IMG/VR virus record: IMGVR_UViG_3300043434_000295
Span: 102,833-166,832 of that record
Source of the DNA: a virus
Length of the DNA stretch: 64,000 bases
Reading direction: 5' to 3' (one strand)
This document shows positions 1 through 64,000 of the stretch, one piece after another (the stretch's first letter is position 1; every line of letters begins with the position of its first letter). The translations under genes were made by a program, and so were the position numbers. Below the pieces are notes generated by a model that was not told the origin of the DNA, made no database searches, and saw only the letters and a program-made list of their open reading frames with translations.

Positions 1-1
1 A

Positions 2-427
2 TGCCAAGGACACGTCCTTCTTATCCGTCGGCTCCGTGCGCCGGGGGCAGGAGCTTGGGCTCTACCTGGTGGGTTTAAAAACGGGAACGAGTCCTTTTTG
101 GACTGCGCAGTACGAGAACTACAAGAAGAAACAAATATTCGAGTCCCTGAGAAAGTCCTTCGAGGATCAATCGTAAAGACTGAATTGTTTGACTCTCCAA
201 AGCGTTCATTTGGAATTCCACGCAATACGCTTGCCGTGTACTTCCGTATCAATCCTGATCCAGATGGTGGTCTACCTCGTGCAAATGGCGCAGATGATGC
301 AGCTGAATGCAAATGGTTTCCTCTCACCGATGTGCTTAATTCAATGGAATTGTATGACGACCATGCGCACATCATCTCCAAGGTCACTGGTGTAATGCCC
401 ATGCCGGCATTTGTCGGTGTACGATAA
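2..427 (+). CDS. Nudix hydrolase, C-terminal part of a NadM-like protein (5' end outside window)
   Basis: The open frame runs in from the left edge, so the protein is partial. A Nudix box is complete: LPGGFKNGNE, then the REL-EE helix (RELQEET), giving G-x5-E-x7-RE-x2-EE with T where G is usual. The upstream strand VLLIRRLRAPGAGAWAL and the downstream DDAAECKWFPL and DDHAHII match the C-terminal Nudix half of bifunctional NMN adenylyltransferase/Nudix (NadM-like) proteins. The adenylyltransferase half, if present, lies outside the window. The next gene is NadV, so a joint NAD+ salvage role is likely. A TTG at 98 is inside the Nudix box and is not the start. Confidence 0.85.
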   Translation, partial: CQGHVLLIRRLRAPGAGAWALPGGFKNGNESFLDCAVRELQEETNIRVPEKVLRGSIVKTELFDSPKRSFGIPRNTLAVYFRINPDPDGGLPRANGADDAAECKWFPLTDVLNSMELYDDHAHIISKVTGVMPMPAFVGVR

Positions 428-446
428 TTCGTCAATTTGTTATAAT
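418..446 (+). promoter_or_regulatory. Early promoter upstream of nadV
   Basis: TGTACG (418-423), 17-bp spacer containing AATTCGT, then extended -10 TGTTATAAT (TATAAT 441-446). It overlaps the last codons of the Nudix gene and matches the promoter found about 20 times in the first 35 kb. Confidence 0.8.
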
Positions 447-475
447 TAATCATCAACTAAAGTAAGGAGCTTACT

Positions 476-1876
476 ATGAAACTCGCTAAATCAATCATTC
501 TTAACACCGATAGTTACAAAGTCTCGATGTTCAAACAGTATCCGATTGGCACTACTGGCGTCTACAGCTACATTGAATCTCGTGGTGGTCGTTACGACGA
601 AACTGTATTCTTCGGTCTGCAAGCATTCATTAAGGAGTATCTACTTGAACCAATCACACAAGCCGACATTGACTTGGCGGATGAGATTCTTTCTGCACAC
701 GGGGAACCTTTCAACAGGGTCGGCTGGGAATATATCCTGCAGACGCACGGTGGTTTCCTCCCAGTGGTTATTCGTGCTGTACCTGAAGGCACTGTGGTCC
801 CTGTCAAAAACGTTCTGGCAACAATCGAGAACACTGACCCAGAATGTTTCTGGTTGACAACCTATCTGGAAACTGCTCTGCTTCGTGCAGTGTGGTATCC
901 CACAACAGTTGCTACTCAAAGCAAATATATTAAGAACATTATCAAAGACTTTTTGGAGCGTACTGGTGACCCTACTCTCATTGATTTTAAGTTGCACGAC
1001 TTTGGTGCTCGCGGTGTTTCTAGTATGGAGTCTGCTGGAATCGGCGGCGCCGCTCATCTCGTTAACTTTATGGGAACGGATACTATTACGGGGATTCTTT
1101 ACGCTCGTGAGTATTACAACGCTGGCATTGCTGGTTTTAGTATTCCTGCCGCCGAACACAGCACCATCACAAGTTGGGGTCGTGAAAACGAGGTAAAAGC
1201 ATATGCAAACATGGTTCAACAATTCGCCAAACCTGGTTCCATTGTTGCTGTTGTTAGCGACAGCTATGATGTTTATAATGCCGCTTCCAAACTTTGGGGG
1301 GAAGAACTTCGTCAACAAGTTATTGATAGTGGTGCAACTATCGTTATTCGCCCTGACAGTGGTGATCCTGTGGAAGTAAACCGTCGCCTAGTTGAGATCC
1401 TAGGAGAAAAGTTTGGCTACACTACAAACGCAAAGGGATTCAAGGTCCTAAACAATGTTCGTCTTATTCAAGGTGATGGTGTTAACGAACTTACTATTCG
1501 TTCTATCCTTGGCTCTTTCATGGCAATGGGTTGGTCTGCTGACAATATTGCTTTTGGTATGGGTGGAGCTCTACTTCAACAAGTTGACCGCGACACTCAA
1601 AAGTTTGCAATGAAGTGTAGTTCTATGCAAATGAATGGCTTGTGGAACGATGTGCAGAAAGACCCTATCACCGATCCTGGCAAGAAATCTAAAGCAGGTC
1701 GTGTCACTCTTTGGAAGAGTGGTGGCGAATGGATTAGTGCAGTCGATCGACCAACCGGCTGGTATGACCGTGCGATCGGTGAAGTCGAAGAAGTCCTTGA
1801 AGAAGTCTATCGTGATGGTAAACTAATCACCGAATACACATTCGAAGACGTACGTAAAGCTTCAAACGCTATCTGA
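476..1876 (+). CDS. nadV: Nicotinamide phosphoribosyltransferase (NadV/NAMPT)
   Basis: 466 aa, full length for NAMPT. The family makes NMN from nicotinamide and PRPP, the committing step of one-enzyme NAD+ salvage. Seen: NTDSYKVSMF near the N-terminus, HDFGARG, the active-site stretch AEHSTITSWG (about residue 227, holding the histidine that is phosphorylated in NAMPTs) and the phosphoribosyl-binding IRPDSGDP. The start has a good SD (AAGGAG) and its own early promoter. With the upstream Nudix/NadM-like protein it would rebuild NAD+ from nicotinamide. In phages this counters NAD+-depleting defences or supports metabolism. A related phage enzyme that uses ADP-ribose pyrophosphate (Namat) is homologous, so substrate choice is not certain. 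Confidence 0.95.
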   Translation: MKLAKSIILNTDSYKVSMFKQYPIGTTGVYSYIESRGGRYDETVFFGLQAFIKEYLLEPITQADIDLADEILSAHGEPFNRVGWEYILQTHGGFLPVVIRAVPEGTVVPVKNVLATIENTDPECFWLTTYLETALLRAVWYPTTVATQSKYIKNIIKDFLERTGDPTLIDFKLHDFGARGVSSMESAGIGGAAHLVNFMGTDTITGILYAREYYNAGIAGFSIPAAEHSTITSWGRENEVKAYANMVQQFAKPGSIVAVVSDSYDVYNAASKLWGEELRQQVIDSGATIVIRPDSGDPVEVNRRLVEILGEKFGYTTNAKGFKVLNNVRLIQGDGVNELTIRSILGSFMAMGWSADNIAFGMGGALLQQVDRDTQKFAMKCSSMQMNGLWNDVQKDPITDPGKKSKAGRVTLWKSGGEWISAVDRPTGWYDRAIGEVEEVLEEVYRDGKLITEYTFEDVRKASNAI

Positions 1877-1898
1877 ATACTTTAGGTTTCAGTTTCAA

Positions 1899-1963
1899 AT
1901 ACCCGACTAATTTAGTCGGGTATTGTCGTTTTAGTGTACGGAAATTCGTCAATTTGATATAAT
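1899..1963 (+). promoter_or_regulatory. Stem-loop plus early promoter cassette 1 (PeSL-like)
   Basis: A perfect 12-bp inverted repeat, ATACCCGACTAA / TTAGTCGGGTAT (1899-1910 and 1912-1923), can terminate nadV transcription. It is followed by TGTACG (1935-1940), 17 bp, and TTGATATAAT (-10 at 1958-1963). The ATG of the next gene lies 6 nt after the -10. Confidence 0.8.
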
Positions 1964-1969
1964 ACATCT

Positions 1970-2236
1970 ATGGAATTAAAAATCAACATTCTTATAGAGG
2001 CGATGAAAGCTCAAATCGCTAAACCTACACGAGCTGTAGTGAACAGTGAGTCTGCTTTCGTCAAGGATCGTCTTAACAAACTCGGCGAATACGAACTAGC
2101 AAAATCGTATTGGAATTGGGTGTGTATGAATAGCTCGAATGCAATATTTGGAGACGAAGTCATGAACTTGCAAGATCAACTTGACGCGATTGATAAACAA
2201 TCTATCATGCCTTCATGGGGCACGTACGGAACATAA
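1970..2236 (+). CDS. Hypothetical early protein, 88 aa, probably leaderless
   Basis: Not recognised. The N-terminal half is charged and helical (MKAQIAKPTRA), followed by ELAKSYWNWVCMN. The gene stands alone between two stem-loop/promoter cassettes. Its ATG is at the predicted transcription start (6 nt after the -10) and no SD precedes it, so it is likely translated from a leaderless mRNA. Confidence 0.7.
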   Translation: MELKINILIEAMKAQIAKPTRAVVNSESAFVKDRLNKLGEYELAKSYWNWVCMNSSNAIFGDEVMNLQDQLDAIDKQSIMPSWGTYGT

Positions 2237-2239
2237 TAA

Positions 2240-2291
2240 TTGACTAAAATAGTCGGGTATTGTGTACGGAAATTCATCAATTTGATATAAT
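2240..2291 (+). promoter_or_regulatory. Mosaic stem-loop plus early promoter cassette 2
   Basis: The arms are of two types, TTGACTA and TAGTCGGGT. Only the GACTA/TAGTC core pairs fully, with G-U pairs beyond it. The promoter is TGTACG (2263-2268), 17 bp, TTGATATAAT (-10 at 2286-2291). Confidence 0.7.
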
Positions 2292-2297
2292 CTATCT

Positions 2298-2516
2298 ATG
2301 AACAACGAAATTACTTTAGAAGGTTTGACAAAGGCACAGTGTGTAATCGCAGATTGCCTTTGGAAAGCTGATACTCAAGAAGACATTGCCAAAGTGATTG
2401 CTCTTTTTGGTGAAACTGAAGTGAATCTCATCAAACAGCTTATGTTGGCTGCGATGTTTGATGAAGTTGAAGATGTTTCGCATGCCAACGCTCTTTTGAA
2501 ATCTTTTACTCTGTAA
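2298..2516 (+). CDS. Hypothetical early protein, 72 aa, probably leaderless
   Basis: Not recognised. Mostly helical and acidic; it contains LTKAQCVIADCLWKA and EDIAKVIALFGE. No SD; the ATG is 6 nt after the -10, as in the preceding gene. The next gene begins 11 nt after its stop and has an SD, so the two share a transcript. Confidence 0.65.
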   Translation: MNNEITLEGLTKAQCVIADCLWKADTQEDIAKVIALFGETEVNLIKQLMLAAMFDEVEDVSHANALLKSFTL

Positions 2517-2527
2517 GGAACTATATC

Positions 2528-2809
2528 ATGGAATCCACTGTGACTCTCATCAAAGCTCGTCGTGAACAACTCGCTACGATTCGTGCTGAACTTAAAGAAT
2601 TGACTGCTAAAGCGAAAGCTGAACGTGTTCAATTGGTTGCTAATCGTAAAGCTGAAGTTGAAGCTCGCAAACAAGAACGTGATGTGAAGAAAGCTGAACG
2701 CATTGCAAAGCTTGAAGCTCGCCTGCGCGATCTGAAATCTCCTCCTGTTGGTGCCAAAGCGCTTAAAGCAGCTCGCAAACCTGGACCTGTAACTGTAACC
2801 AAAAGTTAA
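2528..2809 (+). CDS. Hypothetical coiled-coil basic protein, 93 aa
   Basis: Residues 1-75 are almost entirely K, E, R, A, L and Q, with heptad spacing (ELKELTAKAKAERVQL, RKQERDVKKAERIAKLEARL), so a long helix or coiled coil is expected. The C-terminus is a basic, proline-containing tail. A good SD (AAGGAACTATATC) precedes ATG. No family recognised; nucleic-acid binding is possible but not shown. Confidence 0.7.
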   Translation: MESTVTLIKARREQLATIRAELKELTAKAKAERVQLVANRKAEVEARKQERDVKKAERIAKLEARLRDLKSPPVGAKALKAARKPGPVTVTKS

Positions 2810-2816
2810 CAGTTAA

Positions 2817-2871
2817 TAGTTGACTAAAACAGTCAACTACTATGTACAGAAATTAGACGTTTTGTTATAAT
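2817..2871 (+). promoter_or_regulatory. Stem-loop plus early promoter cassette 3
   Basis: Perfect 9-bp stem TAGTTGACT / AGTCAACTA (2817-2825, 2831-2839). Promoter TGTACA (2843-2848), 17 bp, TTGTTATAAT (-10 at 2866-2871), then a leader with SD (AACAAGGAAACACT) before the next ATG. Confidence 0.8.
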
Positions 2872-2902
2872 TAACCTATCGACAAACAAACAAGGAAACA
2901 CT

Positions 2903-3181
2903 ATGTCTCAGATGATCAAGCAATACGAAACTTCCAAAGGCGGTCTGGTTCAAGAATTCGCATCAGGTCTAATTCGTCACACTGCTGCTAAGGGTTTTTA
3001 CTCTGGCGATATCGCTGAGACCGGTGTAATGCCTGCTCTTCCAGTGAAGCGTGGTCGTGGTCGTCCTCGTAAAGACATCGGCGAATCTGGCGCAGTGTTT
3101 GACTTCAGCGCATTCATTCCTCCTAAAGTTCCGAAGTGGACTGGTCCTTCTCGTAAGTTTGTGTTCAGCAAGGGCGAATAA
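2903..3181 (+). CDS. AT-hook-like early protein, 92 aa
   Basis: The middle holds KRGRGRPRKDIG (about residues 49-60), a near-perfect AT-hook core (R-G-R-P flanked by basic residues), the minor-groove AT-rich DNA-binding motif of chromatin proteins. The rest is unrecognised. A strong SD (AAGGAAACACT) precedes ATG. A role in binding AT-rich phage or host DNA early in infection is inference from the single motif. Confidence 0.7.
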   Translation: MSQMIKQYETSKGGLVQEFASGLIRHTAAKGFYSGDIAETGVMPALPVKRGRGRPRKDIGESGAVFDFSAFIPPKVPKWTGPSRKFVFSKGE

Positions 3182-3516
3182 TGAAACAACGTACTGACTC
3201 TTATATCTTCACCGCTGATCCTATGTCAGTGAGTGATATGCAAAGCATCAACGTTGTTCGTAAAACTGTTGCTGCATCTAACAAGATTGCTCGACAGAAT
3301 CATAAGTGGGCTTGCCAACGTGCTGCGTACAATGGTGAACCTAAACCTAAAGTTCCTACGATGTATCGTGTACGACTCATGCCTCGTGGCCCTCGTAAAG
3401 CAGCTTACGAACAACACCTTGCAGAAGGTGGGCACAAATTGTGGATGGGATTCAACGTCTATCTTCCTCAAAAATACGCAAAGGCCTTTGATGTCTATGT
3501 TCACGAATGCCGATAA
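3181..3516 (+). CDS. Conserved phage protein of unknown function, 111 aa
   Basis: Starts inside the stop region of the AT-hook gene (TAATGA overlap), so it is translationally coupled. Basic; the C-terminal half reads KLWMGFNVYLPQKYAKAFDVY. Family function unknown to me. Confidence 0.7.
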   Translation: MKQRTDSYIFTADPMSVSDMQSINVVRKTVAASNKIARQNHKWACQRAAYNGEPKPKVPTMYRVRLMPRGPRKAAYEQHLAEGGHKLWMGFNVYLPQKYAKAFDVYVHECR

Positions 3517-3688
3517 TTTGAAAATGCAAGTAGACACTATGCTACTTGCATTGCTGGGTTCTCAAGAGCTTGTAGAACGTTGGTGGTGTGGTGAAAACTG
3601 GCATTTTAATCTTGAGAGACCTGAAGTGATATGGTCTAAAGATCCCAATGTGGTGTATGCATACGTGGCCGGGTCCTGTTACAAGTAA
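3497..3688 (+). CDS. Hypothetical phage protein, about 63 aa
   Basis: Overlaps the end of the preceding gene by about 20 nt. It is tryptophan-rich and acidic (ELVERWWCGENWHF, RPEVIWSKDP), a composition seen in small phage early proteins. Start is uncertain: ATGs at 3491, 3497 and 3524 are all possible and none has a clear SD. Confidence 0.55.
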   Translation: MFTNADNLKMQVDTMLLALLGSQELVERWWCGENWHFNLERPEVIWSKDPNVVYAYVAGSCYK

Positions 3689-3694
3689 TACTTA

Positions 3695-3752
3695 AGTATA
3701 CAGCTGGTTTTAGTCAACTATTATGTACATAAATTCGTACATTTGATATAAT
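3695..3752 (+). promoter_or_regulatory. Mosaic cassette 4: mismatched arms plus early promoter
   Basis: The left arm is of the AGTATACAGCT type and the right arm of the AGTCAACTA type; they do not pair with each other, unlike the perfect versions at 2817 and 6952. Promoter TGTACA (3724-3729), 17 bp, TTGATATAAT (-10 at 3747-3752). Confidence 0.7.
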
Positions 3753-3778
3753 CTATCCATAGACTAAGGAAACAAATC

Positions 3779-3976
3779 ATGGCTCGTAAATCTAAAGATG
3801 TTGTAACAGTTGTTGATGGCGTAAAGTTTACACAATGCGCTTATCGTGGTCCTCGTAAAGGTGAAGCTACATTCCCTACAGACAAATCACGATATACAGT
3901 GTGGGCACAAACTGCATCTAAGTATGTACGTGGATCTGGTGCTTGCCAAGGTACTATTGACAAAATTGGAGCTTAA
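3779..3976 (+). CDS. Hypothetical basic protein, 65 aa
   Basis: Contains CAYRGPRKGEATF and two cysteines; no family recognised. The SD AAGGAAACAAATC matches those after cassettes 3 and 6. First gene of an overlapping run that reaches 5771. Confidence 0.65.
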   Translation: MARKSKDVVTVVDGVKFTQCAYRGPRKGEATFPTDKSRYTVWAQTASKYVRGSGACQGTIDKIGA

Positions 3977-4144
3977 ATGGATTTGCGAAAATTGATTATT
4001 GAACGTATTTTCTTTGCGTTCACTGACGAAGAACTTCAGAATGGTCTTGGTGTACACCCTGACGAAGTTGAAACTCTTAGCGATCTTGATCTTCTTGAAC
4101 TCTATGAAGAAACCTTTAATTCGCCTGGATGTGATGAAATATGA
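3977..4144 (+). CDS. Hypothetical acidic small protein, 55 aa
   Basis: ATG follows the previous stop directly and the stop overlaps the next ATG (ATGA at 4141). Acidic and leucine-rich: LSDLDLLELYEET near the C-terminus. Unrecognised. Confidence 0.65.
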   Translation: MDLRKLIIERIFFAFTDEELQNGLGVHPDEVETLSDLDLLELYEETFNSPGCDEI

Positions 4145-4362
4145 CTAAACCTAAAATTGTTTTTGCGCCAGGTTGCTTTGATAATCTAGACGTATCTCAA
4201 GAAGAACTTGACAAATTAATGGCTGATCTTCAACAAATGGTTGAGGATGGCACATTGTTCGAAAATTCTCGATTGCTTGATGAGAACGATCCCGAAGATC
4301 TTGAAATCATGAAAAAAATCGATAGCGAAATGATCGAAAATGCTAATCGGAAATTGCAATGA
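4141..4362 (+). CDS. Hypothetical acidic protein, 73 aa
   Basis: Strongly acidic helical protein (VSQEELDKLMADLQQMVEDG). ATGA overlap with the gene before and a 4-nt overlap with the gene after. No known family. Confidence 0.65.
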   Translation: MTKPKIVFAPGCFDNLDVSQEELDKLMADLQQMVEDGTLFENSRLLDENDPEDLEIMKKIDSEMIENANRKLQ

Positions 4363-4577
4363 AATACTGGACTATCGCATTTCCCGGTGAGTGTGGTCAA
4401 CACGTTGTAGAAACGTGGAGCGAAGATCAAATTCTGAGTTCAGCTTGGTACAGAAACTGGGTGTATAAAATGGTACAGGCCAATAAGCATTCTCTCATTA
4501 GTGATGAACTTGCGATTGATGATTGGTGTGTAGTTCATTGGGCTATTGAAACAGATGAATGGGGAAATAAGTTATGA
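4359..4577 (+). CDS. Hypothetical tryptophan-rich protein, 72 aa
   Basis: Rich in W (KYWTIAFPGE, SSAWYRNWVYKM, DDWCVVHWAIE). The pattern K-Y-W-T at the start followed by an acidic tail recurs in several small genes here (compare 7949). Coupled by ATGA to both neighbours. Confidence 0.65.
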   Translation: MKYWTIAFPGECGQHVVETWSEDQILSSAWYRNWVYKMVQANKHSLISDELAIDDWCVVHWAIETDEWGNKL

Positions 4578-4894
4578 GTGATCGTGTGTATGCACCTGAC
4601 AAATGGGTAGTGATTGAAATTACAAATAAAGAAGGCGTATCTCATAAGCGTGTTCTTGGTTCGTGGTATGGCGGATTTGCAAATGGTGATTCCTGGCGAG
4701 CAAGTTCTGGTATCACCGAAGTAATTGATGAAGGTGATCACTATCGAGTTCTTAATGAATCAGGTAGTACGTATAATTGCTTCAAAGGATGTGAAGGTAT
4801 GAGTGGATATACGATGGGTGTATTGTCACGCATGCAAAAGCAAACTGAAGAAGATGGTGGTAAAATTGAAGTAGTGGAGATACAAAATGCGTAA
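4574..4894 (+). CDS. Hypothetical protein, 106 aa
   Basis: Beta-rich sequence (KWVVIEITNKEG, KRVLGSWYGGFANGDSWRASSGI). This layout is common among phage early proteins of unknown function. ATGA overlap at its start; overlaps the next gene by 8 nt. Confidence 0.65.
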   Translation: MSDRVYAPDKWVVIEITNKEGVSHKRVLGSWYGGFANGDSWRASSGITEVIDEGDHYRVLNESGSTYNCFKGCEGMSGYTMGVLSRMQKQTEEDGGKIEVVEIQNA

Positions 4895-5147
4895 TCGTTA
4901 TGGCGATGAATATGAGTTTGTAAAACTCGATGAGAACACCTATACAATCAAAGGTGATTTGAAGTATTGGCGTTTTGGTGGACGTGAAGGTCAAGAACGC
5001 ATGGACATGTCAGATGTTGGTTTCGTAGATCCAAGTGGTGGTCCATTCATTTCACTTGGTTATCATATTGAAGGACGTCCTGTTACACGTATTAGTGTTG
5101 ATGGCAACCTAGATGGTATGCCTAACATTGCATTTGAGGTTGTATGA
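4887..5147 (+). CDS. Hypothetical protein, 86 aa
   Basis: Beta-rich (YEFVKLDENTYTIKGDLKYWRFGG), with a glycine-rich C-terminal half (FVDPSGGPFISLGYHIEG). Coupled to both neighbours. Unrecognised. Confidence 0.65.
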   Translation: MRNRYGDEYEFVKLDENTYTIKGDLKYWRFGGREGQERMDMSDVGFVDPSGGPFISLGYHIEGRPVTRISVDGNLDGMPNIAFEVV

Positions 5148-5323
5148 CTTGGGTTCTCAGTATATGCACAGCGGGATGGTTGATGTGCGGATCATATGTT
5201 GAAGCACGTTATCCATCCGAAGAAGCATGTTATAAGGCACTAAACGATTTGTACACACGAAATCCAAAGGGTTATAACTACGTTCTATGTTCACCTGTTG
5301 CTGGAGTGACAAAGCCATCATGA
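5144..5323 (+). CDS. Small secreted or membrane-anchored protein, 59 aa
   Basis: N-terminal hydrophobic stretch MTWVLSICTAGWLMCG, then ARYPSEEACYKALND and a C-terminal YNYVLCSP. The layout (hydrophobic start, EEAC-helix, final cysteine) resembles the gene at 9609, so both may be periplasmic cysteine-containing proteins. ATGA overlaps at both ends. Confidence 0.6.
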   Translation: MTWVLSICTAGWLMCGSYVEARYPSEEACYKALNDLYTRNPKGYNYVLCSPVAGVTKPS

Positions 5324-5589
5324 GATATCGTATCATTAGAGAATCAAACCTAAATGGTGATCGCTTTTATGAAGTTCATTTTTACGAACAGGTGAAATAT
5401 ATGTACTTCTTCAAACGTTGGAAGTGGGTACCATCAGTTGAGCATGAACGTCGTGCCGAATGGTGGTTTACTCGTACAGCTCGATATGCAACGTTTGAAG
5501 AAGCTCAAAAAGTCGTCAATGCCCGTGCCACAAAACGCATGGAAGTTGAGGTGGGTGAAGTAGAACGTGATAATTCGTATAGAGTATGA
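5320..5589 (+). CDS. Hypothetical basic protein, 89 aa
   Basis: Start chosen at the ATGA overlap (MRYRIIRESN). A longer frame from 5287 would run into the preceding gene without need. Aromatic and basic: FYEVHFYEQVKYMYFFKRWKW, then a helix ATFEEAQKVV. A small alpha/beta domain is plausible; unknown function. Confidence 0.6.
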   Translation: MRYRIIRESNLNGDRFYEVHFYEQVKYMYFFKRWKWVPSVEHERRAEWWFTRTARYATFEEAQKVVNARATKRMEVEVGEVERDNSYRV

Positions 5590-5771
5590 TTGGACATAAC
5601 TTCAACCGCAACCTACATGCCAAGGGGATGTTCGTGTATTGTGGTCGATGTGGGCTCATACGTTTAGGAAATCGAGCCACTCAAAAGGCGATCAACAAAC
5701 CTTGTGTGGGTCTACGGGATCTTGAAGATGAAGAATACCTGAAAGCTACTGGCAAGAAAGGTAAACCTTGA
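5586..5771 (+). CDS. Zinc-ribbon-like small protein, 61 aa
   Basis: Contains YCGRCGLIRLGN (CxxC) and one further cysteine (NKPCVGL); a half zinc ribbon is likely. Last gene of the run starting at 3779. Confidence 0.6.
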   Translation: MIGHNFNRNLHAKGMFVYCGRCGLIRLGNRATQKAINKPCVGLRDLEDEEYLKATGKKGKP

Positions 5772-5824
5772 GTTTTCAAATCCTGCTGCACGATAATAAA
5801 CTTTAGTATACACTTTCAGAACTG

Positions 5825-5843
5825 GAATGACGTACGTTCATTC
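5825..5843. repeat. Palindrome GAATGA-CGTACGT-TCATTC
   Basis: Inverted repeat of 6 bp flanking CGTACGT in a non-coding spacer just before cassette 5. A second palindrome with an ACGTACGT core lies in the equivalent spacer before cassette 8 (8438-8468). The rest of 5772-5887 holds nothing I recognise. Confidence 0.55.
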
Positions 5844-5887
5844 TTCCTGCTCGAGTGAGTATCCTACCACCACGTTCTCATAGAAAT

Positions 5888-5938
5888 ACCCGACTAAAAT
5901 AGTCAACTATTCCCGTAAAATACACCATGTGGTATAAT
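5888..5938 (+). promoter_or_regulatory. Mosaic cassette 5 plus early promoter variant
   Basis: Arms ACCCGACTA and TAGTCAACT pair only over GACTA/TAGTC. The -35 is TTCCCG (5910-5915) instead of TGTAC; then 17 bp and GTGGTATAAT (-10 at 5933-5938). Confidence 0.65.
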
Positions 5939-5958
5939 CTACTTTTCGGAGTAAACAC

Positions 5959-6153
5959 ATGGCAAACACATCTAAATTCTCTTTCGTAATTCTTTTGGAA
6001 TACGTTCCTATTACTATTTCAGATCTGTATACTTACGGTTTAAAAATTATCGAAAATGAATCAGATTTGGAACTTGGTTACTTTACAGTAGAAGGTGAAA
6101 ACCAAAGTATTAAAGAATTCAAATCCTTCCTTAATGGGACAAATTTCATCTAA
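5959..6153 (+). CDS. Hypothetical protein, 64 aa
   Basis: Beta-alpha-beta-like (FSFVILLEYVPITISDLYTYG, LGYFTVEGENQSIKEFKSFL). Single gene between two cassettes; SD CGGAGTAAACAC. Unrecognised. Confidence 0.65.
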   Translation: MANTSKFSFVILLEYVPITISDLYTYGLKIIENESDLELGYFTVEGENQSIKEFKSFLNGTNFI

Positions 6154-6158
6154 TGAAA

Positions 6159-6213
6159 TAGTTGACTGTTTTAGTCAACTACTATTCCCAATAAATTGAC
6201 GTTTTGATATAAT
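6159..6213 (+). promoter_or_regulatory. Stem-loop plus early promoter cassette 6
   Basis: Perfect 9-bp stem TAGTTGACT / AGTCAACTA (6159-6167, 6173-6181), same arms as cassette 3. Promoter TTCCCA (6185-6190), 17 bp, TTGATATAAT (-10 at 6208-6213). Confidence 0.75.
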
Positions 6214-6246
6214 CTATCTAACGACAAACAAACAAGGAAACACGAA

Positions 6247-6519
6247 ATGAATACAGCTCAATTGAACGCCCTCTCTATCGCTGAACTGATCGCTCTGAAC
6301 ACAAAGATCGTAGCGATCGTCAAGGAAAAACAACGTATGAATAATCGTACTGCATCCTTTGAGTTCATGCCCGGTCATTTGGTGAACTATACTTCGAACA
6401 AGTTTGGTGGACGTGAGTCGGGCAAAGTTCTCGAGGTGAAGCGTACAAAAGTGTTGGTTGAAGTTGCAGGTCGTGGACGAGTTCTGGTGCCCGCATCAAT
6501 GCTGCGTCACGGAGCCTAA
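6247..6519 (+). CDS. Hypothetical protein with SH3-like strand region, 90 aa
   Basis: N-terminal helix (LNALSIAELIALNTKIVAIVKEKQ), then FMPGHLVNYTSNKFGG and GKVLEVKRTKVLVEVAGRGRVLVPASML, the alternating pattern of a small beta-barrel (KOW/SH3-like). This helix plus barrel layout is common in T4-like phage proteins of unknown role; nucleic-acid binding is possible. Confidence 0.65.
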   Translation: MNTAQLNALSIAELIALNTKIVAIVKEKQRMNNRTASFEFMPGHLVNYTSNKFGGRESGKVLEVKRTKVLVEVAGRGRVLVPASMLRHGA

Positions 6520-6521
6520 TC

Positions 6522-6719
6522 ATGAGTGGTGCATACTTCTACATCGAATATCGTAACGGTAAAATCACCGAGATCGAATTCAAAACTCAAAAAATGGCAA
6601 AGAAAGCATACGAACTCTATGACAAGGAGCCCGAGGATTCTGCAAAAGGTTGGGGTTGGGATACGAAGTACGAGACCCCTTCATTGGCGCAACAAATTCG
6701 AGCAAGAAAAAGTCAATGA
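6522..6719 (+). CDS. Hypothetical protein, 65 aa
   Basis: Frame chosen by the SD-like GGAGCC and close linkage to the upstream gene; an ATG 4 nt further in another frame gives a low-complexity product and is rejected. Sequence: AYFYIEYRNGKITEIEFKTQ, then a helix and DSAKGWGWDTKYE. Confidence 0.6.
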   Translation: MSGAYFYIEYRNGKITEIEFKTQKMAKKAYELYDKEPEDSAKGWGWDTKYETPSLAQQIRARKSQ

Positions 6720-6741
6720 ATGACTAAAGGAAAATTTTCAA

Positions 6742-6945
6742 ATGACTAGTATTTACCTACACAAAGATGACTTGGAAACGATTCTAAAGTTTCTAAAAGA
6801 TTTTCCCGATGCTCATACCATTGAAGTGACGTGTGACAACAGTTCAGGCATTGGTTCAATCATCAATGCTACGATTCATGCACAGGATGTGTATGGCCAT
6901 AAAGTAGCAGTCACGAAGAGCATCGTAGACGAAACAAGTTGGTAG
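6742..6945 (+). CDS. Hypothetical protein, 67 aa
   Basis: Alpha/beta sequence (HKDDLETILKFLKDFPDAHTIEV, then SSGIGSIINATIHA). Found in a short run with the two preceding genes; SD AAAGGAAAATTTTCAA. Unrecognised. Confidence 0.65.
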   Translation: MTSIYLHKDDLETILKFLKDFPDAHTIEVTCDNSSGIGSIINATIHAQDVYGHKVAVTKSIVDETSW

Positions 6946-6951
6946 TACTAA

Positions 6952-7009
6952 AGTATACAGCTAGTTTCAGTATACTATTATGTTCGCAAATTCGTAGGTG
7001 TGATATAAT
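6952..7009 (+). promoter_or_regulatory. Stem-loop plus early promoter cassette 7
   Basis: AGTATAC / GTATACT stem (6952-6958, 6970-6976) with an 11-nt loop containing CTAG. Promoter TGTTCG (6981-6986), 17 bp, TGTGATATAAT (-10 at 7004-7009). Confidence 0.75.
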
Positions 7010-7034
7010 CTATCCATAGACTAAGGAAACAAAC

Positions 7035-7391
7035 ATGGATAAGCAAGCATACCTCATCAAGCGTCTCGAATCGAACATTCAGTCCTGCAAGGAAAGCATG
7101 GACAAGTTCATCGAAAAGCTTAAGGAAGATCCCGCATATGCGCTTTCCTGGGGTACCGGTACGTTTCAGACTGCAGCGAATCTGAAAGTCTACGAAATGG
7201 TGTATGCTGCACTGACTGCTGAGACTCCTTGCTCGGTTCAAGCGGTGAAGGAAACTCTAATGGATCGAGTGCTGCACAAGTCCAAGTATCCGCCTCAGTC
7301 TACGTCTCCCTGCTCGAATTTGATGGAGCAGTACGAATTGGCTGCCTATGCTGATCTTCTTTCTGACCTGCGTTACTATGAAGGTGAATAA
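7035..7391 (+). CDS. Hypothetical helical protein, 118 aa
   Basis: Mainly helical (LIKRLESNIQSCKESMDKFIEKLKED, later NLMEQYELAAYADLLSDLRYY), GC-richer codons than its neighbours. SD AAGGAAACAAAC. Unrecognised. Confidence 0.65.
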   Translation: MDKQAYLIKRLESNIQSCKESMDKFIEKLKEDPAYALSWGTGTFQTAANLKVYEMVYAALTAETPCSVQAVKETLMDRVLHKSKYPPQSTSPCSNLMEQYELAAYADLLSDLRYYEGE

Positions 7392-7392
7392 T

Positions 7393-7479
7393 ATGATTAA
7401 CGACTTCTGGCTTCGGCCAATCTATTTTGGACTGGGTTTCTCGGTCTGTTTCTTTCTCTTTTCGAAAGGTATTCTATGA
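7393..7479 (+). CDS. Tiny membrane protein, 28 aa
   Basis: MINDFWLRPIYFGLGFSVCF and a short tail: one transmembrane helix. ATG lies just after the previous stop and the TGA overlaps the next ATG (7476). SD GAAGGTGAATAAT. Confidence 0.5.
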   Translation: MINDFWLRPIYFGLGFSVCFFLFSKGIL

Positions 7480-7667
7480 GAACGCGTAGTGGTGACGTAA
7501 TGGCGCTTCTATTTTATCTGGCTCTAATTATCGGTATTGTCTATGGCTGGATATCAAATATTGTGATTATCGCGGGATCGAATTTCAGTGAAATTACAGG
7601 TCTGCTTGTCCTTCGAGTTGTAGGTATATTCGTAGCACCGTTGGGTGTTGTATTGGGATATGTCTAA
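7476..7667 (+). CDS. Small membrane protein, 63 aa
   Basis: Two transmembrane helices (LLFYLALIIGIVYGWISNIV and ITGLLVLRVVGIFVAPLGVV). ATGA coupled to the 28-aa membrane protein, so the pair may act together. Unknown role. Confidence 0.6.
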   Translation: MRTRSGDVMALLFYLALIIGIVYGWISNIVIIAGSNFSEITGLLVLRVVGIFVAPLGVVLGYV

Positions 7668-7956
7668 GATATTCATTATCGCAGGTACTCATGACGAGTA
7701 TCTTCAGTGGCGCAGTAGAAACTTTCCCGAGTTACTTCTAAATGGTGAAATAAGCAAACCGACTGATATTATATACGTGTGTGGTGCAGAAACTCTTAAA
7801 GGAATATCAAATCCAACAGGTAGATTCATTGGCACGTGGTATAAACGATCTAATATTGAAGAGATTCTATTTCAACTTCAAATCGCGGGAAAACTATTAG
7901 ATACGAATATCATGACACAATTACTTACAATGGTACAGAAAAGACATCATGCTTGA
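7660..7956 (+). CDS. Hypothetical protein, 98 aa
   Basis: Start set at the ATG overlapping the end of the membrane gene (MSKIFIIAGTHDEYLQW). Alpha/beta look: KIFIIAG first strand, DIIYVCGAETLKGI second, GRFIGTW third, then helices. It resembles small Rossmann-type phage proteins of unknown function. Confidence 0.6.
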   Translation: MSKIFIIAGTHDEYLQWRSRNFPELLLNGEISKPTDIIYVCGAETLKGISNPTGRFIGTWYKRSNIEEILFQLQIAGKLLDTNIMTQLLTMVQKRHHA

Positions 7957-8185
7957 ATATTGGACAGTAGAAAATACAGGTTGGAGTGGTGGAATATCGT
8001 GGTTTCAAATCGGCGGGACTGATGCTAATCCATTAAGATTTGAATCTAAATATGAAGCTATTGAATATCTTCTTGCAGAAAAAGAAGAATTAAATCAAGA
8101 TACTACTCAGTGGAGAATCGTGCATACCACGTTTGAGAGAAGCGATAATCGAGAAGTTACTACTCGAGTATGGACGATTATATGA
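7949..8185 (+). CDS. Hypothetical protein, 78 aa
   Basis: Begins LEYWTVENTGWSGGISWFQIG; later ESKYEAIEYLLAEKEELN and WRIVHTTFE. The plan (W-rich strand, helix, strand) recurs in small phage proteins that look like minimal alpha/beta folds. Overlaps both neighbours. Confidence 0.6.
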   Translation: MLEYWTVENTGWSGGISWFQIGGTDANPLRFESKYEAIEYLLAEKEELNQDTTQWRIVHTTFERSDNREVTTRVWTII

Positions 8186-8391
8186 CTCTACAGGACGAAT
8201 GGAATATAACAAATCAAAGTCTTGAATTCTTAAATAACGCCTTTATTTCATTACATAAAAAGAATTCAAAAGACTGGTCTGATTTAGAAAATTATTTAGC
8301 TCTAGAATATCGTGAAAGCGCTAGAACGATATGTGAATGGAGATATTGGATTCTTGAGAGAGCACGAAAAGAAGGTATTAAGATCAAATAA
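8182..8391 (+). CDS. Hypothetical helical protein, 69 aa
   Basis: ATGA overlap sets the start (MTLQDEWNIT). Helical, charged: NAFISLHKKNSKDWSDLENYLALEYRE. Last gene before a non-coding spacer. Confidence 0.55.
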   Translation: MTLQDEWNITNQSLEFLNNAFISLHKKNSKDWSDLENYLALEYRESARTICEWRYWILERARKEGIKIK

Positions 8392-8437
8392 ATGCCCTCT
8401 TTCTTAAAATAAAAGTATTCAAAACGCCATGACAAAG

Positions 8438-8468
8438 CCACGTACGTGACTTGAGAATACGTACGTGG
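8438..8468. repeat. Inverted repeat CCACGTACGT / ACGTACGTGG
   Basis: Perfect 10-bp arms (8438-8447, 8459-8468) separated by 11 nt in a 190-bp spacer. Could form an RNA hairpin or a protein-binding site; no T-run follows, so it is not a classical terminator. Confidence 0.6.
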
Positions 8469-8496
8469 ATAGTTACAGGCCACGTTCTTCTCGTAA

Positions 8497-8552
8497 TAGT
8501 TGACTAAAACAATCGGGTATTGGTTCCCAGTAAATTGATTTCGTGGTACAAT
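8497..8552 (+). promoter_or_regulatory. Mosaic cassette 8 plus early promoter variant
   Basis: Arms TAGTTGACT and AATCGGGTAT come from different stem types and do not pair well. -35 TTCCCA (8524-8529), 17 bp, GTGGTACAAT (-10 TACAAT at 8547-8552). Confidence 0.65.
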
Positions 8553-8581
8553 AGATCCATTAAATCAACAAGGAGCACACG

Positions 8582-8797
8582 ATGACAACTGTAGCACAAA
8601 TGATCGAGTGGATGAAGACTCTCCCGCAAGACGCAGAAGTCGAGTGCGGTGTGGAAGTCACTGGCGGCTACAGCACCTACATGGAAATGCGGCCGGTTGA
8701 CATCGAATACAGCGATGTTCTCGACTACACTGGTCCGGAGTATGACAAATACCCGAATATCAGAGGCAAGGTCATGGTTATGATCCGAGGAGGATGA
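8582..8797 (+). CDS. Hypothetical phage protein, 71 aa
   Basis: TVAQMIEWMKTLPQDAEVECG: the N-terminal helix plus LPQDAEV is a pattern seen in many small phage and plasmid proteins of unknown role. SD AAGGAGCACACG is the strongest in this region. Confidence 0.7.
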   Translation: MTTVAQMIEWMKTLPQDAEVECGVEVTGGYSTYMEMRPVDIEYSDVLDYTGPEYDKYPNIRGKVMVMIRGG

Positions 8798-8798
8798 G

Positions 8799-8966
8799 AT
8801 GAACGAACGAATTGAACAACTTGCTCTTGAGTGTTATCAGGCTCCTGAGTTTGATTATAAAAAGTTCGCCGAGTTGATTGTTAGGGAATGTGTTGAAATT
8901 GTTGATGCGCGGTGGGATCCTGTTCTTGTTGAAAAGATTAAAGAACATTTCGGAGTTGAAGAATGA
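8799..8966 (+). CDS. Conserved small phage protein, 55 aa (paralogue of the gene at 12438)
   Basis: MNERIEQLALECYQ, KKFAELIVRECVEIV and a C-terminal KEHFGVEE. The protein at 12438 shares MNERI, KFAELIVREC and KHFGVEE, with near-identical DNA over those blocks. Family widespread in myoviruses, function unknown. ATGA overlap with the next gene. Confidence 0.75.
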   Translation: MNERIEQLALECYQAPEFDYKKFAELIVRECVEIVDARWDPVLVEKIKEHFGVEE

Positions 8967-9127
8967 TTGTATACGTAGTGACAGGATGGCCGAATACCTG
9001 TCCCAGTGAGAAGTTTGAAGCTGGGTCGTATAAAACTCGAGAACGAGCTGAAGAAGTCATGGAGATTTCCTATCAAGATTACTTGAACTGCGAATTCGAG
9101 ATTGAAGAAATGTGGGTCGAAGAATGA
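8963..9127 (+). CDS. Hypothetical protein, 54 aa
   Basis: MIVYVVTGWPNTCPS, then a helix (TRERAEEVMEISYQDY) and acidic tail. It follows the FGVEE-type gene exactly as the gene at 12683 follows its paralogue, and both end in VEE. A duplicated two-gene unit is likely. Confidence 0.65.
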   Translation: MIVYVVTGWPNTCPSEKFEAGSYKTRERAEEVMEISYQDYLNCEFEIEEMWVEE

Positions 9128-9315
9128 AATTTCTTGATGTAAAGTGGTTCTGTGCTGGGCATGGCAATTGTGCCATCGTAAAGGTAGAAGATCCATATGA
9201 GGGTGTGAAGTACTATATCGGCGCTTTTCCAGGTGAAGCTCATGGTCATAATGAACAGGAAGATATCGAACACGTGATGAATTGGGGATCTAGCTTTCCA
9301 AAAACCAGTTGGTGA
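9124..9315 (+). CDS. Hypothetical protein, 63 aa
   Basis: Start set by ATGA overlap (MKFLDVKWFC). Contains GHGNCAIVKVEDPYEG and an H/G/E-rich loop (FPGEAHGHNEQED). Unrecognised. Confidence 0.6.
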   Translation: MKFLDVKWFCAGHGNCAIVKVEDPYEGVKYYIGAFPGEAHGHNEQEDIEHVMNWGSSFPKTSW

Positions 9316-9327
9316 TATTCTATTTGG

Positions 9328-9612
9328 ATGAATATGAACTATAAGCACTACTGTCCCGAGTACGATTTTCTTGAAATAGATGCTGATTCGCCCGAATACG
9401 AGAACTGTATCTGTGAAATAGATTCTAATGGTCGAGGACCAGAATATCATAAAGGTGATCGTGTACTAGTAAAGCCAAATAAGTTACAGGCAACGGTGAT
9501 TCGTCAAATCCTGACCTATGATTATCCTGAATCCTTTTGGGGTAATGTAGAACTACTCTACGACGACGGTGTCAAAGGATTATCAAATAGCTGGCAGGTG
9601 GAGAAGATATGA
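9328..9612 (+). CDS. Hypothetical protein with possible SH3-like fold, 94 aa
   Basis: KGDRVLVKPNKLQATVIRQIL and VELLYDDGVKGLSNSW give the strand pattern of a small beta-barrel. The N-terminus is aromatic and cysteine-containing (HYCPEYDFLEI). Confidence 0.6.
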   Translation: MNMNYKHYCPEYDFLEIDADSPEYENCICEIDSNGRGPEYHKGDRVLVKPNKLQATVIRQILTYDYPESFWGNVELLYDDGVKGLSNSWQVEKI

Positions 9613-9815
9613 CATATATTCTAATGATTTGGACAGTAGTAGGATTTGCAGGTATGAGTCATAGTACTGCTACTAAAATGGATTGGCGACCACTGGGCGA
9701 GTTTCATATGGAAGAAGATCGTATAGGTAAGAAGACAGCATATCAAATGTGTGAAGAAGGTGCTCGTCAATTAGGTCTAAAATCTGAAAACTATCGCTGC
9801 GTGAGATCAAAATGA
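9609..9815 (+). CDS. Small secreted or membrane protein, 68 aa
   Basis: Hydrophobic start (MTYILMIWTVVGFAGMSHS), helix KKTAYQMCEEGARQLGL and end ENYRCVRSK. Same plan as the gene at 5144 (hydrophobic start, helix with C, final YxC). ATGA overlaps at both ends. Confidence 0.6.
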   Translation: MTYILMIWTVVGFAGMSHSTATKMDWRPLGEFHMEEDRIGKKTAYQMCEEGARQLGLKSENYRCVRSK

Positions 9816-10015
9816 ATAACATAGATCCAAAACGAAACTGGCCTGAAGACTATTATCACGAAAATGGTGAATACTATTGTCGGTGTCATGTATGCAATAA
9901 TATGTTTATTGGATATAAGAGAAGAGTAGTATGTAAGATATGCAGTGAAAAGAATAACAAAAAAGAAATAGCAAAATCATCAGGTTATTCTCGTATTGGA
10001 TTGAATAATGTCTAA
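9812..10015 (+). CDS. Zinc-ribbon protein, 67 aa
   Basis: YYCRCHVCNNMF and VVCKICSEK give two CxxC knuckles about 20 residues apart, a classical zinc ribbon. The C-terminal SSGYSRIGL is basic. Possible nucleic-acid binding; family not known. Confidence 0.65.
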   Translation: MNNIDPKRNWPEDYYHENGEYYCRCHVCNNMFIGYKRRVVCKICSEKNNKKEIAKSSGYSRIGLNNV

Positions 10016-10169
10016 CGATCTAACAGAATTCCTACCAGATATAGAGAAACATATTCCCGTAGAATATAAGCGAAACTATCGAGAAGTAAAATACCTATCG
10101 AGAAAAAGAGAACATGACCTAGGAGATCCTTTCCTTGAAGAAGAAAAGATCGAAAGGATGTTTCAATAA
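10008..10169 (+). CDS. Hypothetical protein, 53 aa
   Basis: Basic-acidic mix: EKHIPVEYKRNYREVKYLSR, KREHDLGDPFLEEEKIER. Overlaps the zinc-ribbon gene by 8 nt. Unrecognised. After it, 10170-10349 is non-coding, with two direct copies of AAAGTATTCAA (also once near 8413). Confidence 0.5.
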   Translation: MSNDLTEFLPDIEKHIPVEYKRNYREVKYLSRKREHDLGDPFLEEEKIERMFQ

Positions 10170-10349
10170 ACGGGTAGTCAATGAAAGGACGTTTCTATTT
10201 ATGGTGTAGCCGGAGACACACCTGCGTACACCTGCATGTCCAAAGTTACCATTGTAGGCGCTCATCGTATCTCGGCGTCTTGAAAACAAAAGTATTCAAT
10301 ATCTCCGGGACGGGAACCGAATCCGAAAGTATTCAATTTCCTCTGCTAA

Positions 10350-10404
10350 TACCCGACTAATTTAGTATACTACTATGTCCGGAAATTAGATTTCGTGGTA
10401 TAAT
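10350..10404 (+). promoter_or_regulatory. Mosaic cassette 9 plus early promoter
   Basis: Arms ACCCGACTAA and TTAGTATAC pair only in the inner five base pairs. Promoter TGTCCG (10376-10381), 17 bp, GTGGTATAAT (-10 at 10399-10404). Confidence 0.7.
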
Positions 10405-10432
10405 TACTCTAACGGGAAACAAACAAGGATAC

Positions 10433-10642
10433 ATGATGATGAACTTCGAAGACCGCTGCCTCGCAATCGTAAAATCTGTTACAGATATCCCTGCCGATTT
10501 CTATAATGGTACCATGTTTCTGGAAACAGAAGATTCTAAGATCGCTACCGAAGTCTATAACGCTCTGTCGATCAACAATCAGACCATCGGCATCATCTTC
10601 GGTAAGTGCGCCTCCGGTGAAACTTCCTACGATTTTGTCTGA
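10433..10642 (+). CDS. Hypothetical protein, 69 aa
   Basis: Alpha/beta (DRCLAIVKSVTDIP, SKIATEVYNALSINNQTIGIIFG). Three close ATGs (10433, 10436, 10439) follow the SD AAGGATAC; the first is chosen. Codons are GC-richer, as in the AAA+ gene downstream. Confidence 0.6.
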   Translation: MMMNFEDRCLAIVKSVTDIPADFYNGTMFLETEDSKIATEVYNALSINNQTIGIIFGKCASGETSYDFV

Positions 10643-10656
10643 TTCTGTGGTATAAT
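10628..10656 (+). promoter_or_regulatory. Early promoter at the end of the 10433 gene
   Basis: Extended -10 GTGGTATAAT (TATAAT 10651-10656) with a weak -35 (TACGAT) at 17 bp. The ATG of the next small gene lies 6 nt downstream. Confidence 0.6.
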
Positions 10657-10662
10657 CAACTC

Positions 10663-10758
10663 ATGAAATACATCAAAGAACTTCTCCAAGCTGCAATCCT
10701 CGCCGTCCTCTTCGGTGGTCCTCTCTTTGCCTACTTCCTGTTTGTCATGAAGCCGTAA
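10663..10758 (+). CDS. Tiny membrane protein, 31 aa, probably leaderless
   Basis: MKYIKELLQAAILAVLFGGP and one further hydrophobic segment: one transmembrane helix or hairpin. No SD; ATG sits at the predicted transcription start. Confidence 0.5.
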   Translation: MKYIKELLQAAILAVLFGGPLFAYFLFVMKP

Positions 10759-10764
10759 TACCAA

Positions 10765-10823
10765 AGTATACAGCTAGTTCTAGTATACTATTAGTGTACG
10801 ACAATTAGACGTTTTGTTATAAT
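10765..10823 (+). promoter_or_regulatory. Stem-loop plus early promoter cassette 10
   Basis: AGTATAC / GTATACT arms (10765-10771, 10783-10789), nearly identical to cassette 7 including the AGCTAGTT loop. Promoter TGTACG (10795-10800), 17 bp, TTGTTATAAT (-10 at 10818-10823), close in sequence to cassette 3. Confidence 0.75.
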
Positions 10824-10855
10824 TAACCTATCGACAAACAAACAGGAACCTTCAT

Positions 10856-11779
10856 ATGACCACAAACGTACAGATCTCCTTCTCCAAAGCTACCAACAAG
10901 TTCACTTGCGTTATCAACGGTAACAAGTTTACTACGGGTAAGCAGGACTACATCGAGTACATGTACAAGAAGATCACTGGTACCAAGAAGACTTTCGCTG
11001 AAATCGCTGGCGAAAAGAAGGCTTCCACTGCCGAAAAGTACAACATCAACGAGCGCTTCGAGTTCGTCGAGAACCTGGTCGAAATGATCGCATCGGGTCT
11101 GACTCCCTCGGCTGTGATCACCGGTGAAGGTGGCCTCGGCAAGACCTATACTGTCAACAAGACTCTGGTTGCTTCGGGTCTGAAGGACCTCTCGGATGTT
11201 GGTGCTCTGGAAGTTGCCTCTACCATCAATCGTAACAACTCCTTCACCTCCGTTAAGGGTTACTCTACTCCTAAGGGTCTGTATCGTACTCTCTACGAGA
11301 ACAAGGACTCGGTGGTCGTGTTCGACGACTGCGACTCTATTCTGAAGGATCCAGTTGCTCTGAACCTGTTGAAGTCTGCTCTGGACTCCTATGGCAAGCG
11401 GATCATCTCCTGGAATGCTGAAACCTCCTTTGGTCGCGATGAAGACCTGCCACGTAGCTTCGAGTTCAAGGGTCGTGTAATCTTCATCTCTAACATGTCT
11501 CAGGACAAGATCGATCAGGCCATCCGTTCACGTAGCATGATGGTTGACCTCTCTATGACCGAAGACCAGAAGATCGAGCGTATGGAAGTCATCTCTGCCT
11601 CTGACGAGTTCCTGCCTGAATTCTCTGTTGAATACAAGAAGGATGCTCTTGACCTGATTCGTTCGGTCAAGGAAGACGCCAAGGAGATCTCCCTGCGTAC
11701 TCTGATCTCGGTTACTAAGATTCGTGCTTCCGGTAACAAGAACTGGAAGGGTATGGCAACCTATATCCTGTGCAACTAA
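10856..11779 (+). CDS. AAA+ ATPase, 307 aa
   Basis: Walker A GEGGLGKT (residues about 89-96), Walker B VVVFDDCD (about 151-158), sensor-1-like VIFISN and an arginine-rich IDQAIRSRS. An N-terminal 65-residue domain is of unknown type. Related ATPases occur in T4-like and jumbo phages without a settled function; remodelling of a host or replication complex is possible. Codons favour C-ending and G-ending forms (CTG, AAG, ATC), unlike most neighbours, which suggests high early expression. Own promoter and stem-loop upstream. Confidence 0.85.
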   Translation: MTTNVQISFSKATNKFTCVINGNKFTTGKQDYIEYMYKKITGTKKTFAEIAGEKKASTAEKYNINERFEFVENLVEMIASGLTPSAVITGEGGLGKTYTVNKTLVASGLKDLSDVGALEVASTINRNNSFTSVKGYSTPKGLYRTLYENKDSVVVFDDCDSILKDPVALNLLKSALDSYGKRIISWNAETSFGRDEDLPRSFEFKGRVIFISNMSQDKIDQAIRSRSMMVDLSMTEDQKIERMEVISASDEFLPEFSVEYKKDALDLIRSVKEDAKEISLRTLISVTKIRASGNKNWKGMATYILCN

Positions 11780-11791
11780 TACGGAGTACTC

Positions 11792-11941
11792 ATGAGTAAG
11801 ATGGGTGAACTAATACTGGATATCCAAACGGCGCTGGAGGAGGGTAACCTCTCCTTCAGAGAGATTGCCTACAGGTTCGAGGTACCCTACGACTGGGTAG
11901 TAACGATCGCTGAGGAGATGGCGGAAGAAGAAGCGGAGTAA
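11792..11941 (+). CDS. Hypothetical HTH-like small protein, 49 aa
   Basis: LSFREIAYRFEVPYDWVV fits a helix-turn-helix (helix, short turn, recognition helix), like small regulators. SD ACGGAGTACTC, 12 nt after the ATPase stop, so same transcript. DNA binding is inferred from the pattern only. Confidence 0.6.
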   Translation: MSKMGELILDIQTALEEGNLSFREIAYRFEVPYDWVVTIAEEMAEEEAE

Positions 11942-12143
11942 CCTTCTAGATTGCGGTTTTAAATCAGGAGTCCAGCGGTATGGGCTTTAGGCCTTTGATG
12001 CGGGTCTTCGGAGATTCAGTTGAAAACGGATTCTAAGATGACTTGTCATCCTCGGGAAAATTTCCCGCCAGAAAAAATCACTTTGAAACGGAATTGTCCT
12101 CAAAAAATCTCGGGAAAAAATTTAGCATGAAAACGGAAATTAT
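11942..12143. other. Non-coding spacer with palindrome and short repeats
   Basis: Holds the 15-bp palindrome CGGGAAAATTTCCCG (12053-12067), a partial second copy CGGGAAAAAATTT (12111-12123), and GAAAACGGA at 12022 and 12129 with a variant (GAAACGGAA) at 12085. No ORF of note and no early promoter motif seen. Confidence 0.5.
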
Positions 12144-12296
12144 ATGTTAACACTTATATTGTCAGGATGTATGCTCGGAGTGTATATCTTTATGACTGGA
12201 CTAGATCGAGATAAATGGATAGCTTGGTCTAGCGCGGCGCTCATGGCTTTTAACTGGTTTGTAGCAGAGATACAATTGTATCGAGCACTATACTAA
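12144..12296 (+). CDS. Small membrane protein, 50 aa
   Basis: Two hydrophobic helices (LTLILSGCMLGVYIFMTG and WIAWSSAALMAFNWFV). No clear SD; start uncertain. Unknown function. Confidence 0.5.
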   Translation: MLTLILSGCMLGVYIFMTGLDRDKWIAWSSAALMAFNWFVAEIQLYRALY

Positions 12297-12299
12297 TGG

Positions 12300-12328
12300 T
12301 GTCCATTAATTCATAATTAGATTATAAT
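12300..12328 (+). promoter_or_regulatory. Early promoter
   Basis: TGTCCA (12300-12305), 17 bp with TAATTCAT, TATAAT at 12323-12328. The ATG of the next gene is 5 nt downstream. Confidence 0.7.
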
Positions 12329-12333
12329 CTATC

Positions 12334-12441
12334 ATGCAATTTATCTTTGGTATCATACTCTTGTACTTCATGTTCTATGGAGATCCGGATGTATTTGATC
12401 TCCTGCATGCTTTCTTGATAAAATACCTGAGTGGACTATGA
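12334..12441 (+). CDS. Tiny membrane protein, 35 aa, probably leaderless
   Basis: MQFIFGIILLYFMFYG is hydrophobic, followed by an amphipathic helix. ATG 5 nt after the -10 and no SD. ATGA overlap with the 12438 gene, so it may serve to couple translation into the following run. Confidence 0.5.
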   Translation: MQFIFGIILLYFMFYGDPDVFDLLHAFLIKYLSGL

Positions 12442-12686
12442 ACGAACGAATTCGAGAACTTTGGTCTCAGGCTGGTGGTCATTATAATGGTGGCAACCAA
12501 CACACTTGGCCTGAATATACAATTACTGATCCTGAAAAGTTCGCCGAGTTGATTGTGAGAGAATGTGCCGAATTGTCTGTGAATAGTCAATATGCCAATA
12601 CCAAAAATGAGTATTATGAAGGCTTCAATGAGGCATTGGTTTATGCTGGAAATAAGATTAGAAAACATTTCGGAGTTGAAGAATGA
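12438..12686 (+). CDS. Conserved phage protein, 82 aa (paralogue of the gene at 8799)
   Basis: MNERIRELWSQAGG, EKFAELIVRECAEL and KHFGVEE: a family found in many T4-like and related phages, unknown role. The 8799 copy lacks the central part. ATGA overlaps on both sides. Confidence 0.75.
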   Translation: MNERIRELWSQAGGHYNGGNQHTWPEYTITDPEKFAELIVRECAELSVNSQYANTKNEYYEGFNEALVYAGNKIRKHFGVEE

Positions 12687-12844
12687 TCCAGTTCGTAGTT
12701 AGAGAAGTAGAATGGGGCGGGGATGTAGATGGCACTGGTCCCGAGCGTTGGTTGGGCCGGGCTGTGGGCTGCTTCGATACAGAGGACGAAGCAATAGACT
12801 TTGCCGATGCTCAATGGAATGAATGTGAAGTGGTTGAGGAATGA
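12683..12844 (+). CDS. Hypothetical protein, 53 aa
   Basis: MIQFVVREVEW, RAVGCFDTEDEAIDFADAQW: strand, strand, helix. Same position and end (VEE) as the gene at 8963, so likely a diverged duplicate. Confidence 0.6.
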   Translation: MIQFVVREVEWGGDVDGTGPERWLGRAVGCFDTEDEAIDFADAQWNECEVVEE

Positions 12845-12981
12845 TACAATACTCTGAAAAGTTCGACGCCTATTATGATGACGAGACGAACGAATGGCTC
12901 GAGTCAAAATGCGACGACCCGACATGCGAGTACTGTGTGAGCCGTCCTGAGAAACCCGAGGAAAAACATGCTACTGATTAA
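12841..12981 (+). CDS. Cysteine-containing small phage protein, 46 aa
   Basis: YYDDETNEWLESKCDDPTCE and YCVSRPEK: three cysteines in a C-x5-C-x2-C layout, a type common in phage genomes and possibly metal binding. ATGA overlap with the preceding gene. Confidence 0.65.
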   Translation: MIQYSEKFDAYYDDETNEWLESKCDDPTCEYCVSRPEKPEEKHATD

Positions 12982-13117
12982 TGCTGCTATGAATCTTGTT
13001 GTATTTCTGTGGATGTACGAGAATTTGCGATCATGGTCGGGTGCACTATACCGATTTGTTATGTGGGCTAATCTGGTGTGGGTTCCTGTTTGCATGGTGT
13101 TTTACTTCTATGAATGA
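12968..13117 (+). CDS. Small membrane protein, 49 aa
   Basis: Two hydrophobic stretches (MLLINAAMNLVVFLW and FVMWANLVWVPVCMVFYF). Overlaps both neighbours. SD GAGGAAAAAC. Unknown. Confidence 0.5.
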   Translation: MLLINAAMNLVVFLWMYENLRSWSGALYRFVMWANLVWVPVCMVFYFYE

Positions 13118-13217
13118 CTTTGCTTTCTATGGTGCGATTGTAGCGCTGCTACTAATTGTTACAGGTAGTCCTGGATTGGCTGTGATCATGATGTTTATTG
13201 CTTGGATAGCATCATGA
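13110..13217 (+). CDS. Small membrane protein, 35 aa
   Basis: MNDFAFYGAIVALLLIVTGS and a second hydrophobic segment ending WIAS. Start taken at the ATGAATGA overlap; an upstream extension is possible but would overlap the preceding gene entirely. Confidence 0.45.
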   Translation: MNDFAFYGAIVALLLIVTGSPGLAVIMMFIAWIAS

Positions 13218-13399
13218 TTTTAGGCTATACCGAAAAGGAAGATGGTAGCTGGGAAGCAATTATGCCCGCTGAACGTGGATACATATACACTCAAGCTTTC
13301 ATCTTATGCCGTGAATGTAATAAGGCAATTCGACCTCAGGGTGGACCTCGATATAACAGTGTATGTTTGGAATGCTATGAAAAGATACGAAAAATTTGA
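13214..13399 (+). CDS. Zinc-ribbon small protein, 61 aa
   Basis: LCRECNKAI and VCLECYEK: two CxxC pairs about 20 residues apart. Start at the ATGA overlap (MILGYTEKEDGSW). Likely zinc binding; unknown role. Confidence 0.6.
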   Translation: MILGYTEKEDGSWEAIMPAERGYIYTQAFILCRECNKAIRPQGGPRYNSVCLECYEKIRKI

Positions 13400-13547
13400 C
13401 GACTGGTTTTGGGAGATAGAGGGATTTGGAACTCGAGGAGAACGATTCTTCGAATCACTTGATCATATGTCTGATAAAGAAGGCCTTGAATGGTTGAAGG
13501 CTTGTTGGGAATGTGCACGAAATGAACATAAGGAATCAAATGAATAA
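13377..13547 (+). CDS. Hypothetical protein, 56 aa
   Basis: MKRYEKFDDWFWEIEGFGTR then a helix (KEGLEWLKACWECARNEHK). This W-rich start is common among small phage proteins. Start chosen where it overlaps the end of the preceding gene; longer in-frame starts are fully internal to that gene. Confidence 0.6.
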   Translation: MKRYEKFDDWFWEIEGFGTRGERFFESLDHMSDKEGLEWLKACWECARNEHKESNE

Positions 13548-13761
13548 AGGCTTAAATGTACCAGGTTTGAAATTACCTTGGGAAGTTGTTGATGCAATCA
13601 TATTGGCTGCAATGCTTGATCAGCATACTACATTGAAAACCGAGTTATACGAACATCATGTGAATGGAAAATGGATGCATCCCGAAGATGTAATTCGTTC
13701 TAAGGATATGCTTGTTCACATTGAAGCTATTATTGATTATTATGGAGGTGGAAATGTCTGA
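13540..13761 (+). CDS. Hypothetical protein, 73 aa
   Basis: SD AAGGAATCAA sets the start at MNKGLNVPGLKLPWEVVDAI. Helical; the start resembles proteins with a VPxxLPWEV motif in other phages. Role unknown. Confidence 0.6.
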   Translation: MNKGLNVPGLKLPWEVVDAIILAAMLDQHTTLKTELYEHHVNGKWMHPEDVIRSKDMLVHIEAIIDYYGGGNV

Positions 13762-14182
13762 AGATAAGTATGATGCCTTTGTTGCGGGATTAGAATCTAA
13801 GTATCCAAAAATGTTTAGTGAACCTTATGGCGGTGTGGCTGTAGGTGAAGGTTGGTGGCCTATCATCGAAGCACTCTGTGCACAAATTCATCATCATGTA
13901 AAATGGAAACAGGAACAGAAAGAAAAGTATAATCGTGGAGAAGGTTGTCCTCCTGTAACTATTTCGCAAATCAAGGAAAAGTTTGGTGGCCTTCGTTTCT
14001 ACTACGAAGGTGGCGATCCAGCTATTGCTGGTATGGTCACTATGGCAGAATCCTGGGCAGCTCATTCCTGTGAAGAATGCGGCAAACCTGGAAAGTCTCG
14101 CGAAGGTGGTTGGATTCGTACTCTCTGCGATGAACATGAGGCAGAACGCCAAGCCGAAATGAAAAGACGTTTTGGTGATTAA
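13754..14182 (+). CDS. Conserved phage protein, 142 aa
   Basis: The strong SD GGAGGTGGAA fixes the start at MSEDKYDAF. Conserved blocks: GEGWWPIIEALC, QIKEKFGGLRFYYEGG and CEECGKPGKSREGGWI-TLCDEH, the last a Cx2C...C-H zinc-like site. Widespread phage and plasmid family of unknown function. Confidence 0.75.
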   Translation: MSEDKYDAFVAGLESKYPKMFSEPYGGVAVGEGWWPIIEALCAQIHHHVKWKQEQKEKYNRGEGCPPVTISQIKEKFGGLRFYYEGGDPAIAGMVTMAESWAAHSCEECGKPGKSREGGWIRTLCDEHEAERQAEMKRRFGD

Positions 14183-14203
14183 GATAAATTTGAAAAATTA
14201 AAT

Positions 14204-14232
14204 TGTACAGAAATTCGTGGAATTGGTATAAT
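14204..14232 (+). promoter_or_regulatory. Early promoter of the second AAA+ gene
   Basis: TGTACA (14204-14209), 17 bp with AAATTCGT, TTGGTATAAT (-10 at 14227-14232). No stem-loop precedes it. Confidence 0.8.
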
Positions 14233-14266
14233 AGATCTCTGAGTAACAACTAAATGTAACTATATT

Positions 14267-15328
14267 ATGACTTACTACATTCGTAATGGAAATCAATTTG
14301 ACGTAGCTAAAGAGAAGTCTCTTGACATTCAAGATTCTCTTCCCGCAGGGAACTATATTGTCAAGGAACGACCAATGGATGGTCCTCTCTACCTTGAAGG
14401 TGTTGATGACTTTACTCCTATTAAGAAACTTTATGGTACTACTACTCGTGATGCAGATCGTATCATGCGTACTTACCAAGATCGCGGTATCTCTACCGGT
14501 GTTTTACTGAATGGTGAAAAGGGGTCGGGTAAAACATTGCTAGCCAAGACTTTGTCTATTGAAGCAGCTAAGCTTGGTATTCCTACTATTATCATCAATG
14601 CTCCTTGGGTTGGTGACAAGTTCAATAAGTTCATTCAAGATATTGATCAAGAATGTATCATCATGTTTGATGAATTTGAAAAGGTGTACGACTCCGATCA
14701 GCAGGAAGTTATTCTTACTCTATTGGATGGTGTATTCCCTTCGAAGAAACTATTCGTTCTAACCTGTAACGATAAGTGGCGTATTGATTCTCATATGCGT
14801 AACCGTCCTGGTCGTATCTTCTACATGCTGGACTTCAAAGGTCTGGAAGATGAATTCATTCGTGAGTACTGTGAAGATACTCTTAAGGCTAAGGAACATA
14901 TCGAAAAGATTTGTCAAATTGCTGCTACCTTCTCGCAGTTTAACTTTGACATGTTGAAAGCTCTTGTTGAGGAAATGAATCGATACGACGAAGAACCTCG
15001 TCAAGCTCTACGTATGTTGAATGCTAAGCCTGAATTCTCGGGTGATAGTAACTTTAAGGTCGAGTGGCGCTTCAATGGTAAACTTATTGAGGATACTAAC
15101 TGCGAACCTAACACTTGGCAAGGCAACCCATTGATGGCTGAACGCATTCATGGTTGGTATGATACCGATCCCGATAGCGACGAAGATAAGGGTAAGTCTA
15201 TCCGCTTTGGTGTGCACGATCTTATTCAGGTTATGCCCAAGGAAGGTCGCTTTGTGTACAAGCAAGGTGAAGTGGAAATCACCATGATTCGTAAAGCGGA
15301 ACACCAATTCAACTGGGACGCTTTTTAA
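14267..15328 (+). CDS. AAA+ ATPase, 353 aa
   Basis: Walker A GEKGSGKT (about residues 83-90), Walker B IIMFDEFEK (about 130-138), sensor 1 FVLTCND and HMRNRPGRIFY with an arginine-finger-like pair. The C-terminal 100 residues form an extra beta-rich domain. Such single AAA+ proteins are known from T4-like and jumbo phages with unknown substrate. Not closely related to the 10856 ATPase: the central cores differ. SD is weak (AACTAAATGTAACTATATT). Confidence 0.85.
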   Translation: MTYYIRNGNQFDVAKEKSLDIQDSLPAGNYIVKERPMDGPLYLEGVDDFTPIKKLYGTTTRDADRIMRTYQDRGISTGVLLNGEKGSGKTLLAKTLSIEAAKLGIPTIIINAPWVGDKFNKFIQDIDQECIIMFDEFEKVYDSDQQEVILTLLDGVFPSKKLFVLTCNDKWRIDSHMRNRPGRIFYMLDFKGLEDEFIREYCEDTLKAKEHIEKICQIAATFSQFNFDMLKALVEEMNRYDEEPRQALRMLNAKPEFSGDSNFKVEWRFNGKLIEDTNCEPNTWQGNPLMAERIHGWYDTDPDSDEDKGKSIRFGVHDLIQVMPKEGRFVYKQGEVEITMIRKAEHQFNWDAF

Positions 15329-15343
15329 TACTAAAGTTCTATA

Positions 15344-15372
15344 TGTACAAAAACTCCTTTCCTTGATATAAT
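15344..15372 (+). promoter_or_regulatory. Early promoter inside an inverted repeat
   Basis: TGTACA (15344-15349), 17 bp, TTGATATAAT (-10 at 15367-15372). Predicted start near 15379, between the arms of the repeat at 15351-15393. Confidence 0.8.
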
Positions 15373-15393
15373 TAATCTACAGGAAAGGAGTTT
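15351..15393. repeat. 12-bp inverted repeat flanking the -10 and covering the SD
   Basis: AAACTCCTTTCC (15351-15362) and GGAAAGGAGTTT (15382-15393) are perfect complements with a 19-nt spacer holding the -10. The right arm contains the SD (AGGAG) of the gene at 15397. Read-through RNA could fold and hide the SD; RNA from the internal promoter would lack the left arm. Confidence 0.75.
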
Positions 15394-15396
15394 GAT

Positions 15397-15606
15397 ATGG
15401 CAAGAATTGAAAAACCCAATGTTCAGGCTTTCAAAGTTGAACTGTATGAATATGAGCGTGGTTGGGGATCGAAGCACTGGGACACTTGGTACTTTGATAA
15501 CGAACAGGAAGCACGTCAAGCAGCCATTGATTATAACCTAAAGCACAATAACAAAGATTACGTACCTGACTGGTATGTTCGTGCAGATTACACAGGACCC
15601 GTATGA
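15397..15606 (+). CDS. Conserved small phage protein, 69 aa
   Basis: KVELYEYERGWGSKHWDTWYF, a helix with EARQAAIDYN and VPDWYVRADY. Common phage family of unknown function. SD AAAGGAGTTTGAT lies in a possible hairpin (15351-15393). Confidence 0.75.
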   Translation: MARIEKPNVQAFKVELYEYERGWGSKHWDTWYFDNEQEARQAAIDYNLKHNNKDYVPDWYVRADYTGPV

Positions 15607-15785
15607 TGAAAAATTTTCTTGATGAGATATTGTATCAACTATACAGTTCTTCTCTTTCGATTATGGATGTAATTGTAATTAGTGTTATTAGTGCACTTGC
15701 ACACGAGTATCACTGGTCTGTTTGGATTGTGTTGATTCCATGGATTGCATATTCGGCTTATCAAAAAGTTAAGTACGACAAATGA
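15603..15785 (+). CDS. Small membrane protein, 60 aa
   Basis: One or two transmembrane helices (SIMDVIVISVISALAHEY and WSVWIVLIPWIAYSAY). ATGA overlap at both ends. Confidence 0.6.
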   Translation: MMKNFLDEILYQLYSSSLSIMDVIVISVISALAHEYHWSVWIVLIPWIAYSAYQKVKYDK

Positions 15786-16144
15786 AAGCATATCTACATG
15801 GCAAGATACACGCCAAGAAATACGGTGGAGTCTCAGATGATTACGCAGACATTGACGACTTCATCGATTCAACTAAACAAGCAGTTGCTGATGTTAGACA
15901 CAGAGCAATTTTACATTCAGCATTTGGATGTTTCCTCGTCGAGAAAATGTTTGGTCGTACAAGGATCAACTCCGATGGACGCGAATATTCTCCAAGAGAT
16001 GTTGCTGAAGATCATATCCAACAAGACTTAGGCTTCATCCCTACGATGGAGATGTACCTAAACAATATGACCATTCAGCCCTGGATGAGTGGTACTGAAA
16101 AGAAAAACCAGGCAACTCGTAAATTCATTAAACTTGAGGATTGA
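15782..16144 (+). CDS. DUF6915-like conserved protein, 120 aa
   Basis: Recognisable blocks: KKYGGVSDDYADIDDFIDST, DVRHRAILHSAFGCFLVE, SDGREYSPRDVAEDHIQQDL-G and PTMEMYLNNM-QPWM. Helical phage protein with conserved H-R and E-H pairs; biochemical role unknown to me. Confidence 0.75.
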   Translation: MKAYLHGKIHAKKYGGVSDDYADIDDFIDSTKQAVADVRHRAILHSAFGCFLVEKMFGRTRINSDGREYSPRDVAEDHIQQDLGFIPTMEMYLNNMTIQPWMSGTEKKNQATRKFIKLED

Positions 16145-16150
16145 TATATT

Positions 16151-16504
16151 ATGGCAAGCAAATTGGTTCGTATCGAGGCTCCTATTAAAGGTGTCTTTGG
16201 TGAGACGGTGAACGTCGGTGATGTAGTCATGGTTATGACTACTGGTTGGGGTAATGCTTATTTGAATAAAGGTAAGTATCTTGGTTATGTTGAAGGCAGT
16301 GGTTACTATAAACAGTGCGCACAGATTGCAATTGAAACCAAGCGATACGTTCAAGTGAAACCAGATGGCACTGAGTTTAATTGGAATAAAGATTATAACC
16401 GAGATACTTGGCAAGAAGTACGTAAAACGCTTACACGTAAAGAGATTCCGTATACACGTATTTCAACTCTCAAACTTAATCGCATCGCAACTCTGAAAGC
16501 CTAA
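16151..16504 (+). CDS. Conserved phage protein, 117 aa
   Basis: The N-terminal half is beta-rich (VNVGDVVMVMTTGWGNAYLNKGKYLG) and the C-terminal basic (RKTLTRKEIPYTRISTLKLNR). Similar proteins are widespread in T4-like phages; role unknown. Confidence 0.7.
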   Translation: MASKLVRIEAPIKGVFGETVNVGDVVMVMTTGWGNAYLNKGKYLGYVEGSGYYKQCAQIAIETKRYVQVKPDGTEFNWNKDYNRDTWQEVRKTLTRKEIPYTRISTLKLNRIATLKA

Positions 16505-16505
16505 C

Positions 16506-16979
16506 ATGTCTAATCTACAATCTGCTTTTGATAAACTGCTTGAAGAACAACGTGAACTTCAAAAGAAGTTTCAAACGACTGCACAAGCACTCTTTAAAGA
16601 AACCACTAAGGAATTCTTTGACAAGAATCCCAATGTGACTGCTATCGTCTGGACACAATATACACCTTACTTTAATGATGGCGATACTTGCGAATTCGGT
16701 GTACGTGATGCCACTTTTACAAATGCTCCAGATCCTGAAAATGTTAGATGGGGTGAATATGACGGTGATGAAGAAGTCGCTGCCGATGGATCTGAGATCT
16801 TTGCTTGGGAAGGTTGGGGTGAAGCACCTCATAGTCTAAATACTGAAATGTGTAAGGCGTTTGATCGAATGATTCAATCTTCTGAAATGGAAGATGTCAT
16901 GAAAGCGATGTTTGGTGACCACGTCAAAGTGGTTGCTACTCGTGAAGGTTTTGATGTGGATGATTACGATCATGATTAA
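16506..16979 (+). CDS. Conserved acidic phage protein, 157 aa
   Basis: N-terminal helix (LLEEQRELQKKFQTTAQALFKET), then TAIVWTQYTPYFNDGDTCEF and a highly acidic C-terminus. The block with WTQYTPYFNDGD recurs in phage genomes; unknown function. Confidence 0.7.
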   Translation: MSNLQSAFDKLLEEQRELQKKFQTTAQALFKETTKEFFDKNPNVTAIVWTQYTPYFNDGDTCEFGVRDATFTNAPDPENVRWGEYDGDEEVAADGSEIFAWEGWGEAPHSLNTEMCKAFDRMIQSSEMEDVMKAMFGDHVKVVATREGFDVDDYDHD

Positions 16980-17148
16980 AGCATTTTCTGTATTTGCATT
17001 TATCTTTTCCATTCTTGTTTTTATCCAACTTGGATGGAAGGTTCTTACACACCAGGAAAAATGGGAGTTTACAAAAATTCTTTTTCGTGGTATAATTATT
17101 AGTATGGTAACGGTCACCATCTTGGCCGGAATTGTTATTTTGTTCTAA
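16972..17148 (+). CDS. Small membrane protein, 58 aa
   Basis: Two transmembrane helices (FSVFAFIFSILVFIQLGW and IIISMVTVTILAGIVILF). Start taken at the overlap with the preceding gene; a longer frame from 16912 lies inside it. The 3' part of the gene doubles as an early promoter (17068-17096). Confidence 0.55.
   Translation: MIKAFSVFAFIFSILVFIQLGWKVLTHQEKWEFTKILFRGIIISMVTVTILAGIVILF
17068..17096 (+). promoter_or_regulatory. Early promoter inside the 16972 gene
   Basis: TTTACA (17068-17073), 17 bp with AAAATTCTTTTTC, GTGGTATAAT (-10 at 17091-17096). Drives the SPFH gene. Confidence 0.7.
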
Positions 17149-17156
17149 GGAAATAT

Positions 17157-17951
17157 ATGAATCGCTTTGTTAAACTGTCTTTGATTGCCGGCGCAGTTGC
17201 TTCTATGGTTGCATGTACTCGTATTGAGACAGGTGAAGTTGGTGTTCGAGTTGGTTTTGATAAACAAGTTCAGTCTGGTGAATTGATGCCAGGTACTTTT
17301 AACCAAGTTCTTATTGGTGATGTTTTGACTTTCCCAGTTAAAGACGTTAACGTTGTCATGGAGAATATGACTCCGGTTGCAAAAGACAACTCTACAATGG
17401 CAGACCTTGACGCAGTTGTTGTATATAACATTAATCCTAACCAAGTTAGTGAATTGTATTCTACGAAGAACAAGAGTTTCCATGCAGAAGCAAAAGGTGA
17501 CATTTTCTTGATGTATAACTATGTCGTACAAAATGCTCGTAACGCAATCTATAAGACTGCTCGTAAATACGAAGCTCTTGACATGGCTGATAACCGTGAT
17601 CAAATGGAACAGATGATTAAAGAGGAAATCACTAAAAATCTTGCTGAAGAAAAGTTGGATGGTTCTATTACTATCTCTCAGGTGATGATTCGCAACGTTA
17701 CTCCTGCAGCAAGCGTTGTTGATTCTGCTAATGCATTGGTTCGCTCCAAGAACGAACTGAAACAAAAAGAAGTTGAAGTGAAGACTGCTGAAGCAGAAGC
17801 ACGTCGTATGGCTGCATTGGCAAATCAATCCAGTTCTTCTATTGCATATATGCAAGCTCAGGCAATGTTGAATATCTCTGAAGGTATTAAAAATGGAAAG
17901 GTACAAACAATTGTTGTTCCTTCTAACTTCACCGCATTGATGACAAAATGA
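17157..17951 (+). CDS. SPFH/prohibitin-like lipoprotein, 264 aa
   Basis: An N-terminal signal peptide ends in SMVAC, a lipobox-like site with C20 as the probable lipidated residue. Then TGEVGVRVGFDKQV and VVVYNINPNQVSELY, typical SPFH/Band 7 strands, and a long C-terminal coiled coil (KNELKQKEVEVKTAEAEARRM). SPFH proteins form membrane rings that modulate proteases and membrane domains. A lipoprotein version in a phage could act in the periplasm at the inner membrane. SD AAGGAAATAT; own promoter. Confidence 0.85.
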   Translation: MNRFVKLSLIAGAVASMVACTRIETGEVGVRVGFDKQVQSGELMPGTFNQVLIGDVLTFPVKDVNVVMENMTPVAKDNSTMADLDAVVVYNINPNQVSELYSTKNKSFHAEAKGDIFLMYNYVVQNARNAIYKTARKYEALDMADNRDQMEQMIKEEITKNLAEEKLDGSITISQVMIRNVTPAASVVDSANALVRSKNELKQKEVEVKTAEAEARRMAALANQSSSSIAYMQAQAMLNISEGIKNGKVQTIVVPSNFTALMTK

Positions 17952-18142
17952 AATTTCCCAAACTAACACCTAATTGGTTTACAGTTCTTCCGGGAACTGT
18001 AAAGTTAGCAAGTTTTACACTGTTTGTTATTTGGTGTGCAATGCTTATAACTAATCCTGGTTTTACTCTATTACTTACTGCAGTAACTCTAAGTATTGTA
18101 AGCATTATGAGGATTGCTGTTTTTCTAGTGGAAAAGAAATAA
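17948..18142 (+). CDS. Small membrane protein, 64 aa
   Basis: Two hydrophobic helices (VKLASFTLFVIWCAMLI and FTLLLTAVTLSIVSIM). ATGA-coupled to the SPFH gene, so a joint membrane function is plausible. Confidence 0.6.
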   Translation: MKFPKLTPNWFTVLPGTVKLASFTLFVIWCAMLITNPGFTLLLTAVTLSIVSIMRIAVFLVEKK

Positions 18143-18324
18143 TGAGTGACTTCGAAGTACATCCAATAGGTACTTCACGGGAGATTAAACTCTCCCGTGA
18201 ACTTGCGCAGTCAATTGATGAAGCAATAACACAATATGGTAAAGTAGTTCCTCATGATGTTCTGCAAGCATATCTAAAACTTAGAGAATTTTATGCAAAA
18301 CAAATCGAAACAGAACTGTTGTAA
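18142..18324 (+). CDS. Hypothetical protein, 60 aa
   Basis: Two helices (SRELAQSIDEAITQYG and HDVLQAYLKLREFYAKQ). An 11-bp stem-loop sits within codons 11-20. One-base overlap with the preceding stop. Unknown. Confidence 0.55.
   Translation: MSDFEVHPIGTSREIKLSRELAQSIDEAITQYGKVVPHDVLQAYLKLREFYAKQIETELL
18174..18201 (+). repeat. Intragenic 11-bp stem-loop
   Basis: TTCACGGGAGA / TCTCCCGTGAA (18174-18184, 18191-18201) with a 6-nt loop inside the 18142 gene. No T-run, so probably not a terminator; it may affect mRNA processing or translation. Confidence 0.65.
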
Positions 18325-18451
18325 CGGAGATTGTCGTCAAGGCAGGGATTGCCCACACTATGATGGCACAGTTCCTGGTTTTTCTAAGATCATAATCACT
18401 ATCATTACTGTTATGATAGTACTTTTAACAATAAAAACATTATTGTCATGA
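18293..18451 (+). CDS. Small cysteine-rich membrane protein, 52 aa
   Basis: NCCNGDCRQGRDCPHY followed by a C-terminal transmembrane helix (IIITIITVMIVLLTI). Similar CNxxCxQGRxCP tail-anchored micro-proteins are common in phages and plasmids. Overlaps both neighbours. Confidence 0.6.
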   Translation: MQNKSKQNCCNGDCRQGRDCPHYDGTVPGFSKIIITIITVMIVLLTIKTLLS

Positions 18452-19116
18452 AAATTTACATTTCAAACTATCGCAATCATTGGATTTCTCCTTATACTAT
18501 TCTAGAAAAGGTACTTTTTTGGAAAAATTGGGAAGAAATTGACTATGATGAGCCTTGGGTTGAAAAATGGTCTGATCGTTTGATGCCTTTTTGCAATTTT
18601 TGGCAAAAATTTTTGGATTTTGTTCATCCTGATGTTAATTATGTGAAAATTGACCGTTGGGATACATGGTCTATGGATCATACATTGGGCAAAATCGCTC
18701 TTCCAATGCTAAAACAACTAAAAGCAACCAAACATGGTGCACCTTTGGTTGACGACGAAGACGTTCCAGACGAATTGAAGTCTACTTCAGCACCTGCAAA
18801 AGAAAATGAATGGGATACTGATGGAAACCACTTCAAACGCTGGGATTACGTCATGGACGAAATGATTTTTGCCTTTGAACACCGTCTCGATGATTCATGG
18901 CAAGACGCTTATCGCTCTGGTGAGATTGATTTTGTCTCCGTGCCAGTTGACAAAGATGGAAATGAAGTTCCAAAGGCCAGCGCAAAGTATTTTGAAATGC
19001 GTAAAGGACCTAAAGACACGTATCAGTGTGATTATGATGGAATTCGTAAAGTAGAGGAACGTATCCAAAATGGATTCCGTTTGTTTGGAAAATATTATTC
19101 GGGACTATGGGACTAA
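18448..19116 (+). CDS. Conserved phage protein, 222 aa
   Basis: Aromatic-rich: KIYISNYRNHWISPYTILEK, DYDEPWVEKWSDRL, KIDRWDTWSMDHTLG and RWDYVMDEMIFAFEH. A family frequent in T4-like phage genomes, possibly virion-associated, with no function known to me. Confidence 0.75.
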   Translation: MKIYISNYRNHWISPYTILEKVLFWKNWEEIDYDEPWVEKWSDRLMPFCNFWQKFLDFVHPDVNYVKIDRWDTWSMDHTLGKIALPMLKQLKATKHGAPLVDDEDVPDELKSTSAPAKENEWDTDGNHFKRWDYVMDEMIFAFEHRLDDSWQDAYRSGEIDFVSVPVDKDGNEVPKASAKYFEMRKGPKDTYQCDYDGIRKVEERIQNGFRLFGKYYSGLWD

Positions 19117-19400
19117 TATTAAAAAATACAATTGAATGGATCCGAAATGACTTACGCTCTCATCCTATTCGTTTTATCCTTGAGCTTACTGCATGGGCTT
19201 TGTCAATTGGGTGTTCATTGGTCATGGCTATTACAGTCCCGAATCCGCCCTTATTTTATTTGTACCCTGCTTGGATCCTCGGTTGTAGCATCTATCTCTG
19301 GGCTGCTTTTACTCGTGGAAGCTTTGGGATGGTTGCGAATTACTTACTTTTAACTGCAATTGATATTATTGGATTGATGAGATTATGGACGACTGCGTAA
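19107..19400 (+). CDS. Membrane protein, 97 aa
   Basis: Three hydrophobic helices: FILELTAWALSIGCSLVMAI, LYPAWILGCSIYLWAAF and MVANYLLLTAIDIIGLM, with the conserved P-PP-LY-YP and TRGSFG. Recurrent in phages, function unknown. Overlaps both neighbours. Confidence 0.65.
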   Translation: MGLILKNTIEWIRNDLRSHPIRFILELTAWALSIGCSLVMAITVPNPPLFYLYPAWILGCSIYLWAAFTRGSFGMVANYLLLTAIDIIGLMRLWTTA

Positions 19401-19975
19401 TTTACGACTTTGAAACACTTGGTCAAGACCAACGTAATTCGGTCGTTTTGTCATTCGCAATGATTACTTTTAGCGAACGACACTATAAGAGTGATCCATA
19501 TGAATATATGGAACTAGTGAATAAAGCTAAGTTCATTAAGTTTGATGTAGCATCTCAAGTTAATGCCGGTCGTAAGATTAATCTTGAAACACTAAAGTGG
19601 TGGAAAGATCAAGGTGACGAAGCACAGAAACAACTTCGTCCTTTACTTGATGATAAACCACTTTCAGAACTTGCTAATTTCATCAAGAAAAACACTGAAG
19701 ATTGTAAGATTAAGAAATCATTCACTCGTGGTAATACGTTTGATCCTATGTTTCTACAATATATTATGGAAGAAACTGGTGATAAGGATCCATTTCACTG
19801 GCGTTCCGTACGTGATACGCGCTCTATGATTGAAGGTATGTCATTTGGAATGAAACTTGATAATGGTTTTACACCAAGTGAACTTGAAAACCAATTTATT
19901 AAACATGATCCAAGACACGATATTGCGATGGACGTCATGAGAATGCAACTTCTTGCACAAGCCATTTTACAATAA
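19385..19975 (+). CDS. dexA: DexA-like 3'-5' exonuclease, 196 aa
   Basis: DEDD-superfamily motifs: YDFETLG (D8 and E10), TRGNTFDPMFL (middle acidic motif) and KHDPRHDIAMD at the C-terminus (H-x4-D). Related to T4 exonuclease A, which degrades ssDNA or oligonucleotides to feed nucleotide pools. Overlaps the preceding membrane-protein gene by 16 nt. Confidence 0.85.
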   Translation: MDDCVIYDFETLGQDQRNSVVLSFAMITFSERHYKSDPYEYMELVNKAKFIKFDVASQVNAGRKINLETLKWWKDQGDEAQKQLRPLLDDKPLSELANFIKKNTEDCKIKKSFTRGNTFDPMFLQYIMEETGDKDPFHWRSVRDTRSMIEGMSFGMKLDNGFTPSELENQFIKHDPRHDIAMDVMRMQLLAQAILQ

Positions 19976-19994
19976 TTCGTTTTTATGATATAAT
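19966..19994 (+). promoter_or_regulatory. Early promoter overlapping the dexA stop
   Basis: TTTACA (19966-19971), 17 bp with AATTCGT, ATGATATAAT (-10 at 19989-19994). ATG of the next gene is 6 nt downstream. Confidence 0.75.
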
Positions 19995-20000
19995 ACAAAT

Positions 20001-20852
20001 ATGAAAATAGCTCTTGCATCAGATTTACATATCGAATTTGGCCCCGTTTCATTAGAAAATGATGGGGCTGATGTGCTTATTTTGTCGGGCGATATTATTG
20101 TCGCCAATGATTTGAGGGAACGCGATGTTTACAATATTAGAGGCTACGCTGATCGTTCTAATAAATTCCATACGTTCTTTGAAGAATGTTGTGCGCGATT
20201 CCCTAATGTCATTTATGTTATGGGGAACCATGAACATTATCACGGTGATTTTAAGTTCACTCTTGAACATCTCCGCACTCATCTTAGCTACCTACCTAAT
20301 CTTCATATTCTTGAAAGAGAATACGTTACTCTTGGCGATGTAACTTTCATCGGCGGCACACTTTGGACTGATATGAATAATGGTGATGCACTGACGTTAT
20401 ATCATATGCGCACAATGATGAATGACTTCCGCATTGTTAAAAACAGTAATCGCGAAGTGAACTTCAAAGATGAAAATGGTAAGTTTCATACTCGGTCTGC
20501 AAAGTTTTGCGCTGAGGACGCCTTTGAAGAACATGTTAAGATGAAAGAATATATTCGTCATGTTATTGAAGGTCAATTTGATGAAAAATTTGTAGTAGTT
20601 GGTCACCATGCACCAAGTAAACAAAGCACAAAACCTCGCTATCAAAACGATACTTTGATGAATGGTGGTTATTCTTCTGATCTTAGTGAGTTTATTCTTG
20701 ATCATCCTCAAATCAAAATCTGGACTCACGGTCACACTCATGATAAGTTTGATTATATGATTGGATCTACTCGTATTATTTGTAACCCGCGCGGTTACAT
20801 TGGTTATGAAGATACAGCTGATAACTTTAAATTAGAATATTTTGAAGTATGA
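20001..20852 (+). CDS. Calcineurin-like metallophosphoesterase, 283 aa, probably leaderless
   Basis: Metal-binding motifs in order: ASDLHIEF (DxH), LILSGDI (GD), MGNHEHY (GNHE), VGHHAP (GHH) and THGHTH (GHxH). A nucleotide phosphatase, nuclease or diesterase function is possible; substrate unknown. No SD, ATG at the predicted transcription start. Confidence 0.9.
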   Translation: MKIALASDLHIEFGPVSLENDGADVLILSGDIIVANDLRERDVYNIRGYADRSNKFHTFFEECCARFPNVIYVMGNHEHYHGDFKFTLEHLRTHLSYLPNLHILEREYVTLGDVTFIGGTLWTDMNNGDALTLYHMRTMMNDFRIVKNSNREVNFKDENGKFHTRSAKFCAEDAFEEHVKMKEYIRHVIEGQFDEKFVVVGHHAPSKQSTKPRYQNDTLMNGGYSSDLSEFILDHPQIKIWTHGHTHDKFDYMIGSTRIICNPRGYIGYEDTADNFKLEYFEV

Positions 20853-21316
20853 TTGTTCAACTTGAAACTGATGAAAATGGTGATTTGATTCTTCCACTTA
20901 GTGACGAGCTTTGTGCCGAAGCCGGCTGGAAGATCGGTGATACTATTGAATGGATTGATAATGGTGATGGTTCTTGGACAATGAGGAAAAAAGAAATGGA
21001 AAAAGAACTTGTAATGGTTGAGTGTATTTCTACATTTCGTATGCGCTATGTTGTAGAAGTACCAAAGGGCAAAAAAGAATGGGCAATGGATACAGTTGTC
21101 TGCAATGAAGCTGAAGAGTTTTCTCAAGAACATATTGGCGAGCAAATCGTTTCTCACCGTGTGATTGATGAAGCAGAATATCTTCGAATGTTTGATGAAG
21201 ATAACTCTTATCTTAGCAAATGGGATAATGATCTAAAGTTTAGATGTGTTAAACGCTGGGAAGAATCAGAGATTGAACATTCTGAGTATTACTATGATAC
21301 TGAAAGAAACAAATGA
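20849..21316 (+). CDS. Two-part conserved phage protein with AbrB-like start, 155 aa
   Basis: Residues 1-45 (DLILPLSDELCAEAGWKIGDT, then a W-rich strand) resemble the swapped-hairpin AbrB/SpoVT fold used by antitoxins. Residues 50-155 (VECISTFRMRYVVEVPKGK...) form a separate unknown domain found alone elsewhere. Looks like a fusion. ATGA overlaps at both ends. Confidence 0.7.
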   Translation: MIVQLETDENGDLILPLSDELCAEAGWKIGDTIEWIDNGDGSWTMRKKEMEKELVMVECISTFRMRYVVEVPKGKKEWAMDTVVCNEAEEFSQEHIGEQIVSHRVIDEAEYLRMFDEDNSYLSKWDNDLKFRCVKRWEESEIEHSEYYYDTERNK

Positions 21317-21810
21317 AAATCTATCTTGACATGGATGGAGTCCTTACGGACTTTGAAAAACGATATGAAGAATTGTTTGGTGTAAGACCAGACGAGGTAC
21401 AGTCACGAACTAAACATTTTTGGGATAATTGGCAAGAATTTATCAATGGTGGTAACTTTAAAACTCTTGATAAACATAAACATGCAGATACTCTTTTGAA
21501 TTTTGTAAATTCTCTTGGAGTTCCTGTTGAAATTTTATCTTCTTCGGGTGGTGAAAAAAATCATGAATGTGTGACTATTCAAAAGATTGCATGGTTGTGT
21601 AATAATGGTATTCCATATAAAGCAAATATTGTTCCAGGTGGATCTAAGAAAGCTTCATATGCTCACCCTTGGCACATTTTAGTTGATGATACTCCACACG
21701 TCGTAGAAAAGTATCGTGCAGCAGGTGGTACTGCTGTACTTCACCATGATATCAATGAAACGATTGCACAATTATCTAAGTTGCATTTAGAATGGCAGGG
21801 CGGTCAATGA
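21313..21810 (+). CDS. HAD-family 5'-nucleotidase, 165 aa
   Basis: Motif I YLDMDGVLTDF at residues 4-14, motif II LSSSGG, motif III lysine near GGSKKASY, motif IV ILVDDTPHV. Matches 5'(3')-deoxyribonucleotidase-like phage HAD enzymes that dephosphorylate nucleotides. Confidence 0.85.
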   Translation: MKIYLDMDGVLTDFEKRYEELFGVRPDEVQSRTKHFWDNWQEFINGGNFKTLDKHKHADTLLNFVNSLGVPVEILSSSGGEKNHECVTIQKIAWLCNNGIPYKANIVPGGSKKASYAHPWHILVDDTPHVVEKYRAAGGTAVLHHDINETIAQLSKLHLEWQGGQ

Positions 21811-22211
21811 TATGTGCTTCAACTACTATATCGCGTGACCTCTTAGTCCAGAGTGGAAGTAGTGAAATAAAAGATTATATCTATAAAGAACTTCAATCTC
21901 AGATTAGTAAAAGTCTGATAAAAGACTTAGAAAAGCATATGAATATAAAAGAAACAAGAGATGCATTAACTGATACAATAACATATACTGCAACCGTTGA
22001 CCCCTATACTGCTTACAACACTTCTTCGAACACCATAACTGTTGCAGGTTATAATGGTGTTATTGGTAGTTCTACGATAACTCCTGTACAAAAAAACCTA
22101 CGTGTGGTAGAATATACTAAATCTGGTAAAATTACACGCGTTGAATTGCAATTTTATGATGAACACAGTGACGATTGGATTAAAGTTCCAAGAATTCAAT
22201 TAGAGGAATAA
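21807..22211 (+). CDS. Hypothetical protein, 134 aa, shared C-terminal domain
   Basis: Helical N-terminus (SSEIKDYIYKELQSQISKSL), a T/N-rich middle, and a C-terminal block LRVVEYTKSGKITRVELQF ending KVPRIQLEE. The next gene ends in the same block, so they are related by duplication. Start chosen at the overlap with the nucleotidase stop. Confidence 0.65.
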   Translation: MICASTTISRDLLVQSGSSEIKDYIYKELQSQISKSLIKDLEKHMNIKETRDALTDTITYTATVDPYTAYNTSSNTITVAGYNGVIGSSTITPVQKNLRVVEYTKSGKITRVELQFYDEHSDDWIKVPRIQLEE

Positions 22212-22212
22212 T

Positions 22213-22470
22213 ATGTTTAGTGTTAATACAGCAAACAAACTTGATACACAGTCTTATAGTGCGCCTATTCCTCCAGCGCCACCTCCAATAACAATTGTTA
22301 AACCTCTTTCGTATCAATTTCAAGTTGTTGAATATATGAAAGACGATAAAATTGTAAAAGTAGAATTGCAAGTTCAACAAACTACACATGACGAATATGG
22401 TAATGTTGTGTTTAGTTCTGGTTTTTCTCCAGTTCCACGTATTCAACTCCCTATGATTGATCATAAATGA
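22213..22470 (+). CDS. Hypothetical protein, 85 aa, paralogue of the preceding C-terminus
   Basis: FQVVEYMKDDKIVKVELQVQ and PVPRIQLP align with the end of the upstream protein. N-terminus is proline-rich (APIPPAPPPITIV). Could be a virion or adaptor protein; unrecognised. Confidence 0.65.
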   Translation: MFSVNTANKLDTQSYSAPIPPAPPPITIVKPLSYQFQVVEYMKDDKIVKVELQVQQTTHDEYGNVVFSSGFSPVPRIQLPMIDHK

Positions 22471-23237
22471 TTTTCAAATTTAAACAAAAACCAGTAGTGC
22501 TTAACGCATATACTTATCGTAAAGAATTAGTTGATCTATTTCCAATTCAACGTATGCAAAAACATATTCCTGAATGGTGGAGAAACATTGATGGAAAAGC
22601 TTATCATCCGCAATTTGGAGAAACAGAATCCAACACAATGAAACATTGCGCTGGGTTTATGGACTTCTATAAGTATGGTTATACAATTCCTCTTTGGACC
22701 GATGCAAAATTTAAATTGGGTATGAATGGTCGATCCTTCGATGCGTTGTTTTCAGACGAAGGAAGTCAAGGTATTATTCATCAACCAGAACAGCGTGGAT
22801 CATATTTACCTGCTAACAAATATCAACATGTCAAACTATCATCTCCATGGATGATTGATTGTTCTGAAGAAGTTAATTTTGCATTTGTTGGCAATACTTG
22901 GAATATAGACAATCCAGATGATATCATCGTTCCTTCAGGTGTACTAAATTTCAAATATCAGAAATCTTTGAATATTAATATGTTTTTGTCATATGGTTCT
23001 AAAGAAAAAGTAATTGAGATTGCAAGCGGAACTCCACTATTCAATTTGTTGCCAATGACAGAACGCGAAATTGTTCTAAACGTTAAAGGCGTATCAAAGG
23101 AAGAATTTGCAGATAGAATGGGTGTGTATCAACACCACTTTGCATTCAATGGCAATTACTTTAAACTGCGTAATTTCTTGAAAAAGAAAGAACAAGAAGA
23201 AACAAAATCTAAGTGTCCTTTTGGATTTGGAAAATGA
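22467..23237 (+). CDS. Conserved phage protein, 256 aa
   Basis: Reads RKELVDLFPIQRMQKHIPEWW, TMKHCAGFMDFYKYGYTIPLW and FKYQKSLNINMFLSYGSKEK. The C-terminus is KSKCPFGFGK. Similar proteins are known from marine and freshwater T4-like phages, some near photosynthesis or glycan genes, with no assigned function. Confidence 0.65.
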   Translation: MIFKFKQKPVVLNAYTYRKELVDLFPIQRMQKHIPEWWRNIDGKAYHPQFGETESNTMKHCAGFMDFYKYGYTIPLWTDAKFKLGMNGRSFDALFSDEGSQGIIHQPEQRGSYLPANKYQHVKLSSPWMIDCSEEVNFAFVGNTWNIDNPDDIIVPSGVLNFKYQKSLNINMFLSYGSKEKVIEIASGTPLFNLLPMTEREIVLNVKGVSKEEFADRMGVYQHHFAFNGNYFKLRNFLKKKEQEETKSKCPFGFGK

Positions 23238-23878
23238 ATATCTTTTATCTTCACGAAGATCCTGAAATCTGTGCACAAATGCACAACGACAAACACGTTG
23301 TAAAAATGATTTTGGAATATGCTCAATTACTTTCTACTGCCCACCGTTTTCTTGATGGTACTATTTCTATGGGTCGTTCAAAATCTGGACGTAAGAAAAC
23401 TTCATATGTGCTTGACGATCAGCGTGATAGTGTTCTTTACGCTGCTACTCATATCAATCATCCTTCTGCTAAATGGGTAAGACATTGCGAACAGAATTAT
23501 TTTTGGCTCTTTGAAATGTGGATAGAACTTCTTCGTGAATATTCTCATCGCTATGATAAGGTACACTCTTCTGATCGTTTGGTTGAATATCTTGCTAACT
23601 CGCCAAAGAACATTCCAAAGGATGTCGAATGGTCTCCACCTTGGCGCGCTATGCCAGATGAATTTAAAGTAGATCGTTCTATCGATGATTATACTGTTAA
23701 ATCGTATCGAGCATATTATCTTGGTGCTAAAGTGAAAATGTGCCGTTGGACTAATCGCGAAATGCCTGAATGGTTTGCAGATGGTATAAATACATTATAT
23801 GAAGATGCTTGTTATATTGAACACAAGCCAAAACTGAATAGAATTATTTCGATGCCACTACAATATGCCAACATATAA
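23234..23878 (+). CDS. Conserved phage protein, 214 aa
   Basis: Start at the ATGA overlap (MNIFYLHEDPE). Strongly conserved-looking: MHNDKHVVKMILEYAQLLSTAH, NHPSAKWVRHCEQNYFWLFEMW, CRWTNREMPEWF. Histidine-rich helical family widespread in T4-like phages; a metal-dependent enzyme is possible, but I cannot name it. Confidence 0.7.
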   Translation: MNIFYLHEDPEICAQMHNDKHVVKMILEYAQLLSTAHRFLDGTISMGRSKSGRKKTSYVLDDQRDSVLYAATHINHPSAKWVRHCEQNYFWLFEMWIELLREYSHRYDKVHSSDRLVEYLANSPKNIPKDVEWSPPWRAMPDEFKVDRSIDDYTVKSYRAYYLGAKVKMCRWTNREMPEWFADGINTLYEDACYIEHKPKLNRIISMPLQYANI

Positions 23879-24110
23879 ATTCAAAGACACTCGCAGTGGA
23901 GAAGAATTTGACAAGTTTATGTCAATCTCTGCTCGCGAGCAATATCTAAAAGACAATCCCCATTTAGAGCAAATGATTGCAGGAGTTCCAATGATTGGAG
24001 ATCCTGTGAACATGGGCGTCACCAAGCGCGATTCAGGCTTCAAGCACGTATTACAACAAATCCATGAAAGGACTCCAGGCAGCGACTTGAAGAAAATGAA
24101 CGCTTTTTAA
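23865..24110 (+). CDS. Conserved small phage protein, 81 aa
   Basis: MPTYKFKDTRSGEEFDKFMS starts like FmdB zinc ribbons but lacks their cysteines; IHERTPGSDLKKMNAF ends it. Orthologues sit next to phoH or exonuclease genes in T4-like cyanophages. Overlaps the preceding gene by 14 nt. Confidence 0.7.
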   Translation: MPTYKFKDTRSGEEFDKFMSISAREQYLKDNPHLEQMIAGVPMIGDPVNMGVTKRDSGFKHVLQQIHERTPGSDLKKMNAF

Positions 24111-24130
24111 TAACCAACCGGAGATAAAGA

Positions 24131-24910
24131 TTGGCAAGCTCAAGAAAAGCATCACTTAAGAGCGTAGATAATGAATCACATGATAATAAATCCCCAAGAG
24201 TTGCAGTGAACAATTCGTTAAAAATAAGGATTGATGACTTAAAAACATTCGAACCACTTACACAGAATCAAAAAATATTTTTTGATTCCTATAAAAGAGG
24301 TGATTATTTTGTAGCATTACATGGAGTTGCCGGAACTGGTAAAACATTTTGTGCATTGTATAAAGCACTAGAAGAAGTACTCGATAAGAGTAATCCATTT
24401 AAAAAGATTATTGTTGTTCGTTCAGCAGTACAATCACGTGAAATTGGTCATTTGCCTGGAGACGTGACCGAAAAAATGGAAATCTATCAACAACCATACC
24501 GTCAAATTTGCGAAACATTATTTGGTCGCAAAGATGCATGGGATAGATTAGAAGAACAAGGTTATATTGAATTCATTTCAACTTCGTTCATTCGCGGTAT
24601 GTCATTTGACGATGCAATTATTATCGTTGATGAAATGCAGAATTTGACGTTTGAAGAAATTGACACTGTTATGACTCGTGTTGGTTACCGTTCTAAAATC
24701 ATTTGGTGCGGTGATTATAGACAAACTGATTTGAATAAAAAGAAGAATGATGTCACTGGTATTTTGAAGTTTTTTGACATTGCATATCATATGGGTGCAT
24801 TTACAAAGATTGAATTTACAGTTGATGATATTGTTCGAAGTTCATTGGTCAAGGATTATATTTTGGCCAAATTAAAATATGAAGACAACGTTTCACCACA
24901 TTCATCATGA
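24131..24910 (+). CDS. phoH: PhoH-like ATPase, 259 aa
   Basis: TTG start at 24131, supported by GGAG 7 nt upstream. Walker A GVAGTGKT (about residues 64-71), PhoH block IIVVRSAVQSREIGHLPGD, Walker B IIIVDEMQN (about 162-170). Common in phages of aquatic bacteria; RNA helicase or phosphate-related roles are proposed but unproven. Overlaps the nuclease gene by 32 nt. Confidence 0.9.
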   Translation: MASSRKASLKSVDNESHDNKSPRVAVNNSLKIRIDDLKTFEPLTQNQKIFFDSYKRGDYFVALHGVAGTGKTFCALYKALEEVLDKSNPFKKIIVVRSAVQSREIGHLPGDVTEKMEIYQQPYRQICETLFGRKDAWDRLEEQGYIEFISTSFIRGMSFDDAIIIVDEMQNLTFEEIDTVMTRVGYRSKIIWCGDYRQTDLNKKKNDVTGILKFFDIAYHMGAFTKIEFTVDDIVRSSLVKDYILAKLKYEDNVSPHSS

Positions 24911-25538
24911 GATTGATAAGCTTACCCGTATCGATTCACCGGGTGGTAGACTATATCAAACGCCAACCGGTCGATCCTATCCATCGGTCACATCTGTCCT
25001 CGGAATCCTTGGAAAAGCAGAAATCCTTGAGTGGAGAAAACGGGTTGGAGAAGACGAAGCAAATAGGATCTCGTCAAGAGCAGCACGTAGAGGCACTGCT
25101 ATACACACGCTCTGCGAACATTATTTACTCAACGAGAACGTCAATCCTGGACCTTTTGATTTAGATACATTTAAGTCTTTAAAGCCATATCTAGACAATA
25201 TAAATAATATACATTGTCTAGAGACTCAACTTTATTCAGATTTCCTTCAAGTTGCCGGTACTGTAGATTGTATTGCCGAGTATGAAGGAAAACTTTCTAT
25301 AATTGACTTTAAAACGTCAAAGAGAGTTAAGTCACGAGACGATATTCACGGGTATTTCATGCAGACAGCTGCATATGCTGTTATGTTTGAAGAAAGAACC
25401 GGAATTCCAGTTGGAAAATTGGTTATCATCATGTCTGTCGATGATGATAAACCATTAATTTTCAAAGAGAAACGCGACGATTGGATAAATAGATTTATAG
25501 AGCTAAGGGAAGATTATTCAAAGCTCATGAACAAATAA
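24879..25538 (+). CDS. PD-(D/E)XK exonuclease, 219 aa
   Basis: RecB-like nuclease core: AGTVDCIAEYEGKLSIIDFKTSKR contains the catalytic D then D-x-K; before it RRGTAIHTLCEHYL (the GTxxH motif) and after it FMQTAAYAVMF (the Q-x3-Y helix). T4-like aquatic phages carry this enzyme near phoH. Role in DNA degradation or recombination. Confidence 0.88.
   Translation: MKTTFHHIHHEIDKLTRIDSPGGRLYQTPTGRSYPSVTSVLGILGKAEILEWRKRVGEDEANRISSRAARRGTAIHTLCEHYLLNENVNPGPFDLDTFKSLKPYLDNINNIHCLETQLYSDFLQVAGTVDCIAEYEGKLSIIDFKTSKRVKSRDDIHGYFMQTAAYAVMFEERTGIPVGKLVIIMSVDDDKPLIFKEKRDDWINRFIELREDYSKLMNK
25190..25222. repeat. Intragenic inverted repeat TCTAGACAAT / ATTGTCTAGA
   Basis: Perfect 10-bp arms at 25190-25199 and 25213-25222 inside the exonuclease gene. 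Confidence 0.6.
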
Positions 25539-25551
25539 AGGAACAGATAAA

Positions 25552-26139
25552 ATGGCTGTTATAGTTAAAGGCGATAGAATTACATTTCCAAGCGGTGATC
25601 AAACCGATCCAGGTATTGGAATTAATACTTTAAAGGCGATGGTAACAAACCAATCGGCAACTCATGGTGCCGTTGCGTGGGGATCCCATTATAACTGGGA
25701 TAGACGTCAAGAAGCACAAAACGTGCGCGGTAGATATTACGTCTCGAGATCAAACTATGCTGGAAGTGGTATTCAGTTAGCTGACGGGTATGGTAACATT
25801 TATTATAGTAATGGATACACGACTACGATTGGTAATGACACTGTAACCTTTGCAAATAACACGGGTTATGCGCTAAAGGTTAACGTTAGAGCATGGGCTG
25901 GCAGATGGACTGATGATACGGAATATCATTCAGTATGGCGTGGTGGTTCTATTTCAAATAACTATACGCATTCGGGTGGTACACAGATTATTAGTACTAA
26001 CTCTAACGATACTACATATGTAGATACCATTCCAGCAAATACATCATATACATATTATCATTATTGTGGACTTCCTGGTGGTAGTGGTGGTGACCAACTT
26101 AACGCATATTTCACTGTTAGTTTTAACACATGGGTATAA
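25552..26139 (+). CDS. Beta-rich hypothetical (virion-like) protein, 195 aa
   Basis: Begins MAVIVKGDRITFPSGDQTDPG; very rich in G, N, T, S and Y (YGNIYYSNGYTTTIGNDTV), few K/E, typical of secreted or virion beta proteins. No domain recognised. SD AAAGGAACAGATAA. Boundary gene between replication/nuclease genes and the accessory island. Confidence 0.65.
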   Translation: MAVIVKGDRITFPSGDQTDPGIGINTLKAMVTNQSATHGAVAWGSHYNWDRRQEAQNVRGRYYVSRSNYAGSGIQLADGYGNIYYSNGYTTTIGNDTVTFANNTGYALKVNVRAWAGRWTDDTEYHSVWRGGSISNNYTHSGGTQIISTNSNDTTYVDTIPANTSYTYYHYCGLPGGSGGDQLNAYFTVSFNTWV

Positions 26140-26154
26140 TATAAACTTTTCATT

Positions 26155-26766
26155 ATGAAAATTGAAGAAATAGATTATTCGAAAATAAGTGCATATATTC
26201 CTGAGGTTTTACAAGCGTTCAACGGCAAACAAGCTTTGAACGCTTGTTCGCTAGAAGAATTTAGAGATGCATTTAGAGTTAACCAAATGCAGTGTAAAGC
26301 ATGGTTATTAGACAATATACACTTCGTAAACAAAGAATCCAAGGTGTTGGTCATAGGATCATGGCTAGGTTTCACCTCGTATTGTCTTTATAAAATGGGA
26401 TTTAACAATATAAGTGAGACAGATCCAGACGATAGACTTGAAGTTATTGCTAATGCAATAAATTGTGTCAATGAAAATTTTATTCATCTGAATGAAGATG
26501 TAAATCATATTGATATTAGCCAATACGATTTAGTCATAAACACTTCATGTGAGCATATTGAAGATAATACTTGGTTCTCTTTAATAAAACCAGGTGCAGT
26601 AGTAGTTCTTCAATCTACAAATTTTAAATGTGATGATCATGTAAATACTGTTGAAAGTATAGATGAGATGAAACACTTATATAAGATGAAAACCGTTTAT
26701 GAAGATGAACTTAAGTTGAATGATATTTTCACACGATATATGCTAATTGGTATTAAAGATGTATGA
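26155..26766 (+). CDS. SAM-dependent methyltransferase-like protein, 203 aa
   Basis: Class I fold signals: motif I VLVIGSWLGFTSYCL (G-S-W-L-G), acidic end of strand 2 SETDPDDRLE, and motif IV QYDLVINTSCEHIED. Substrate cannot be told from the sequence. Linked by 8-nt overlap to the glycosyltransferase-like gene, so a modification of a shared substrate is plausible. Contains an internal 12-bp inverted repeat. Confidence 0.7.
   Translation: MKIEEIDYSKISAYIPEVLQAFNGKQALNACSLEEFRDAFRVNQMQCKAWLLDNIHFVNKESKVLVIGSWLGFTSYCLYKMGFNNISETDPDDRLEVIANAINCVNENFIHLNEDVNHIDISQYDLVINTSCEHIEDNTWFSLIKPGAVVVLQSTNFKCDDHVNTVESIDEMKHLYKMKTVYEDELKLNDIFTRYMLIGIKDV
26211..26247. repeat. Intragenic 12-bp inverted repeat
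   Basis: ACAAGCGTTCAA (26211-26222) and TTGAACGCTTGT (26236-26247), 13-nt spacer, in the 5' part of the methyltransferase-like gene. Confidence 0.65.
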
Positions 26767-27406
26767 TATCTTTTTCATCTGTTACAATGAAAGTAACAGA
26801 ATTGAGAATTGGAATAGAGTTGTAGAATTACACCCCAACGCAAAAATGGTGTATGGCGTCACTGATATTGCAAAGGCTCATCTAAGATGTAATGAACTTT
26901 GTACAACTGAAAGATTCTGGACAATCGATGGAGATAATTGGTTGTTAGACAGTCTTGATGTTGATGAGTATGAAGAAGATCTTATATTCTTTGATGCAAT
27001 AGATCCGATAGACAATTACGTTTCTACAATTGGTGGTGTTAAATTATGGAAGAAAAATAGTTTCATTAACACTACAATGGATAAAGGTGATTTTTGCAAA
27101 TTTGCAACAAAGACATATAAAGTAATTCACAAATCATTATCAATTCACAGATATGACAATACTCCAGAAGAAGCGTGGAGACATACTTTTAGACATATTG
27201 TAAAGTCGTTAACTGGAATTATTAGTAAAGAAGTTTTAGAAGACAATTTAAATCGTGCAAAAGAACACGAGCATCTAAATTCCCACAGTTATCGTGGATA
27301 CTTAGATGCTCTTGAATATGTTAAAGAGTGCGGCGGTGATTTTACTAAGATAAATTTAATAAATGATTATGATTGGTTATCATTAAAATGCGCCAAGAAG
27401 GTGTAA
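26759..27406 (+). CDS. Glycosyltransferase-like (GT-A) protein, 215 aa
   Basis: Start at the ATG overlapping the preceding stop; upstream TTG less likely. MYDIFFICYNESNRIENW has the GT-A entry strand, ERFWTIDGDNWLLD the DxD-type motif. The acidic C-terminus (HEHLNSHSYRGYLDALEY) is shared with small phage transferase-like proteins. Family assignment is tentative. Confidence 0.55.
   Translation: MYDIFFICYNESNRIENWNRVVELHPNAKMVYGVTDIAKAHLRCNELCTTERFWTIDGDNWLLDSLDVDEYEEDLIFFDAIDPIDNYVSTIGGVKLWKKNSFINTTMDKGDFCKFATKTYKVIHKSLSIHRYDNTPEEAWRHTFRHIVKSLTGIISKEVLEDNLNRAKEHEHLNSHSYRGYLDALEYVKECGGDFTKINLINDYDWLSLKCAKKV
27269..27311. repeat. Intragenic inverted repeat GAGCATCTAA / TTAGATGCTC
   Basis: 10-bp arms at 27269-27278 and 27302-27311, with an inner CCCAC/GTGG pairing. 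Inside the glycosyltransferase-like gene. Confidence 0.55.
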
Positions 27407-27862
27407 TCTCCATTCCGTAGAACAATTCATTGCAGAATGTGTTTCTCTAGTATCTACTTTGTACGCATTTCCAACTGGCATTTCGAATAAACCGTGATCT
27501 TTAAATACAAAGAAACATTGTTCATTTGTCACTAATGGAATATGTAATCTTGGTGAATCATCTCTATGCATCGAATAACATGATCTTGGTTTTAGCCACA
27601 TTAGACGAGTACGTTTAAGACCAAACTCATTTATGATTTCTTCGAATATGCTATTTTTGAAGAATGGATTGAGAATACATTTAGACCAATCGTCAGATGG
27701 TTTCATTCTTCCAACAGCATCTGACCATGGATCGTTATTTAAATATTGTAATCCCGCTTGCCTACCATTAGGATATTCAGTCCACTGAATATCCTTTTCT
27801 ACATTTGTATATGCATTCAAAAGTGTAGAATGATCTACACTGCCCATAATTTTAAAAATCAT
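27383..27862 (-). CDS. Aspartyl/asparaginyl beta-hydroxylase-like oxygenase, 159 aa
   Basis: MHRDDSPRLHIPLVTN gives the HxD iron ligands, and KVDTRETHSAMN the distal H, followed by EWRLHLLG (R for 2OG). This is the cupin/beta-hydroxylase layout. Iron- and 2OG-dependent hydroxylation of a peptide or small molecule is inferred. Converges on the glycosyltransferase-like gene with a 24-nt overlap; located directly downstream of the next minus gene. Confidence 0.72.
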   Translation of the reverse strand: MIFKIMGSVDHSTLLNAYTNVEKDIQWTEYPNGRQAGLQYLNNDPWSDAVGRMKPSDDWSKCILNPFFKNSIFEEIINEFGLKRTRLMWLKPRSCYSMHRDDSPRLHIPLVTNEQCFFVFKDHGLFEMPVGNAYKVDTRETHSAMNCSTEWRLHLLGAF

Positions 27863-27863
27863 A

Positions 27864-28397
27864 TTATTCTTCGACTATAGTTGCAGTTATTTGAGTCAAA
27901 TCGTCGTTTTCAATTATAGAATTCCATAAAACATTAATTGGCACATTTATAACTAATGCCATCACCGGTTCTTTAACATGTGTAGAACTTATAGAAGACG
28001 TATCAATTGCAATAGGTTGATCAATTACAATTTCTTCTTTAACATATAGTGCTTTTAACAATTGTTGATCAGCATCTTTGGATGGCACGTCAGCAAAATC
28101 ATATGTTTTTAGTATCATTTGTGGTGTTTCAACAAGTGGAAGCATGACGAGTGCACTATTTTGTTCCATTATATGAGGAGCAGATGATGCAACCAGTTCT
28201 ACCAGATAGATAGAATCTACAACCTTTGGCACAAATGGCAACTGATCTAACACATGATTAATTGCAGGGTTTGATAGATCTAATTCATTTAAACTTGCTT
28301 TTTGTATATAATTTTTTATTGATTTTTCTTTACTAATATATAAATCTATCAATGCCTGTTTATCGTAATCGATATTGACACGTTTATATCCTGACAT
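27864..28397 (-). CDS. Degenerate oxygenase-like protein, 177 aa
   Basis: SAPHIMEQNSALVMLPLVET and the late block DTSSISSTHVKEPVMALVINV have the strand order of the neighbouring oxygenases, but the HxD aspartate is missing (HIM) and the 2OG arginine appears replaced. Could be an inactive partner or a misread relation. First gene of the minus pair; a TATAAATA late motif lies 31 nt upstream. Confidence 0.5.
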   Translation of the reverse strand: MSGYKRVNIDYDKQALIDLYISKEKSIKNYIQKASLNELDLSNPAINHVLDQLPFVPKVVDSIYLVELVASSAPHIMEQNSALVMLPLVETPQMILKTYDFADVPSKDADQQLLKALYVKEEIVIDQPIAIDTSSISSTHVKEPVMALVINVPINVLWNSIIENDDLTQITATIVEE

Positions 28398-28427
28398 GGC
28401 AAATTCCTTTCGGTTAACTTAATTCTA

Positions 28428-28435
28428 TATTTATA
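28428..28435 (-). promoter_or_regulatory. T4-type late promoter motif (TATAAATA), minus strand
   Basis: Exact TATAAATA on the minus strand, 31 nt before the ATG of the 27864-28397 gene, matching the T4 late -10 consensus. The plus-strand gene starts at 28440, so the region is divergent. Confidence 0.6.
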
Positions 28436-28439
28436 ACAC

Positions 28440-29039
28440 ATGAACAACTACATAAAACCTCTAAAATTAGACTTAGACTACGAATATTTGCTAAATTTAG
28501 CGTTAAATACTCTTTCTAAAAATACCATTTCTGGTACATACGACATTAAAGGAATTGCAAAATGTGAAGATGATATATATTTAACATCTATAAGAAATAT
28601 TTTTCCCTGTCTTAGTCCGCAATTTACAATTTTAAGATACAAACAAAATCAAGGTCTTCCAGTTCATATTGATAAAGCTAGAAATTGTACATTAAATATT
28701 CCACTAGCGAACTGTGAAAATACTATAACTACATTTTATGAAAATATTGACTCTCGTGAATATGATATAAGTGATCATCCTGCTGGAAAAAGTGGTAACA
28801 TTATAGTTATAAAAAATAAATTGGATGAAGTATTTAATTTTACTATGATAACACCCGTATTATTTAATACATCTATACCGCATAGTGTTATGAACTATGG
28901 TGAAAAAGAAAGAATTATGTTAACTTGGCCTCTAACACTGAATTATATGTTTGAAACTGCAATTGATATATTTAATGACGATGCTGCAAGTGCTTTAACA
29001 CCTTTGAAACATTCTCTGAATTCATCGGTACATTCATGA
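28440..29039 (+). CDS. 2OG-Fe(II) oxygenase-like protein, 199 aa
   Basis: GLPVHIDKARNCTLNIPLAN gives HxD; LFNTSIPHSVMNYGEKERIMLTW gives distal H and R. Similar to prolyl-4-hydroxylase-like phage proteins. No SD is visible, and the divergent gap to the minus gene is only 42 bp. Tail-to-tail overlap of 68 nt with the next minus gene. Confidence 0.68.
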   Translation: MNNYIKPLKLDLDYEYLLNLALNTLSKNTISGTYDIKGIAKCEDDIYLTSIRNIFPCLSPQFTILRYKQNQGLPVHIDKARNCTLNIPLANCENTITTFYENIDSREYDISDHPAGKSGNIIVIKNKLDEVFNFTMITPVLFNTSIPHSVMNYGEKERIMLTWPLTLNYMFETAIDIFNDDAASALTPLKHSLNSSVHS

Positions 29040-29685
29040 TTAAATGAATACTATCTGATGTCCAACTTATAGTTCTATGAGTTTTACGTGTATTTACGTA
29101 GTAAACTCTACCCGGTTCTATTATGAGTTTCTTATCTGTTTCCATTATCCAATCATATTGTAATGGTCCACAATTATTCAAAAATGCAACTAATCTGAAT
29201 GAATTTCTTGGTATTGACGGATGATCTCTGTGCGGTAGAAAGTAACCACCAACACCAGAATTAATTAAGAAAGTTCTTCCAAGTGGAGAAAACTCTTCTA
29301 AAACATTTGTTAAGCTATAACACGCATTATATACTTCCGTTGGTTGATTAAACTCTAATTCTGTTACATGTCTACCAAGTTCTGCAATCGCTTGTGCTTG
29401 ACTGGGATTATCTTTGTGAGTTTTTCCGGGAAGATTCGTTAAAGATAATGCTTTCCTATTATTATGAATATGCGGTCTTGGTAAATAGTCAACCCATTCA
29501 TTTTCAAACTTAGATATTTCATTCATAAATTGTGAAGTATCTATTTTAAAATCCAATGGTTCGCAATCACCTAGATTTAATAACGCTAATTCATTTGCAA
29601 CAGTTTCTAAATTTACATTATTAGAATCGTATTGCACAGGGCGTTGACTTATTTCGTTTGGTTGTACTATAGTATTTGTCATCAC
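28972..29685 (-). CDS. 2OG-Fe(II) oxygenase-like protein, 237 aa
   Basis: FLPHRDHPSIPRNSFRLVAF (HxD) and YVNTRKTHRTISWTSD (distal H). The preceding PLQYDWIME strand and GRVYYV fit a cupin core. N-terminal 80 residues are an extra, unrecognised domain. Overlaps the PP-loop gene end by 4 nt. Confidence 0.68.
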   Translation of the reverse strand: MMTNTIVQPNEISQRPVQYDSNNVNLETVANELALLNLGDCEPLDFKIDTSQFMNEISKFENEWVDYLPRPHIHNNRKALSLTNLPGKTHKDNPSQAQAIAELGRHVTELEFNQPTEVYNACYSLTNVLEEFSPLGRTFLINSGVGGYFLPHRDHPSIPRNSFRLVAFLNNCGPLQYDWIMETDKKLIIEPGRVYYVNTRKTHRTISWTSDSIHLIMNVPMNSENVSKVLKHLQHRH

Positions 29686-30338
29686 ATTATTCCAGTATCA
29701 ATTAAATCATTTTTATAAAAAGCCCAAGCTCTTTCGCAGCACTGCCAACAGATACCACATCTAGTTGTTTTTGATGCAGTACACGTATGGGTTATATTTG
29801 GTATATCCAATAAATTTAAATCTTTTATAAGCTTTACAGTATCTGCTTTACTATAATCCCAGAATACGTCAAGTATTCTTTTATGGTTTGCTTTTATACG
29901 TTTTGGTCCATTGTAAAAACTTCCATCTGCATCTATAAATCTATCATATTCATAGTTTGGTAATAACTCTGGTGGATCTAAACTTTCAGGATTTTTTGTT
30001 ATAGCAGTCAGTGCTAAATCAAATTCATATTTCTGAATTGCTTCTATTACTCCAGATTTAACCTGAGAAGAGTGATGTCCATCGCCAGTTCCCACGAATA
30101 TTATATCAGAGTCTTTTAGTCCAAAAGTCTTATCAATATAGTTTACTATTCTTTTTGCATGTAATTCAGAATCATCGGGTCTTTTTACACAGAAGTATTT
30201 TATTTCAACGTCTACATTAAGTTTACGTTTTGTATCTTGTAATAAATATGCTAATAGAGTCGAATCAATTCCACCCGATATGAAAACGCCTATTATTTTA
30301 TGCGTTTTCACGATATCTTCTATAATTTTTAGTATCAT
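29682..30338 (-). CDS. PP-loop ATPase, QueC-like, 218 aa
   Basis: FISGGIDSTLLAYLL is the PP-loop (SGGxDS) that binds ATP in QueC, asparagine synthetase and related enzymes. At the C-terminus, C-x7-C-x2-C-x2-C (TCTASKTTRCGICWQCC) matches the zinc site of QueC, which makes 7-cyano-7-deazaguanine. No FolE, QueD, QueE or DpdA gene is seen here, so DNA 7-deazaguanine modification is not established; a different amide- or thio-forming reaction is possible. Start taken at MILKIIED; a 9-residue N-terminal extension also fits. Confidence 0.72.
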   Translation of the reverse strand: MILKIIEDIVKTHKIIGVFISGGIDSTLLAYLLQDTKRKLNVDVEIKYFCVKRPDDSELHAKRIVNYIDKTFGLKDSDIIFVGTGDGHHSSQVKSGVIEAIQKYEFDLALTAITKNPESLDPPELLPNYEYDRFIDADGSFYNGPKRIKANHKRILDVFWDYSKADTVKLIKDLNLLDIPNITHTCTASKTTRCGICWQCCERAWAFYKNDLIDTGIM

Positions 30339-30347
30339 GGTATAATA

Positions 30348-31112
30348 ATGAGAAATGAACAACAAATTTGTAATATAAAAAGTAGGATTAGCGATCCATA
30401 TGCTATTTCTGACTTTTTATCTAATGATGATATACAACATTTAATAGAACTTTATAAATCATATCATGTTAAAGTTCACAAAAATACAGGACCAATTGTA
30501 CTTGACTTGAATCATGTATTTGACGATCACGTAATTTCAAAAATTCTTCATAAGATACAGAACGAAATTGGACTATATGAAATAACTTCTGCGTTTTTCT
30601 TTGAAACGACATACCCGCACGTTATCCATAATGATGATTTAATTCAGTTACCTAATGGTATATATAAGGCTATTACAATTCCATTAGAGATTAAACGTGA
30701 ATACGAATCAAATGATTTTCCAAAGTTATGTTTCTTTGATCAGTTTTATTTTCACGGTCCATCTAAGTTTTTTAAAAATAGTGAAAATGATAATATCAAA
30801 GTTCATTATAATAAAAGTGTTTATGATTATAGTCAAATAGATGGCATCTTAAACGATAATGTGATAAATGACGATACATACCAAAAGCTTTTTACACATA
30901 TAAAACCAAAATGGTTAGAAGGTCTTAGTTTACATTCAACATTAGAATGGAAACCAACAACAGCTTTGATATTTGATAGCACTAGATTGCATGCGGCAAG
31001 TGATTTTAGAAAACTTGGAATAACATCTAAGATGGCTATAAGTGTTTTTACTACTATATCATCAGAAGAAAAGATAAAATATATTGATTTAAAAGAGGTG
31101 CAAGATGTTTGA
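30348..31112 (+). CDS. 2OG-Fe(II) oxygenase-like protein, 254 aa
   Basis: TYPHVIHNDDLIQLPNGIY (HxD) and ALIFDSTRLHAASDF (distal H, then a basic residue in SKMAISVF). The layout resembles phytanoyl-CoA-type or prolyl-hydroxylase-like proteins of aquatic phages. Divergent from the PP-loop gene with starts 10 bp apart. A TATAAT is 1 nt before the ATG and cannot be its promoter; one at 30321 could be. Confidence 0.65.
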   Translation: MRNEQQICNIKSRISDPYAISDFLSNDDIQHLIELYKSYHVKVHKNTGPIVLDLNHVFDDHVISKILHKIQNEIGLYEITSAFFFETTYPHVIHNDDLIQLPNGIYKAITIPLEIKREYESNDFPKLCFFDQFYFHGPSKFFKNSENDNIKVHYNKSVYDYSQIDGILNDNVINDDTYQKLFTHIKPKWLEGLSLHSTLEWKPTTALIFDSTRLHAASDFRKLGITSKMAISVFTTISSEEKIKYIDLKEVQDV

Positions 31113-31818
31113 ATGGACTTTTAGAAAAGCAGCAATATTCCAAATTGGCATGACACTAAGTTTACCAATTGCGTTTATGTATTTAGATGTAAGTTGGTTG
31201 GTGCTGTCTTTATTTGTTTTTTGGAGTTTTTCTTTAGCAACTACTGTAGGTTTACATAGACTTTTTGTTCATAATACATATAAGACTTCAAGATTTTGGC
31301 ATTGGGTTTTAGGTTTAACAAGTTGTTTATCTATGACATCTAGTCCTATACAGTGGGCTGTTGCGCATTACACACATCACAAATATAGTGATACTGATAA
31401 AGATCCTCATAATGCAAGTCTTGCGCGAATATTTGGCATTGCGTATTTTTCAAATGCAAATTACGATTTTACTAGAGCTAGAAGACTTATGAAAGATAAT
31501 ATGCATCGCTTCTTATTTAAATATTATTTGTTAATTCCTATCGTTTGGACTACAACATGGTATTTGATAGGCGGAGTTTCTGCTGCATATTTTTCATGGG
31601 CATTTCCAGCTGTGATATATATGTGGGCAAGTGCAATACATACAAGATTATCACACCAAAATAAAAGAGCAGTAAATATGCATCCATTGTTTGTGTTATT
31701 GTTTCTTGGTGAACATTTGCATAGAGATCACCATGATACTCCAAATTTGCAAAATTACGCAACTGAAAAAGGACAGATTGATCCTGGATATTGGTTAATA
31801 AAGTTGATTAGACAATGA
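31105..31818 (+). CDS. Membrane fatty-acid desaturase 1, 237 aa
   Basis: Three His boxes of membrane di-iron desaturases: HRLFVH (about residue 51), HYTHH (about 89) and HLHRDHH (about 206), with four hydrophobic segments. Family inserts double bonds into acyl chains of CoA, ACP or lipids. SD AAGAGGTGCAAG; 8-nt overlap with the oxygenase-like gene. Arginine codons are nearly all AGA. Confidence 0.9.
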   Translation: MFEWTFRKAAIFQIGMTLSLPIAFMYLDVSWLVLSLFVFWSFSLATTVGLHRLFVHNTYKTSRFWHWVLGLTSCLSMTSSPIQWAVAHYTHHKYSDTDKDPHNASLARIFGIAYFSNANYDFTRARRLMKDNMHRFLFKYYLLIPIVWTTTWYLIGGVSAAYFSWAFPAVIYMWASAIHTRLSHQNKRAVNMHPLFVLLFLGEHLHRDHHDTPNLQNYATEKGQIDPGYWLIKLIRQ

Positions 31819-32534
31819 CAAGAGTTAAATTGACAGTAGGATGGTTTTTGTTTTCTTTGATAACATTTCCATTTTTAGCATATTATAATTTTGATCCAGC
31901 ATTAGCAATACTGGGTGTGTTGTGGGCGTGGCTAGTATTGATTATTGGTCAAGTTTTAGCAGCACACCGATATTTTGTTCATACGTCATTTGAAGCAAAT
32001 TGGTTTCAACAGTTTATTATGAATTTCATGTTAACTATTGGATTTCAGGGTACTTCACAGGATTGGATAATATCACACAGTTATCACCACAAACATTCAG
32101 ATACTGATATTGATCCAACTAATATTAAAGTGATAGGATTTTTCAAGAATTATACTAGTCTTTGGCAATTACATTCGCCAGTTGATGCAGGTGGAATACG
32201 ATTAAGTCTTAGAAGTTTGCAAAATCCATTAACTAAATTTTTTCATAATAACTATTATGTCATTTGGATATGCTGGGCTTTATGTTTAAATCTAATATCG
32301 TTTGAAGTGTTTGTATGGTTTTTCTTTTTGCCAGTCATATTTAGTCATTGTTTTATGAATTTGCAAAATCATTTAGGTCATAGATCTAATGTAAGTTATG
32401 TTATTAATACTTTAGCGCCCGGAGATGGTTATCATAGGTATCATCATGAAAATCCAAGAGAATATAAATTCGGTGAGTATGATATGATTGCTTTTTTGAT
32501 AAAACATCTTTTTAAATCAAAGGGTGTACATTAA
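31815..32534 (+). CDS. Membrane fatty-acid desaturase 2, 239 aa
   Basis: His boxes HRYFVH (about 51), HSYHH (about 87) and HRYHH (about 207), also with the conserved KHSDTD. Diverged tandem copy of desaturase 1 (ATGA overlap). The early promoter of the tmRNA starts inside its last codons. Confidence 0.9.
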   Translation: MTRVKLTVGWFLFSLITFPFLAYYNFDPALAILGVLWAWLVLIIGQVLAAHRYFVHTSFEANWFQQFIMNFMLTIGFQGTSQDWIISHSYHHKHSDTDIDPTNIKVIGFFKNYTSLWQLHSPVDAGGIRLSLRSLQNPLTKFFHNNYYVIWICWALCLNLISFEVFVWFFFLPVIFSHCFMNLQNHLGHRSNVSYVINTLAPGDGYHRYHHENPREYKFGEYDMIAFLIKHLFKSKGVH

Positions 32535-32553
32535 ATCGCATTTGGTTTATAAT
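32525..32553 (+). promoter_or_regulatory. Early promoter of the tmRNA
   Basis: TGTACA (32525-32530), 17 bp with TTAAATCGC, TTGGTTTATAAT (-10 TATAAT at 32548-32553). Same design as the phage early promoters, so the RNA is under phage control. Confidence 0.75.
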
Positions 32554-32559
32554 ATAAAG

Positions 32560-32884
32560 AATTGTTGTAATCCCTTCAAAGCGAAGGACTTCTGGACGCG
32601 GGTTCGACTCCCGCCATCTCCACCAAAAGCACATACATCGCTTGTCACTTGAAACACTGCGATGGTACAGATGATAGTAGTGAAGTAATATCTGCTTAAT
32701 GTGTGCTTTTGATGGGGATGCCATGGTTTCGACAGAGGTAGATAGTAGAGACGGCAACACGGTAGGCGATGACCGTAAATCAAGCAAAAACTATAAACGC
32801 AGCAAATGAAAGCGTATTCGCCCTAGCAGCTTAAGCTAGGCCGTAGGGTTTCGGTGAGTTTCCTCGTAACAGAATAACTCACCA
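32560..32884 (+). ncRNA. ssrA: Circularly permuted (two-piece) tmRNA
   Basis: The acceptor piece comes first: T-arm GCGGG-TTCGACT-CCCGC (32598-32614), then CATCTCC (32615-32621), A and CCA (ends 32625). After an intervening segment the coding piece starts at 32714 with GGGGATG, which pairs with CATCTCC including a G3-U70 pair, the alanine identity element. The mature ends are joined in the precursor by a 9-bp stem (AAAAGCACA 32625-32633 with TGTGCTTTT 32702-32710). CTTCTG/CAGAGG can form P2. The tag frame (32802-32834) encodes ANESVFALAA then TAA, inside a CCTAGC/GCTAGG stem. A further GGTGAGTT/AACTCACC stem follows. The two ends (32560, 32884) are estimates. Function: rescue of stalled ribosomes and tagging of products for Clp proteases. 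Confidence 0.92.
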
Positions 32885-32904
32885 TCAACTACATGGAGAA
32901 AAGT

Positions 32905-33423
32905 ATGAAAAAAATAATCATAATTTTCTCGGTATTGGTATCAACATTGTTTGCATATACGCAATTACACACACCGCACAATACATCAAAACTTGATACG
33001 ACACCATACGCCGAGTTATCTAAAACTTCAAAGAAAGAAGTAGATTGTCTAGCTTTAAATATGTATAGAGAAGCTGGAGTTGAAGAAACACATGGTATGA
33101 TTGCAGTAGCACTCGTTACCATGAATCGCCTAAAAGCACAAGGATTTCCCGACACAGTCTGTAAAGTAGTACAACAAAAGACTAAGTCAACTTGTCAATT
33201 TTCATGGGTATGTTTAAATAGATTACCACGCATTGATCAAAAGATATATAATTATACAAGAGAACTCGCTACATACGTGTTTCTTAATCATACTCTAATT
33301 GCAGACACCACTAATGGCGCTTTATTCTATCATGCAGATTATGTAAATCCACGATGGAAAAAACTTGAAGTGACTACTAAAATTGGAAGACATATTTTTT
33401 ATAAACCCATTGGAGAAATATAA
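32905..33423 (+). CDS. SleB-like cell-wall hydrolase, secreted, 172 aa
   Basis: Signal peptide KKIIIIFSVLVSTLFAY, then DCLALNMYREA, GMIAVALVTMNRLK, FPDTVCKVVQQK and CQFSW, the Hydrolase_2/SleB layout, with a catalytic glutamate in REAGVEE. Likely endolysin or peptidoglycan-modifying enzyme. Start at ATG 32905, 6 nt after GGAGAAAA; an in-frame ATG at 32893 is possible. Confidence 0.85.
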   Translation: MKKIIIIFSVLVSTLFAYTQLHTPHNTSKLDTTPYAELSKTSKKEVDCLALNMYREAGVEETHGMIAVALVTMNRLKAQGFPDTVCKVVQQKTKSTCQFSWVCLNRLPRIDQKIYNYTRELATYVFLNHTLIADTTNGALFYHADYVNPRWKKLEVTTKIGRHIFYKPIGEI

Positions 33424-34043
33424 TGGCAGAAGTACTTGAAATTGGAAAACCTAAGAGTCATTCTAATGGTTATTTTCCAGTTAAACCCATTTCATCATTG
33501 CATGAATTTTATTTGACGGGAGAAATTAGTTCTGCTGATGATTATGTCGAATGGTTTGACGCAATTCGTCATGCATCCGAAACAGATCTAATTAAGATCT
33601 ACATTAATTCTTATGGTGGCGATTTATTTACAGCTATTCAATTTTTGAGAGTTTTGAGCGATACTCCTGCAACAGTAGTTTGCTCAGTTGAAGGCGCATG
33701 CATGTCTGCAGCTACTATGATTTTCTTGTCTGCTGATCATTTTGAAGTCACACCGCATTCTATCTTTATGTTCCACAATTACTCAGGTGGTACTATTGGT
33801 AAAGGTGGCGAAATGATTGATCAACTACAACACGAACGCAAATGGTCTGAACGTCTAATGCGTGAAATCTATAAAGATTTTATGAATAATGATGAAATCA
33901 AAGCAATGCTAGACAATAAAGATATTTGGATGGATGGCGAAGAAGTAGTTAAGCGCATTCATGCTAGAATTCAAAAGAATGAAAAGCCTGCAGTAAAACC
34001 TGCATCAAAAACGCCAAGAAAAACCCCAAGAACTAAAAAATAA
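33423..34043 (+). CDS. ClpP-like serine protease, 206 aa
   Basis: ClpP/crotonase-fold peptidase with the strand KIYINSYGGDLFTAIQFL, nucleophile S95 in GACMSAATMIF, H118 in FMFHNYSGG and an Asp in DNKDIWMDGEEV. A basic proline/lysine-rich tail (residues 188-206) is extra. Host ClpP works with ClpX or ClpA; whether this one forms an active ring or serves as a phage prohead-type protease is unknown. Located right after the tmRNA and the cell-wall hydrolase (TAATGG overlap). Confidence 0.82.
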   Translation: MAEVLEIGKPKSHSNGYFPVKPISSLHEFYLTGEISSADDYVEWFDAIRHASETDLIKIYINSYGGDLFTAIQFLRVLSDTPATVVCSVEGACMSAATMIFLSADHFEVTPHSIFMFHNYSGGTIGKGGEMIDQLQHERKWSERLMREIYKDFMNNDEIKAMLDNKDIWMDGEEVVKRIHARIQKNEKPAVKPASKTPRKTPRTKK

Positions 34044-34047
34044 GCCC

Positions 34048-34076
34048 TGTACAATAATTCGTTATTGTGGTATAAT
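34048..34076 (+). promoter_or_regulatory. Early promoter of tRNA-Arg
   Basis: TGTACA (34048-34053), 17 bp with ATAATTCGTTATTG, GTGGTATAAT (-10 at 34071-34076). Confidence 0.75.
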
Positions 34077-34086
34077 TATATCAAAT

Positions 34087-34161
34087 CTGGCGTTCGTATA
34101 ATGGATAATACAGCACTCTTCTAAAGTGTGAATGTGGGTTCGATTCCTGCACGCCGGACCA
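34087..34161 (+). tRNA. tRNA-Arg(TCT)
   Basis: Acceptor CTGGCGT/ACGCCGG, D-arm GTAT/ATAC, anticodon loop CTTCTAA (anticodon TCT), T-loop TTCGATT, encoded CCA at 34159-34161. Decodes AGA/AGG, the main arginine codons of the island and structural genes. Pair 1-72 is C-G. Confidence 0.9.
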
Positions 34162-34178
34162 ATCTTTTGGAGTATATT

Positions 34179-34385
34179 ATGGCAAGCATGTATGTAGACA
34201 TTGATTTAAATGACGTAGATGACGATGAACTTATTGAAGAACTTGAAGCGCGTGGGTATGCAGTCAATGAAGTTACGAATACTGATGAACTGCTAAATAA
34301 AATTTATCACTTACGCCGTCAGAATAAACCATTTGAAACTGAACTCGACGAGTACATCATGAATACTCTTGGAAAAGTAATCTGA
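34179..34385 (+). CDS. Hypothetical acidic protein, 68 aa
   Basis: MYVDIDLNDVDDDELIEELEARG: acidic helical start, similar to short phage proteins with DDELxxELxxRG. SD TTGGAGTATATT. An N-terminal extension to 34128 would run through the tRNA and is rejected. Confidence 0.7.
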   Translation: MASMYVDIDLNDVDDDELIEELEARGYAVNEVTNTDELLNKIYHLRRQNKPFETELDEYIMNTLGKVI

Positions 34386-34395
34386 TAGTATACAG

Positions 34396-34424
34396 TGTAC
34401 AATAATTTGTTATTGTGGTATAAT
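34396..34424 (+). promoter_or_regulatory. Early promoter
   Basis: TGTACA (34396-34401), 17 bp with ATAATTTGTTATTG, GTGGTATAAT (-10 at 34419-34424). ATG 5 nt downstream. Confidence 0.75.
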
Positions 34425-34429
34425 TATAC

Positions 34430-34654
34430 ATGAACGTACACTTCCAACGTAAAATAGCATCCGACGAAATCTGGGATACATTGTTCTTTGCAACTGGCGA
34501 ATATCCGGAAAAGTATAAGTGTCCAGATTTTCGTTCTCTTGAAGTTCCAGGTTTTCATGTCAAAATTGTAAATTTCAAAAACATTACAGTCAATGGCGAC
34601 AAGTGCCGTTCTGTTGGTGAAGCTAAATTTGTTATTCAGGATCTTTTGGTATGA
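34430..34654 (+). CDS. Hypothetical protein, 74 aa, probably leaderless
   Basis: Beta-rich (PGFHVKIVNFKNITVNGDKCR) with helical ends. No SD; ATG 5 nt after the -10. ATGA overlap with the next gene. Confidence 0.65.
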   Translation: MNVHFQRKIASDEIWDTLFFATGEYPEKYKCPDFRSLEVPGFHVKIVNFKNITVNGDKCRSVGEAKFVIQDLLV

Positions 34655-34992
34655 TCTACACTTCAATCCCCAAGCGTAAACCCAAAAAGCCCACGGCTGC
34701 ACAACGTCAACTTGCAACCGAATGGGAAGCAATTCAGAAAAAATACGAGCCGAAGAAACCAGTGAAGAAGGTTTTCAATACGTGGGAATATAAACTTTCT
34801 ACTCCTCCAGGTCGTACGACCACTAAGCACATTCCAAGTCTAAGTACCGGTGAAGGTGTCGCTTCTTCTAAACCAGCTATGCAATATACTGGTACTAAAA
34901 TGCTTGGCATTGGCACCTTGCATAAATCAAATGCTGTTCCAGTTTTCTCAGACGACGAAGCCAAAGAAATGGCACGTATGCGTCGTGGTTGA
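34651..34992 (+). CDS. Hypothetical basic protein, 113 aa
   Basis: Basic N-terminus (PKRKPKKPTAAQRQLATEWEA), then EPKKPVKKVFNTWEYKL and an S/T-P rich part. This KPKxPTAAQRxL start recurs in T4-like phages. Function unknown; nucleic-acid binding plausible. Confidence 0.7.
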   Translation: MIYTSIPKRKPKKPTAAQRQLATEWEAIQKKYEPKKPVKKVFNTWEYKLSTPPGRTTTKHIPSLSTGEGVASSKPAMQYTGTKMLGIGTLHKSNAVPVFSDDEAKEMARMRRG

Positions 34993-34993
34993 T

Positions 34994-35022
34994 TGTACAA
35001 ATATTTCCAACTATAATATAAT
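34994..35022 (+). promoter_or_regulatory. Early promoter
   Basis: TGTACA (34994-34999), 17 bp, TATAAT at 35017-35022. ATG at 35028, 5 nt downstream; another TATAAT at 35012 overlaps it. Confidence 0.7.
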
Positions 35023-35027
35023 AAAAC

Positions 35028-35294
35028 ATGAATCGTAAAACTGTAGAACATGATATCGTTAATGCGTATCTCTATAATGATAAAGAAAAACTTAAGGATA
35101 TATACATCAATTTAGTTAATCTTCGTGGTAAACTAGATCGATGGTTTAACAAATACTTAGATATGTTTGATGATAAAATGAATTCATCTAAACGATCAGA
35201 TCCAGTGTGGCGTTTATATCATGCAAAATCAGACGAATACAGTAACGTAATTCAAACAATTAAAACCGCAGAATACTATCTCAAAAAGAACTAA
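35028..35294 (+). CDS. Hypothetical helical protein, 88 aa, probably leaderless
   Basis: Helical, charged: KTVEHDIVNAYLYNDKEKLKD, later WRLYHAKSDEYSNVIQTIK. No SD; ATG 5 nt after the -10. Unrecognised. Confidence 0.65.
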   Translation: MNRKTVEHDIVNAYLYNDKEKLKDIYINLVNLRGKLDRWFNKYLDMFDDKMNSSKRSDPVWRLYHAKSDEYSNVIQTIKTAEYYLKKN

Positions 35295-35509
35295 TGTTTA
35301 AGAATGCCTCTTCTTTCTCTCTTCATATTGAAGAATTAGCTCGTCTTAACAAAATATCTCATATGGACGCAGTATTAAAATATTGCGAAGATAATTTTGT
35401 AGAACCAGACGACATTAAAAATCTAATCAATAAAACACTAAAGGATAAAATTGAAAATGATATGAGGGAAGCGAATATGCTTCCCAAACACGCAGTGCTT
35501 GATGTATAA
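35294..35509 (+). CDS. Conserved small phage protein, 71 aa
   Basis: LHIEELARLNKISHMDAVLKY: an alpha-helical type found upstream of gp59/gp32 genes in T4-like aquatic phages (reads like a small late-transcription or clamp-interacting protein, but not demonstrable). One-base overlap with the preceding stop. Confidence 0.6.
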   Translation: MFKNASSFSLHIEELARLNKISHMDAVLKYCEDNFVEPDDIKNLINKTLKDKIENDMREANMLPKHAVLDV

Positions 35510-35518
35510 GGAGTTACT

Positions 35519-35791
35519 ATGAGCAATGAACGTGATAAAGAAAAACATAGTCGTCGTCTCCACTCAGATGAAGTTCATATTGCAAAACAGTTAAAGATTG
35601 CAAAATCACATGGTTTCCCAGTAAAACGCGGTCAAGAACATCGCTTACACAAGTTAAGTGGTACTACATGCGGTGATTCAAATTGTGCTATGTGTGGAAA
35701 CCCCCGAAAGTTCTTTAAAGAACCAACGATTCAAGAAAAATCATTTGATCAATTGAAGTTACATGATGAATCCAAATCCAACATGCCATAA
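35519..35791 (+). CDS. Conserved small phage protein with zinc-like knuckle, 90 aa
   Basis: Basic: RDKEKHSRRLHSDEVHIAKQ, HRLHKLSGTTCGDSNCAMCGN (three clustered Cys), RKFFKEPT. Known as a small conserved protein in many T4-like phages; may bind metal and nucleic acid. SD AAGGAGTTACT. Confidence 0.7.
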   Translation: MSNERDKEKHSRRLHSDEVHIAKQLKIAKSHGFPVKRGQEHRLHKLSGTTCGDSNCAMCGNPRKFFKEPTIQEKSFDQLKLHDESKSNMP

Positions 35792-35996
35792 TGAAGATTG
35801 TAGATTTCATTATGGTATGTCTATGACAACCTGTGCTTATTACCCACCAGTGTACGATAAGCATGGCAACAATATAAATCCAGATAGAAATGTAACCTCT
35901 GGAACTGTAAATTGTTCTACTTGTAATAAAGAGTGGAAATATTCTTCACAACTTGACGAAACAACGTACGTGGAAATTAAAAATGGAAATGAATGA
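35763..35996 (+). CDS. Cysteine-rich small protein, 77 aa
   Basis: Six cysteines and a histidine spaced as C-x4-C-x2-H ... C ... C-x2-C (TCHNEDCRFH, NCSTCNKEW), suggesting two zinc sites. Overlaps the preceding gene by about 29 nt. Start 35763 or 35766. Confidence 0.6.
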   Translation: MMNPNPTCHNEDCRFHYGMSMTTCAYYPPVYDKHGNNINPDRNVTSGTVNCSTCNKEWKYSSQLDETTYVEIKNGNE

Positions 35997-36402
35997 CGAA
36001 CCACAATATAGAATCAACTATTCACACGTTGTGAGTGACAAAAATCTTTTGTCTATTACTAAGTTGCTAGCATCAAGTATGATGAATAGTTCTTATATGA
36101 CTATTGGTGATTTCCTAAAAGGAATCAGTGACAACGATCTACAAACCCTGCTTGATATCATTGACGAAGGAGACGAATCTCCGGGTTTTGAAGACATCAT
36201 GCTAATTTCAGGTATGTTGGCTGATGGTGAAGGCGTTTCGTGCAAAAATGTTGAAGATTATCAAAAGTGTGTAAACATGTTTATGACATATGTTGCGATG
36301 GAATCACTTTATCGTAAAGGTATGATCAAACTACATCGTCAAAATATGTCATTTGGTGATGACATGGGTAACTCTATTGTTGTAGAAAAACTAGATGATT
36401 GA
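35989..36402 (+). CDS. Hypothetical protein upstream of gp59, 137 aa
   Basis: ITKLLASSMMNSSYMTIGDFL, then LLDIIDEGDESPGFEDIMLIS and MFMTYVAMESLYRKGMI. In T4 the gene before 59 is late-transcription factor 33; position alone suggests such a role, sequence does not prove it. Starts at 35983 and 35989 are both possible. Confidence 0.6.
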   Translation: MNDEPQYRINYSHVVSDKNLLSITKLLASSMMNSSYMTIGDFLKGISDNDLQTLLDIIDEGDESPGFEDIMLISGMLADGEGVSCKNVEDYQKCVNMFMTYVAMESLYRKGMIKLHRQNMSFGDDMGNSIVVEKLDD

Positions 36403-36994
36403 TTCTTTTCAAACATACAAATATTTCATGGCAATAAAATTGCATTTGACAACAGATCGCTATGATGTATTTAAATCAAATGGTAAAGTGTCAGGATCAC
36501 GCGCAACATTTGAAAAACGTAATGATAGATTCTTATTTGAAAAACTAGGACGTAAGTTTAGTCAACCACGTGAACTGATTGAGTATTTTGTTTCTAATAT
36601 TGCCTATGGAAACAAGAACGTTATCTATTCACATGACTCGGATAACAATTATGAAACATGGATTAAGCGAAAAGAATCACGCACTTATTCTTTCACACAA
36701 GACTTAAGAAAAATTCAATCTCACTTAGATTCTGATTCATTAGCATTTGATACTCTTTTTGATACGCACGACAATGTTCCAGAATTATTGAAGTTATACG
36801 TAGGTGGACATATAACATTAGAAACAATGGTTATCATAGATGAATTTGAATCTTATTTGCCAAAATGGAAATCCCTAGCACTAGTATGGGGTGATCAGCT
36901 TAGAGTTTTAAATAAGATAAAAAATTTTGTAAAGTACGATAAAGATAAATTAAAATCTATCTATCAGCAGTTCAAGGAACAATCTTCAGAGTAA
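36395..36994 (+). CDS. 59: Helicase loader gp59-like, 199 aa
   Basis: Aligns in layout with T4 gp59: FQTYKYFMAIKLHLTTDRYDVFK, then SRATFEKRNDRFLFEKLGRKF and a YFVSN strand, C-terminal helical half. gp59 loads gp41 helicase onto gp32-covered forks. Directly upstream of gp32, as in T4. Confidence 0.75.
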   Translation: MIDSFQTYKYFMAIKLHLTTDRYDVFKSNGKVSGSRATFEKRNDRFLFEKLGRKFSQPRELIEYFVSNIAYGNKNVIYSHDSDNNYETWIKRKESRTYSFTQDLRKIQSHLDSDSLAFDTLFDTHDNVPELLKLYVGGHITLETMVIIDEFESYLPKWKSLALVWGDQLRVLNKIKNFVKYDKDKLKSIYQQFKEQSSE

Positions 36995-36998
36995 TATA

Positions 36999-37226
36999 AT
37001 GGGTCGCACTAATAGTAAGTTTCGTGATGATGAAGACGATCGCAGAAATAAATCATCAAAAGGCGCAAAACATTCAAGAAATATTCCCGGACAGGGCATG
37101 CGCGTTATAAATAATTGGTCGGATGAAGATTATGATGATGACGAATGGTCTGATGACTATGATGAATTTTCATATGATGAATCTGACGAATATAACGTAA
37201 ATACTACGCAAACACAACGTAAATAA
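36999..37226 (+). CDS. Small acidic phage protein, 75 aa
   Basis: Basic N-terminus (NKSSKGAKHSRNIPGQGMRVI) then a D/E/Y-rich tail (DEDYDDDEWSDDYDEF). KHSRNIPGQGMR is found in comparable proteins of T4-like phages next to gp32/gp59. Unknown. Confidence 0.65.
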   Translation: MGRTNSKFRDDEDDRRNKSSKGAKHSRNIPGQGMRVINNWSDEDYDDDEWSDDYDEFSYDESDEYNVNTTQTQRK

Positions 37227-37237
37227 GGAAACACAAA

Positions 37238-38149
37238 ATGGATATTAATACGCTCCGCAAAATGCGCAACTCCGACTTCGGTAAAATCTCTTCCGAATTC
37301 GAAAAGATTGCTAATCCGCAATCTGAATCTAAATCCTACCAAGATGATCGTTTTTGGAAGCTAGAAGCTGACAAGGCAGGAAATGGTACGGCAACTATTC
37401 GATTCCTACCAACTGCAGAAGGTGATGACTTGCCTTGGGTTAAAATCTTTTCCCACGGCTTCCAAGGTCCTACTGGTAAGTGGTATATCGAAAACTCCCT
37501 AACAACTATTGGCGAAAACGATCCAGTCGGCGAATTGAATTCTCGTCTTTGGAATACAGGCAATGAAGCTGATAAGGAAACTGCACGCAAGCAAAAGCGC
37601 AAGCTTTCATATGTTGCTAACGTTCTTATTGTTTCTGATCCTAAGCATCCAGAAAATGAAGGCAAGGTTAAACTCTTCAAGTTTGGTAAGAAAATCTTTG
37701 ATAAGATTATGGACAAAGCACGTCCTACTTTTGAAGATGAAACACCTGTAAACGTATTTGATCTTTGGGCTGGTGCAGACTTTAAATTGCGTATGCGTAA
37801 AGTCGATGGCTATCCAAACTATGATCAATCTGCTTTCCAAGAGCCAAGCGCTATTACTGAAGACGAAGATAAAATGCTGGCAATCGTAAATGGCCAACAT
37901 AAGCTTTCAGAATTCTTAGATCGTAAGAACTTCAAGACATATGAAGAACTTTCGCGTAAATTGGCTACTGTTCTTGATAGCAATGGATCTAATACTCCAT
38001 CTGCTGCATCGATTGCAGACGACGATGACGATACACCTGTACGTCAAGTAAGCGTAACTGCGCCAAAATCTAAAGTCACCGTTGCTTCTAGTGACGATGA
38101 CGATGATGAAGCAATGAGCTTCTTCAAGAAGATTGCTATGGAAGGGTGA
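37238..38149 (+). CDS. 32: Single-stranded DNA-binding protein gp32, 303 aa
   Basis: N-terminal LAST-type cooperativity region (MDINTLRKMRNSDFGK), core WKLEADKAGNGTATIRFLP, WVKIFSHGF and an acidic C-terminal tail (DDDDDEAMSFFKKI), the T4 gp32 plan and length (T4: 301). The T4 zinc site (H-C-C-C) is not kept: there is no cysteine in the protein, with DPVG where T4 has CPVC. Zinc-free gp32 occurs in other aquatic T4-like phages. SD AAGGAAACACAAA; stop overlaps a stem-loop. Confidence 0.9.
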   Translation: MDINTLRKMRNSDFGKISSEFEKIANPQSESKSYQDDRFWKLEADKAGNGTATIRFLPTAEGDDLPWVKIFSHGFQGPTGKWYIENSLTTIGENDPVGELNSRLWNTGNEADKETARKQKRKLSYVANVLIVSDPKHPENEGKVKLFKFGKKIFDKIMDKARPTFEDETPVNVFDLWAGADFKLRMRKVDGYPNYDQSAFQEPSAITEDEDKMLAIVNGQHKLSEFLDRKNFKTYEELSRKLATVLDSNGSNTPSAASIADDDDDTPVRQVSVTAPKSKVTVASSDDDDDEAMSFFKKIAMEG

Positions 38150-38174
38150 TCTATCCACGTAGGTGTGGATAGAT
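38149..38174 (+). repeat. Stem-loop at the gp32 stop codon
   Basis: ATCTATCCAC / GTGGATAGAT (38149-38158, 38165-38174), 10-bp stem that starts at the last base of the stop codon. May stabilise gp32 mRNA. Confidence 0.7.
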
Positions 38175-38177
38175 AAT

Positions 38178-38201
38178 AGGAGGGCAAAAGCCCTCCTTTT
38201 T
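38178..38201 (+). terminator. Rho-independent terminator after gp32
   Basis: AGGAGGGC-AAAA-GCCCTCCT stem (8 bp, 6 GC) followed by TTTTT. The clearest terminator of the window; it closes the early/middle plus-strand region. Confidence 0.9.
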
Positions 38202-38215
38202 AGTTGGAGAAACTT

Positions 38216-38458
38216 ATGGAAGATGGCACGACAATACTATATGAAGTATTTAGAGATGGTATGAAGAATGGAGAATTTAAAGTTCTATCTCTTGGTATAG
38301 AACAAATAAAAAGAACATGCGAATTGTGGGATCTTCCAATTACTTCATATCAAATACGTAGAATTCACGATAGAAAAGTAATGTGGGATGGAAGATTACC
38401 CGACAAATTAATAGACAGCTCTACTTCCAATATAACGATCGAAAGAAGACTCATTTGA
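38216..38458 (+). CDS. Hypothetical protein, 80 aa
   Basis: TTILYEVFRDGMKNGEFKVL, helix EQIKRTCELWDLP and KVMWDGRLPDKL. Start ATG 38216 after TTGGAGAAACTT. The 3' end overlaps the tape-measure gene end by 51 nt, convergently. Unrecognised. Confidence 0.6.
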   Translation: MEDGTTILYEVFRDGMKNGEFKVLSLGIEQIKRTCELWDLPITSYQIRRIHDRKVMWDGRLPDKLIDSSTSNITIERRLI

Positions 38459-40108
38459 TCTGATTGGAGCTTCGATTTTTGCAACCTGTGTCTGTTGCAT
38501 ATTGTTGCTTACAGAAGGTGCACTTACTATTGTAGTAGTTGCATTTGATTTTTCTTTCATTGCGCCAACTTCACTAGACTGCGAAGTCACTGTAGCAGAA
38601 GTATTACTACTAGAAGAAGGTGCTACGTTGGATGGACTTACAGTTTGACCTGCAGAACTTCCTGGGTTTGCAAATCCTTCTAATGGTTTCCATGGACCAA
38701 CTGAAACTTTCTTATTGATATATGGAATTGTAAATCCAATTTCTGGAATAGTAAAGTCACTCAACTTTGCTAAACTGTCCATTACAGCAGTAACGATATT
38801 TTTGAATGTTTTGACTGGACTGAAAATCATATCTACAAAATCAGAGAAAATCTTTTCTACACTGAATGATTCAAGTGTTTTCTTAGCATTTTCAAATCCA
38901 AATACTCCAGCAACCCAAGCAATAGCATCTTTAACCATATCAATTGGTCCAAAGATCAATGAATTAAAGAAGCCTTTGATAGCGCCCGATATAGCTCCAA
39001 CCAAACCTTCTTTTTCATAACCTTCCATTGCACCTTTCACAGTATCCCATACAGTCATTAAGATTGTGATGGGTAAGAAAACTTTTTCTGCAATGGCTGC
39101 TACTGATTTAAATACAGATCCAAATTTACCAAATGTTTCACCTATTGTAGTAAAGAAACCCTTTACTCCTTCAAATGCAGATGAGAAAACAGATTTTACT
39201 GTTTTGAATATTTTGCTTTCTGGACCTGTCATCAATTCTTTTACAACGTTGAATGCTTCAACGAATGGTGACATGATTGTAGATAAGACGCTACTAATGC
39301 TCTTAATTATTTTTACAACAGTAGATCCTTCTTTATCCATTCCAAGAATCTTCTTAATTGCGTTAGTGACGTTGCCGAATACTCCTCTAACAGAGTCTAA
39401 CAAACCATCTACGAATTTTAAAGCTTTTGTAAACTTTTCAGATATTGTATCCTTCGCAATATCAAAAGTCATACTCACACCAGTTAAAAAGCTACCTATT
39501 GCTTTTCTAACCTTTGCAAATGTTTCTGGAGCAAATACTTTTGCAAAATATGCAATAGCCTTTAATTGAGCACGCATTGCACCTACAACTACTCCAAGCG
39601 TAGCAGCAAGTGCTGTTAACCATCCGCCAAGTCCACCACCTTCTTCTTTAGAAGGTTTTACATTTCCATCTTTTGGCGTAGTGTTCTTTGCAATTTGTTT
39701 TAAAAGACCAGTCTTTTCGTCTTCTGATCTTTGAGCTTCGTTTTTGTCTTCTTTACTTTTTGTAGCAATTGCAGTAGATGCGTTTGAAGAACTTGATGTT
39801 CCTCCTGTAGAAACTATAGATGCTGCTAATATATCTTTAAGTGAATGCGCAATTGTTTCTAAAGTTTTACTTATGTCCTTTAGTACTCGTTGCTCATCTA
39901 GTGTTTCTCTAGAAAGAATCAGTTCTTCGATTGCAAGTGCACGTTGAGTTAACAATGAATCACGAAGAGTAGAAGAAATAGTCTGTAGATTTTCAACAGA
40001 CTTTTCTTGTAACTGTAGAAGAGAATTGAAACTATCACTACCCACACCACTTATAGAAACTATATTAGTGTTGTTAGTGACATTTGGTCTATTAGATTTT
40101 TTAGCCAT
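38408..40108 (-). CDS. Tail tape-measure-like protein, 566 aa
   Basis: Helical N-terminal half (LLQLQEKSVENLQTISSTLRDSLL), hydrophobic segments (WLTALAATLGVVVGAM and GAISGAIKGFFNSLIFGPID), and a Ser/Thr/Gln-rich C-terminal region. Length close to T4 gp29 (590). Sets tail length and crosses the host membrane in T4. First-named product of the minus-strand late operon's 3' end. Confidence 0.7.
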   Translation of the reverse strand: MAKKSNRPNVTNNTNIVSISGVGSDSFNSLLQLQEKSVENLQTISSTLRDSLLTQRALAIEELILSRETLDEQRVLKDISKTLETIAHSLKDILAASIVSTGGTSSSSNASTAIATKSKEDKNEAQRSEDEKTGLLKQIAKNTTPKDGNVKPSKEEGGGLGGWLTALAATLGVVVGAMRAQLKAIAYFAKVFAPETFAKVRKAIGSFLTGVSMTFDIAKDTISEKFTKALKFVDGLLDSVRGVFGNVTNAIKKILGMDKEGSTVVKIIKSISSVLSTIMSPFVEAFNVVKELMTGPESKIFKTVKSVFSSAFEGVKGFFTTIGETFGKFGSVFKSVAAIAEKVFLPITILMTVWDTVKGAMEGYEKEGLVGAISGAIKGFFNSLIFGPIDMVKDAIAWVAGVFGFENAKKTLESFSVEKIFSDFVDMIFSPVKTFKNIVTAVMDSLAKLSDFTIPEIGFTIPYINKKVSVGPWKPLEGFANPGSSAGQTVSPSNVAPSSSSNTSATVTSQSSEVGAMKEKSNATTTIVSAPSVSNNMQQTQVAKIEAPIRSNESSFDRYIGSRAVY

Positions 40109-40109
40109 T

Positions 40110-40256
40110 TTACTTGTTCTTCTGTGCTTCTAACCGTTGTTTTTCTTCGTCCAAATATTGTATCAATAATGCTATGTAGATTTCACGTTCAAAGGGAATC
40201 ATTTCCTCAATTTCCCTTAGACTATACTTATGGTATTGCATAAGTGCAAAATTCAT
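40110..40256 (-). CDS. Small tail/hub assembly protein, 48 aa
   Basis: MNFALMQYHKYSLREIEEMI then PFEREIYIALLIQYL and a KQRLEAQKNK end. It lies between gp26-like and tape measure, the place and layout of short second products of hub assembly genes (T4 gp26/gp51 region). Ends 1 nt before the tape-measure ATG. Confidence 0.65.
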   Translation of the reverse strand: MNFALMQYHKYSLREIEEMIPFEREIYIALLIQYLDEEKQRLEAQKNK

Positions 40257-40294
40257 TTTATAAAAATTTTGCAAATTGTCATGATATAGGCAAA

Positions 40295-41008
40295 TTAGAA
40301 AAAAGAGTCTAGTCCTCTAATTAGTTTGTCATGTTCTTTGTTACACAATGGACACTTGTACTTAACCTGTTGTTCTAACTTTGGCATAGTCTCAAAGAAT
40401 TGTTGTAACTTTGTAAACTGTTCCTGTGTTAGATTATCAATAAACTGTCTAATTTCTTCTGGTCTATGATCTTTCGTTGAAAACACCTGTTCAGAATCAT
40501 ACACCGAATCAATACATGATGCAATAATATCAAAGATAGATTCTGCATCACCGCCTGATAGATTTTCCAATTTTTTAATAATGTCAAGTGATGGGTATTT
40601 CATAATTACACCAACATTTCCAAAGAGAGGAATTGTCTTTTGATGTCCTTCTGGAATATTTACTTTTAGTTTTGTTAGATCGATATCATACTGTACAGAA
40701 GCCTTTTCGTCAGTACAGTCATCACATTTTAAAACTAAACTTACGATTTCACCGACAGACTTAGCTCTAAGTTGTGTGAAGATGTATTCAATATCAAATA
40801 TAGCAAGATCACTTGTTTTGATTGGATCAGTTATGCATGATTCAATAACTGATTTAAGAGTGGAGATCATTGTGTCTGGATCTTCACTTTGTTGTGCAAT
40901 GAGTAAAGCTTTTTCTTCTTTAACTAAGAATGGTCTATAAGTAACACTTTTTCCACTTGATGGGATTGTCAATTTATATCGCGGCGTATTTGCCATTGGT
41001 AAAGCCAT
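40295..41008 (-). CDS. 26: Baseplate hub assembly protein gp26-like, 237 aa
   Basis: RYKLTIPSSGKSVTYRPFLV, KALLIAQQSEDPDTM, IFDIEYIFTQLRAKSVGE and CDDC ... CPLCNKEHD at the C-terminus. This is the T4-type baseplate hub family (gp26) with cysteine pairs CxxC that suggest a zinc site. Required for hub assembly in T4. Confidence 0.85.
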   Translation of the reverse strand: MALPMANTPRYKLTIPSSGKSVTYRPFLVKEEKALLIAQQSEDPDTMISTLKSVIESCITDPIKTSDLAIFDIEYIFTQLRAKSVGEIVSLVLKCDDCTDEKASVQYDIDLTKLKVNIPEGHQKTIPLFGNVGVIMKYPSLDIIKKLENLSGGDAESIFDIIASCIDSVYDSEQVFSTKDHRPEEIRQFIDNLTQEQFTKLQQFFETMPKLEQQVKYKCPLCNKEHDKLIRGLDSFF

Positions 41009-41009
41009 A

Positions 41010-41420
41010 TTATTTTCCTTTTCTCAAATCATTAAGCATTTTGCTAAGTTCACTAGTACTACCAACGAATATAGCGTTATTGTTATTCGTAACAGTTGAA
41101 TCCTTTTTAGTAGGTGCTTCAATACTCTGTTTGCGTTTATGTAAGTCAAGCAATTGTGTATTTACATCCGACAGATGTTTAACCAATCCTCCAACTACTT
41201 CAAATGCACGTGGATGTTCACTCTGTTTTGCAACAGATAGTGCATGAAAGAGCGCGTCTTGCCCTTGTTGCAACAGTGAGTGTAAATTACTTCTAGTTGT
41301 TTCAAAGTCACTTTCAAGAGTTTGATTAATATTGTCCTGTTGCTTAATTGCAGGCAATACTTCCTGTTTTTCAACAGGAGCTATATCAAAAACTTGACTT
41401 AGTTTATCATCAATACTCAT
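41010..41420 (-). CDS. 16: Terminase small subunit gp16-like, 136 aa
   Basis: SDFETTRSNLHSLLQQGQDAL and SEHPRAFEVVGGLVKHLSDVNTQLLDLH match the helical core of T4 gp16-type small terminases. Role: DNA recognition and ring assembly for packaging. Next to baseplate genes instead of the large terminase, which is not in the window. Confidence 0.85.
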   Translation of the reverse strand: MSIDDKLSQVFDIAPVEKQEVLPAIKQQDNINQTLESDFETTRSNLHSLLQQGQDALFHALSVAKQSEHPRAFEVVGGLVKHLSDVNTQLLDLHKRKQSIEAPTKKDSTVTNNNNAIFVGSTSELSKMLNDLRKGK

Positions 41421-41429
41421 ATTAAATCC

Positions 41430-42188
41430 TTAGAACCAATCCATAATTCCTGAACCGGTTTCTTGTCCTTGTCTTTCTATTCTAGATATGGCAAACTTAT
41501 CTGCAACACTTTCCTGGAATTGCTGGAAATTGTCATAGTATAGATCTGGTATATTGATAGCGTTTGAAATACTATCTCTTAAATATGCACCAGCCTGAGC
41601 TGATAGTTTATATGGATCTGGTAAGTCTAATCCAAATAATTTCTTAGGTTGCTTATCGTTGTCAGGTGATTGCAATATATTATTTACATGGTGTTTATAA
41701 CTGAATGTTACTTGCAGTTTTGCAATATCTTTTGAGTTATGATCTAAAGTAATTGCGCCAACTGTCTTTGGGTATGCTTCAAACAATTCGGTTTCGTAAG
41801 TGTTATTATCTTTAGTATCCTGTGTTATGATCTTAATGTTCTTTGCATACTTTTCATAATAACCTACTAATCTTGTAGTAGGATCTACAATCATATTTGC
41901 CCATTTGTCAAAAAACTCTTTAACTTTAAACTGTCTATCAACTATGAAAGTTAGTGTAATTGCTTCGAATGTACGATCATAAACAACTTCGCGTTGTTCA
42001 CCATATGTTCTTACTGGTTGTGATGCAAAACTAATACTAGGCAAAGATGCTTGTTCACAATACAATTGAACTAGTTCTGTATTAAGCGTTGTTGCAGGGT
42101 TTGAAATGATAACAGTAAAACGATTTTGACGTGCTGCGCCATCTGTTTTCATTTTACTGATAAATTGATTTAATGTGGCAGTAGCCAT
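41430..42188 (-). CDS. Tail-tube-like baseplate protein (gp54/gp19 family), 252 aa
   Basis: RQNRFTVIISNPATTLNTELVQLYCEQASLPSI is typical of the T4 tail-tube fold; later TYGEQREVVYDRTFEAITLTFI and YKHHVNNI. Longer than gp19, so a gp54-type tail tube initiator is likely. Start at the TAATG overlap with the next minus gene. Confidence 0.8.
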   Translation of the reverse strand: MATATLNQFISKMKTDGAARQNRFTVIISNPATTLNTELVQLYCEQASLPSISFASQPVRTYGEQREVVYDRTFEAITLTFIVDRQFKVKEFFDKWANMIVDPTTRLVGYYEKYAKNIKIITQDTKDNNTYETELFEAYPKTVGAITLDHNSKDIAKLQVTFSYKHHVNNILQSPDNDKQPKKLFGLDLPDPYKLSAQAGAYLRDSISNAINIPDLYYDNFQQFQESVADKFAISRIERQGQETGSGIMDWF

Positions 42189-42763
42189 TAAGCGCCTCCA
42201 GTGTTTTTCCACACTTGTGTAGAACTTGCTTTTGCAAAACTTTCAACTGGCATCATTAGTGCTGATGTCCATTCGGTTGGTGTTATTATTTTAAGCTGTG
42301 TCATCATATGATCAGACAAATAGCTTTTAACACATGGTTGCGCCAAACTGTGTTTAGCTATTCCTTGTATTAGATTCCATGAAAGCTTAAGTCTTGTTGT
42401 TTCGTCCAATCCCTTCGAGTTTTTAAATTTAAGTAGATTGTCTAACAATATGATTCTAAAACGGTAAGATAAATAATGTAGATTTAGTCCAATGAAGCCA
42501 TTTTCAGTTTTGCTAAATGGGAACACCATAGGAAATCTATCATAGTATGGAAGTTTGTCTTTAGTCTTTGGGTCATAGAAAAACATATAAAGATTGCCAG
42601 GTCGAATCGATCCAACGTATGTACCAGAATTCTGATATACACGTTGAGGCTTTATTCCTTCTTTACGAAGAAGTGTAGCCTGTTGCCTAAACCAAGTTCT
42701 TGATTTAGTTGCAATAGACGGATCATATTTGTGTTTTTCAAACACATCTAACATGCTAGTCAT
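42188..42763 (-). CDS. T4-like conserved virion/packaging protein (possibly gp2-like), 191 aa
   Basis: PGNLYMFFYDPKTKDKLPYYDRFPMVFPF and GFIGLNLHYLSYRFRIILL. The family stands beside gp4 in T4-like aquatic phages; gp2 (DNA end protector) is the tempting name by position but I cannot confirm it. Start at ATGA overlap with gp4. Confidence 0.6.
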   Translation of the reverse strand: MTSMLDVFEKHKYDPSIATKSRTWFRQQATLLRKEGIKPQRVYQNSGTYVGSIRPGNLYMFFYDPKTKDKLPYYDRFPMVFPFSKTENGFIGLNLHYLSYRFRIILLDNLLKFKNSKGLDETTRLKLSWNLIQGIAKHSLAQPCVKSYLSDHMMTQLKIITPTEWTSALMMPVESFAKASSTQVWKNTGGA

Positions 42764-43197
42764 TTTATTCCTAAATGGTTTTCTGTTAAAATGATGAATT
42801 CCCATCCACGATCTTTAGCATAACCTGTTGCAGCCTTCCATTTTGCTTCATTTACGCCCCAAGTCATAACTTCTTGAATAAACCTTTTAGTTTTTCTACT
42901 TGGAGGCACTGGTGGTCTAGTTTGTGAATCTGGTTTTATTTCAACCAAATACGTTTGTATACTACCATCGTTTTTTCTTACTTGTATCTTAAAGTCTATA
43001 AAATATCTATGTGCCCTATTGTCAACTGGTGAAATATAAGGCACTATCGTTTCTTCAGAACTCCATTTCAATATTGAAGGATTTGTATCACACCAGATAG
43101 CAAATTTGGTTTCCCAACTTGATCTCATTATTATGTTAGTATGATCACCTGCATATTTTTGTGGATTTGTTGGATTAAACTTTCTTTTATGAAACAT
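42760..43197 (-). CDS. 4: Head completion nuclease gp4-like, 145 aa
   Basis: NPTNPQKYAGDHTNIIMRSSW, HRYFIDFKIQ and YLVEIKPDSQTRPP match T4 gp4 closely: a PD-(D/E)XK-like core with D (YFIDF) and E-x-K (VEIK). Completes heads before tail joining. Start taken at MFHKRKF; an in-frame ATG seven codons upstream is possible. First gene of the minus operon. Confidence 0.88.
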   Translation of the reverse strand: MFHKRKFNPTNPQKYAGDHTNIIMRSSWETKFAIWCDTNPSILKWSSEETIVPYISPVDNRAHRYFIDFKIQVRKNDGSIQTYLVEIKPDSQTRPPVPPSRKTKRFIQEVMTWGVNEAKWKAATGYAKDRGWEFIILTENHLGIK

Positions 43198-43198
43198 A

Positions 43199-43233
43199 GA
43201 TAAATAATTATAGCACACTATTAACTATTTATA
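43199..43233. promoter_or_regulatory. Overlapping divergent late promoter pair
   Basis: Minus strand TATAAATA (plus coordinates 43226-43233) faces the gp4 operon; plus strand GATAAATA (43199-43206) faces gp48. The start points would fall near 43215-43217, so the two units diverge from the same few base pairs. Matches the T4 late -10 type (TATAAATA). Confidence 0.7.
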
Positions 43234-43242
43234 GGAACTTTC

Positions 43243-44391
43243 ATGGCGACGACAAACCTATCAGCCGTTCCGGAATCCCAATATAATGCCAAGACTTTTG
43301 TGAATAACAAGAAGTATGACATTGGAAATTATCAATATCCGTCAGATTTAATGGGCTTGACGACTGAGGGCGGCGCTTCATCTACACAACCACTTTACGG
43401 TGGAAACTATGTGTTATTCTACATCAATGTAAACAACGAATCAAAGATGGTTGAAAATCCATCTACGCCTGATTCTATCGTAGAAATTGATGCTTCTGAA
43501 AGAGTAAAGAAACAGCTAGCTGGTAGAGAATATTCTCAAGAAGCTGTTGCTGCTGCAAATGCTGTAGAAGCAGGTGGTGTATTGGGTGCAGTTACTGGTT
43601 CTGGTGGAGGTGGGAGCATGAAAGGTATTGCTTTAGGTGCTGCTACTGCAATTGCTGGAACAGCTTCTATTGCCGCAAATACTAAGAATTCTACTTTCTC
43701 TAGACCAATGAAACGTCTAAAGTCAGTAATTGCTCTTCATGTACCAAACCAATTATCTATTCGTTATGGCGCTGGTTGGTCAGAAGATGAAACATTTGCA
43801 TTGCAAGCATTGATACAAGGTGGTGAAGCTGCAGGTCGTGCATTAGTAGAAGCTGGAAAAGCACTTACGGATAAGAACGTAGAAGGTGCAAAAGGTGCTA
43901 TAACAAATGGTGCCCGCGGGATATCTTCTATTGTAGCGAATATGGCATTAACAAAGGGTCCTAATGCTGGAGCACTTTCTGCAATGACTGGATTAGCACC
44001 AAATCCAATGAAAGAACAAGTGTTCAAAGGTGTTGATTTCCGTACATTCACTATGGAATATCAATTCGCTCCAAGAAGTTTAGAAGAATCTGAAAACGTA
44101 AGCAATATAATTAAAGCATTTAAGTATCATATGCACCCAGAATATAAAGATTCTAATAATTTCTTATTTTTATATCCTTCTGAATTTGACATTGAGTATT
44201 ACCACAAAGGCGAAGAAAATTTGCATATACACAGACACACCTCATGTGTATTAACCGAATTGAATGTTAATTATACTCCTAATGGTAATTTTTCTACGTT
44301 TGTTGGTGGTCGTCCTACACAAATAAATGTATCAATGACATTTAAAGAACTCACTGTTCTTACTAAAGAACTTATTGCTGAAGGTCTATAA
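43243..44391 (+). CDS. 48: Baseplate tail-tube cap gp48-like, 382 aa
   Basis: Length near T4 gp48 (364). Contains KRLKSVIALHVPNQLSIRYGAGW and FRTFTMEYQFAPRSLEESENV, with VTEL-like end (CVLTELNVNYTPNGNFSTFV). Located where tube starts on the baseplate. Residues 110-160 are a glycine/alanine-rich insertion. Confidence 0.85.
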   Translation: MATTNLSAVPESQYNAKTFVNNKKYDIGNYQYPSDLMGLTTEGGASSTQPLYGGNYVLFYINVNNESKMVENPSTPDSIVEIDASERVKKQLAGREYSQEAVAAANAVEAGGVLGAVTGSGGGGSMKGIALGAATAIAGTASIAANTKNSTFSRPMKRLKSVIALHVPNQLSIRYGAGWSEDETFALQALIQGGEAAGRALVEAGKALTDKNVEGAKGAITNGARGISSIVANMALTKGPNAGALSAMTGLAPNPMKEQVFKGVDFRTFTMEYQFAPRSLEESENVSNIIKAFKYHMHPEYKDSNNFLFLYPSEFDIEYYHKGEENLHIHRHTSCVLTELNVNYTPNGNFSTFVGGRPTQINVSMTFKELTVLTKELIAEGL

Positions 44392-45119
44392 TGTATTTCT
44401 CAAACTTTCCAAAAATAGTATATGACTTTGATTTGTCTAATGGTGTAGACTATAGAGTCATAACTGACATTACACGAAATGTTAGATTGCGCAAGCAAAT
44501 ACTTGAAAACATTTCAGTGTATGATTTCTATGATATACAAGAAGGTGAAACTCCTGAAATTATTTCAGAAAAAATTTATGGTACACCATACTATCATTGG
44601 GTTATCATGTTAGCTAATCAACGTTATGATTATGTAAATGATTTCCCTCTAACCCAACAGGAATTAGATAGTTTCATTGATAACAAGTATGGTGATAAAA
44701 AATACCATGTTCATGATTATAAAGTCAATGGTCTAATTAAAGAAGGCGTTAACATTGTCACACTACGAGATTCTACTTTAGATGGTGGTGGAATCGGTAT
44801 GATGGTCGAAGGAAAAGTATTAGTAAGTATACAAAATGGTTATGAAGCAAGAATTGACAATATCTTGGTAGAGTCAGATAATAAAACTATTCAAATAGAA
44901 GTATCGCTTAGAACTGGTAAATTTCAACCAAATGAAACGGTTACAATTCTTGGAGAAAACACATTTGCAGAAGTAGTTTCTTGTACAATTCCAGGAGAGT
45001 ATACGACTACAAGTAATTATGATTATGAGTTTGCTTTAAATGAATCAAAGCGAAGAATACGAATAATTGATCCGGCGTTAGTTGAGCAATTGGTTAAAGA
45101 ATTTAAAGATATCATATGA
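44391..45119 (+). CDS. 53: Baseplate wedge gp53-like, 242 aa
   Basis: MYFSNFPKIVYDFDLSNG then VYDFYDIQEGETPEIISEKIYG, a LysM-like gp53 core (T4: 196 aa). A C-terminal extension of about 90 residues is beta-rich. One-base overlap with gp48. Confidence 0.85.
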   Translation: MYFSNFPKIVYDFDLSNGVDYRVITDITRNVRLRKQILENISVYDFYDIQEGETPEIISEKIYGTPYYHWVIMLANQRYDYVNDFPLTQQELDSFIDNKYGDKKYHVHDYKVNGLIKEGVNIVTLRDSTLDGGGIGMMVEGKVLVSIQNGYEARIDNILVESDNKTIQIEVSLRTGKFQPNETVTILGENTFAEVVSCTIPGEYTTTSNYDYEFALNESKRRIRIIDPALVEQLVKEFKDII

Positions 45120-46399
45120 GCACATCTCCAGTAGAAAGTATTAGATTTGCAGGTGACGTGAATATACGTCGCCTCGAAATCGTATCATCTGCAAATTATA
45201 AAGTCGATGTAACAAATCAACTCATTGGTATTGAGATATATGAAGATATGTTTTCGCCATTTACATCTATGGCAATAACAATTCGTGAATCACAAGACTT
45301 TATCAATGCGTTACCATTGCGCGGTGAAGAAATTATCAATCTGGAAATATCTACACCAACGTTTAAAAATGATGATACTTTCTTCAAAGGAAAATATTAC
45401 ATTTATAAGATAAGCGATAGACAGACTTTAACAGATAGAAATACTGCATACACTTTGAATTGTATTTCTTATGAAGCATTATATGATCTGAATGTAAAAG
45501 CTTCTAAAGCATATCGTGGAAATGTTGCAGATATTGCAAAAGAGTTAATGGGTAAGGATGGTCTTAATACAACTAAAAAGACTAACATTCAACCAACAAA
45601 CAATTCTACGAAGTTTGTTGCAAACTTTTGGTCACCTGTTAAATCTCTAAATTTCTTAGCAACGGGCGCAATCAGTAAAGAGAATAGTCCTACTTATCTT
45701 TTTTACGAAAACAGATATGGCTTAAACTTTCTAAGCGTAGAAAGTTTATATTCACAACAAACGTATCAAAAATTTATAAAAGACAATTATAGTAGAGATA
45801 CAAATGGTAATACTTCATCTAGAAATGTTGAAAGAGATTATCAACGTATTTTAGACATAAAAGTTCGTGTTCCATTCGATTCTTTAAAATCTATTTCAGC
45901 AGGTGCACATGCATCAAGACAATTTTCTTATGACATTGTCAGAAAGAAATATTTCGCAAAAGACTATAATGCGTTAAGTAATTTTAAAAATGGCGCACAC
46001 TTGAATAAGAATCCATTATACACTGATATGCGTCCTATTGCTCCAACTAATTATATCTACAATGATGTAAAACACTATAGTAATCATAATGGTTTTGCTG
46101 ATACTAATGGCGTAAAAGTAAAGCAAGAACGTAATTCAAAACTTGCATTATTGCGATCATGTGTTATAGAAATAAACGTATTTGGTAGAACTGATTATAC
46201 AGTTGGACAAAAAGTCTATGTAGAATTGCCAAAACCAACTGTCTTAACAGAAAAAGATCAGGCCAATACAAATAGACAAACTGGTTTCATAGATACTGCA
46301 TACTCGGGTAATTATATTGTCACTGCTATTAATCATGTGATTAGCAGAGATAAACATACTTGCATAATGGAACTTTCAAAAGAATCGATGGTAGAATAA
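45116..46399 (+). CDS. 27: Baseplate hub gp27-like, 427 aa
   Basis: DVNIRRLEIVSSANYKVDVTNQL, EDMFSPFTSMAITIRES, and LNCISYEALYDLNVKASKAY fit the hub (gp27) family, length near T4 gp27 (391). Sits before gp5, which it holds in the T4 hub. Confidence 0.82.
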   Translation: MSTSPVESIRFAGDVNIRRLEIVSSANYKVDVTNQLIGIEIYEDMFSPFTSMAITIRESQDFINALPLRGEEIINLEISTPTFKNDDTFFKGKYYIYKISDRQTLTDRNTAYTLNCISYEALYDLNVKASKAYRGNVADIAKELMGKDGLNTTKKTNIQPTNNSTKFVANFWSPVKSLNFLATGAISKENSPTYLFYENRYGLNFLSVESLYSQQTYQKFIKDNYSRDTNGNTSSRNVERDYQRILDIKVRVPFDSLKSISAGAHASRQFSYDIVRKKYFAKDYNALSNFKNGAHLNKNPLYTDMRPIAPTNYIYNDVKHYSNHNGFADTNGVKVKQERNSKLALLRSCVIEINVFGRTDYTVGQKVYVELPKPTVLTEKDQANTNRQTGFIDTAYSGNYIVTAINHVISRDKHTCIMELSKESMVE

Positions 46400-46400
46400 T

Positions 46401-48875
46401 ATGTTATACATTGGTGTTATAGAAGATCGTAATGATCCTTTAAAATTAGGACGTTGTAAAGTACGTGTCATAGGTTTACATACTCATGACACAAACCAAT
46501 TGCCAACTGCAGATTTGCCTTGGGCTGTTCCAATGCAACCTATTACGTCTGCTGCAATTTCTGGTATAGGCACAACACCACTAGGTCTCGTTGAAGGTAC
46601 ACACGTTATTGTAATGTACCAGGATGAAGATAATCAGTGCCCGGTTATACTCGGTTCTATAGGCGGAATTCCACAAAGTACATCAAATGATATCACTACA
46701 GATGATAGTACTATTAACATTAAAATTGATGGCGAATTAAAACAATCTAACACACAGTCTAATGTATTATTAGATGGATCTGGAAATGCAGTAACAGATG
46801 GATCTGGCAATCCTGTAACGACTGCACAAGAAGAACCGGTTTTAGAAAATACAAATAGATTAAAGAGAGCTGTAGAGTTTACACCAAGTACGGCATGTGT
46901 TTCTTTAATTAAAAGATTTGAAGGTCTTCGTTTAAAGGCATATCAGGATTCTGTTGGTGTTTGGACTATTGGGTATGGTACAACACTCATTAATGGAATT
47001 GCAGTTCAACCTAGTATGGTTATAACTGAAGCGCAAGCTAATGAATATCTTTTATCAGATCTTTCTACTAAGTTTGTTCCAAGTATTCAAAGAAATACGC
47101 GTGCATTAATCACACAATCAATGTTTGACGCGTTGTGTTGTTTTACGTATAATGTTGGACAGGGGAATCTTAATAAGTCTACTCTTCTAAAAGATTTAAA
47201 TGCAAGTAAGTATCTTGACGCAGCTGCTGGATTTATGCAGTGGACTAAGGCCGGTGGAAAAGAATTAGTTGGACTAGTAAAACGTCGTAGTGCTGAAAAA
47301 GATTTATTCCTTGCTGATGGCATTCCAAATATTGCAGGTGAGTTGCCAGAGCAACCGACTACTTCAAATAATGCCGCAGTACAAAATAATCCTGATTCCA
47401 ATGAAGTGGCAACTCAGTCTTCAACGAGTACTGTGGGATTTGCTGATCCGAATAGAAAGTATCCATTATATTTTAATGAACCAGATACTAATAGATTAGC
47501 TCGTCATGAAGAAATCAACAAGACTATTGTTTACAAAAAAGAGGCTGCACAATTAAAAGGTGTGCAAAGCGCTGATGGATTTACATGGGATCAACCACCT
47601 ATTCCGTATAATGCGCAATATCCATTTAATCATGTAATGCAAACTGAATCAGGACATGTTTTAGAATTCGATGATACGCCAAATAGTGAACGTGTTCATA
47701 TTTATCATCGCTCTGGTACTTTCAGCGAAATAGATGCAAATGGTACGCGAGTAAACAGAATTATTGGAGATGGTTACGAAATTCTTGAAAGAAATGGTTA
47801 TGTTCAAGTAAATGGTTCATTAAACGTAACAATTGATGGCGCAAACAATCTATACGTAAAGAACGCATTAAACATCAACGTCGATGGCGTTACAACTATC
47901 AATGTAAAGAATGATGCACACGTAAACGTAAGTGGGAATATGAACCTAGCTGTTGGCGAATCTTTAGCAATAAAAGCTACTTCAATATTGATGGAAGCCG
48001 AAACGTTTGATCTTAAAACATCTGGTAATTGTACCATTGATGCAGGTGGAGATGCAAGTATTAATGCTTCTGCGAATGCAAAACTAGATGGCGCACAAGT
48101 TCATCTTGGTATGGGTGCAAATGCAGCAAATACTACAGGTCTTGATATTCCAGGAGATAAACAATCTCCAGAAATGCCAGACTTTGGTAAACTTACAGTT
48201 ATAACACGAGGCGCTTCGGCTGCTGGACATTATGAAACTCCTGAAGAAGGTGATTCAACTGCGTACACACAAAAACAAATTAATAGTGGTGCAATAAAGA
48301 AAGAAGAAATGAATAGTGGAAATATGCAAGAAACAGTGCAGGCACCGCCATCACCTATTCCAAGTGGTCCAAAATCGTGTGATGCGATTATGATGAAGAG
48401 TACATTTGAACCATCGTTTGCATTATCTAAAAACTTTACTTTAGGTGCACTAACTAAAAATGGAAGTAGACCCGTTGTTGAACAACAAGGTCTAAAAGTT
48501 CAAGAAATTGTTTGTAACCTAAAAGGTCTTGTAGAAAATTGTTTAGAACCTATAAGAAACTTATATCCTAACATGGTTATAACTTCTGGATTTAGACGTC
48601 CCGGTGATGTTGCAAAATCATCTAAAACATCAGATCATTATTTAGGTTGCGCTGCAGATATCGTAATTCCTAACTTAGATAGACAAGGACACTTTGAAGC
48701 AATCAGTAAAATTCAACAACTTATTCCATATGATCAACTCCTATTAGAATATCAAGGATCTAATACTGTATGGATTCACGTTTCATTTAAATATACAAAT
48801 GTAAAGAAACAAATATTCACTATGCGTGATCATAAGAGAATTAGTGATTTTGGACAATTCGTATTGGTAGCATAA
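46401..48875 (+). CDS. 5: Baseplate spike gp5-like with lysozyme and M15 peptidase, 824 aa
   Basis: N-terminal OB domain (RCKVRVIGLHTHDT; AVPMQPITSAAISGIG), GH24 lysozyme at about residues 160-300 (LIKRFEGLRLKAYQD with catalytic E, then GVWTIGYGT), the needle beta-helix at about 430-600 (short repeats such as NVDGVTTINVKNDAHVNV), and a C-terminal domain absent from T4 gp5: SGFRRPGD, SDHYLGCAADI and WIHVSF (zinc H, D, H of the M15 peptidase family) at about 730-795. T4 gp5 is 575 aa. The two enzymes would cut both glycan and peptide in the wall. Confidence 0.9.
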   Translation: MLYIGVIEDRNDPLKLGRCKVRVIGLHTHDTNQLPTADLPWAVPMQPITSAAISGIGTTPLGLVEGTHVIVMYQDEDNQCPVILGSIGGIPQSTSNDITTDDSTINIKIDGELKQSNTQSNVLLDGSGNAVTDGSGNPVTTAQEEPVLENTNRLKRAVEFTPSTACVSLIKRFEGLRLKAYQDSVGVWTIGYGTTLINGIAVQPSMVITEAQANEYLLSDLSTKFVPSIQRNTRALITQSMFDALCCFTYNVGQGNLNKSTLLKDLNASKYLDAAAGFMQWTKAGGKELVGLVKRRSAEKDLFLADGIPNIAGELPEQPTTSNNAAVQNNPDSNEVATQSSTSTVGFADPNRKYPLYFNEPDTNRLARHEEINKTIVYKKEAAQLKGVQSADGFTWDQPPIPYNAQYPFNHVMQTESGHVLEFDDTPNSERVHIYHRSGTFSEIDANGTRVNRIIGDGYEILERNGYVQVNGSLNVTIDGANNLYVKNALNINVDGVTTINVKNDAHVNVSGNMNLAVGESLAIKATSILMEAETFDLKTSGNCTIDAGGDASINASANAKLDGAQVHLGMGANAANTTGLDIPGDKQSPEMPDFGKLTVITRGASAAGHYETPEEGDSTAYTQKQINSGAIKKEEMNSGNMQETVQAPPSPIPSGPKSCDAIMMKSTFEPSFALSKNFTLGALTKNGSRPVVEQQGLKVQEIVCNLKGLVENCLEPIRNLYPNMVITSGFRRPGDVAKSSKTSDHYLGCAADIVIPNLDRQGHFEAISKIQQLIPYDQLLLEYQGSNTVWIHVSFKYTNVKKQIFTMRDHKRISDFGQFVLVA

Positions 48876-48876
48876 T

Positions 48877-49191
48877 ATGCCTCAAGTAGCAAGATCTGGT
48901 GGTGTTGATACAGTTTCATCACCACATGGAACTGGAAAAAACTGTAATTCACCAACCACACAAGCAACAGATCAGGGTGTTTCAAAAGTATATGTAGAAA
49001 ATATTTTAGCAATTCACATTGGTAATACTATGCAAGAACATCCTGCACCAGGCTGTGTTCCTCATGCTCCATCTTTAGATTCTGCGTCTATTAAAGTACT
49101 CTGTGAAGGTTCTGGAATTGCTAGAGTTGGGGATACTTACGAAACAGTTCATATTATAACAACAGGATCGTCTAAAGTATTCGCTGGATAA
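48877..49191 (+). CDS. PAAR-repeat spike tip protein, 104 aa
   Basis: PQVARSGGVDTVSSPHGTG, then APGCVPHAPSLDSASIKVL and GSGIARVGDTYE: the PAAR pattern. It caps the gp5 spike; in T4 the equivalent is gp5.4. Starts 1 nt after gp5. Confidence 0.88.
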   Translation: MPQVARSGGVDTVSSPHGTGKNCNSPTTQATDQGVSKVYVENILAIHIGNTMQEHPAPGCVPHAPSLDSASIKVLCEGSGIARVGDTYETVHIITTGSSKVFAG

Positions 49192-49205
49192 GAATAAATA
49201 AACAT

Positions 49206-49598
49206 ATGGCTAAAAATACTCGCACCTTTTCAGATATTGACATGGCGTTCTTACCGAATCCCGTGTCAAAGGACATTTCTCGCAAATATGATGAGAATTC
49301 TATAAAGCAGTCTATAAAAAATTTAGTAATGACAAAAAACTTTGAGAGACCGTTCCATAGTGATATTGGTTCTCAAATTTCAGCCCTATTGTTTGAGCCA
49401 ATTACACCAATGCTTGGTGCGGTAATAAAGAAAACAATAATCAACGTTATTAACACATATGAGCCAAGGGCGAATTTATTAGACGTATCTGTATTATTAA
49501 GCCCAGACAATAATGGAGTCTATGTTACCATAGTTTTTGCAATTGTCAATACAAGTACACCAATAAGCGTTGACTTATTCCTAGAAAGAACTCGATAA
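49206..49598 (+). CDS. 25: Baseplate wedge gp25-like, 130 aa
   Basis: FSDIDMAFLPNPVSKDISRK, SIKNLVMTKNFERPFHSDIG, LFEP and ANLLDVSVLL: gp25 family, length as in T4 (132). Sheath initiation on the baseplate. Confidence 0.92.
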   Translation: MAKNTRTFSDIDMAFLPNPVSKDISRKYDENSIKQSIKNLVMTKNFERPFHSDIGSQISALLFEPITPMLGAVIKKTIINVINTYEPRANLLDVSVLLSPDNNGVYVTIVFAIVNTSTPISVDLFLERTR

Positions 49599-51406
49599 TG
49601 GCTAACAATAAAATAAACGTTTCTGATTTAGACTTTGATCTAATTAAGTCTAGTTTGAAAGATTTCCTTAAGAGCCAAGACCAATTTACTGATTATGATT
49701 TTGATGGTTCTGGTTTAAATATTCTTTTAGACGTATTGGCATATAATACACACTATAACGCAATGTACACAAACCTTGCAGTGAACGAGATGTTCTTAGA
49801 TTCCGCAAGTAAGCGTGACAGTGTCATATCAATTGCCAATAATTATGGATATGTTCCAATTTCACGTACTGCGTCAAGAGCAAATCTATCAATGACAGTT
49901 CCAATTGGAAGCAATACATCAGGAACTTTGTCATTACCAAAGTTCAGTGCATTTACATCTACTATTTCGGGCGTTGAATATTCTTTCTATACGATCACTG
50001 AAACTATAGGTCTACGTAATGAATCTACATCGTTGTATGAATTTTCTTCTATAGACATATATGAAGGAAAACCTGTAACTGAAAGATTTAATTTATTAGA
50101 AAACGTAAAGATCATACTTCAAAATAAGAACATAGACATTAATACTATTAAGGTTAGTGTTAAGAATCCTACATCTTTAAACACAACTCCATACAAATAT
50201 TCTGAAAAGGTTGTTGGATTGAGTTCTACAAGTGAAGTGTTCTTTATTCGTGAAATCGAAGGTGAACAGTATCAAATTTATTTCGGTAAAGATAACTTGG
50301 GTAAAGAACCAGAACTAGGTTCAGTGATCATTGTTGAGTATATCGTTACTAACGGTTCTGCTGCAAATGGCATTAAGATCTTTACTTATAGTGGGCCAAG
50401 CTATGGCGAATCACCTACTATCACAGTCAATAAAACTGCGTATGGTGGAAGAGAAGCTGAAACCGTTGACGAAATAAAATATAATGTTTCTCACAAGTAT
50501 AAAGTTCAAGATAGAGCAGTTACTGCACAAGATTATGCAGATATAATTAGAACGAGTTATCCTGACATTGATTCTATTGCATGTTGGGGTGGTGATACTA
50601 TGAACCCTCCAATTTATGGAAAGGTTTATATTTGTATCAAACCTCAGTCTAGTTTATTTTTAACACAGTCTGAGAAGAATTCTATTGTTGAAGATATTAT
50701 TAAGCCTAAGGCAATACTTGGGATTTTCCCAACATTAGTAGATCCAATTTATAACACCGTTGCAGTAGAAACAACTGTGTATTATAATCCTAACTTGACT
50801 AACAAATCTTCATCGCAAATTGAACAAATTGTTCGTCAAGCAATCTTAGAATATAATGACATTAACTTACAGAAATTTGATGGAATATTACGTTATTCTA
50901 GATTGATACGTAATATAGATGATGCCGACACATCTATCATAAATAATATAACAACTATAACATTACGTAGATCTATTAGTACTGTTTTCAATCTTGCAAC
51001 CAGTTATACGATTCAATTAAACAACGCTGTGTATAAATCTGGTGTTGCTGAAGAATCAATTATGACTACTGGTTTTTATATCAATGATTCGCAAACTATA
51101 CATTATATTGACGATGATGGCGCAGGCAAGTTAAGATTATTTTATTACAGCCCATTAGATTATACAAAAGTGTTTGTAAATAGATCTATAGGCACTGTAA
51201 ATTATGATACTGGTGAAGTCAAAATTAATTCATTGTTTGTATCAGGTCTTGCTGAATCTGATTTTGAATTAATTGTTAAAACTCAGTCAAATGACATCAT
51301 TGGTAAACACAATCAGATCGTTAACATCGAGGCTATGCATCTTAAGATTAACGTCATTCAAGAAACAACACCAAATACTCATATAGCTTCTTCCAGTAGA
51401 ACATAA
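49598..51406 (+). CDS. 6: Baseplate wedge gp6-like, 602 aa
   Basis: DLDFDLIKSSLKDFLKSQDQF, LLDVLAYNTHYNAMYTNLAVNE and SASKRDSVISIANNYGYVP are the gp6/J-like N-terminal core. T4 gp6 is 660 aa. Overlaps gp25 by one base. Confidence 0.9.
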   Translation: MANNKINVSDLDFDLIKSSLKDFLKSQDQFTDYDFDGSGLNILLDVLAYNTHYNAMYTNLAVNEMFLDSASKRDSVISIANNYGYVPISRTASRANLSMTVPIGSNTSGTLSLPKFSAFTSTISGVEYSFYTITETIGLRNESTSLYEFSSIDIYEGKPVTERFNLLENVKIILQNKNIDINTIKVSVKNPTSLNTTPYKYSEKVVGLSSTSEVFFIREIEGEQYQIYFGKDNLGKEPELGSVIIVEYIVTNGSAANGIKIFTYSGPSYGESPTITVNKTAYGGREAETVDEIKYNVSHKYKVQDRAVTAQDYADIIRTSYPDIDSIACWGGDTMNPPIYGKVYICIKPQSSLFLTQSEKNSIVEDIIKPKAILGIFPTLVDPIYNTVAVETTVYYNPNLTNKSSSQIEQIVRQAILEYNDINLQKFDGILRYSRLIRNIDDADTSIINNITTITLRRSISTVFNLATSYTIQLNNAVYKSGVAEESIMTTGFYINDSQTIHYIDDDGAGKLRLFYYSPLDYTKVFVNRSIGTVNYDTGEVKINSLFVSGLAESDFELIVKTQSNDIIGKHNQIVNIEAMHLKINVIQETTPNTHIASSSRT

Positions 51407-53487
51407 TGAATAAGACTCCAATCACCGTTGCTTTAGAACGTCAAATCCCCGAATATGTAAGGGGCGAATACGAGTTATTCGTAAAATTCATAAAAGCATA
51501 TTATGAATTTCTTGATCAAACACAACAGCGTAATTTAGAAGATATTCGTTCTATCGAAAACACACTTGAAGAATTTGTAATTCGATTTAAGAAAGAACTT
51601 TCTGTATTATTTCCTACTAATACGTTAGCCAATGAAAGATTCATACTTCAAAGAATACGCGAATTCTATCAATCAAGAGGTTCTAAAGAGTCTTATCAAT
51701 TCTTGTTTAGAATTCTATTTAATAAAGATTCTGAAGTTTTTTATCCATCGACACAAATATTGCGTGCATCAGATGGTAAATGGATTCAAGAAAAGTCAGT
51801 ATTTGTAGAAATAAAATCCGGTGATATGTTTAATCTCACCGGTAAAATCATTACGATTGAAACGCAGCATAAACATGTTTATGTGTTTAGTCCTCGTGTT
51901 GTTTATTATAGAAACAATGTCTATGAAGTTTTCATAGATCGTGCATATGTGCAAGATATTAGTATTGGTGATGTTGTACGATCAGAAGATGGAAGCGATT
52001 TAGGCAATATTATACCATGTCCAAATAAGTACACAATTACGACAGAAGGCGCTGGATTTGAAGTTGGTCAATTGTTTTATTTAAAAACAAATTCAGGCGA
52101 TGGTTCTTTAATTAAAGTTACTAAAATTGGAACTGGCGGATCTATTAAAAAGATTCAGATCATTTCGTTTGGATTAGATTATGAATCAACATATTACGCA
52201 AAATTAAGTAATAAACAGGCTGTTGCTGTTCCTTATTTGCATCCAGTCCCAGGACCATATCCAGATGGAATAAATGGATTTGTCGATTTTGGTTATATCA
52301 ACAAACAAGATTATTTCTATTTTGATGAATTCTATCAACCGACCGTTGCAAACAATCAGAATGTATTTTATGCTGATGGCACTTATGTTGGTGATATTAT
52401 TGCTTCGTTCTATACAAATGCAAGTAACACTAACGTAATTGATAATGACACTGCTGAAATTAAAATTGAATTGGGTGCTGTTGCAACATATCCTGGATAT
52501 TACGCAGCATCAGACGGTTTTATTTCTGATGAATCGTATATCCAAGATGGCAAATACTATCAATTGTTCTCTTATGTAATTCGAGTAGAACAACAAATTG
52601 ATTCGTATATTGAAATAGTTAAACAGTTATTGCATCCTGCGGGTATGGAATTGTATGCAGAATATAACATTAAGAATGATTATTTAGTTTCTGCAAGTCC
52701 ATTGTTAGCATTTATCCGTCGTCAATTCTTAGAACAAGAATTCGTAACAGACGACGAAGGAACTAATGAAGTTTATAAGGTAGAATCTGATTCCATTGAA
52801 TCTATTCATACTGATAGACAAGACATTAAAGATGTAATAGCACCAAAAGCTGATAGTGTTTCTCAACCAGATTTCAATTATTACGATGATGATAAAGTCA
52901 TTTCACTACTAGACTCTATCGTAAATTCATTAGATGATAGATTCAATGATATTCATCAATTAAAAAGTGATGATATATCTACGACAGAAAATGTAATAGA
53001 TGCGTTTACTCTCGGTGTTGTTGCAGAATTTATTATTCCAGTAGAAAGCGGAAAGAATTGGCAGTTTTCTGGTAATACATGGAAAGATAATGTTAGTGCA
53101 ATAGATGATAATGTAATACCAGAAAAGCTTCCATACTACATGGACGCAATTTATCTATCGCCATATTATTCTGGAGGAGTTCAGTATGGTGATGCGGACG
53201 TATTTAATCAAACAGTAACGTATTATCGTGTTGGAACAGATACAGTATCAACTGAAGAATCTGGAAAAACATGGGGTTGGAGTGGTAACACTTTTAATCA
53301 ATATGTTAGTTCAGTAGATGGAGTACCAATCCGTTCTAAAAACAAACTCCTATCCGAAACAATAAATAATACAAACACAGGAAGTTTGTATTTTAATGCG
53401 TATAGTCAAGATTCTTCGGATCCTTTAAGCACATATTCATATGAAGCTGAAACGTATTCGGAGCATACAATAAGAGCAATCTCTTAA
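51406..53487 (+). CDS. Baseplate protein in gp7 position, 693 aa
   Basis: Begins ALERQIPEYVRGEYELFVKF and KAYYEFLDQTQQRNLEDI, a start typical of large baseplate/tail proteins in aquatic T4-like phages. A beta-rich middle and duplicated WGWSGNTF / WQFSGNTW segments near the C-terminus. Sits between gp6 and gp8 as gp7 does in T4. Confidence 0.72.
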   Translation: MNKTPITVALERQIPEYVRGEYELFVKFIKAYYEFLDQTQQRNLEDIRSIENTLEEFVIRFKKELSVLFPTNTLANERFILQRIREFYQSRGSKESYQFLFRILFNKDSEVFYPSTQILRASDGKWIQEKSVFVEIKSGDMFNLTGKIITIETQHKHVYVFSPRVVYYRNNVYEVFIDRAYVQDISIGDVVRSEDGSDLGNIIPCPNKYTITTEGAGFEVGQLFYLKTNSGDGSLIKVTKIGTGGSIKKIQIISFGLDYESTYYAKLSNKQAVAVPYLHPVPGPYPDGINGFVDFGYINKQDYFYFDEFYQPTVANNQNVFYADGTYVGDIIASFYTNASNTNVIDNDTAEIKIELGAVATYPGYYAASDGFISDESYIQDGKYYQLFSYVIRVEQQIDSYIEIVKQLLHPAGMELYAEYNIKNDYLVSASPLLAFIRRQFLEQEFVTDDEGTNEVYKVESDSIESIHTDRQDIKDVIAPKADSVSQPDFNYYDDDKVISLLDSIVNSLDDRFNDIHQLKSDDISTTENVIDAFTLGVVAEFIIPVESGKNWQFSGNTWKDNVSAIDDNVIPEKLPYYMDAIYLSPYYSGGVQYGDADVFNQTVTYYRVGTDTVSTEESGKTWGWSGNTFNQYVSSVDGVPIRSKNKLLSETINNTNTGSLYFNAYSQDSSDPLSTYSYEAETYSEHTIRAIS

Positions 53488-53502
53488 AATAAAGGTAAAA
53501 CT

Positions 53503-54036
53503 ATGATTTCAATTCCACAATTTTCTAACATCATTGAGTTAGGCGGTACGTTGGCAATTGCTCACTTTGGTCCAAATGGTGAGTTGCTAGAAGATCGTTT
53601 CTACTCTAACATTGTTGTTACTGTCGGTAAGCAATGGATTGCACAGCGTATGAAAGATACTGCTGCTTCTCCATCGCACACTATCCCAGCTCAAATGTCT
53701 CACATGGCAGTTGGTGGTAATGCCACAGTTGGTTCCAACCCATCTAAAACAACTCCAGTTGTTGGCGATATTCAACTTACTACTGGTGGTTCTCCAGCGC
53801 TTTCCGAATTGGCACGTGTTGGTTTGACTACTGCAGGTGGTACAGTTTCTGGTGCTGTTGTTACTTATGCTGCAACTTTCGCAGCAGGTACTGGTACTGG
53901 TTCCTTGGTTGAAGCAGGTATCTTTAACAGCGCAACTGCTGCTGCAGGTACAATGTTATGTAAGACTTCTTTCGACGTCGTTAACAAAGCTGCTAACGAC
54001 TCTATCGCTATTACTTGGACTGTAACTATTCAGTAA
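53503..54036 (+). CDS. Structural protein, 177 aa
   Basis: N-terminal FSNIIELGGTLAIAHFGPNG and RFYSNIVVTVGKQWIAQRM, then glycine/threonine-rich strands. Strong codon bias (TTC/GGT/GCT rich) suggests high copy number. Similar proteins appear beside tail fibres in other myoviruses. SD AAAGGTAAAACT. Confidence 0.7.
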   Translation: MISIPQFSNIIELGGTLAIAHFGPNGELLEDRFYSNIVVTVGKQWIAQRMKDTAASPSHTIPAQMSHMAVGGNATVGSNPSKTTPVVGDIQLTTGGSPALSELARVGLTTAGGTVSGAVVTYAATFAAGTGTGSLVEAGIFNSATAAAGTMLCKTSFDVVNKAANDSIAITWTVTIQ

Positions 54037-54043
54037 TTAAACA

Positions 54044-56248
54044 ATGGCAACCTCGCTACTTAAATTCTCACTGAAGACCAACTTAGTTAAGTCGGTAATT
54101 TCAGAAATCGTATCAAATATCAGTAGATATTATTACGTCTATTGTCATCCTGGTGCATGGACAAATGAGTCCACACCAGAACAAGTGTCTGATTCTTTCG
54201 AGTATGAAAACAATACTCGAAACGAAGCAGTACTGTATAAACAAATTGACGCAAACGATATCTGCGCCGTGATCCCAAGACACAATTGGGTGGCCGGCTA
54301 TACGTTTGATATGTATGGTGAATATAGTGGCGATAACCCTGCATTCTCTGGGGCTACTGCTTTAGAGAATGCAGAGTTTTACTGTCTTACAGATGATTAT
54401 AACGTATATAAGTGTTTATACAATAATAACAATAAGCCTTCATCAGTAAGACCAACTGGTACTTCAACAGTGCCAATCGAATTAGACGATGGATATATCT
54501 GGAAGTATATGTATACTGTTCCGTTATCTGTTCGTAATAAATTCCTTACTAATACAACGATGCCAGTTGTTACTGCATTGTCAAACCAATTTTATTCTAA
54601 GGGTTCTATCGTTTCATATACTATTGAAAACCCTGGAAAGAAATATCCAGTTACAACATATAAGATAACTGGATTTAGAATTATTGATGGTGGTTCTGGT
54701 TACAGTTCAACACCATCTATTACAATATCTAACCCAGACCAAAGTGGTGGAGTCCCAGCAACAGTTAATACTATCACATTGAGTGGAGGTCAGATTGTTG
54801 CTATCTCAATGGACGAAGAAGGTTCTGGTTATTCATATCCTCCTGTCGTAACAGTTTCTGGTGGTGGAGCTTCGCGTCAAGCAACTTTAGAACCAATTGT
54901 CCAAAGACTAAGTTCTGTATACACGACGTTGTCTGTTACAGGCGATGGTTATCTAGAAGAAAATCCATACCAAGTTCAGTCTGTATCAGTTGTGTCTGCT
55001 GGCACTGGTTATGCAACAGTAGATTTATTATTCACAGATCCTGATCTTCCAAATGGTGTTAAGGCTGTAGTGTCTGGTATCATCACAAATGGCCAGGTTA
55101 CGGGTTTCACTGTCACAAATCCTGGTTATGGTTATTCTAAACCATTCTATTCTATATTGCAGGATCCGAATGCATCTAACATTGTGCTTGTTCAAGCAAC
55201 ATCATTACCCGGACAGACTGCATCTGGTTTAACATTCCGTGTCAATACGAAGAAAAATGAAGCAGAACTAATGCCAATTATCAATGCTAATGGTGAAATT
55301 GAAGCAGTTCAAATCACTAAACCGGGTATAGGATATACATATGCATTGGTCACAGTTGACACTTCATTAGATAAAGAAAATACTGTTGATTTTGAAGAAG
55401 CATCTATTTTGTTAAACTTTGGCATTGGTGATATTGAATCACGTCAATCGACTGTTGAATTAACTTCTGTTGACGGAGCAATTCATGTTATTGGTATTGT
55501 AGATGCAGGGTTTGGTTATACATCTCCACCTACAGTTGAAATTTCTGGCGATGGCGAAGGATGTACAGCTGTAGCACATCTTACTACAACAGGTTCTATC
55601 GATAGGATCGAAGTTACAAACATTGGTTATAATTATACTAAAGCAACTGTAACTTTAGTCGGTGCTGCAGCATCACCGGCCGTAGCACAGGCAATTATTT
55701 CACCAAAAGGTGGTCATGGTAAAGATGCTATCGGTGAACTATATGCAAAGACATTGGTGTTTCACGGTAATCTTTCTAAAGAAAAGAACAAGGGTTTTGT
55801 TTCTACAAACGATTATAGACAAGTTTGTATTGTTAAGAATCCAAAGATTTATGGAAAATCCACTAATTTACGTTCTGCGATTGCATCTACATGTTTAGTA
55901 GCAATTGGTACTTCGGGTCAAGGTGGTTTTTCTCTAATTAACATTGATGATGTCTTAACATGGACTGATACTACTGTTACTCCAAATAGATCATATACTT
56001 TTAGAGTTATTGAAAAGAATAATGAATATTCTGCAACAGAATCAGCATTATTGTTGTCATATTTAGATAATAAGATTCCAGACTCGGGAGCAACGTTTGG
56101 TAAAGTTGGTGCAGTATTTAACACCACTAATATCATTCTTCCAGACGTAAATAAATTCTCTGGTGATCTATTAACAATTGACAATAGATTAAAATTCTCA
56201 CCATCTACACAGCAGATCGTCGTAGTAACTAACTCTATTACGTTCTAA
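54044..56248 (+). CDS. 8: Baseplate wedge gp8-like with repeats, 734 aa
   Basis: N-terminal SLLKFSLKTNLVKSVISEIV, YYYVYCHPGAWTNE and LDDGYIWKYMYTVPL fit gp8 (T4: 334 aa). From about 200 to 540 there are repeats of the type GSGYSSTPSITIS / GSGYSYPPVVTVSG / GFGYTSPPTVEISG. These beta modules are an insertion relative to T4. Confidence 0.8.
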   Translation: MATSLLKFSLKTNLVKSVISEIVSNISRYYYVYCHPGAWTNESTPEQVSDSFEYENNTRNEAVLYKQIDANDICAVIPRHNWVAGYTFDMYGEYSGDNPAFSGATALENAEFYCLTDDYNVYKCLYNNNNKPSSVRPTGTSTVPIELDDGYIWKYMYTVPLSVRNKFLTNTTMPVVTALSNQFYSKGSIVSYTIENPGKKYPVTTYKITGFRIIDGGSGYSSTPSITISNPDQSGGVPATVNTITLSGGQIVAISMDEEGSGYSYPPVVTVSGGGASRQATLEPIVQRLSSVYTTLSVTGDGYLEENPYQVQSVSVVSAGTGYATVDLLFTDPDLPNGVKAVVSGIITNGQVTGFTVTNPGYGYSKPFYSILQDPNASNIVLVQATSLPGQTASGLTFRVNTKKNEAELMPIINANGEIEAVQITKPGIGYTYALVTVDTSLDKENTVDFEEASILLNFGIGDIESRQSTVELTSVDGAIHVIGIVDAGFGYTSPPTVEISGDGEGCTAVAHLTTTGSIDRIEVTNIGYNYTKATVTLVGAAASPAVAQAIISPKGGHGKDAIGELYAKTLVFHGNLSKEKNKGFVSTNDYRQVCIVKNPKIYGKSTNLRSAIASTCLVAIGTSGQGGFSLINIDDVLTWTDTTVTPNRSYTFRVIEKNNEYSATESALLLSYLDNKIPDSGATFGKVGAVFNTTNIILPDVNKFSGDLLTIDNRLKFSPSTQQIVVVTNSITF

Positions 56249-56255
56249 TAACTCA

Positions 56256-56263
56256 GATAAATA
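56256..56263 (+). promoter_or_regulatory. Late promoter-like motif GATAAATA
   Basis: 48 nt before the ATG of the 1854-aa structural gene, with an SD (AGAGAAAAGT) downstream. Same sequence as the plus-strand motif at 43199. Confidence 0.55.
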
Positions 56264-56310
56264 TATTAATCTAGAAGATGCTAGGTTAATCAAATCACAA
56301 AGAGAAAAGT

Positions 56311-59300
56311 ATGGCACTAAATTTTAACATTGAACCGTTCTACGACGATTATTCTGAAGATAAGCAATTTTATAGAATTTTATTTCGTCCTGGATATGCT
56401 GTTCAGGCTAGAGAATTAACTCAGTTACAAACAATTCTTCAGCAACAAGTAAAACGTCATGGCGATCATATTTTTAAAAATGGTGCCATGGTTATTCCTG
56501 GTCAAGTTTCGTATGATTCTAAAACTGCATACGTTAAGTTAAAACCAGAAATTTCTTCTAGCAGTATTGTTAAAACATTCTCTGTTTTATCTTCTACAAT
56601 TGGTAAATTGTACAAAGGCCAGACATCTGGCGTTGAAGCTCTAGTCTTAACTGCTACTCCAGCAGAAGTTGTTGGAGGGGTGAGCGAGCCAGACACTCTA
56701 TTTGTTAAGTATACACGCGGTTCTGGAAAGTTTACAGAAAACGAAATTATTAGTCCAGTAGATGGTTCTTCTGGTTTAGATTTAGTCGTACAAGCAAATG
56801 ATGCTTTTGGTTTGGGCACTACTGCATCTATTGAAAAGGGTGTCTATTATATTAAAGACAATTTCGTTTTAGTTCAAGCACAAACTATTGTATTATCTAA
56901 GTATTCTGGTGATGCTACTGCTAAAGCAGGTTTAAAAGTTATTGAAGAGATTCGATACCCAGAAGAAGACGAAAGTCTATTAGATAACGCATTGGGTTCT
57001 CCAAACTATGCAGCTCCAGGTGCAGCACGTTATTATATAGATCTACAATTGACAAGTGTAGAGTATGATGCTACTACAGATGATGGTGAATTCATCCCAT
57101 TATTGACACTATTAGATGGCAAAGTTCAGTTCTTAGTTGACAAAACCGAATACGCACAAATTGAAAAAACACTAGCTCGTCGTACGTTTGACGAGTCTGG
57201 TGACTATGCTGTGCGTGATTTCCCAATTGAACTAAGAGAATATAGAAATAATGATAGAGGCATTTGGGAAAATAATGTTACGTATTTAAAAGGTGACATT
57301 GTTACTGCGAATTCATTGACATATAAATGTGTTGCTACACATAATTCACCTTCAACTGGTTCATTTGCAATAGGTTCTAATTGGATTGCTGATTCAACAC
57401 CAGCATACAACTATGGCGTTAACATTGGTCCTACGTACTCGTTGACTCCAGAAACAGAAATTTCTCCACTAACTAATCTCATATCTTTAGCCATTGAACC
57501 TGGTAAAGCATATGTTCGTGGTTATGAAATTGAAAAAATTGCTACTCAGTTTTTATCAATTAACAAGGCAAGAGATATTTCTGGTTATGAAACGCAATCG
57601 TTGGATACTAGTCCTGGAAACTATATTCTAATCAATTCACCACATGCGCTTCCTGACATTAATTATGATGTTACATTCTATGATAAGTATAGCGCAACAG
57701 ATGGTACAGCACCAGCTGGCGCAAATCAAATTGCTACTGCACGTGTAAAACAAATACAATATCATTCTGCTGGTGTTTACAAACTATTCTTATTCAATTT
57801 ACAAGTAACAGCCGGAAAGAACTTCGCAAGAGATGCTAAGTTTGCGTATTCTGCAGGATCTGGTTCTAACGCAGCAACACGATTCTCGTCTAAACTTGAT
57901 CCAGTCTTAGTTGAATTGAGTGGTACTGTTAGCGCATCTGCTTCTGCTACACTCACTGGTTTAAATACCACTTTCATTTCGCAATTAAAACAGTATGACT
58001 ACGTGTCTGTTAACGGAACTGCGTATCAAGTCACTGGTGCTATTAGTTCCAATAACTCAATCACCATTGATACTGCAGTTACAGTGACTGCTGGAACAAA
58101 GATTTACCGTGTAGAAACACAGATTGTAGATCCAGACAATTTAAGCACAATATTTAGATTGCCTAGATACGCAGTTCAAGACACAAGAAATGTACACTAT
58201 TCTTTCTATAAGAAAGCATCTAATGTTACATCTCCAATCACTTTAAACGAAACAGGTTATACTTTTGGTGTAACAACCGACAATAGAAACTACATTGTTG
58301 TAGATAGAAGTACTGGTAATTTCTTAACTTATACTTCTGGTACACCTTCTACAGGTCAATATTCAGTAAGTGGTGCGGGTTCTGCAAGTGCAACATTTAC
58401 AATGAATGGAACTGGTCCATTTGATATCATTTACAATATCCGCAAATCAGCAGATGGTTCTACTGCGAAATTGAAGCAATTGACTTCTATTACAGAAACA
58501 GTTGCTTTAGTGAATGGTGCAGCGACTTTAAGTAAAGCAGATGGTTTTGAATTAGTCTCTGTTGTAAGTGGATCTACAAATGTTACATCTAGTTTTAACT
58601 TTGATGGTGGTAAGAGAGATTCTCACTATGATCTATGTAAGATTAGTTTAGTTGCAGGTGCTAGCGTTACTGGCAACGTCGTAGTAACTTATAACTATTT
58701 CTATCATCAGGCCGGTGGCGATTACTACGCAGTGGATTCTTACACACATGGAAGTTCTAATGTAGAGTATGGTGAATTGACTAATAATATGATCAATTCA
58801 ATTGATTTCAGACCTGTTAGAAATACAGATGGAACTTTCTCATCTGGTGTTGTTACACCAAAATACGGCGAAGAAACAGACGTACAATACGCTTACTATC
58901 TCGGTAGAATCGACAAACTATCATTAGATTATTCTGGTCAGTTTATCATTACTGAAGGTATTCCATCTGTTTCTCCAAAAGAACCAGATTCTCCTAAGAA
59001 TGCAATGGATCTATACACATTTGATATAGAACCATACACTTTCTCTGGCAACTCTAATTCTATTAAAGTTAATGCAATTGAAAATAAGCGTTATACGATG
59101 AGAGACATTGGTCGCTTAGAAAATCGCATTAAAAACCTAGAGTATTATACAACTCTTTCGTTGTTAGAGCAAAACACTGCAAACGTAAAAGCATACGATG
59201 AATATGGTTTAGAGCGTCCACAAAATGGTTTCATGGTAGATTCATTTGTTGGACAAGGTATTGGTAATACTGCATCCAATGATTGGAAAGCTTCTATTGA

Positions 59301-61875
59301 TGTTACATCCGGTGAATTACGTCCAACTTTCACTCAGAATAATATTGCGTTATATGAAAGTATTGGCACAAACTTAAGTCGTGTTGGAAGAAACTATAGT
59401 GTCTTTGGCGATCTATTGATGCTAAAGATTCAGTCTACAACTCCACTTGTTTCTCAATTACGTGCATCACATGCTGAATCTGTTAATCCATTTAACATTT
59501 TCACCTTTGCTGGAACATTAGAAATCAATCCATGGAGTGATACATGGTTCGAGACTGCTCGTCGTCCAGACGTTATCATCAACGATAATAGTAAGTATGA
59601 TGCAGTTGTTAAGAAAGCACAAGCAGATGGCGTACTAGGTACTGTTTGGAAACTTTGGCAAACTAACTGGCAAGGTGAAGTTGCTGGTAAATCTACTTCT
59701 GCTCGTCAACAAGGATACGGTTGGCAAACTCCTGCAAATCAGACTAATAGAGTTATTGGCGGTTTAGACACTGGTACTGGTGCATATTCATCAAGTGCAG
59801 GTGCGATTCGTGACGTTACTGTTACAGCATATGCACAATCTGGTACAGAAATCTATAAAGGCACAAATACTTACATTAAACCTACAGTTACAAATACTGT
59901 AATAAGTGATAGAATCGTAAGTACAGAAGTTATCCCCTATATGCGTTCTCGTAAGATCCTATTCCGTGGAGAAGGATTTAAGCCAGAAACACGCATGTAC
60001 TCATTCTTCGATGGAGCTAACGTAGATTCATTCATCACTCCATCTAAAGTTATGGTTTACGTACCTTATGGTACAACAACTATACCTAAATTTGCGACAG
60101 ATGTTAATGTTGGTTCTAACATCAATTCTGATGCTCGTAAAGTTAGCAATGATGTAACTGGTGCATATTCTTATGGTGAAGTACTTCGTGAATATGTTTC
60201 TATAAATGGTGGTACTCCAACTGCAACTGGTGTTACATGTATTGTTGTTGGACAAGAATCTTATGGCGGCATAAACTATGCGTATGTCGATAATATTCTT
60301 GGCGGTTCATTACATTCTTCTACTTCTACAAACGTATATTACTTAGAAGCAGAATTCAGTAGCACTCGTAAAGTTCAACTAGTTACACTAACAACACCTA
60401 CTGTATTAACTACAACTCATACTGGTCAATTATTTGGAACTTACACAATTCCAAATAATACACAAATGAGTTTTAGAACAGGTACACGCAGATTGCGTTT
60501 CACCGATACTCCAGATAATGTTCGTGCAAATGAATCTACTTCAGCAGAAAGCACATATAGCGCTAAAGGTCTTATTAACACATATGAAAGAACAATTCTT
60601 TCAACTAAAACGGCAGAAGTTGTTACTGAACAATTGACTGATCGTACAGAAGCAGTTAATAGATCGTTCTCACGTATTACTCGTGACACTGGTTGGTATG
60701 ATCCTTTGGCAGAAACATTCCTAGTTGATGTTGAAGGCGGTGTGTTTGTTACTGACGTCGACTTATACTTCTCTGCTAAAGATACTAATGTACCAGTAAA
60801 AGTACAAATTAGAAATACTGATAATGGATATCCAGGTTCTACTATTCTTCCTTATAGCGAAGTAATATTACAACCTTCGAGCGTTAATGTAGATTCTACT
60901 GGTCAAACAGCAACAAAGTTTACATTTAAAGCGCCAGTGTATTTACAAAGTGGTGTTGAATATGCAGTTGTTGTTCTTTCTGATTCTGCTAAATATAAGG
61001 TATGGATTGCACAGGCTGGCGAAGTAGATATAAATGGTTCTGGTTTAATTTCTACACAACCATATGCAGGTGTCTTATTTAAATCACAGAATGGTTCTAC
61101 ATGGACTGCTGATCAAACACAAGATTTAAAGTTTAAATTGAATCGTGCAGTCTTTGGCGTTGGTTCCACTGCAACTGTTGATCTAATCAATCAACATGTG
61201 GCAAGTGACATTTATTACGATCTATACAACTTAGACGTTAATAAGATTGTACTTGCAGATACATCTGTTACTGCAACAGTTGGTAGTGTTCCAGTAAATC
61301 TTGGTGAAAACGTTTACTTAGATTCTATGGCAAAAATTGCCGATGCCACTGAAGAAAATGGGACTCCATCGTTTACTGCAACTCTAGCGTTAAGCACAAG
61401 TAAGGCAAACGTTTCTCCTGTTATTGATCTAAGCCGTTGTTCATTGACACTAGTTCATAACATTATTGATTCTACATCTAACTATGTAGAAAATCCATCT
61501 GAACATGATAATGAGAAATTCCCTGAAATTGGATCTGCATTAGCGAAGTATGTAACAAAACAAGTTCGTTTAAACCAATCTGCAACAAACCTTCGTGTAT
61601 TGTTTGATGCAAACGTTCCTAACGATGCTGACGTTGATGTATATTATAGAGTTGGTAATTCTGCTGATGCGTCATTCTTTGATAGTGAATTTGTATTAGT
61701 CACAAGTTTTACAAAATCTATAATCAAAACTGAAAATTCTGCAAAGTTTAGTGAAGCGGAAATTCAGTTAGAACTTCCAGCATTTGATGCAGTTCAAGTT
61801 AAGTTAGTTTTGAAATCAGTAAATAGTTCTAAAGTACCTCGTATTAAGGATTTAAGAGTTATTGCATATGCATGA
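56311..61875 (+). CDS. Very large baseplate/tail structural protein (DUF4815-like start), 1854 aa
   Basis: MALNFNIEPFYDDYSEDKQF, RPGYAVQARELTQLQTILQQQ and DHIFKNGAMVIPGQ match the N-terminus of giant virion proteins of T4-like aquatic phages (DUF4815). The C-terminal 1000 residues are beta-rich with many T/S/G. The place corresponds to T4 gp10/gp9, linking baseplate to fibres. Largest gene in the window. Confidence 0.8.
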   Translation: MALNFNIEPFYDDYSEDKQFYRILFRPGYAVQARELTQLQTILQQQVKRHGDHIFKNGAMVIPGQVSYDSKTAYVKLKPEISSSSIVKTFSVLSSTIGKLYKGQTSGVEALVLTATPAEVVGGVSEPDTLFVKYTRGSGKFTENEIISPVDGSSGLDLVVQANDAFGLGTTASIEKGVYYIKDNFVLVQAQTIVLSKYSGDATAKAGLKVIEEIRYPEEDESLLDNALGSPNYAAPGAARYYIDLQLTSVEYDATTDDGEFIPLLTLLDGKVQFLVDKTEYAQIEKTLARRTFDESGDYAVRDFPIELREYRNNDRGIWENNVTYLKGDIVTANSLTYKCVATHNSPSTGSFAIGSNWIADSTPAYNYGVNIGPTYSLTPETEISPLTNLISLAIEPGKAYVRGYEIEKIATQFLSINKARDISGYETQSLDTSPGNYILINSPHALPDINYDVTFYDKYSATDGTAPAGANQIATARVKQIQYHSAGVYKLFLFNLQVTAGKNFARDAKFAYSAGSGSNAATRFSSKLDPVLVELSGTVSASASATLTGLNTTFISQLKQYDYVSVNGTAYQVTGAISSNNSITIDTAVTVTAGTKIYRVETQIVDPDNLSTIFRLPRYAVQDTRNVHYSFYKKASNVTSPITLNETGYTFGVTTDNRNYIVVDRSTGNFLTYTSGTPSTGQYSVSGAGSASATFTMNGTGPFDIIYNIRKSADGSTAKLKQLTSITETVALVNGAATLSKADGFELVSVVSGSTNVTSSFNFDGGKRDSHYDLCKISLVAGASVTGNVVVTYNYFYHQAGGDYYAVDSYTHGSSNVEYGELTNNMINSIDFRPVRNTDGTFSSGVVTPKYGEETDVQYAYYLGRIDKLSLDYSGQFIITEGIPSVSPKEPDSPKNAMDLYTFDIEPYTFSGNSNSIKVNAIENKRYTMRDIGRLENRIKNLEYYTTLSLLEQNTANVKAYDEYGLERPQNGFMVDSFVGQGIGNTASNDWKASIDVTSGELRPTFTQNNIALYESIGTNLSRVGRNYSVFGDLLMLKIQSTTPLVSQLRASHAESVNPFNIFTFAGTLEINPWSDTWFETARRPDVIINDNSKYDAVVKKAQADGVLGTVWKLWQTNWQGEVAGKSTSARQQGYGWQTPANQTNRVIGGLDTGTGAYSSSAGAIRDVTVTAYAQSGTEIYKGTNTYIKPTVTNTVISDRIVSTEVIPYMRSRKILFRGEGFKPETRMYSFFDGANVDSFITPSKVMVYVPYGTTTIPKFATDVNVGSNINSDARKVSNDVTGAYSYGEVLREYVSINGGTPTATGVTCIVVGQESYGGINYAYVDNILGGSLHSSTSTNVYYLEAEFSSTRKVQLVTLTTPTVLTTTHTGQLFGTYTIPNNTQMSFRTGTRRLRFTDTPDNVRANESTSAESTYSAKGLINTYERTILSTKTAEVVTEQLTDRTEAVNRSFSRITRDTGWYDPLAETFLVDVEGGVFVTDVDLYFSAKDTNVPVKVQIRNTDNGYPGSTILPYSEVILQPSSVNVDSTGQTATKFTFKAPVYLQSGVEYAVVVLSDSAKYKVWIAQAGEVDINGSGLISTQPYAGVLFKSQNGSTWTADQTQDLKFKLNRAVFGVGSTATVDLINQHVASDIYYDLYNLDVNKIVLADTSVTATVGSVPVNLGENVYLDSMAKIADATEENGTPSFTATLALSTSKANVSPVIDLSRCSLTLVHNIIDSTSNYVENPSEHDNEKFPEIGSALAKYVTKQVRLNQSATNLRVLFDANVPNDADVDVYYRVGNSADASFFDSEFVLVTSFTKSIIKTENSAKFSEAEIQLELPAFDAVQVKLVLKSVNSSKVPRIKDLRVIAYA

Positions 61876-62092
61876 TTTTGTAAAAATCGAAAGTATGAAC
61901 GGTATGGCTAGAGATATCTCTAGCCACGCTGTTATTTCTACATCAGTTGAAACATTTGAAGATTACCACAAAAGACGTCAGATTGCTAGACAAAAAAGTG
62001 GAATAATTGAAAAACAGCAAGCAGAAATAAACGAGTTAAAACAAGACTTAGAAGAAATAAAACAGATGCTTCAAGCATTGATAAAAAGGTAA
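61868..62092 (+). CDS. Small coiled-coil structural or chaperone protein, 74 aa
   Basis: Start ATG 61868 (MHDFVKIESM) overlaps the preceding stop by 8 nt; a TTG at 61862 is an alternative. C-terminal coiled coil: KQQAEINELKQDLEEIKQML. Located between the large structural gene and a fibre gene. Confidence 0.6.
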   Translation: MHDFVKIESMNGMARDISSHAVISTSVETFEDYHKRRQIARQKSGIIEKQQAEINELKQDLEEIKQMLQALIKR

Positions 62093-62095
62093 GAT

Positions 62096-63688
62096 ATGGC
62101 ACTAGTTTTTAGAACCGATCAATCAACACCATTGACAAACGACCAAGTAGATAATAACTTTAAGTATCTACGTGATCAGATCAATACAAAATATAGTACT
62201 AGCGATTTTACATCTGCTAATATTTCTCTTAAGTTGAGAACCCCAGGCGTTGGGCAATCTTCATATGAATTGTCACAATCAAACGCAATTAATGCATGGT
62301 CAATGCGTGATATGGAACCACTGAGTGGTTTACCAATTGTTAGTGATAAATCTTCTATTGTTTCACGTGATACGTATGGTAATATCACTGTGGCTACAGT
62401 GACAGGTAATTTAAGTGGAAATGCAGATACTGCAACAGAAGCAAGTAGAGCTATCAAGTTAACTACTGCAAGAACAATCAATGGTGTTTCATTTGATGGA
62501 TCTGCAAATATTACTGTTGCTGATTCAACTAAATTACCACTTACTGGTGGAACTCTTTCTGGAAAATTAATTTTAAATGCGTCAACTGATGCATCTGCTT
62601 CTATAAATTTTGGCTCGAGTGCTATTGAACCATTAAGTGGAAACAGAACAAATGGCGATATGTGGGCAACAACAAATGGTTTCTTTTATCACGTGCAAGG
62701 TAAAACAGATCAAGTTGCTCCGGTTGCGTCGCCTTCTTTTACTGGAATTCCTAAAGCTCCAGGATACAATGGCATTGCTTCTCAGATTATCACATTAACA
62801 CATTTAGATAATGCTGTTACTACTTTAAATGATTCTATAAACTTAAAAGCACCATTAAATTCTCCTGGATTAACTGGCACTCCAACAGCACCTACTCCAA
62901 GTTCTGATTCGAACAATACGACAATTTCTACTACAGCTTTTGTGACAAATGCAGTTTCTGTAAAAGCTAGTGAAATTAAAACAGACTACGAGTCTTATAC
63001 TACTAATGCTGTTGTAAACTATAGCAATGTAGTTAATGGTTTACTAAACCTTAAAGCTAATTTGAATTCTCCAGAATTTACTGGTACTCCATTAGCTCCA
63101 ACTGCTCCATCTGGTACTAGTAACACACAACTTGCAACTACAGCATTTACAACAAATGCAATTAGTGCAATGCAATCTGCTATAAATTCTGCCATAAATG
63201 CTCTTCAGGATGCGGTTAATTCAACAAGACCAGTTCCTGTTGGCGCAGTATTCTATATGGCAAAAAGCACAGTGCCTTATGGTTACTTAGAAGCAAACGG
63301 TCAAGCAGTGTCTAGAACAACATATGCTGCACTTTGGCAATATCTTGGAAGTCCAAACTCGGGTGATGGTTCTACCACATTCAACCTACCAGACTATCGA
63401 GGCGAATTTATTAGAGGATGGGATCATGGCCGCGGTATAGATACCAATCGTGAACTTGGATCTATTCAGTATTCACAGAATTTAGAGCACAATCATGGAA
63501 TGCCAGGTGACGATCAGCTAACATTTGCAAATGGTCACGGTGGTTGGACATCTAGTGCTAGAGGAAGTTTCCCATATGATGCAAGATCTTCATATGGTGG
63601 TGGCGGTGCAATTTGGAATACTACAATTGAAGGCGGAAACGAATCACGCCCACGAAACGTAGCTCTGATGCCTATCATCAAATGGTAA
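62096..63688 (+). CDS. Short tail fibre-like protein with collar domain, 530 aa
   Basis: N-terminal FRTDQSTPLTNDQVDNNFKYL (fibre attachment type), repeats of LNSPxLTGTPTAPTP type, and from about residue 378 the phage tail collar domain: PVGAVFYMAKSTVPYGYLEANG, TTFNLPDYRGEFIRGWD. In T4 this domain is in gp12. C-terminal H-rich NLEHNHGMPG is receptor-tip-like. Confidence 0.88.
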   Translation: MALVFRTDQSTPLTNDQVDNNFKYLRDQINTKYSTSDFTSANISLKLRTPGVGQSSYELSQSNAINAWSMRDMEPLSGLPIVSDKSSIVSRDTYGNITVATVTGNLSGNADTATEASRAIKLTTARTINGVSFDGSANITVADSTKLPLTGGTLSGKLILNASTDASASINFGSSAIEPLSGNRTNGDMWATTNGFFYHVQGKTDQVAPVASPSFTGIPKAPGYNGIASQIITLTHLDNAVTTLNDSINLKAPLNSPGLTGTPTAPTPSSDSNNTTISTTAFVTNAVSVKASEIKTDYESYTTNAVVNYSNVVNGLLNLKANLNSPEFTGTPLAPTAPSGTSNTQLATTAFTTNAISAMQSAINSAINALQDAVNSTRPVPVGAVFYMAKSTVPYGYLEANGQAVSRTTYAALWQYLGSPNSGDGSTTFNLPDYRGEFIRGWDHGRGIDTNRELGSIQYSQNLEHNHGMPGDDQLTFANGHGGWTSSARGSFPYDARSSYGGGGAIWNTTIEGGNESRPRNVALMPIIKW

Positions 63689-63719
63689 TAAATAATAGAG
63701 ATATTAAATAGGGCTTCAC

Positions 63720-64000
63720 ATGGCAAATATTCTTTATAGAGGATCGGCAATACCATCAACAGTAAACTCTGCTGGTGGTAAGAATGCTGCGCTTACTAAC
63801 GTAGAAATTGATCAAAACTTTTATGCATTAGAACGAGACAAGTTTGATAAAGTTCTTGGTGGAACTATCACTGGTAATGCTACATTTGCGTCTTCATCCA
63901 CTGTAACGATTGATGGTAAGCTTATCGTAAATGGTACTACAACTACGATCAATAGTACAACAGTAGACGTAGATGATATTAATATTACGTTAGGTTCTGT
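63720..64000 (+). CDS. Tail fibre protein, N-terminal part (runs off the window)
   Basis: ATG at 63720: MANILYRGSAIPSTVNSAGG, NVEIDQNFYALERDKFDK, then INSTTVDVDDINITLGS, a repeat known from fibre proteins of T4-like phages. No stop before the window end. Confidence 0.8.
   Translation, partial: MANILYRGSAIPSTVNSAGGKNAALTNVEIDQNFYALERDKFDKVLGGTITGNATFASSSTVTIDGKLIVNGTTTTINSTTVDVDDINITLGS

Follow-up and report, generated by a model that had tools for sequence, protein, structure and literature searches.

Does a tmRNA gene carried by a T4-like virus serve the phage as a ribosome-rescue RNA of its own, or is it recently acquired host DNA, a decoy, or part of a phage-borne degradation system? The gene in question lies in a window of 64,000 nucleotides that spans bases 102833-166832 of the virus record IMGVR_UViG_3300043434_000295, which is 166,832 bases long; all coordinates below are those of the window. 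Homologues of baseplate proteins, gp59 and gp32 mark the virus as a T4-like myovirus, and its gp5 homologue is nearest to those of Synechococcus phage BUCT-ZZ01 and Methylophilales phage Melnitz, at less than 40% identity. We consider it likely, with a probability of roughly 0.86, that the locus is a permuted ssrA gene of the beta type, functional and adapted to the phage, whose transcript is processed by the host and rescues stalled ribosomes.

Identity and anatomy of the gene

Positions 32558-32887 on the plus strand contain a beta-type gene for permuted (two-piece) tmRNA (Table 1). The Rfam covariance model RF01850 (beta_tmRNA) matches 32513-32887 with 145.6 bits against a cut-off of 84 (E = 1.3e-44), and RF04321 (tmRNA_permuted) matches 32563-32834 with 142.9 bits against a gathering cut-off of 47 (E = 4.3e-28), both E-values applying to the 64 kb and the whole of Rfam. 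RF01850 is the top model of its clan, the remaining clan matches scoring lower. ARAGORN likewise calls a permuted tmRNA, with the tag AANESVFALAA. An earlier, sequence-only reading of the locus had proposed a phage-encoded, circularly permuted tmRNA, and this is borne out by all three, the covariance models matching far above their cut-offs.

The piece bearing the acceptor and T-arm is encoded 5' of the coding piece. Between the two, GGGGATG and CATCTCC pair at seven of seven positions, G3-U70 included, as the sequence-only reading had described for a 7-bp acceptor. The precursor hairpin that it placed between the pieces is also recovered: the spacer ends pair, and the precursor has a minimum-free-energy z-score of -3.4, the spacer taken together with the acceptor one of -4.65. 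The tag codons are GCA GCA AAT GAA AGC GTA TTC GCC CTA GCA GCT TAA, with the first GCA behind the usual TAAAC context; an initial reading of the tag as ANESVFALAA-stop had the tag and stop right and missed only this first codon. The frame, with its stop, ends as a ClpXP-type degron, and a hairpin (CCUAGC/GCUAGG, 32822-32840) surrounds the stop codon.

With betaproteobacterial ssrA (RF01850) the gene shares the permuted order, T-arm, acceptor G3-U70, PK1, ALAA tag and 3' hairpin, and the promoter -10 element holds the same position as in the model. It differs from the model in its start, CCATGG where the consensus has TACTGG, and in lacking the last long hairpin, whereas the spacer, at 88 nt, exceeds the 30-49 nt of parsed bacterial loci. 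The alignment has a deletion where RF01850 has its terminal 3' hairpin, with a shorter, covarying hairpin sitting before that point, and we treat the absence of the terminal hairpin as variability at the model's end rather than loss of a defining part of tmRNA.

When up to one mismatch is allowed, the window contains 17 copies of the sigma-70-like motif in front of the gene, TGTACA-N17-TATAAT, where 1.17 would be expected; all are on the plus strand, and one precedes the tRNA-Arg gene. On these grounds we regard it as the phage's promoter type, in agreement with the phage promoter noted in the sequence-only reading. Its sites include 2843, 3724, 14204, 15344, 32525, 34048, 34396 and 34994. Several copies contain an AATTCGT-like element within their spacer.

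Table 1. Features of the tmRNA locus and its surroundings, in window coordinates.
Feature	Position	Strand	Description and evidence
PhoH-like and exonuclease genes	24128..25538	+	Families c12 and c7; conserved left border of slot
Sigma-70-like phage promoter	32525..32553	+	TGTACA-N17-TATAAT; 5' of tmRNA gene
tmRNA acceptor piece	32558..32625	+	P2 strand, T-arm, acceptor 3' strand CATCTCC, discriminator A, encoded CCA; 5' end approximate; RF01850 and RF04321 alignments
Acceptor-piece landmarks	T-arm from 32598; CATCTCC 32615-32621; discriminator A 32622; CCA 32623-32625	+	
Intervening spacer, 88 nt	32626..32713	+	Predicted to be excised; ends form 10-bp helix stacked near acceptor stem
tmRNA coding piece	32714..32887	+	Acceptor 5' strand GGGGATG, TGGTTTCGAC, P2, PK1 region, tag frame, 3' hairpin; 3' end approximate; RF01850 match to 32887
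Tag reading frame	32799..32834	+	AANESVFALAA-stop; ARAGORN and sequence
3' hairpin of coding piece	32853..32883	+	Arms GGTGAGTT/AACTCACC, conserved loop TCCTCGTAAC
Cell-wall hydrolase endolysin (PF07486)	32893..33423	+	Pfam 1.5e-22, phrog_938; usual downstream neighbour; likelier start ATG 32905, GGAGA in front
ClpP-like serine protease	33423..34043	+	PF00574 8.5e-12; phrog_1827 6e-65; PDB ClpP alignment
Phage-type promoter, then tRNA-Arg(TCT)	34048..34161	+	Promoter 34048-34076; tRNA 34087-34161
gp59-like helicase loader and gp32-like single-strand DNA-binding protein	36395..38149	+	PF08993, phrog_224; conserved right border of slot

Conservation among phage relatives

Compensatory change is seen on comparison with phage relatives from IMG/VR. 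At acceptor pair 5-68, 65 relatives have A-U, 34 G-C, 23 C-G and one G-U. G3-U70 is present in 123/123 parsed phage genes, although in most loci the search pattern had already set acceptor pairs 1-4 and some of 6-7, and these count for less. Among 49 distinct phage sequences, the 3' hairpin is built from 24 different arm pairs, all of at least 6 bp. The spacer varies in sequence while the pairing of its ends is kept: across 100 phage spacers, own ends pair with a mean of -12.8 kcal/mol, compared with -6.1 when ends are swapped between loci.

Tags end in ALAA in 98 of the 132 parsed, a set that includes a few frame errors, and nearly all tags have a related xxAA end. The basic tag DDRKSSK... 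called by ARAGORN in L021 and L022 was rejected as a wrong frame; the codons GCA AAC GAC TCA CAG TTC GCA TTA GCA GCC TAA give ANDSQFALAA. Some odd or longer tags (ANDAFYGEDRLAA, ANDAYFGDERLAA, ANDDFYNEEYAVAA, ANDDVYTEDFALAA), set against the usual 10 residues, were seen among L127, L133, L145, L150, L171 and L184. A close relative, L005 (1587-1790), has an unusually long spacer of about 194 nt. An open frame of 67 codons (MSDNNTSRQFTKKRRQ...) lies mostly within it and continues into the coding piece; this frame may be due to chance or may be a small gene inside the excised spacer.

Proposed mode of action

To the gene, structure, promoter motif and covariation described here, established tmRNA biology adds a probable course of events. 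RNA polymerase would start at the phage-type promoter and yield a single precursor, from which host tRNA-processing enzymes would excise the hairpin spacer, RNase P cutting at the G of GGGGATG and 3' processing taking place at the encoded CCA. The acceptor and coding RNAs would stay joined through the 7-bp acceptor stem and P2. Host alanyl-tRNA synthetase would then charge the tmRNA by way of G3-U70, and host SmpB would bring it to stalled ribosomes. SmpB is present in nearly all bacteria (PMC11915505). The ribosome would move to the tag frame, append AANESVFALAA and be released, and the LAA end would mark the product for ClpXP-type proteases. The phage would probably benefit by having ribosomes kept free during host mRNA breakdown; rescue alone may be what is selected, with no gain from tagging as such needed.

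A different role is conceivable, in which a degenerate tmRNA acts as a decoy, loading SmpB and alanyl-tRNA synthetase without productive tagging. There is a precedent in the tag-less tmRNA of mycobacteriophage DS6A (PMC11915505), and an SmpB gene of the phage's own was not found in the 166,832-base record, which is linear and possibly incomplete, and SmpB could lie outside it. However, the gene retains an intact tag frame with its stop, PK1 region, identity pair and CCA, and in most relatives the parse gave an open tag frame with an xxAA end, features needless in a decoy. We accordingly regard a decoy as quite improbable, and a productive rescue RNA as the better reading of the gene.

Origin and relatives

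Two-piece tmRNAs are an established feature of phages. They make up 53 of 133 distinct phage tmRNA structures, with 50 of these coming from marine or aquatic samples (PMC9004378); 79 bacteriophage tmRNA sequences were listed where RF04321 was introduced (PMC11915505), and tmRNA and SmpB have been reported from huge phages (PMC7162821). One loose DNA pattern matches at least 119 stretches in IMG/VR. The suggestion of the sequence-only reading that a permuted tmRNA under a phage early promoter would be a rare case does not hold against these numbers; the present gene instead adds a well-supported case to a known class.

A tree of 135 tmRNAs, built by a quick search on 292 columns and with many deep forks weak, places the sequence among 62 that come from phages alone, a group with an SH-aLRT support of 99. 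None of the 23 bacterial rows (20 permuted and three taken as the alpha form) enters this group. The nearest sequence in the tree is that of a phage contig, L099, at 82%. Among 399 genomes of the order of Thauera, Burkholderiales in GTDB, the best bacterial match reaches 82% over 98 bases, and a specific acceptor pattern gave no matches in bacterial genomes.

These results bear on whether the phage has recently captured the ssrA of its host, or whether the contig is chimeric and the gene belongs to host DNA. That the beta type is the best of the permuted models does point to a betaproteobacterial-like source, but an ancient one. So partial a bacterial match, the position in a phage-only clade, and the phage promoter with phage genes on both sides speak against capture, and the same arrangement is repeated on independent metagenome contigs, which rules out the chimeric junction that had been a concern for the sequence-only reading. 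Recent capture is, in our estimate, extremely improbable, more so than a decoy. The gene is best read, on sequence comparison, as an old phage gene, inherited within phages and belonging to a group already known from them; its distant donor lineage may have been betaproteobacterial, but none of the bacterial sequences sampled is close to it.

Several isolates carry permuted tmRNAs of the beta type, among them XacN1, Marzo (Menderavirus) and PA_L9 (Samunavirus). As here, these score above cut-off with both RF04321 and RF01850, and they fall in the same 62-row phage clade, on long branches; their genomic contexts differ from that of the present gene, and their records mostly lack a tmRNA annotation. 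The hosts of such isolates are Xanthomonas, Stenotrophomonas and Pseudomonas, gammaproteobacteria whose own tmRNA is one-piece. The form of the gene is therefore no guide to the tmRNA type of the host, and the hint in the sequence-only reading that this host uses two-piece tmRNA is overstated in view of these isolates and of the phage-only clade. We would caution against inferring host identity from gene form.

Several phage records hold an unannotated or misannotated tmRNA. Permuted tmRNAs without tmRNA annotation were seen in the isolate records ON615601.1 (116952-117248), AP018399.1 (37231-37530 and 356026-356325) and PP869205.1 (80330-80629). XacN1 has two permuted copies, and part of one such gene is covered in BUCT-ZZ01 by an annotated hypothetical protein (UTS52133.1).

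Genomic setting and the neighbouring ClpP gene

Within this phage lineage the position of the tmRNA gene is fixed, in a slot bordered by PhoH and an exonuclease on one side and gp59 and gp32 on the other. This follows from its neighbours: of the 61 distinct tmRNA loci in IMG/VR whose downstream sequence runs to 3 kb or more, 49 have a member of the endolysin family on the same strand no farther than 4 kb downstream, the exonuclease is found upstream in 35 of the 54 with at least 2 kb upstream, and cultured Melnitz has the order PhoH, PD-(D/E)XK nuclease, tmRNA, late-transcription coactivator, gp59, gp32. The order common to most relatives is PhoH, exonuclease, [tmRNA], endolysin, gp59, gp32; in the present phage about 7 kb of cargo separates PhoH and the exonuclease from the tmRNA. 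Together with the tree, this suggests that phage two-piece tmRNAs are old, phage-inherited genes with a fixed place in T4-like genomes and not recent host captures, which would make phage tmRNA a candidate standing function of infection.

The two-piece tmRNA of Melnitz (MZ577097, 45984-46436) has been described (PMC9004378) and resembles the gene reported here in being permuted, in belonging to a T4-like phage and in occupying the slot between PhoH/PD-(D/E)XK nuclease and gp59/gp32. The two also differ. For Melnitz an alphaproteobacterial affinity and a link to a glutamine riboswitch have been reported (PMC9004378), whereas here the beta model fits best and no riboswitch scores above the Rfam gathering score in the window; and unlike Melnitz, the present phage has endolysin and ClpP genes between tmRNA and gp59.

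The ClpP-like protease, 0.5 kb downstream of the tmRNA and with its Ser95-His118-Asp167 triad intact, raises the thought of a functional module of tmRNA, endolysin and ClpP, in which the phage's own tmRNA would tag stalled products and its own ClpP, with host ClpX, would degrade them for late amino-acid recycling. We hold this to be unlikely, and equally doubtful a 'rescue, tag and degrade' cassette, with tmRNA and phage ClpP kept near the lysis gene and both remodelling host protein turnover. In its favour, all 21 IMG/VR records with both genes have ClpP on the strand of the tmRNA and no more than 15 kb away: 12 of the ClpP genes lie 0.1-3.1 kb downstream, another lies 9 kb downstream and the other eight are 6.6-14.7 kb upstream. 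In contigs of another layout, several beside tRNA arrays, the ClpP frame begins about 70 bp or less from the tmRNA. The contigs noted for ClpP near tmRNA are L080, L083, L084, L154, L166 and L194. Of 103 aligned phage ClpPs, at least 101 retain the catalytic triad, and the phage tags end in LAA.

The 21 records are not independent, however, since related phages share gene order. ClpP lies downstream in just 16 of the 61 distinct tmRNA loci, as against the 49 with the endolysin; in the same phages, many loci with ClpP are without a tmRNA close by; in XacN1 and BUCT-ZZ01 the two genes are tens of kilobases apart; Melnitz has no ClpP; and a ClpX-like AAA_2 protein is absent from the phage record. 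As ClpP is optional in the slot and often present without tmRNA, common gene order suffices to explain their closeness, and the module was downgraded on finding the same slot without ClpP and ClpP without tmRNA. No report of a tmRNA-ClpP module was found in the open-access papers searched. A phage-inherited rescue gene in a conserved slot, with ClpP as an occasional neighbour, is the reading that we prefer.

Cargo genes in the window include a nicotinamide phosphoribosyltransferase (476-1876), an Asp/Arg-hydroxylase-like protein (27383-27862), a QueC/Asn-synthase-like protein (29682-30365) and a fatty-acid desaturase (31105-31818), the last with a distant homologue in Pelagibacter phage Mosig.
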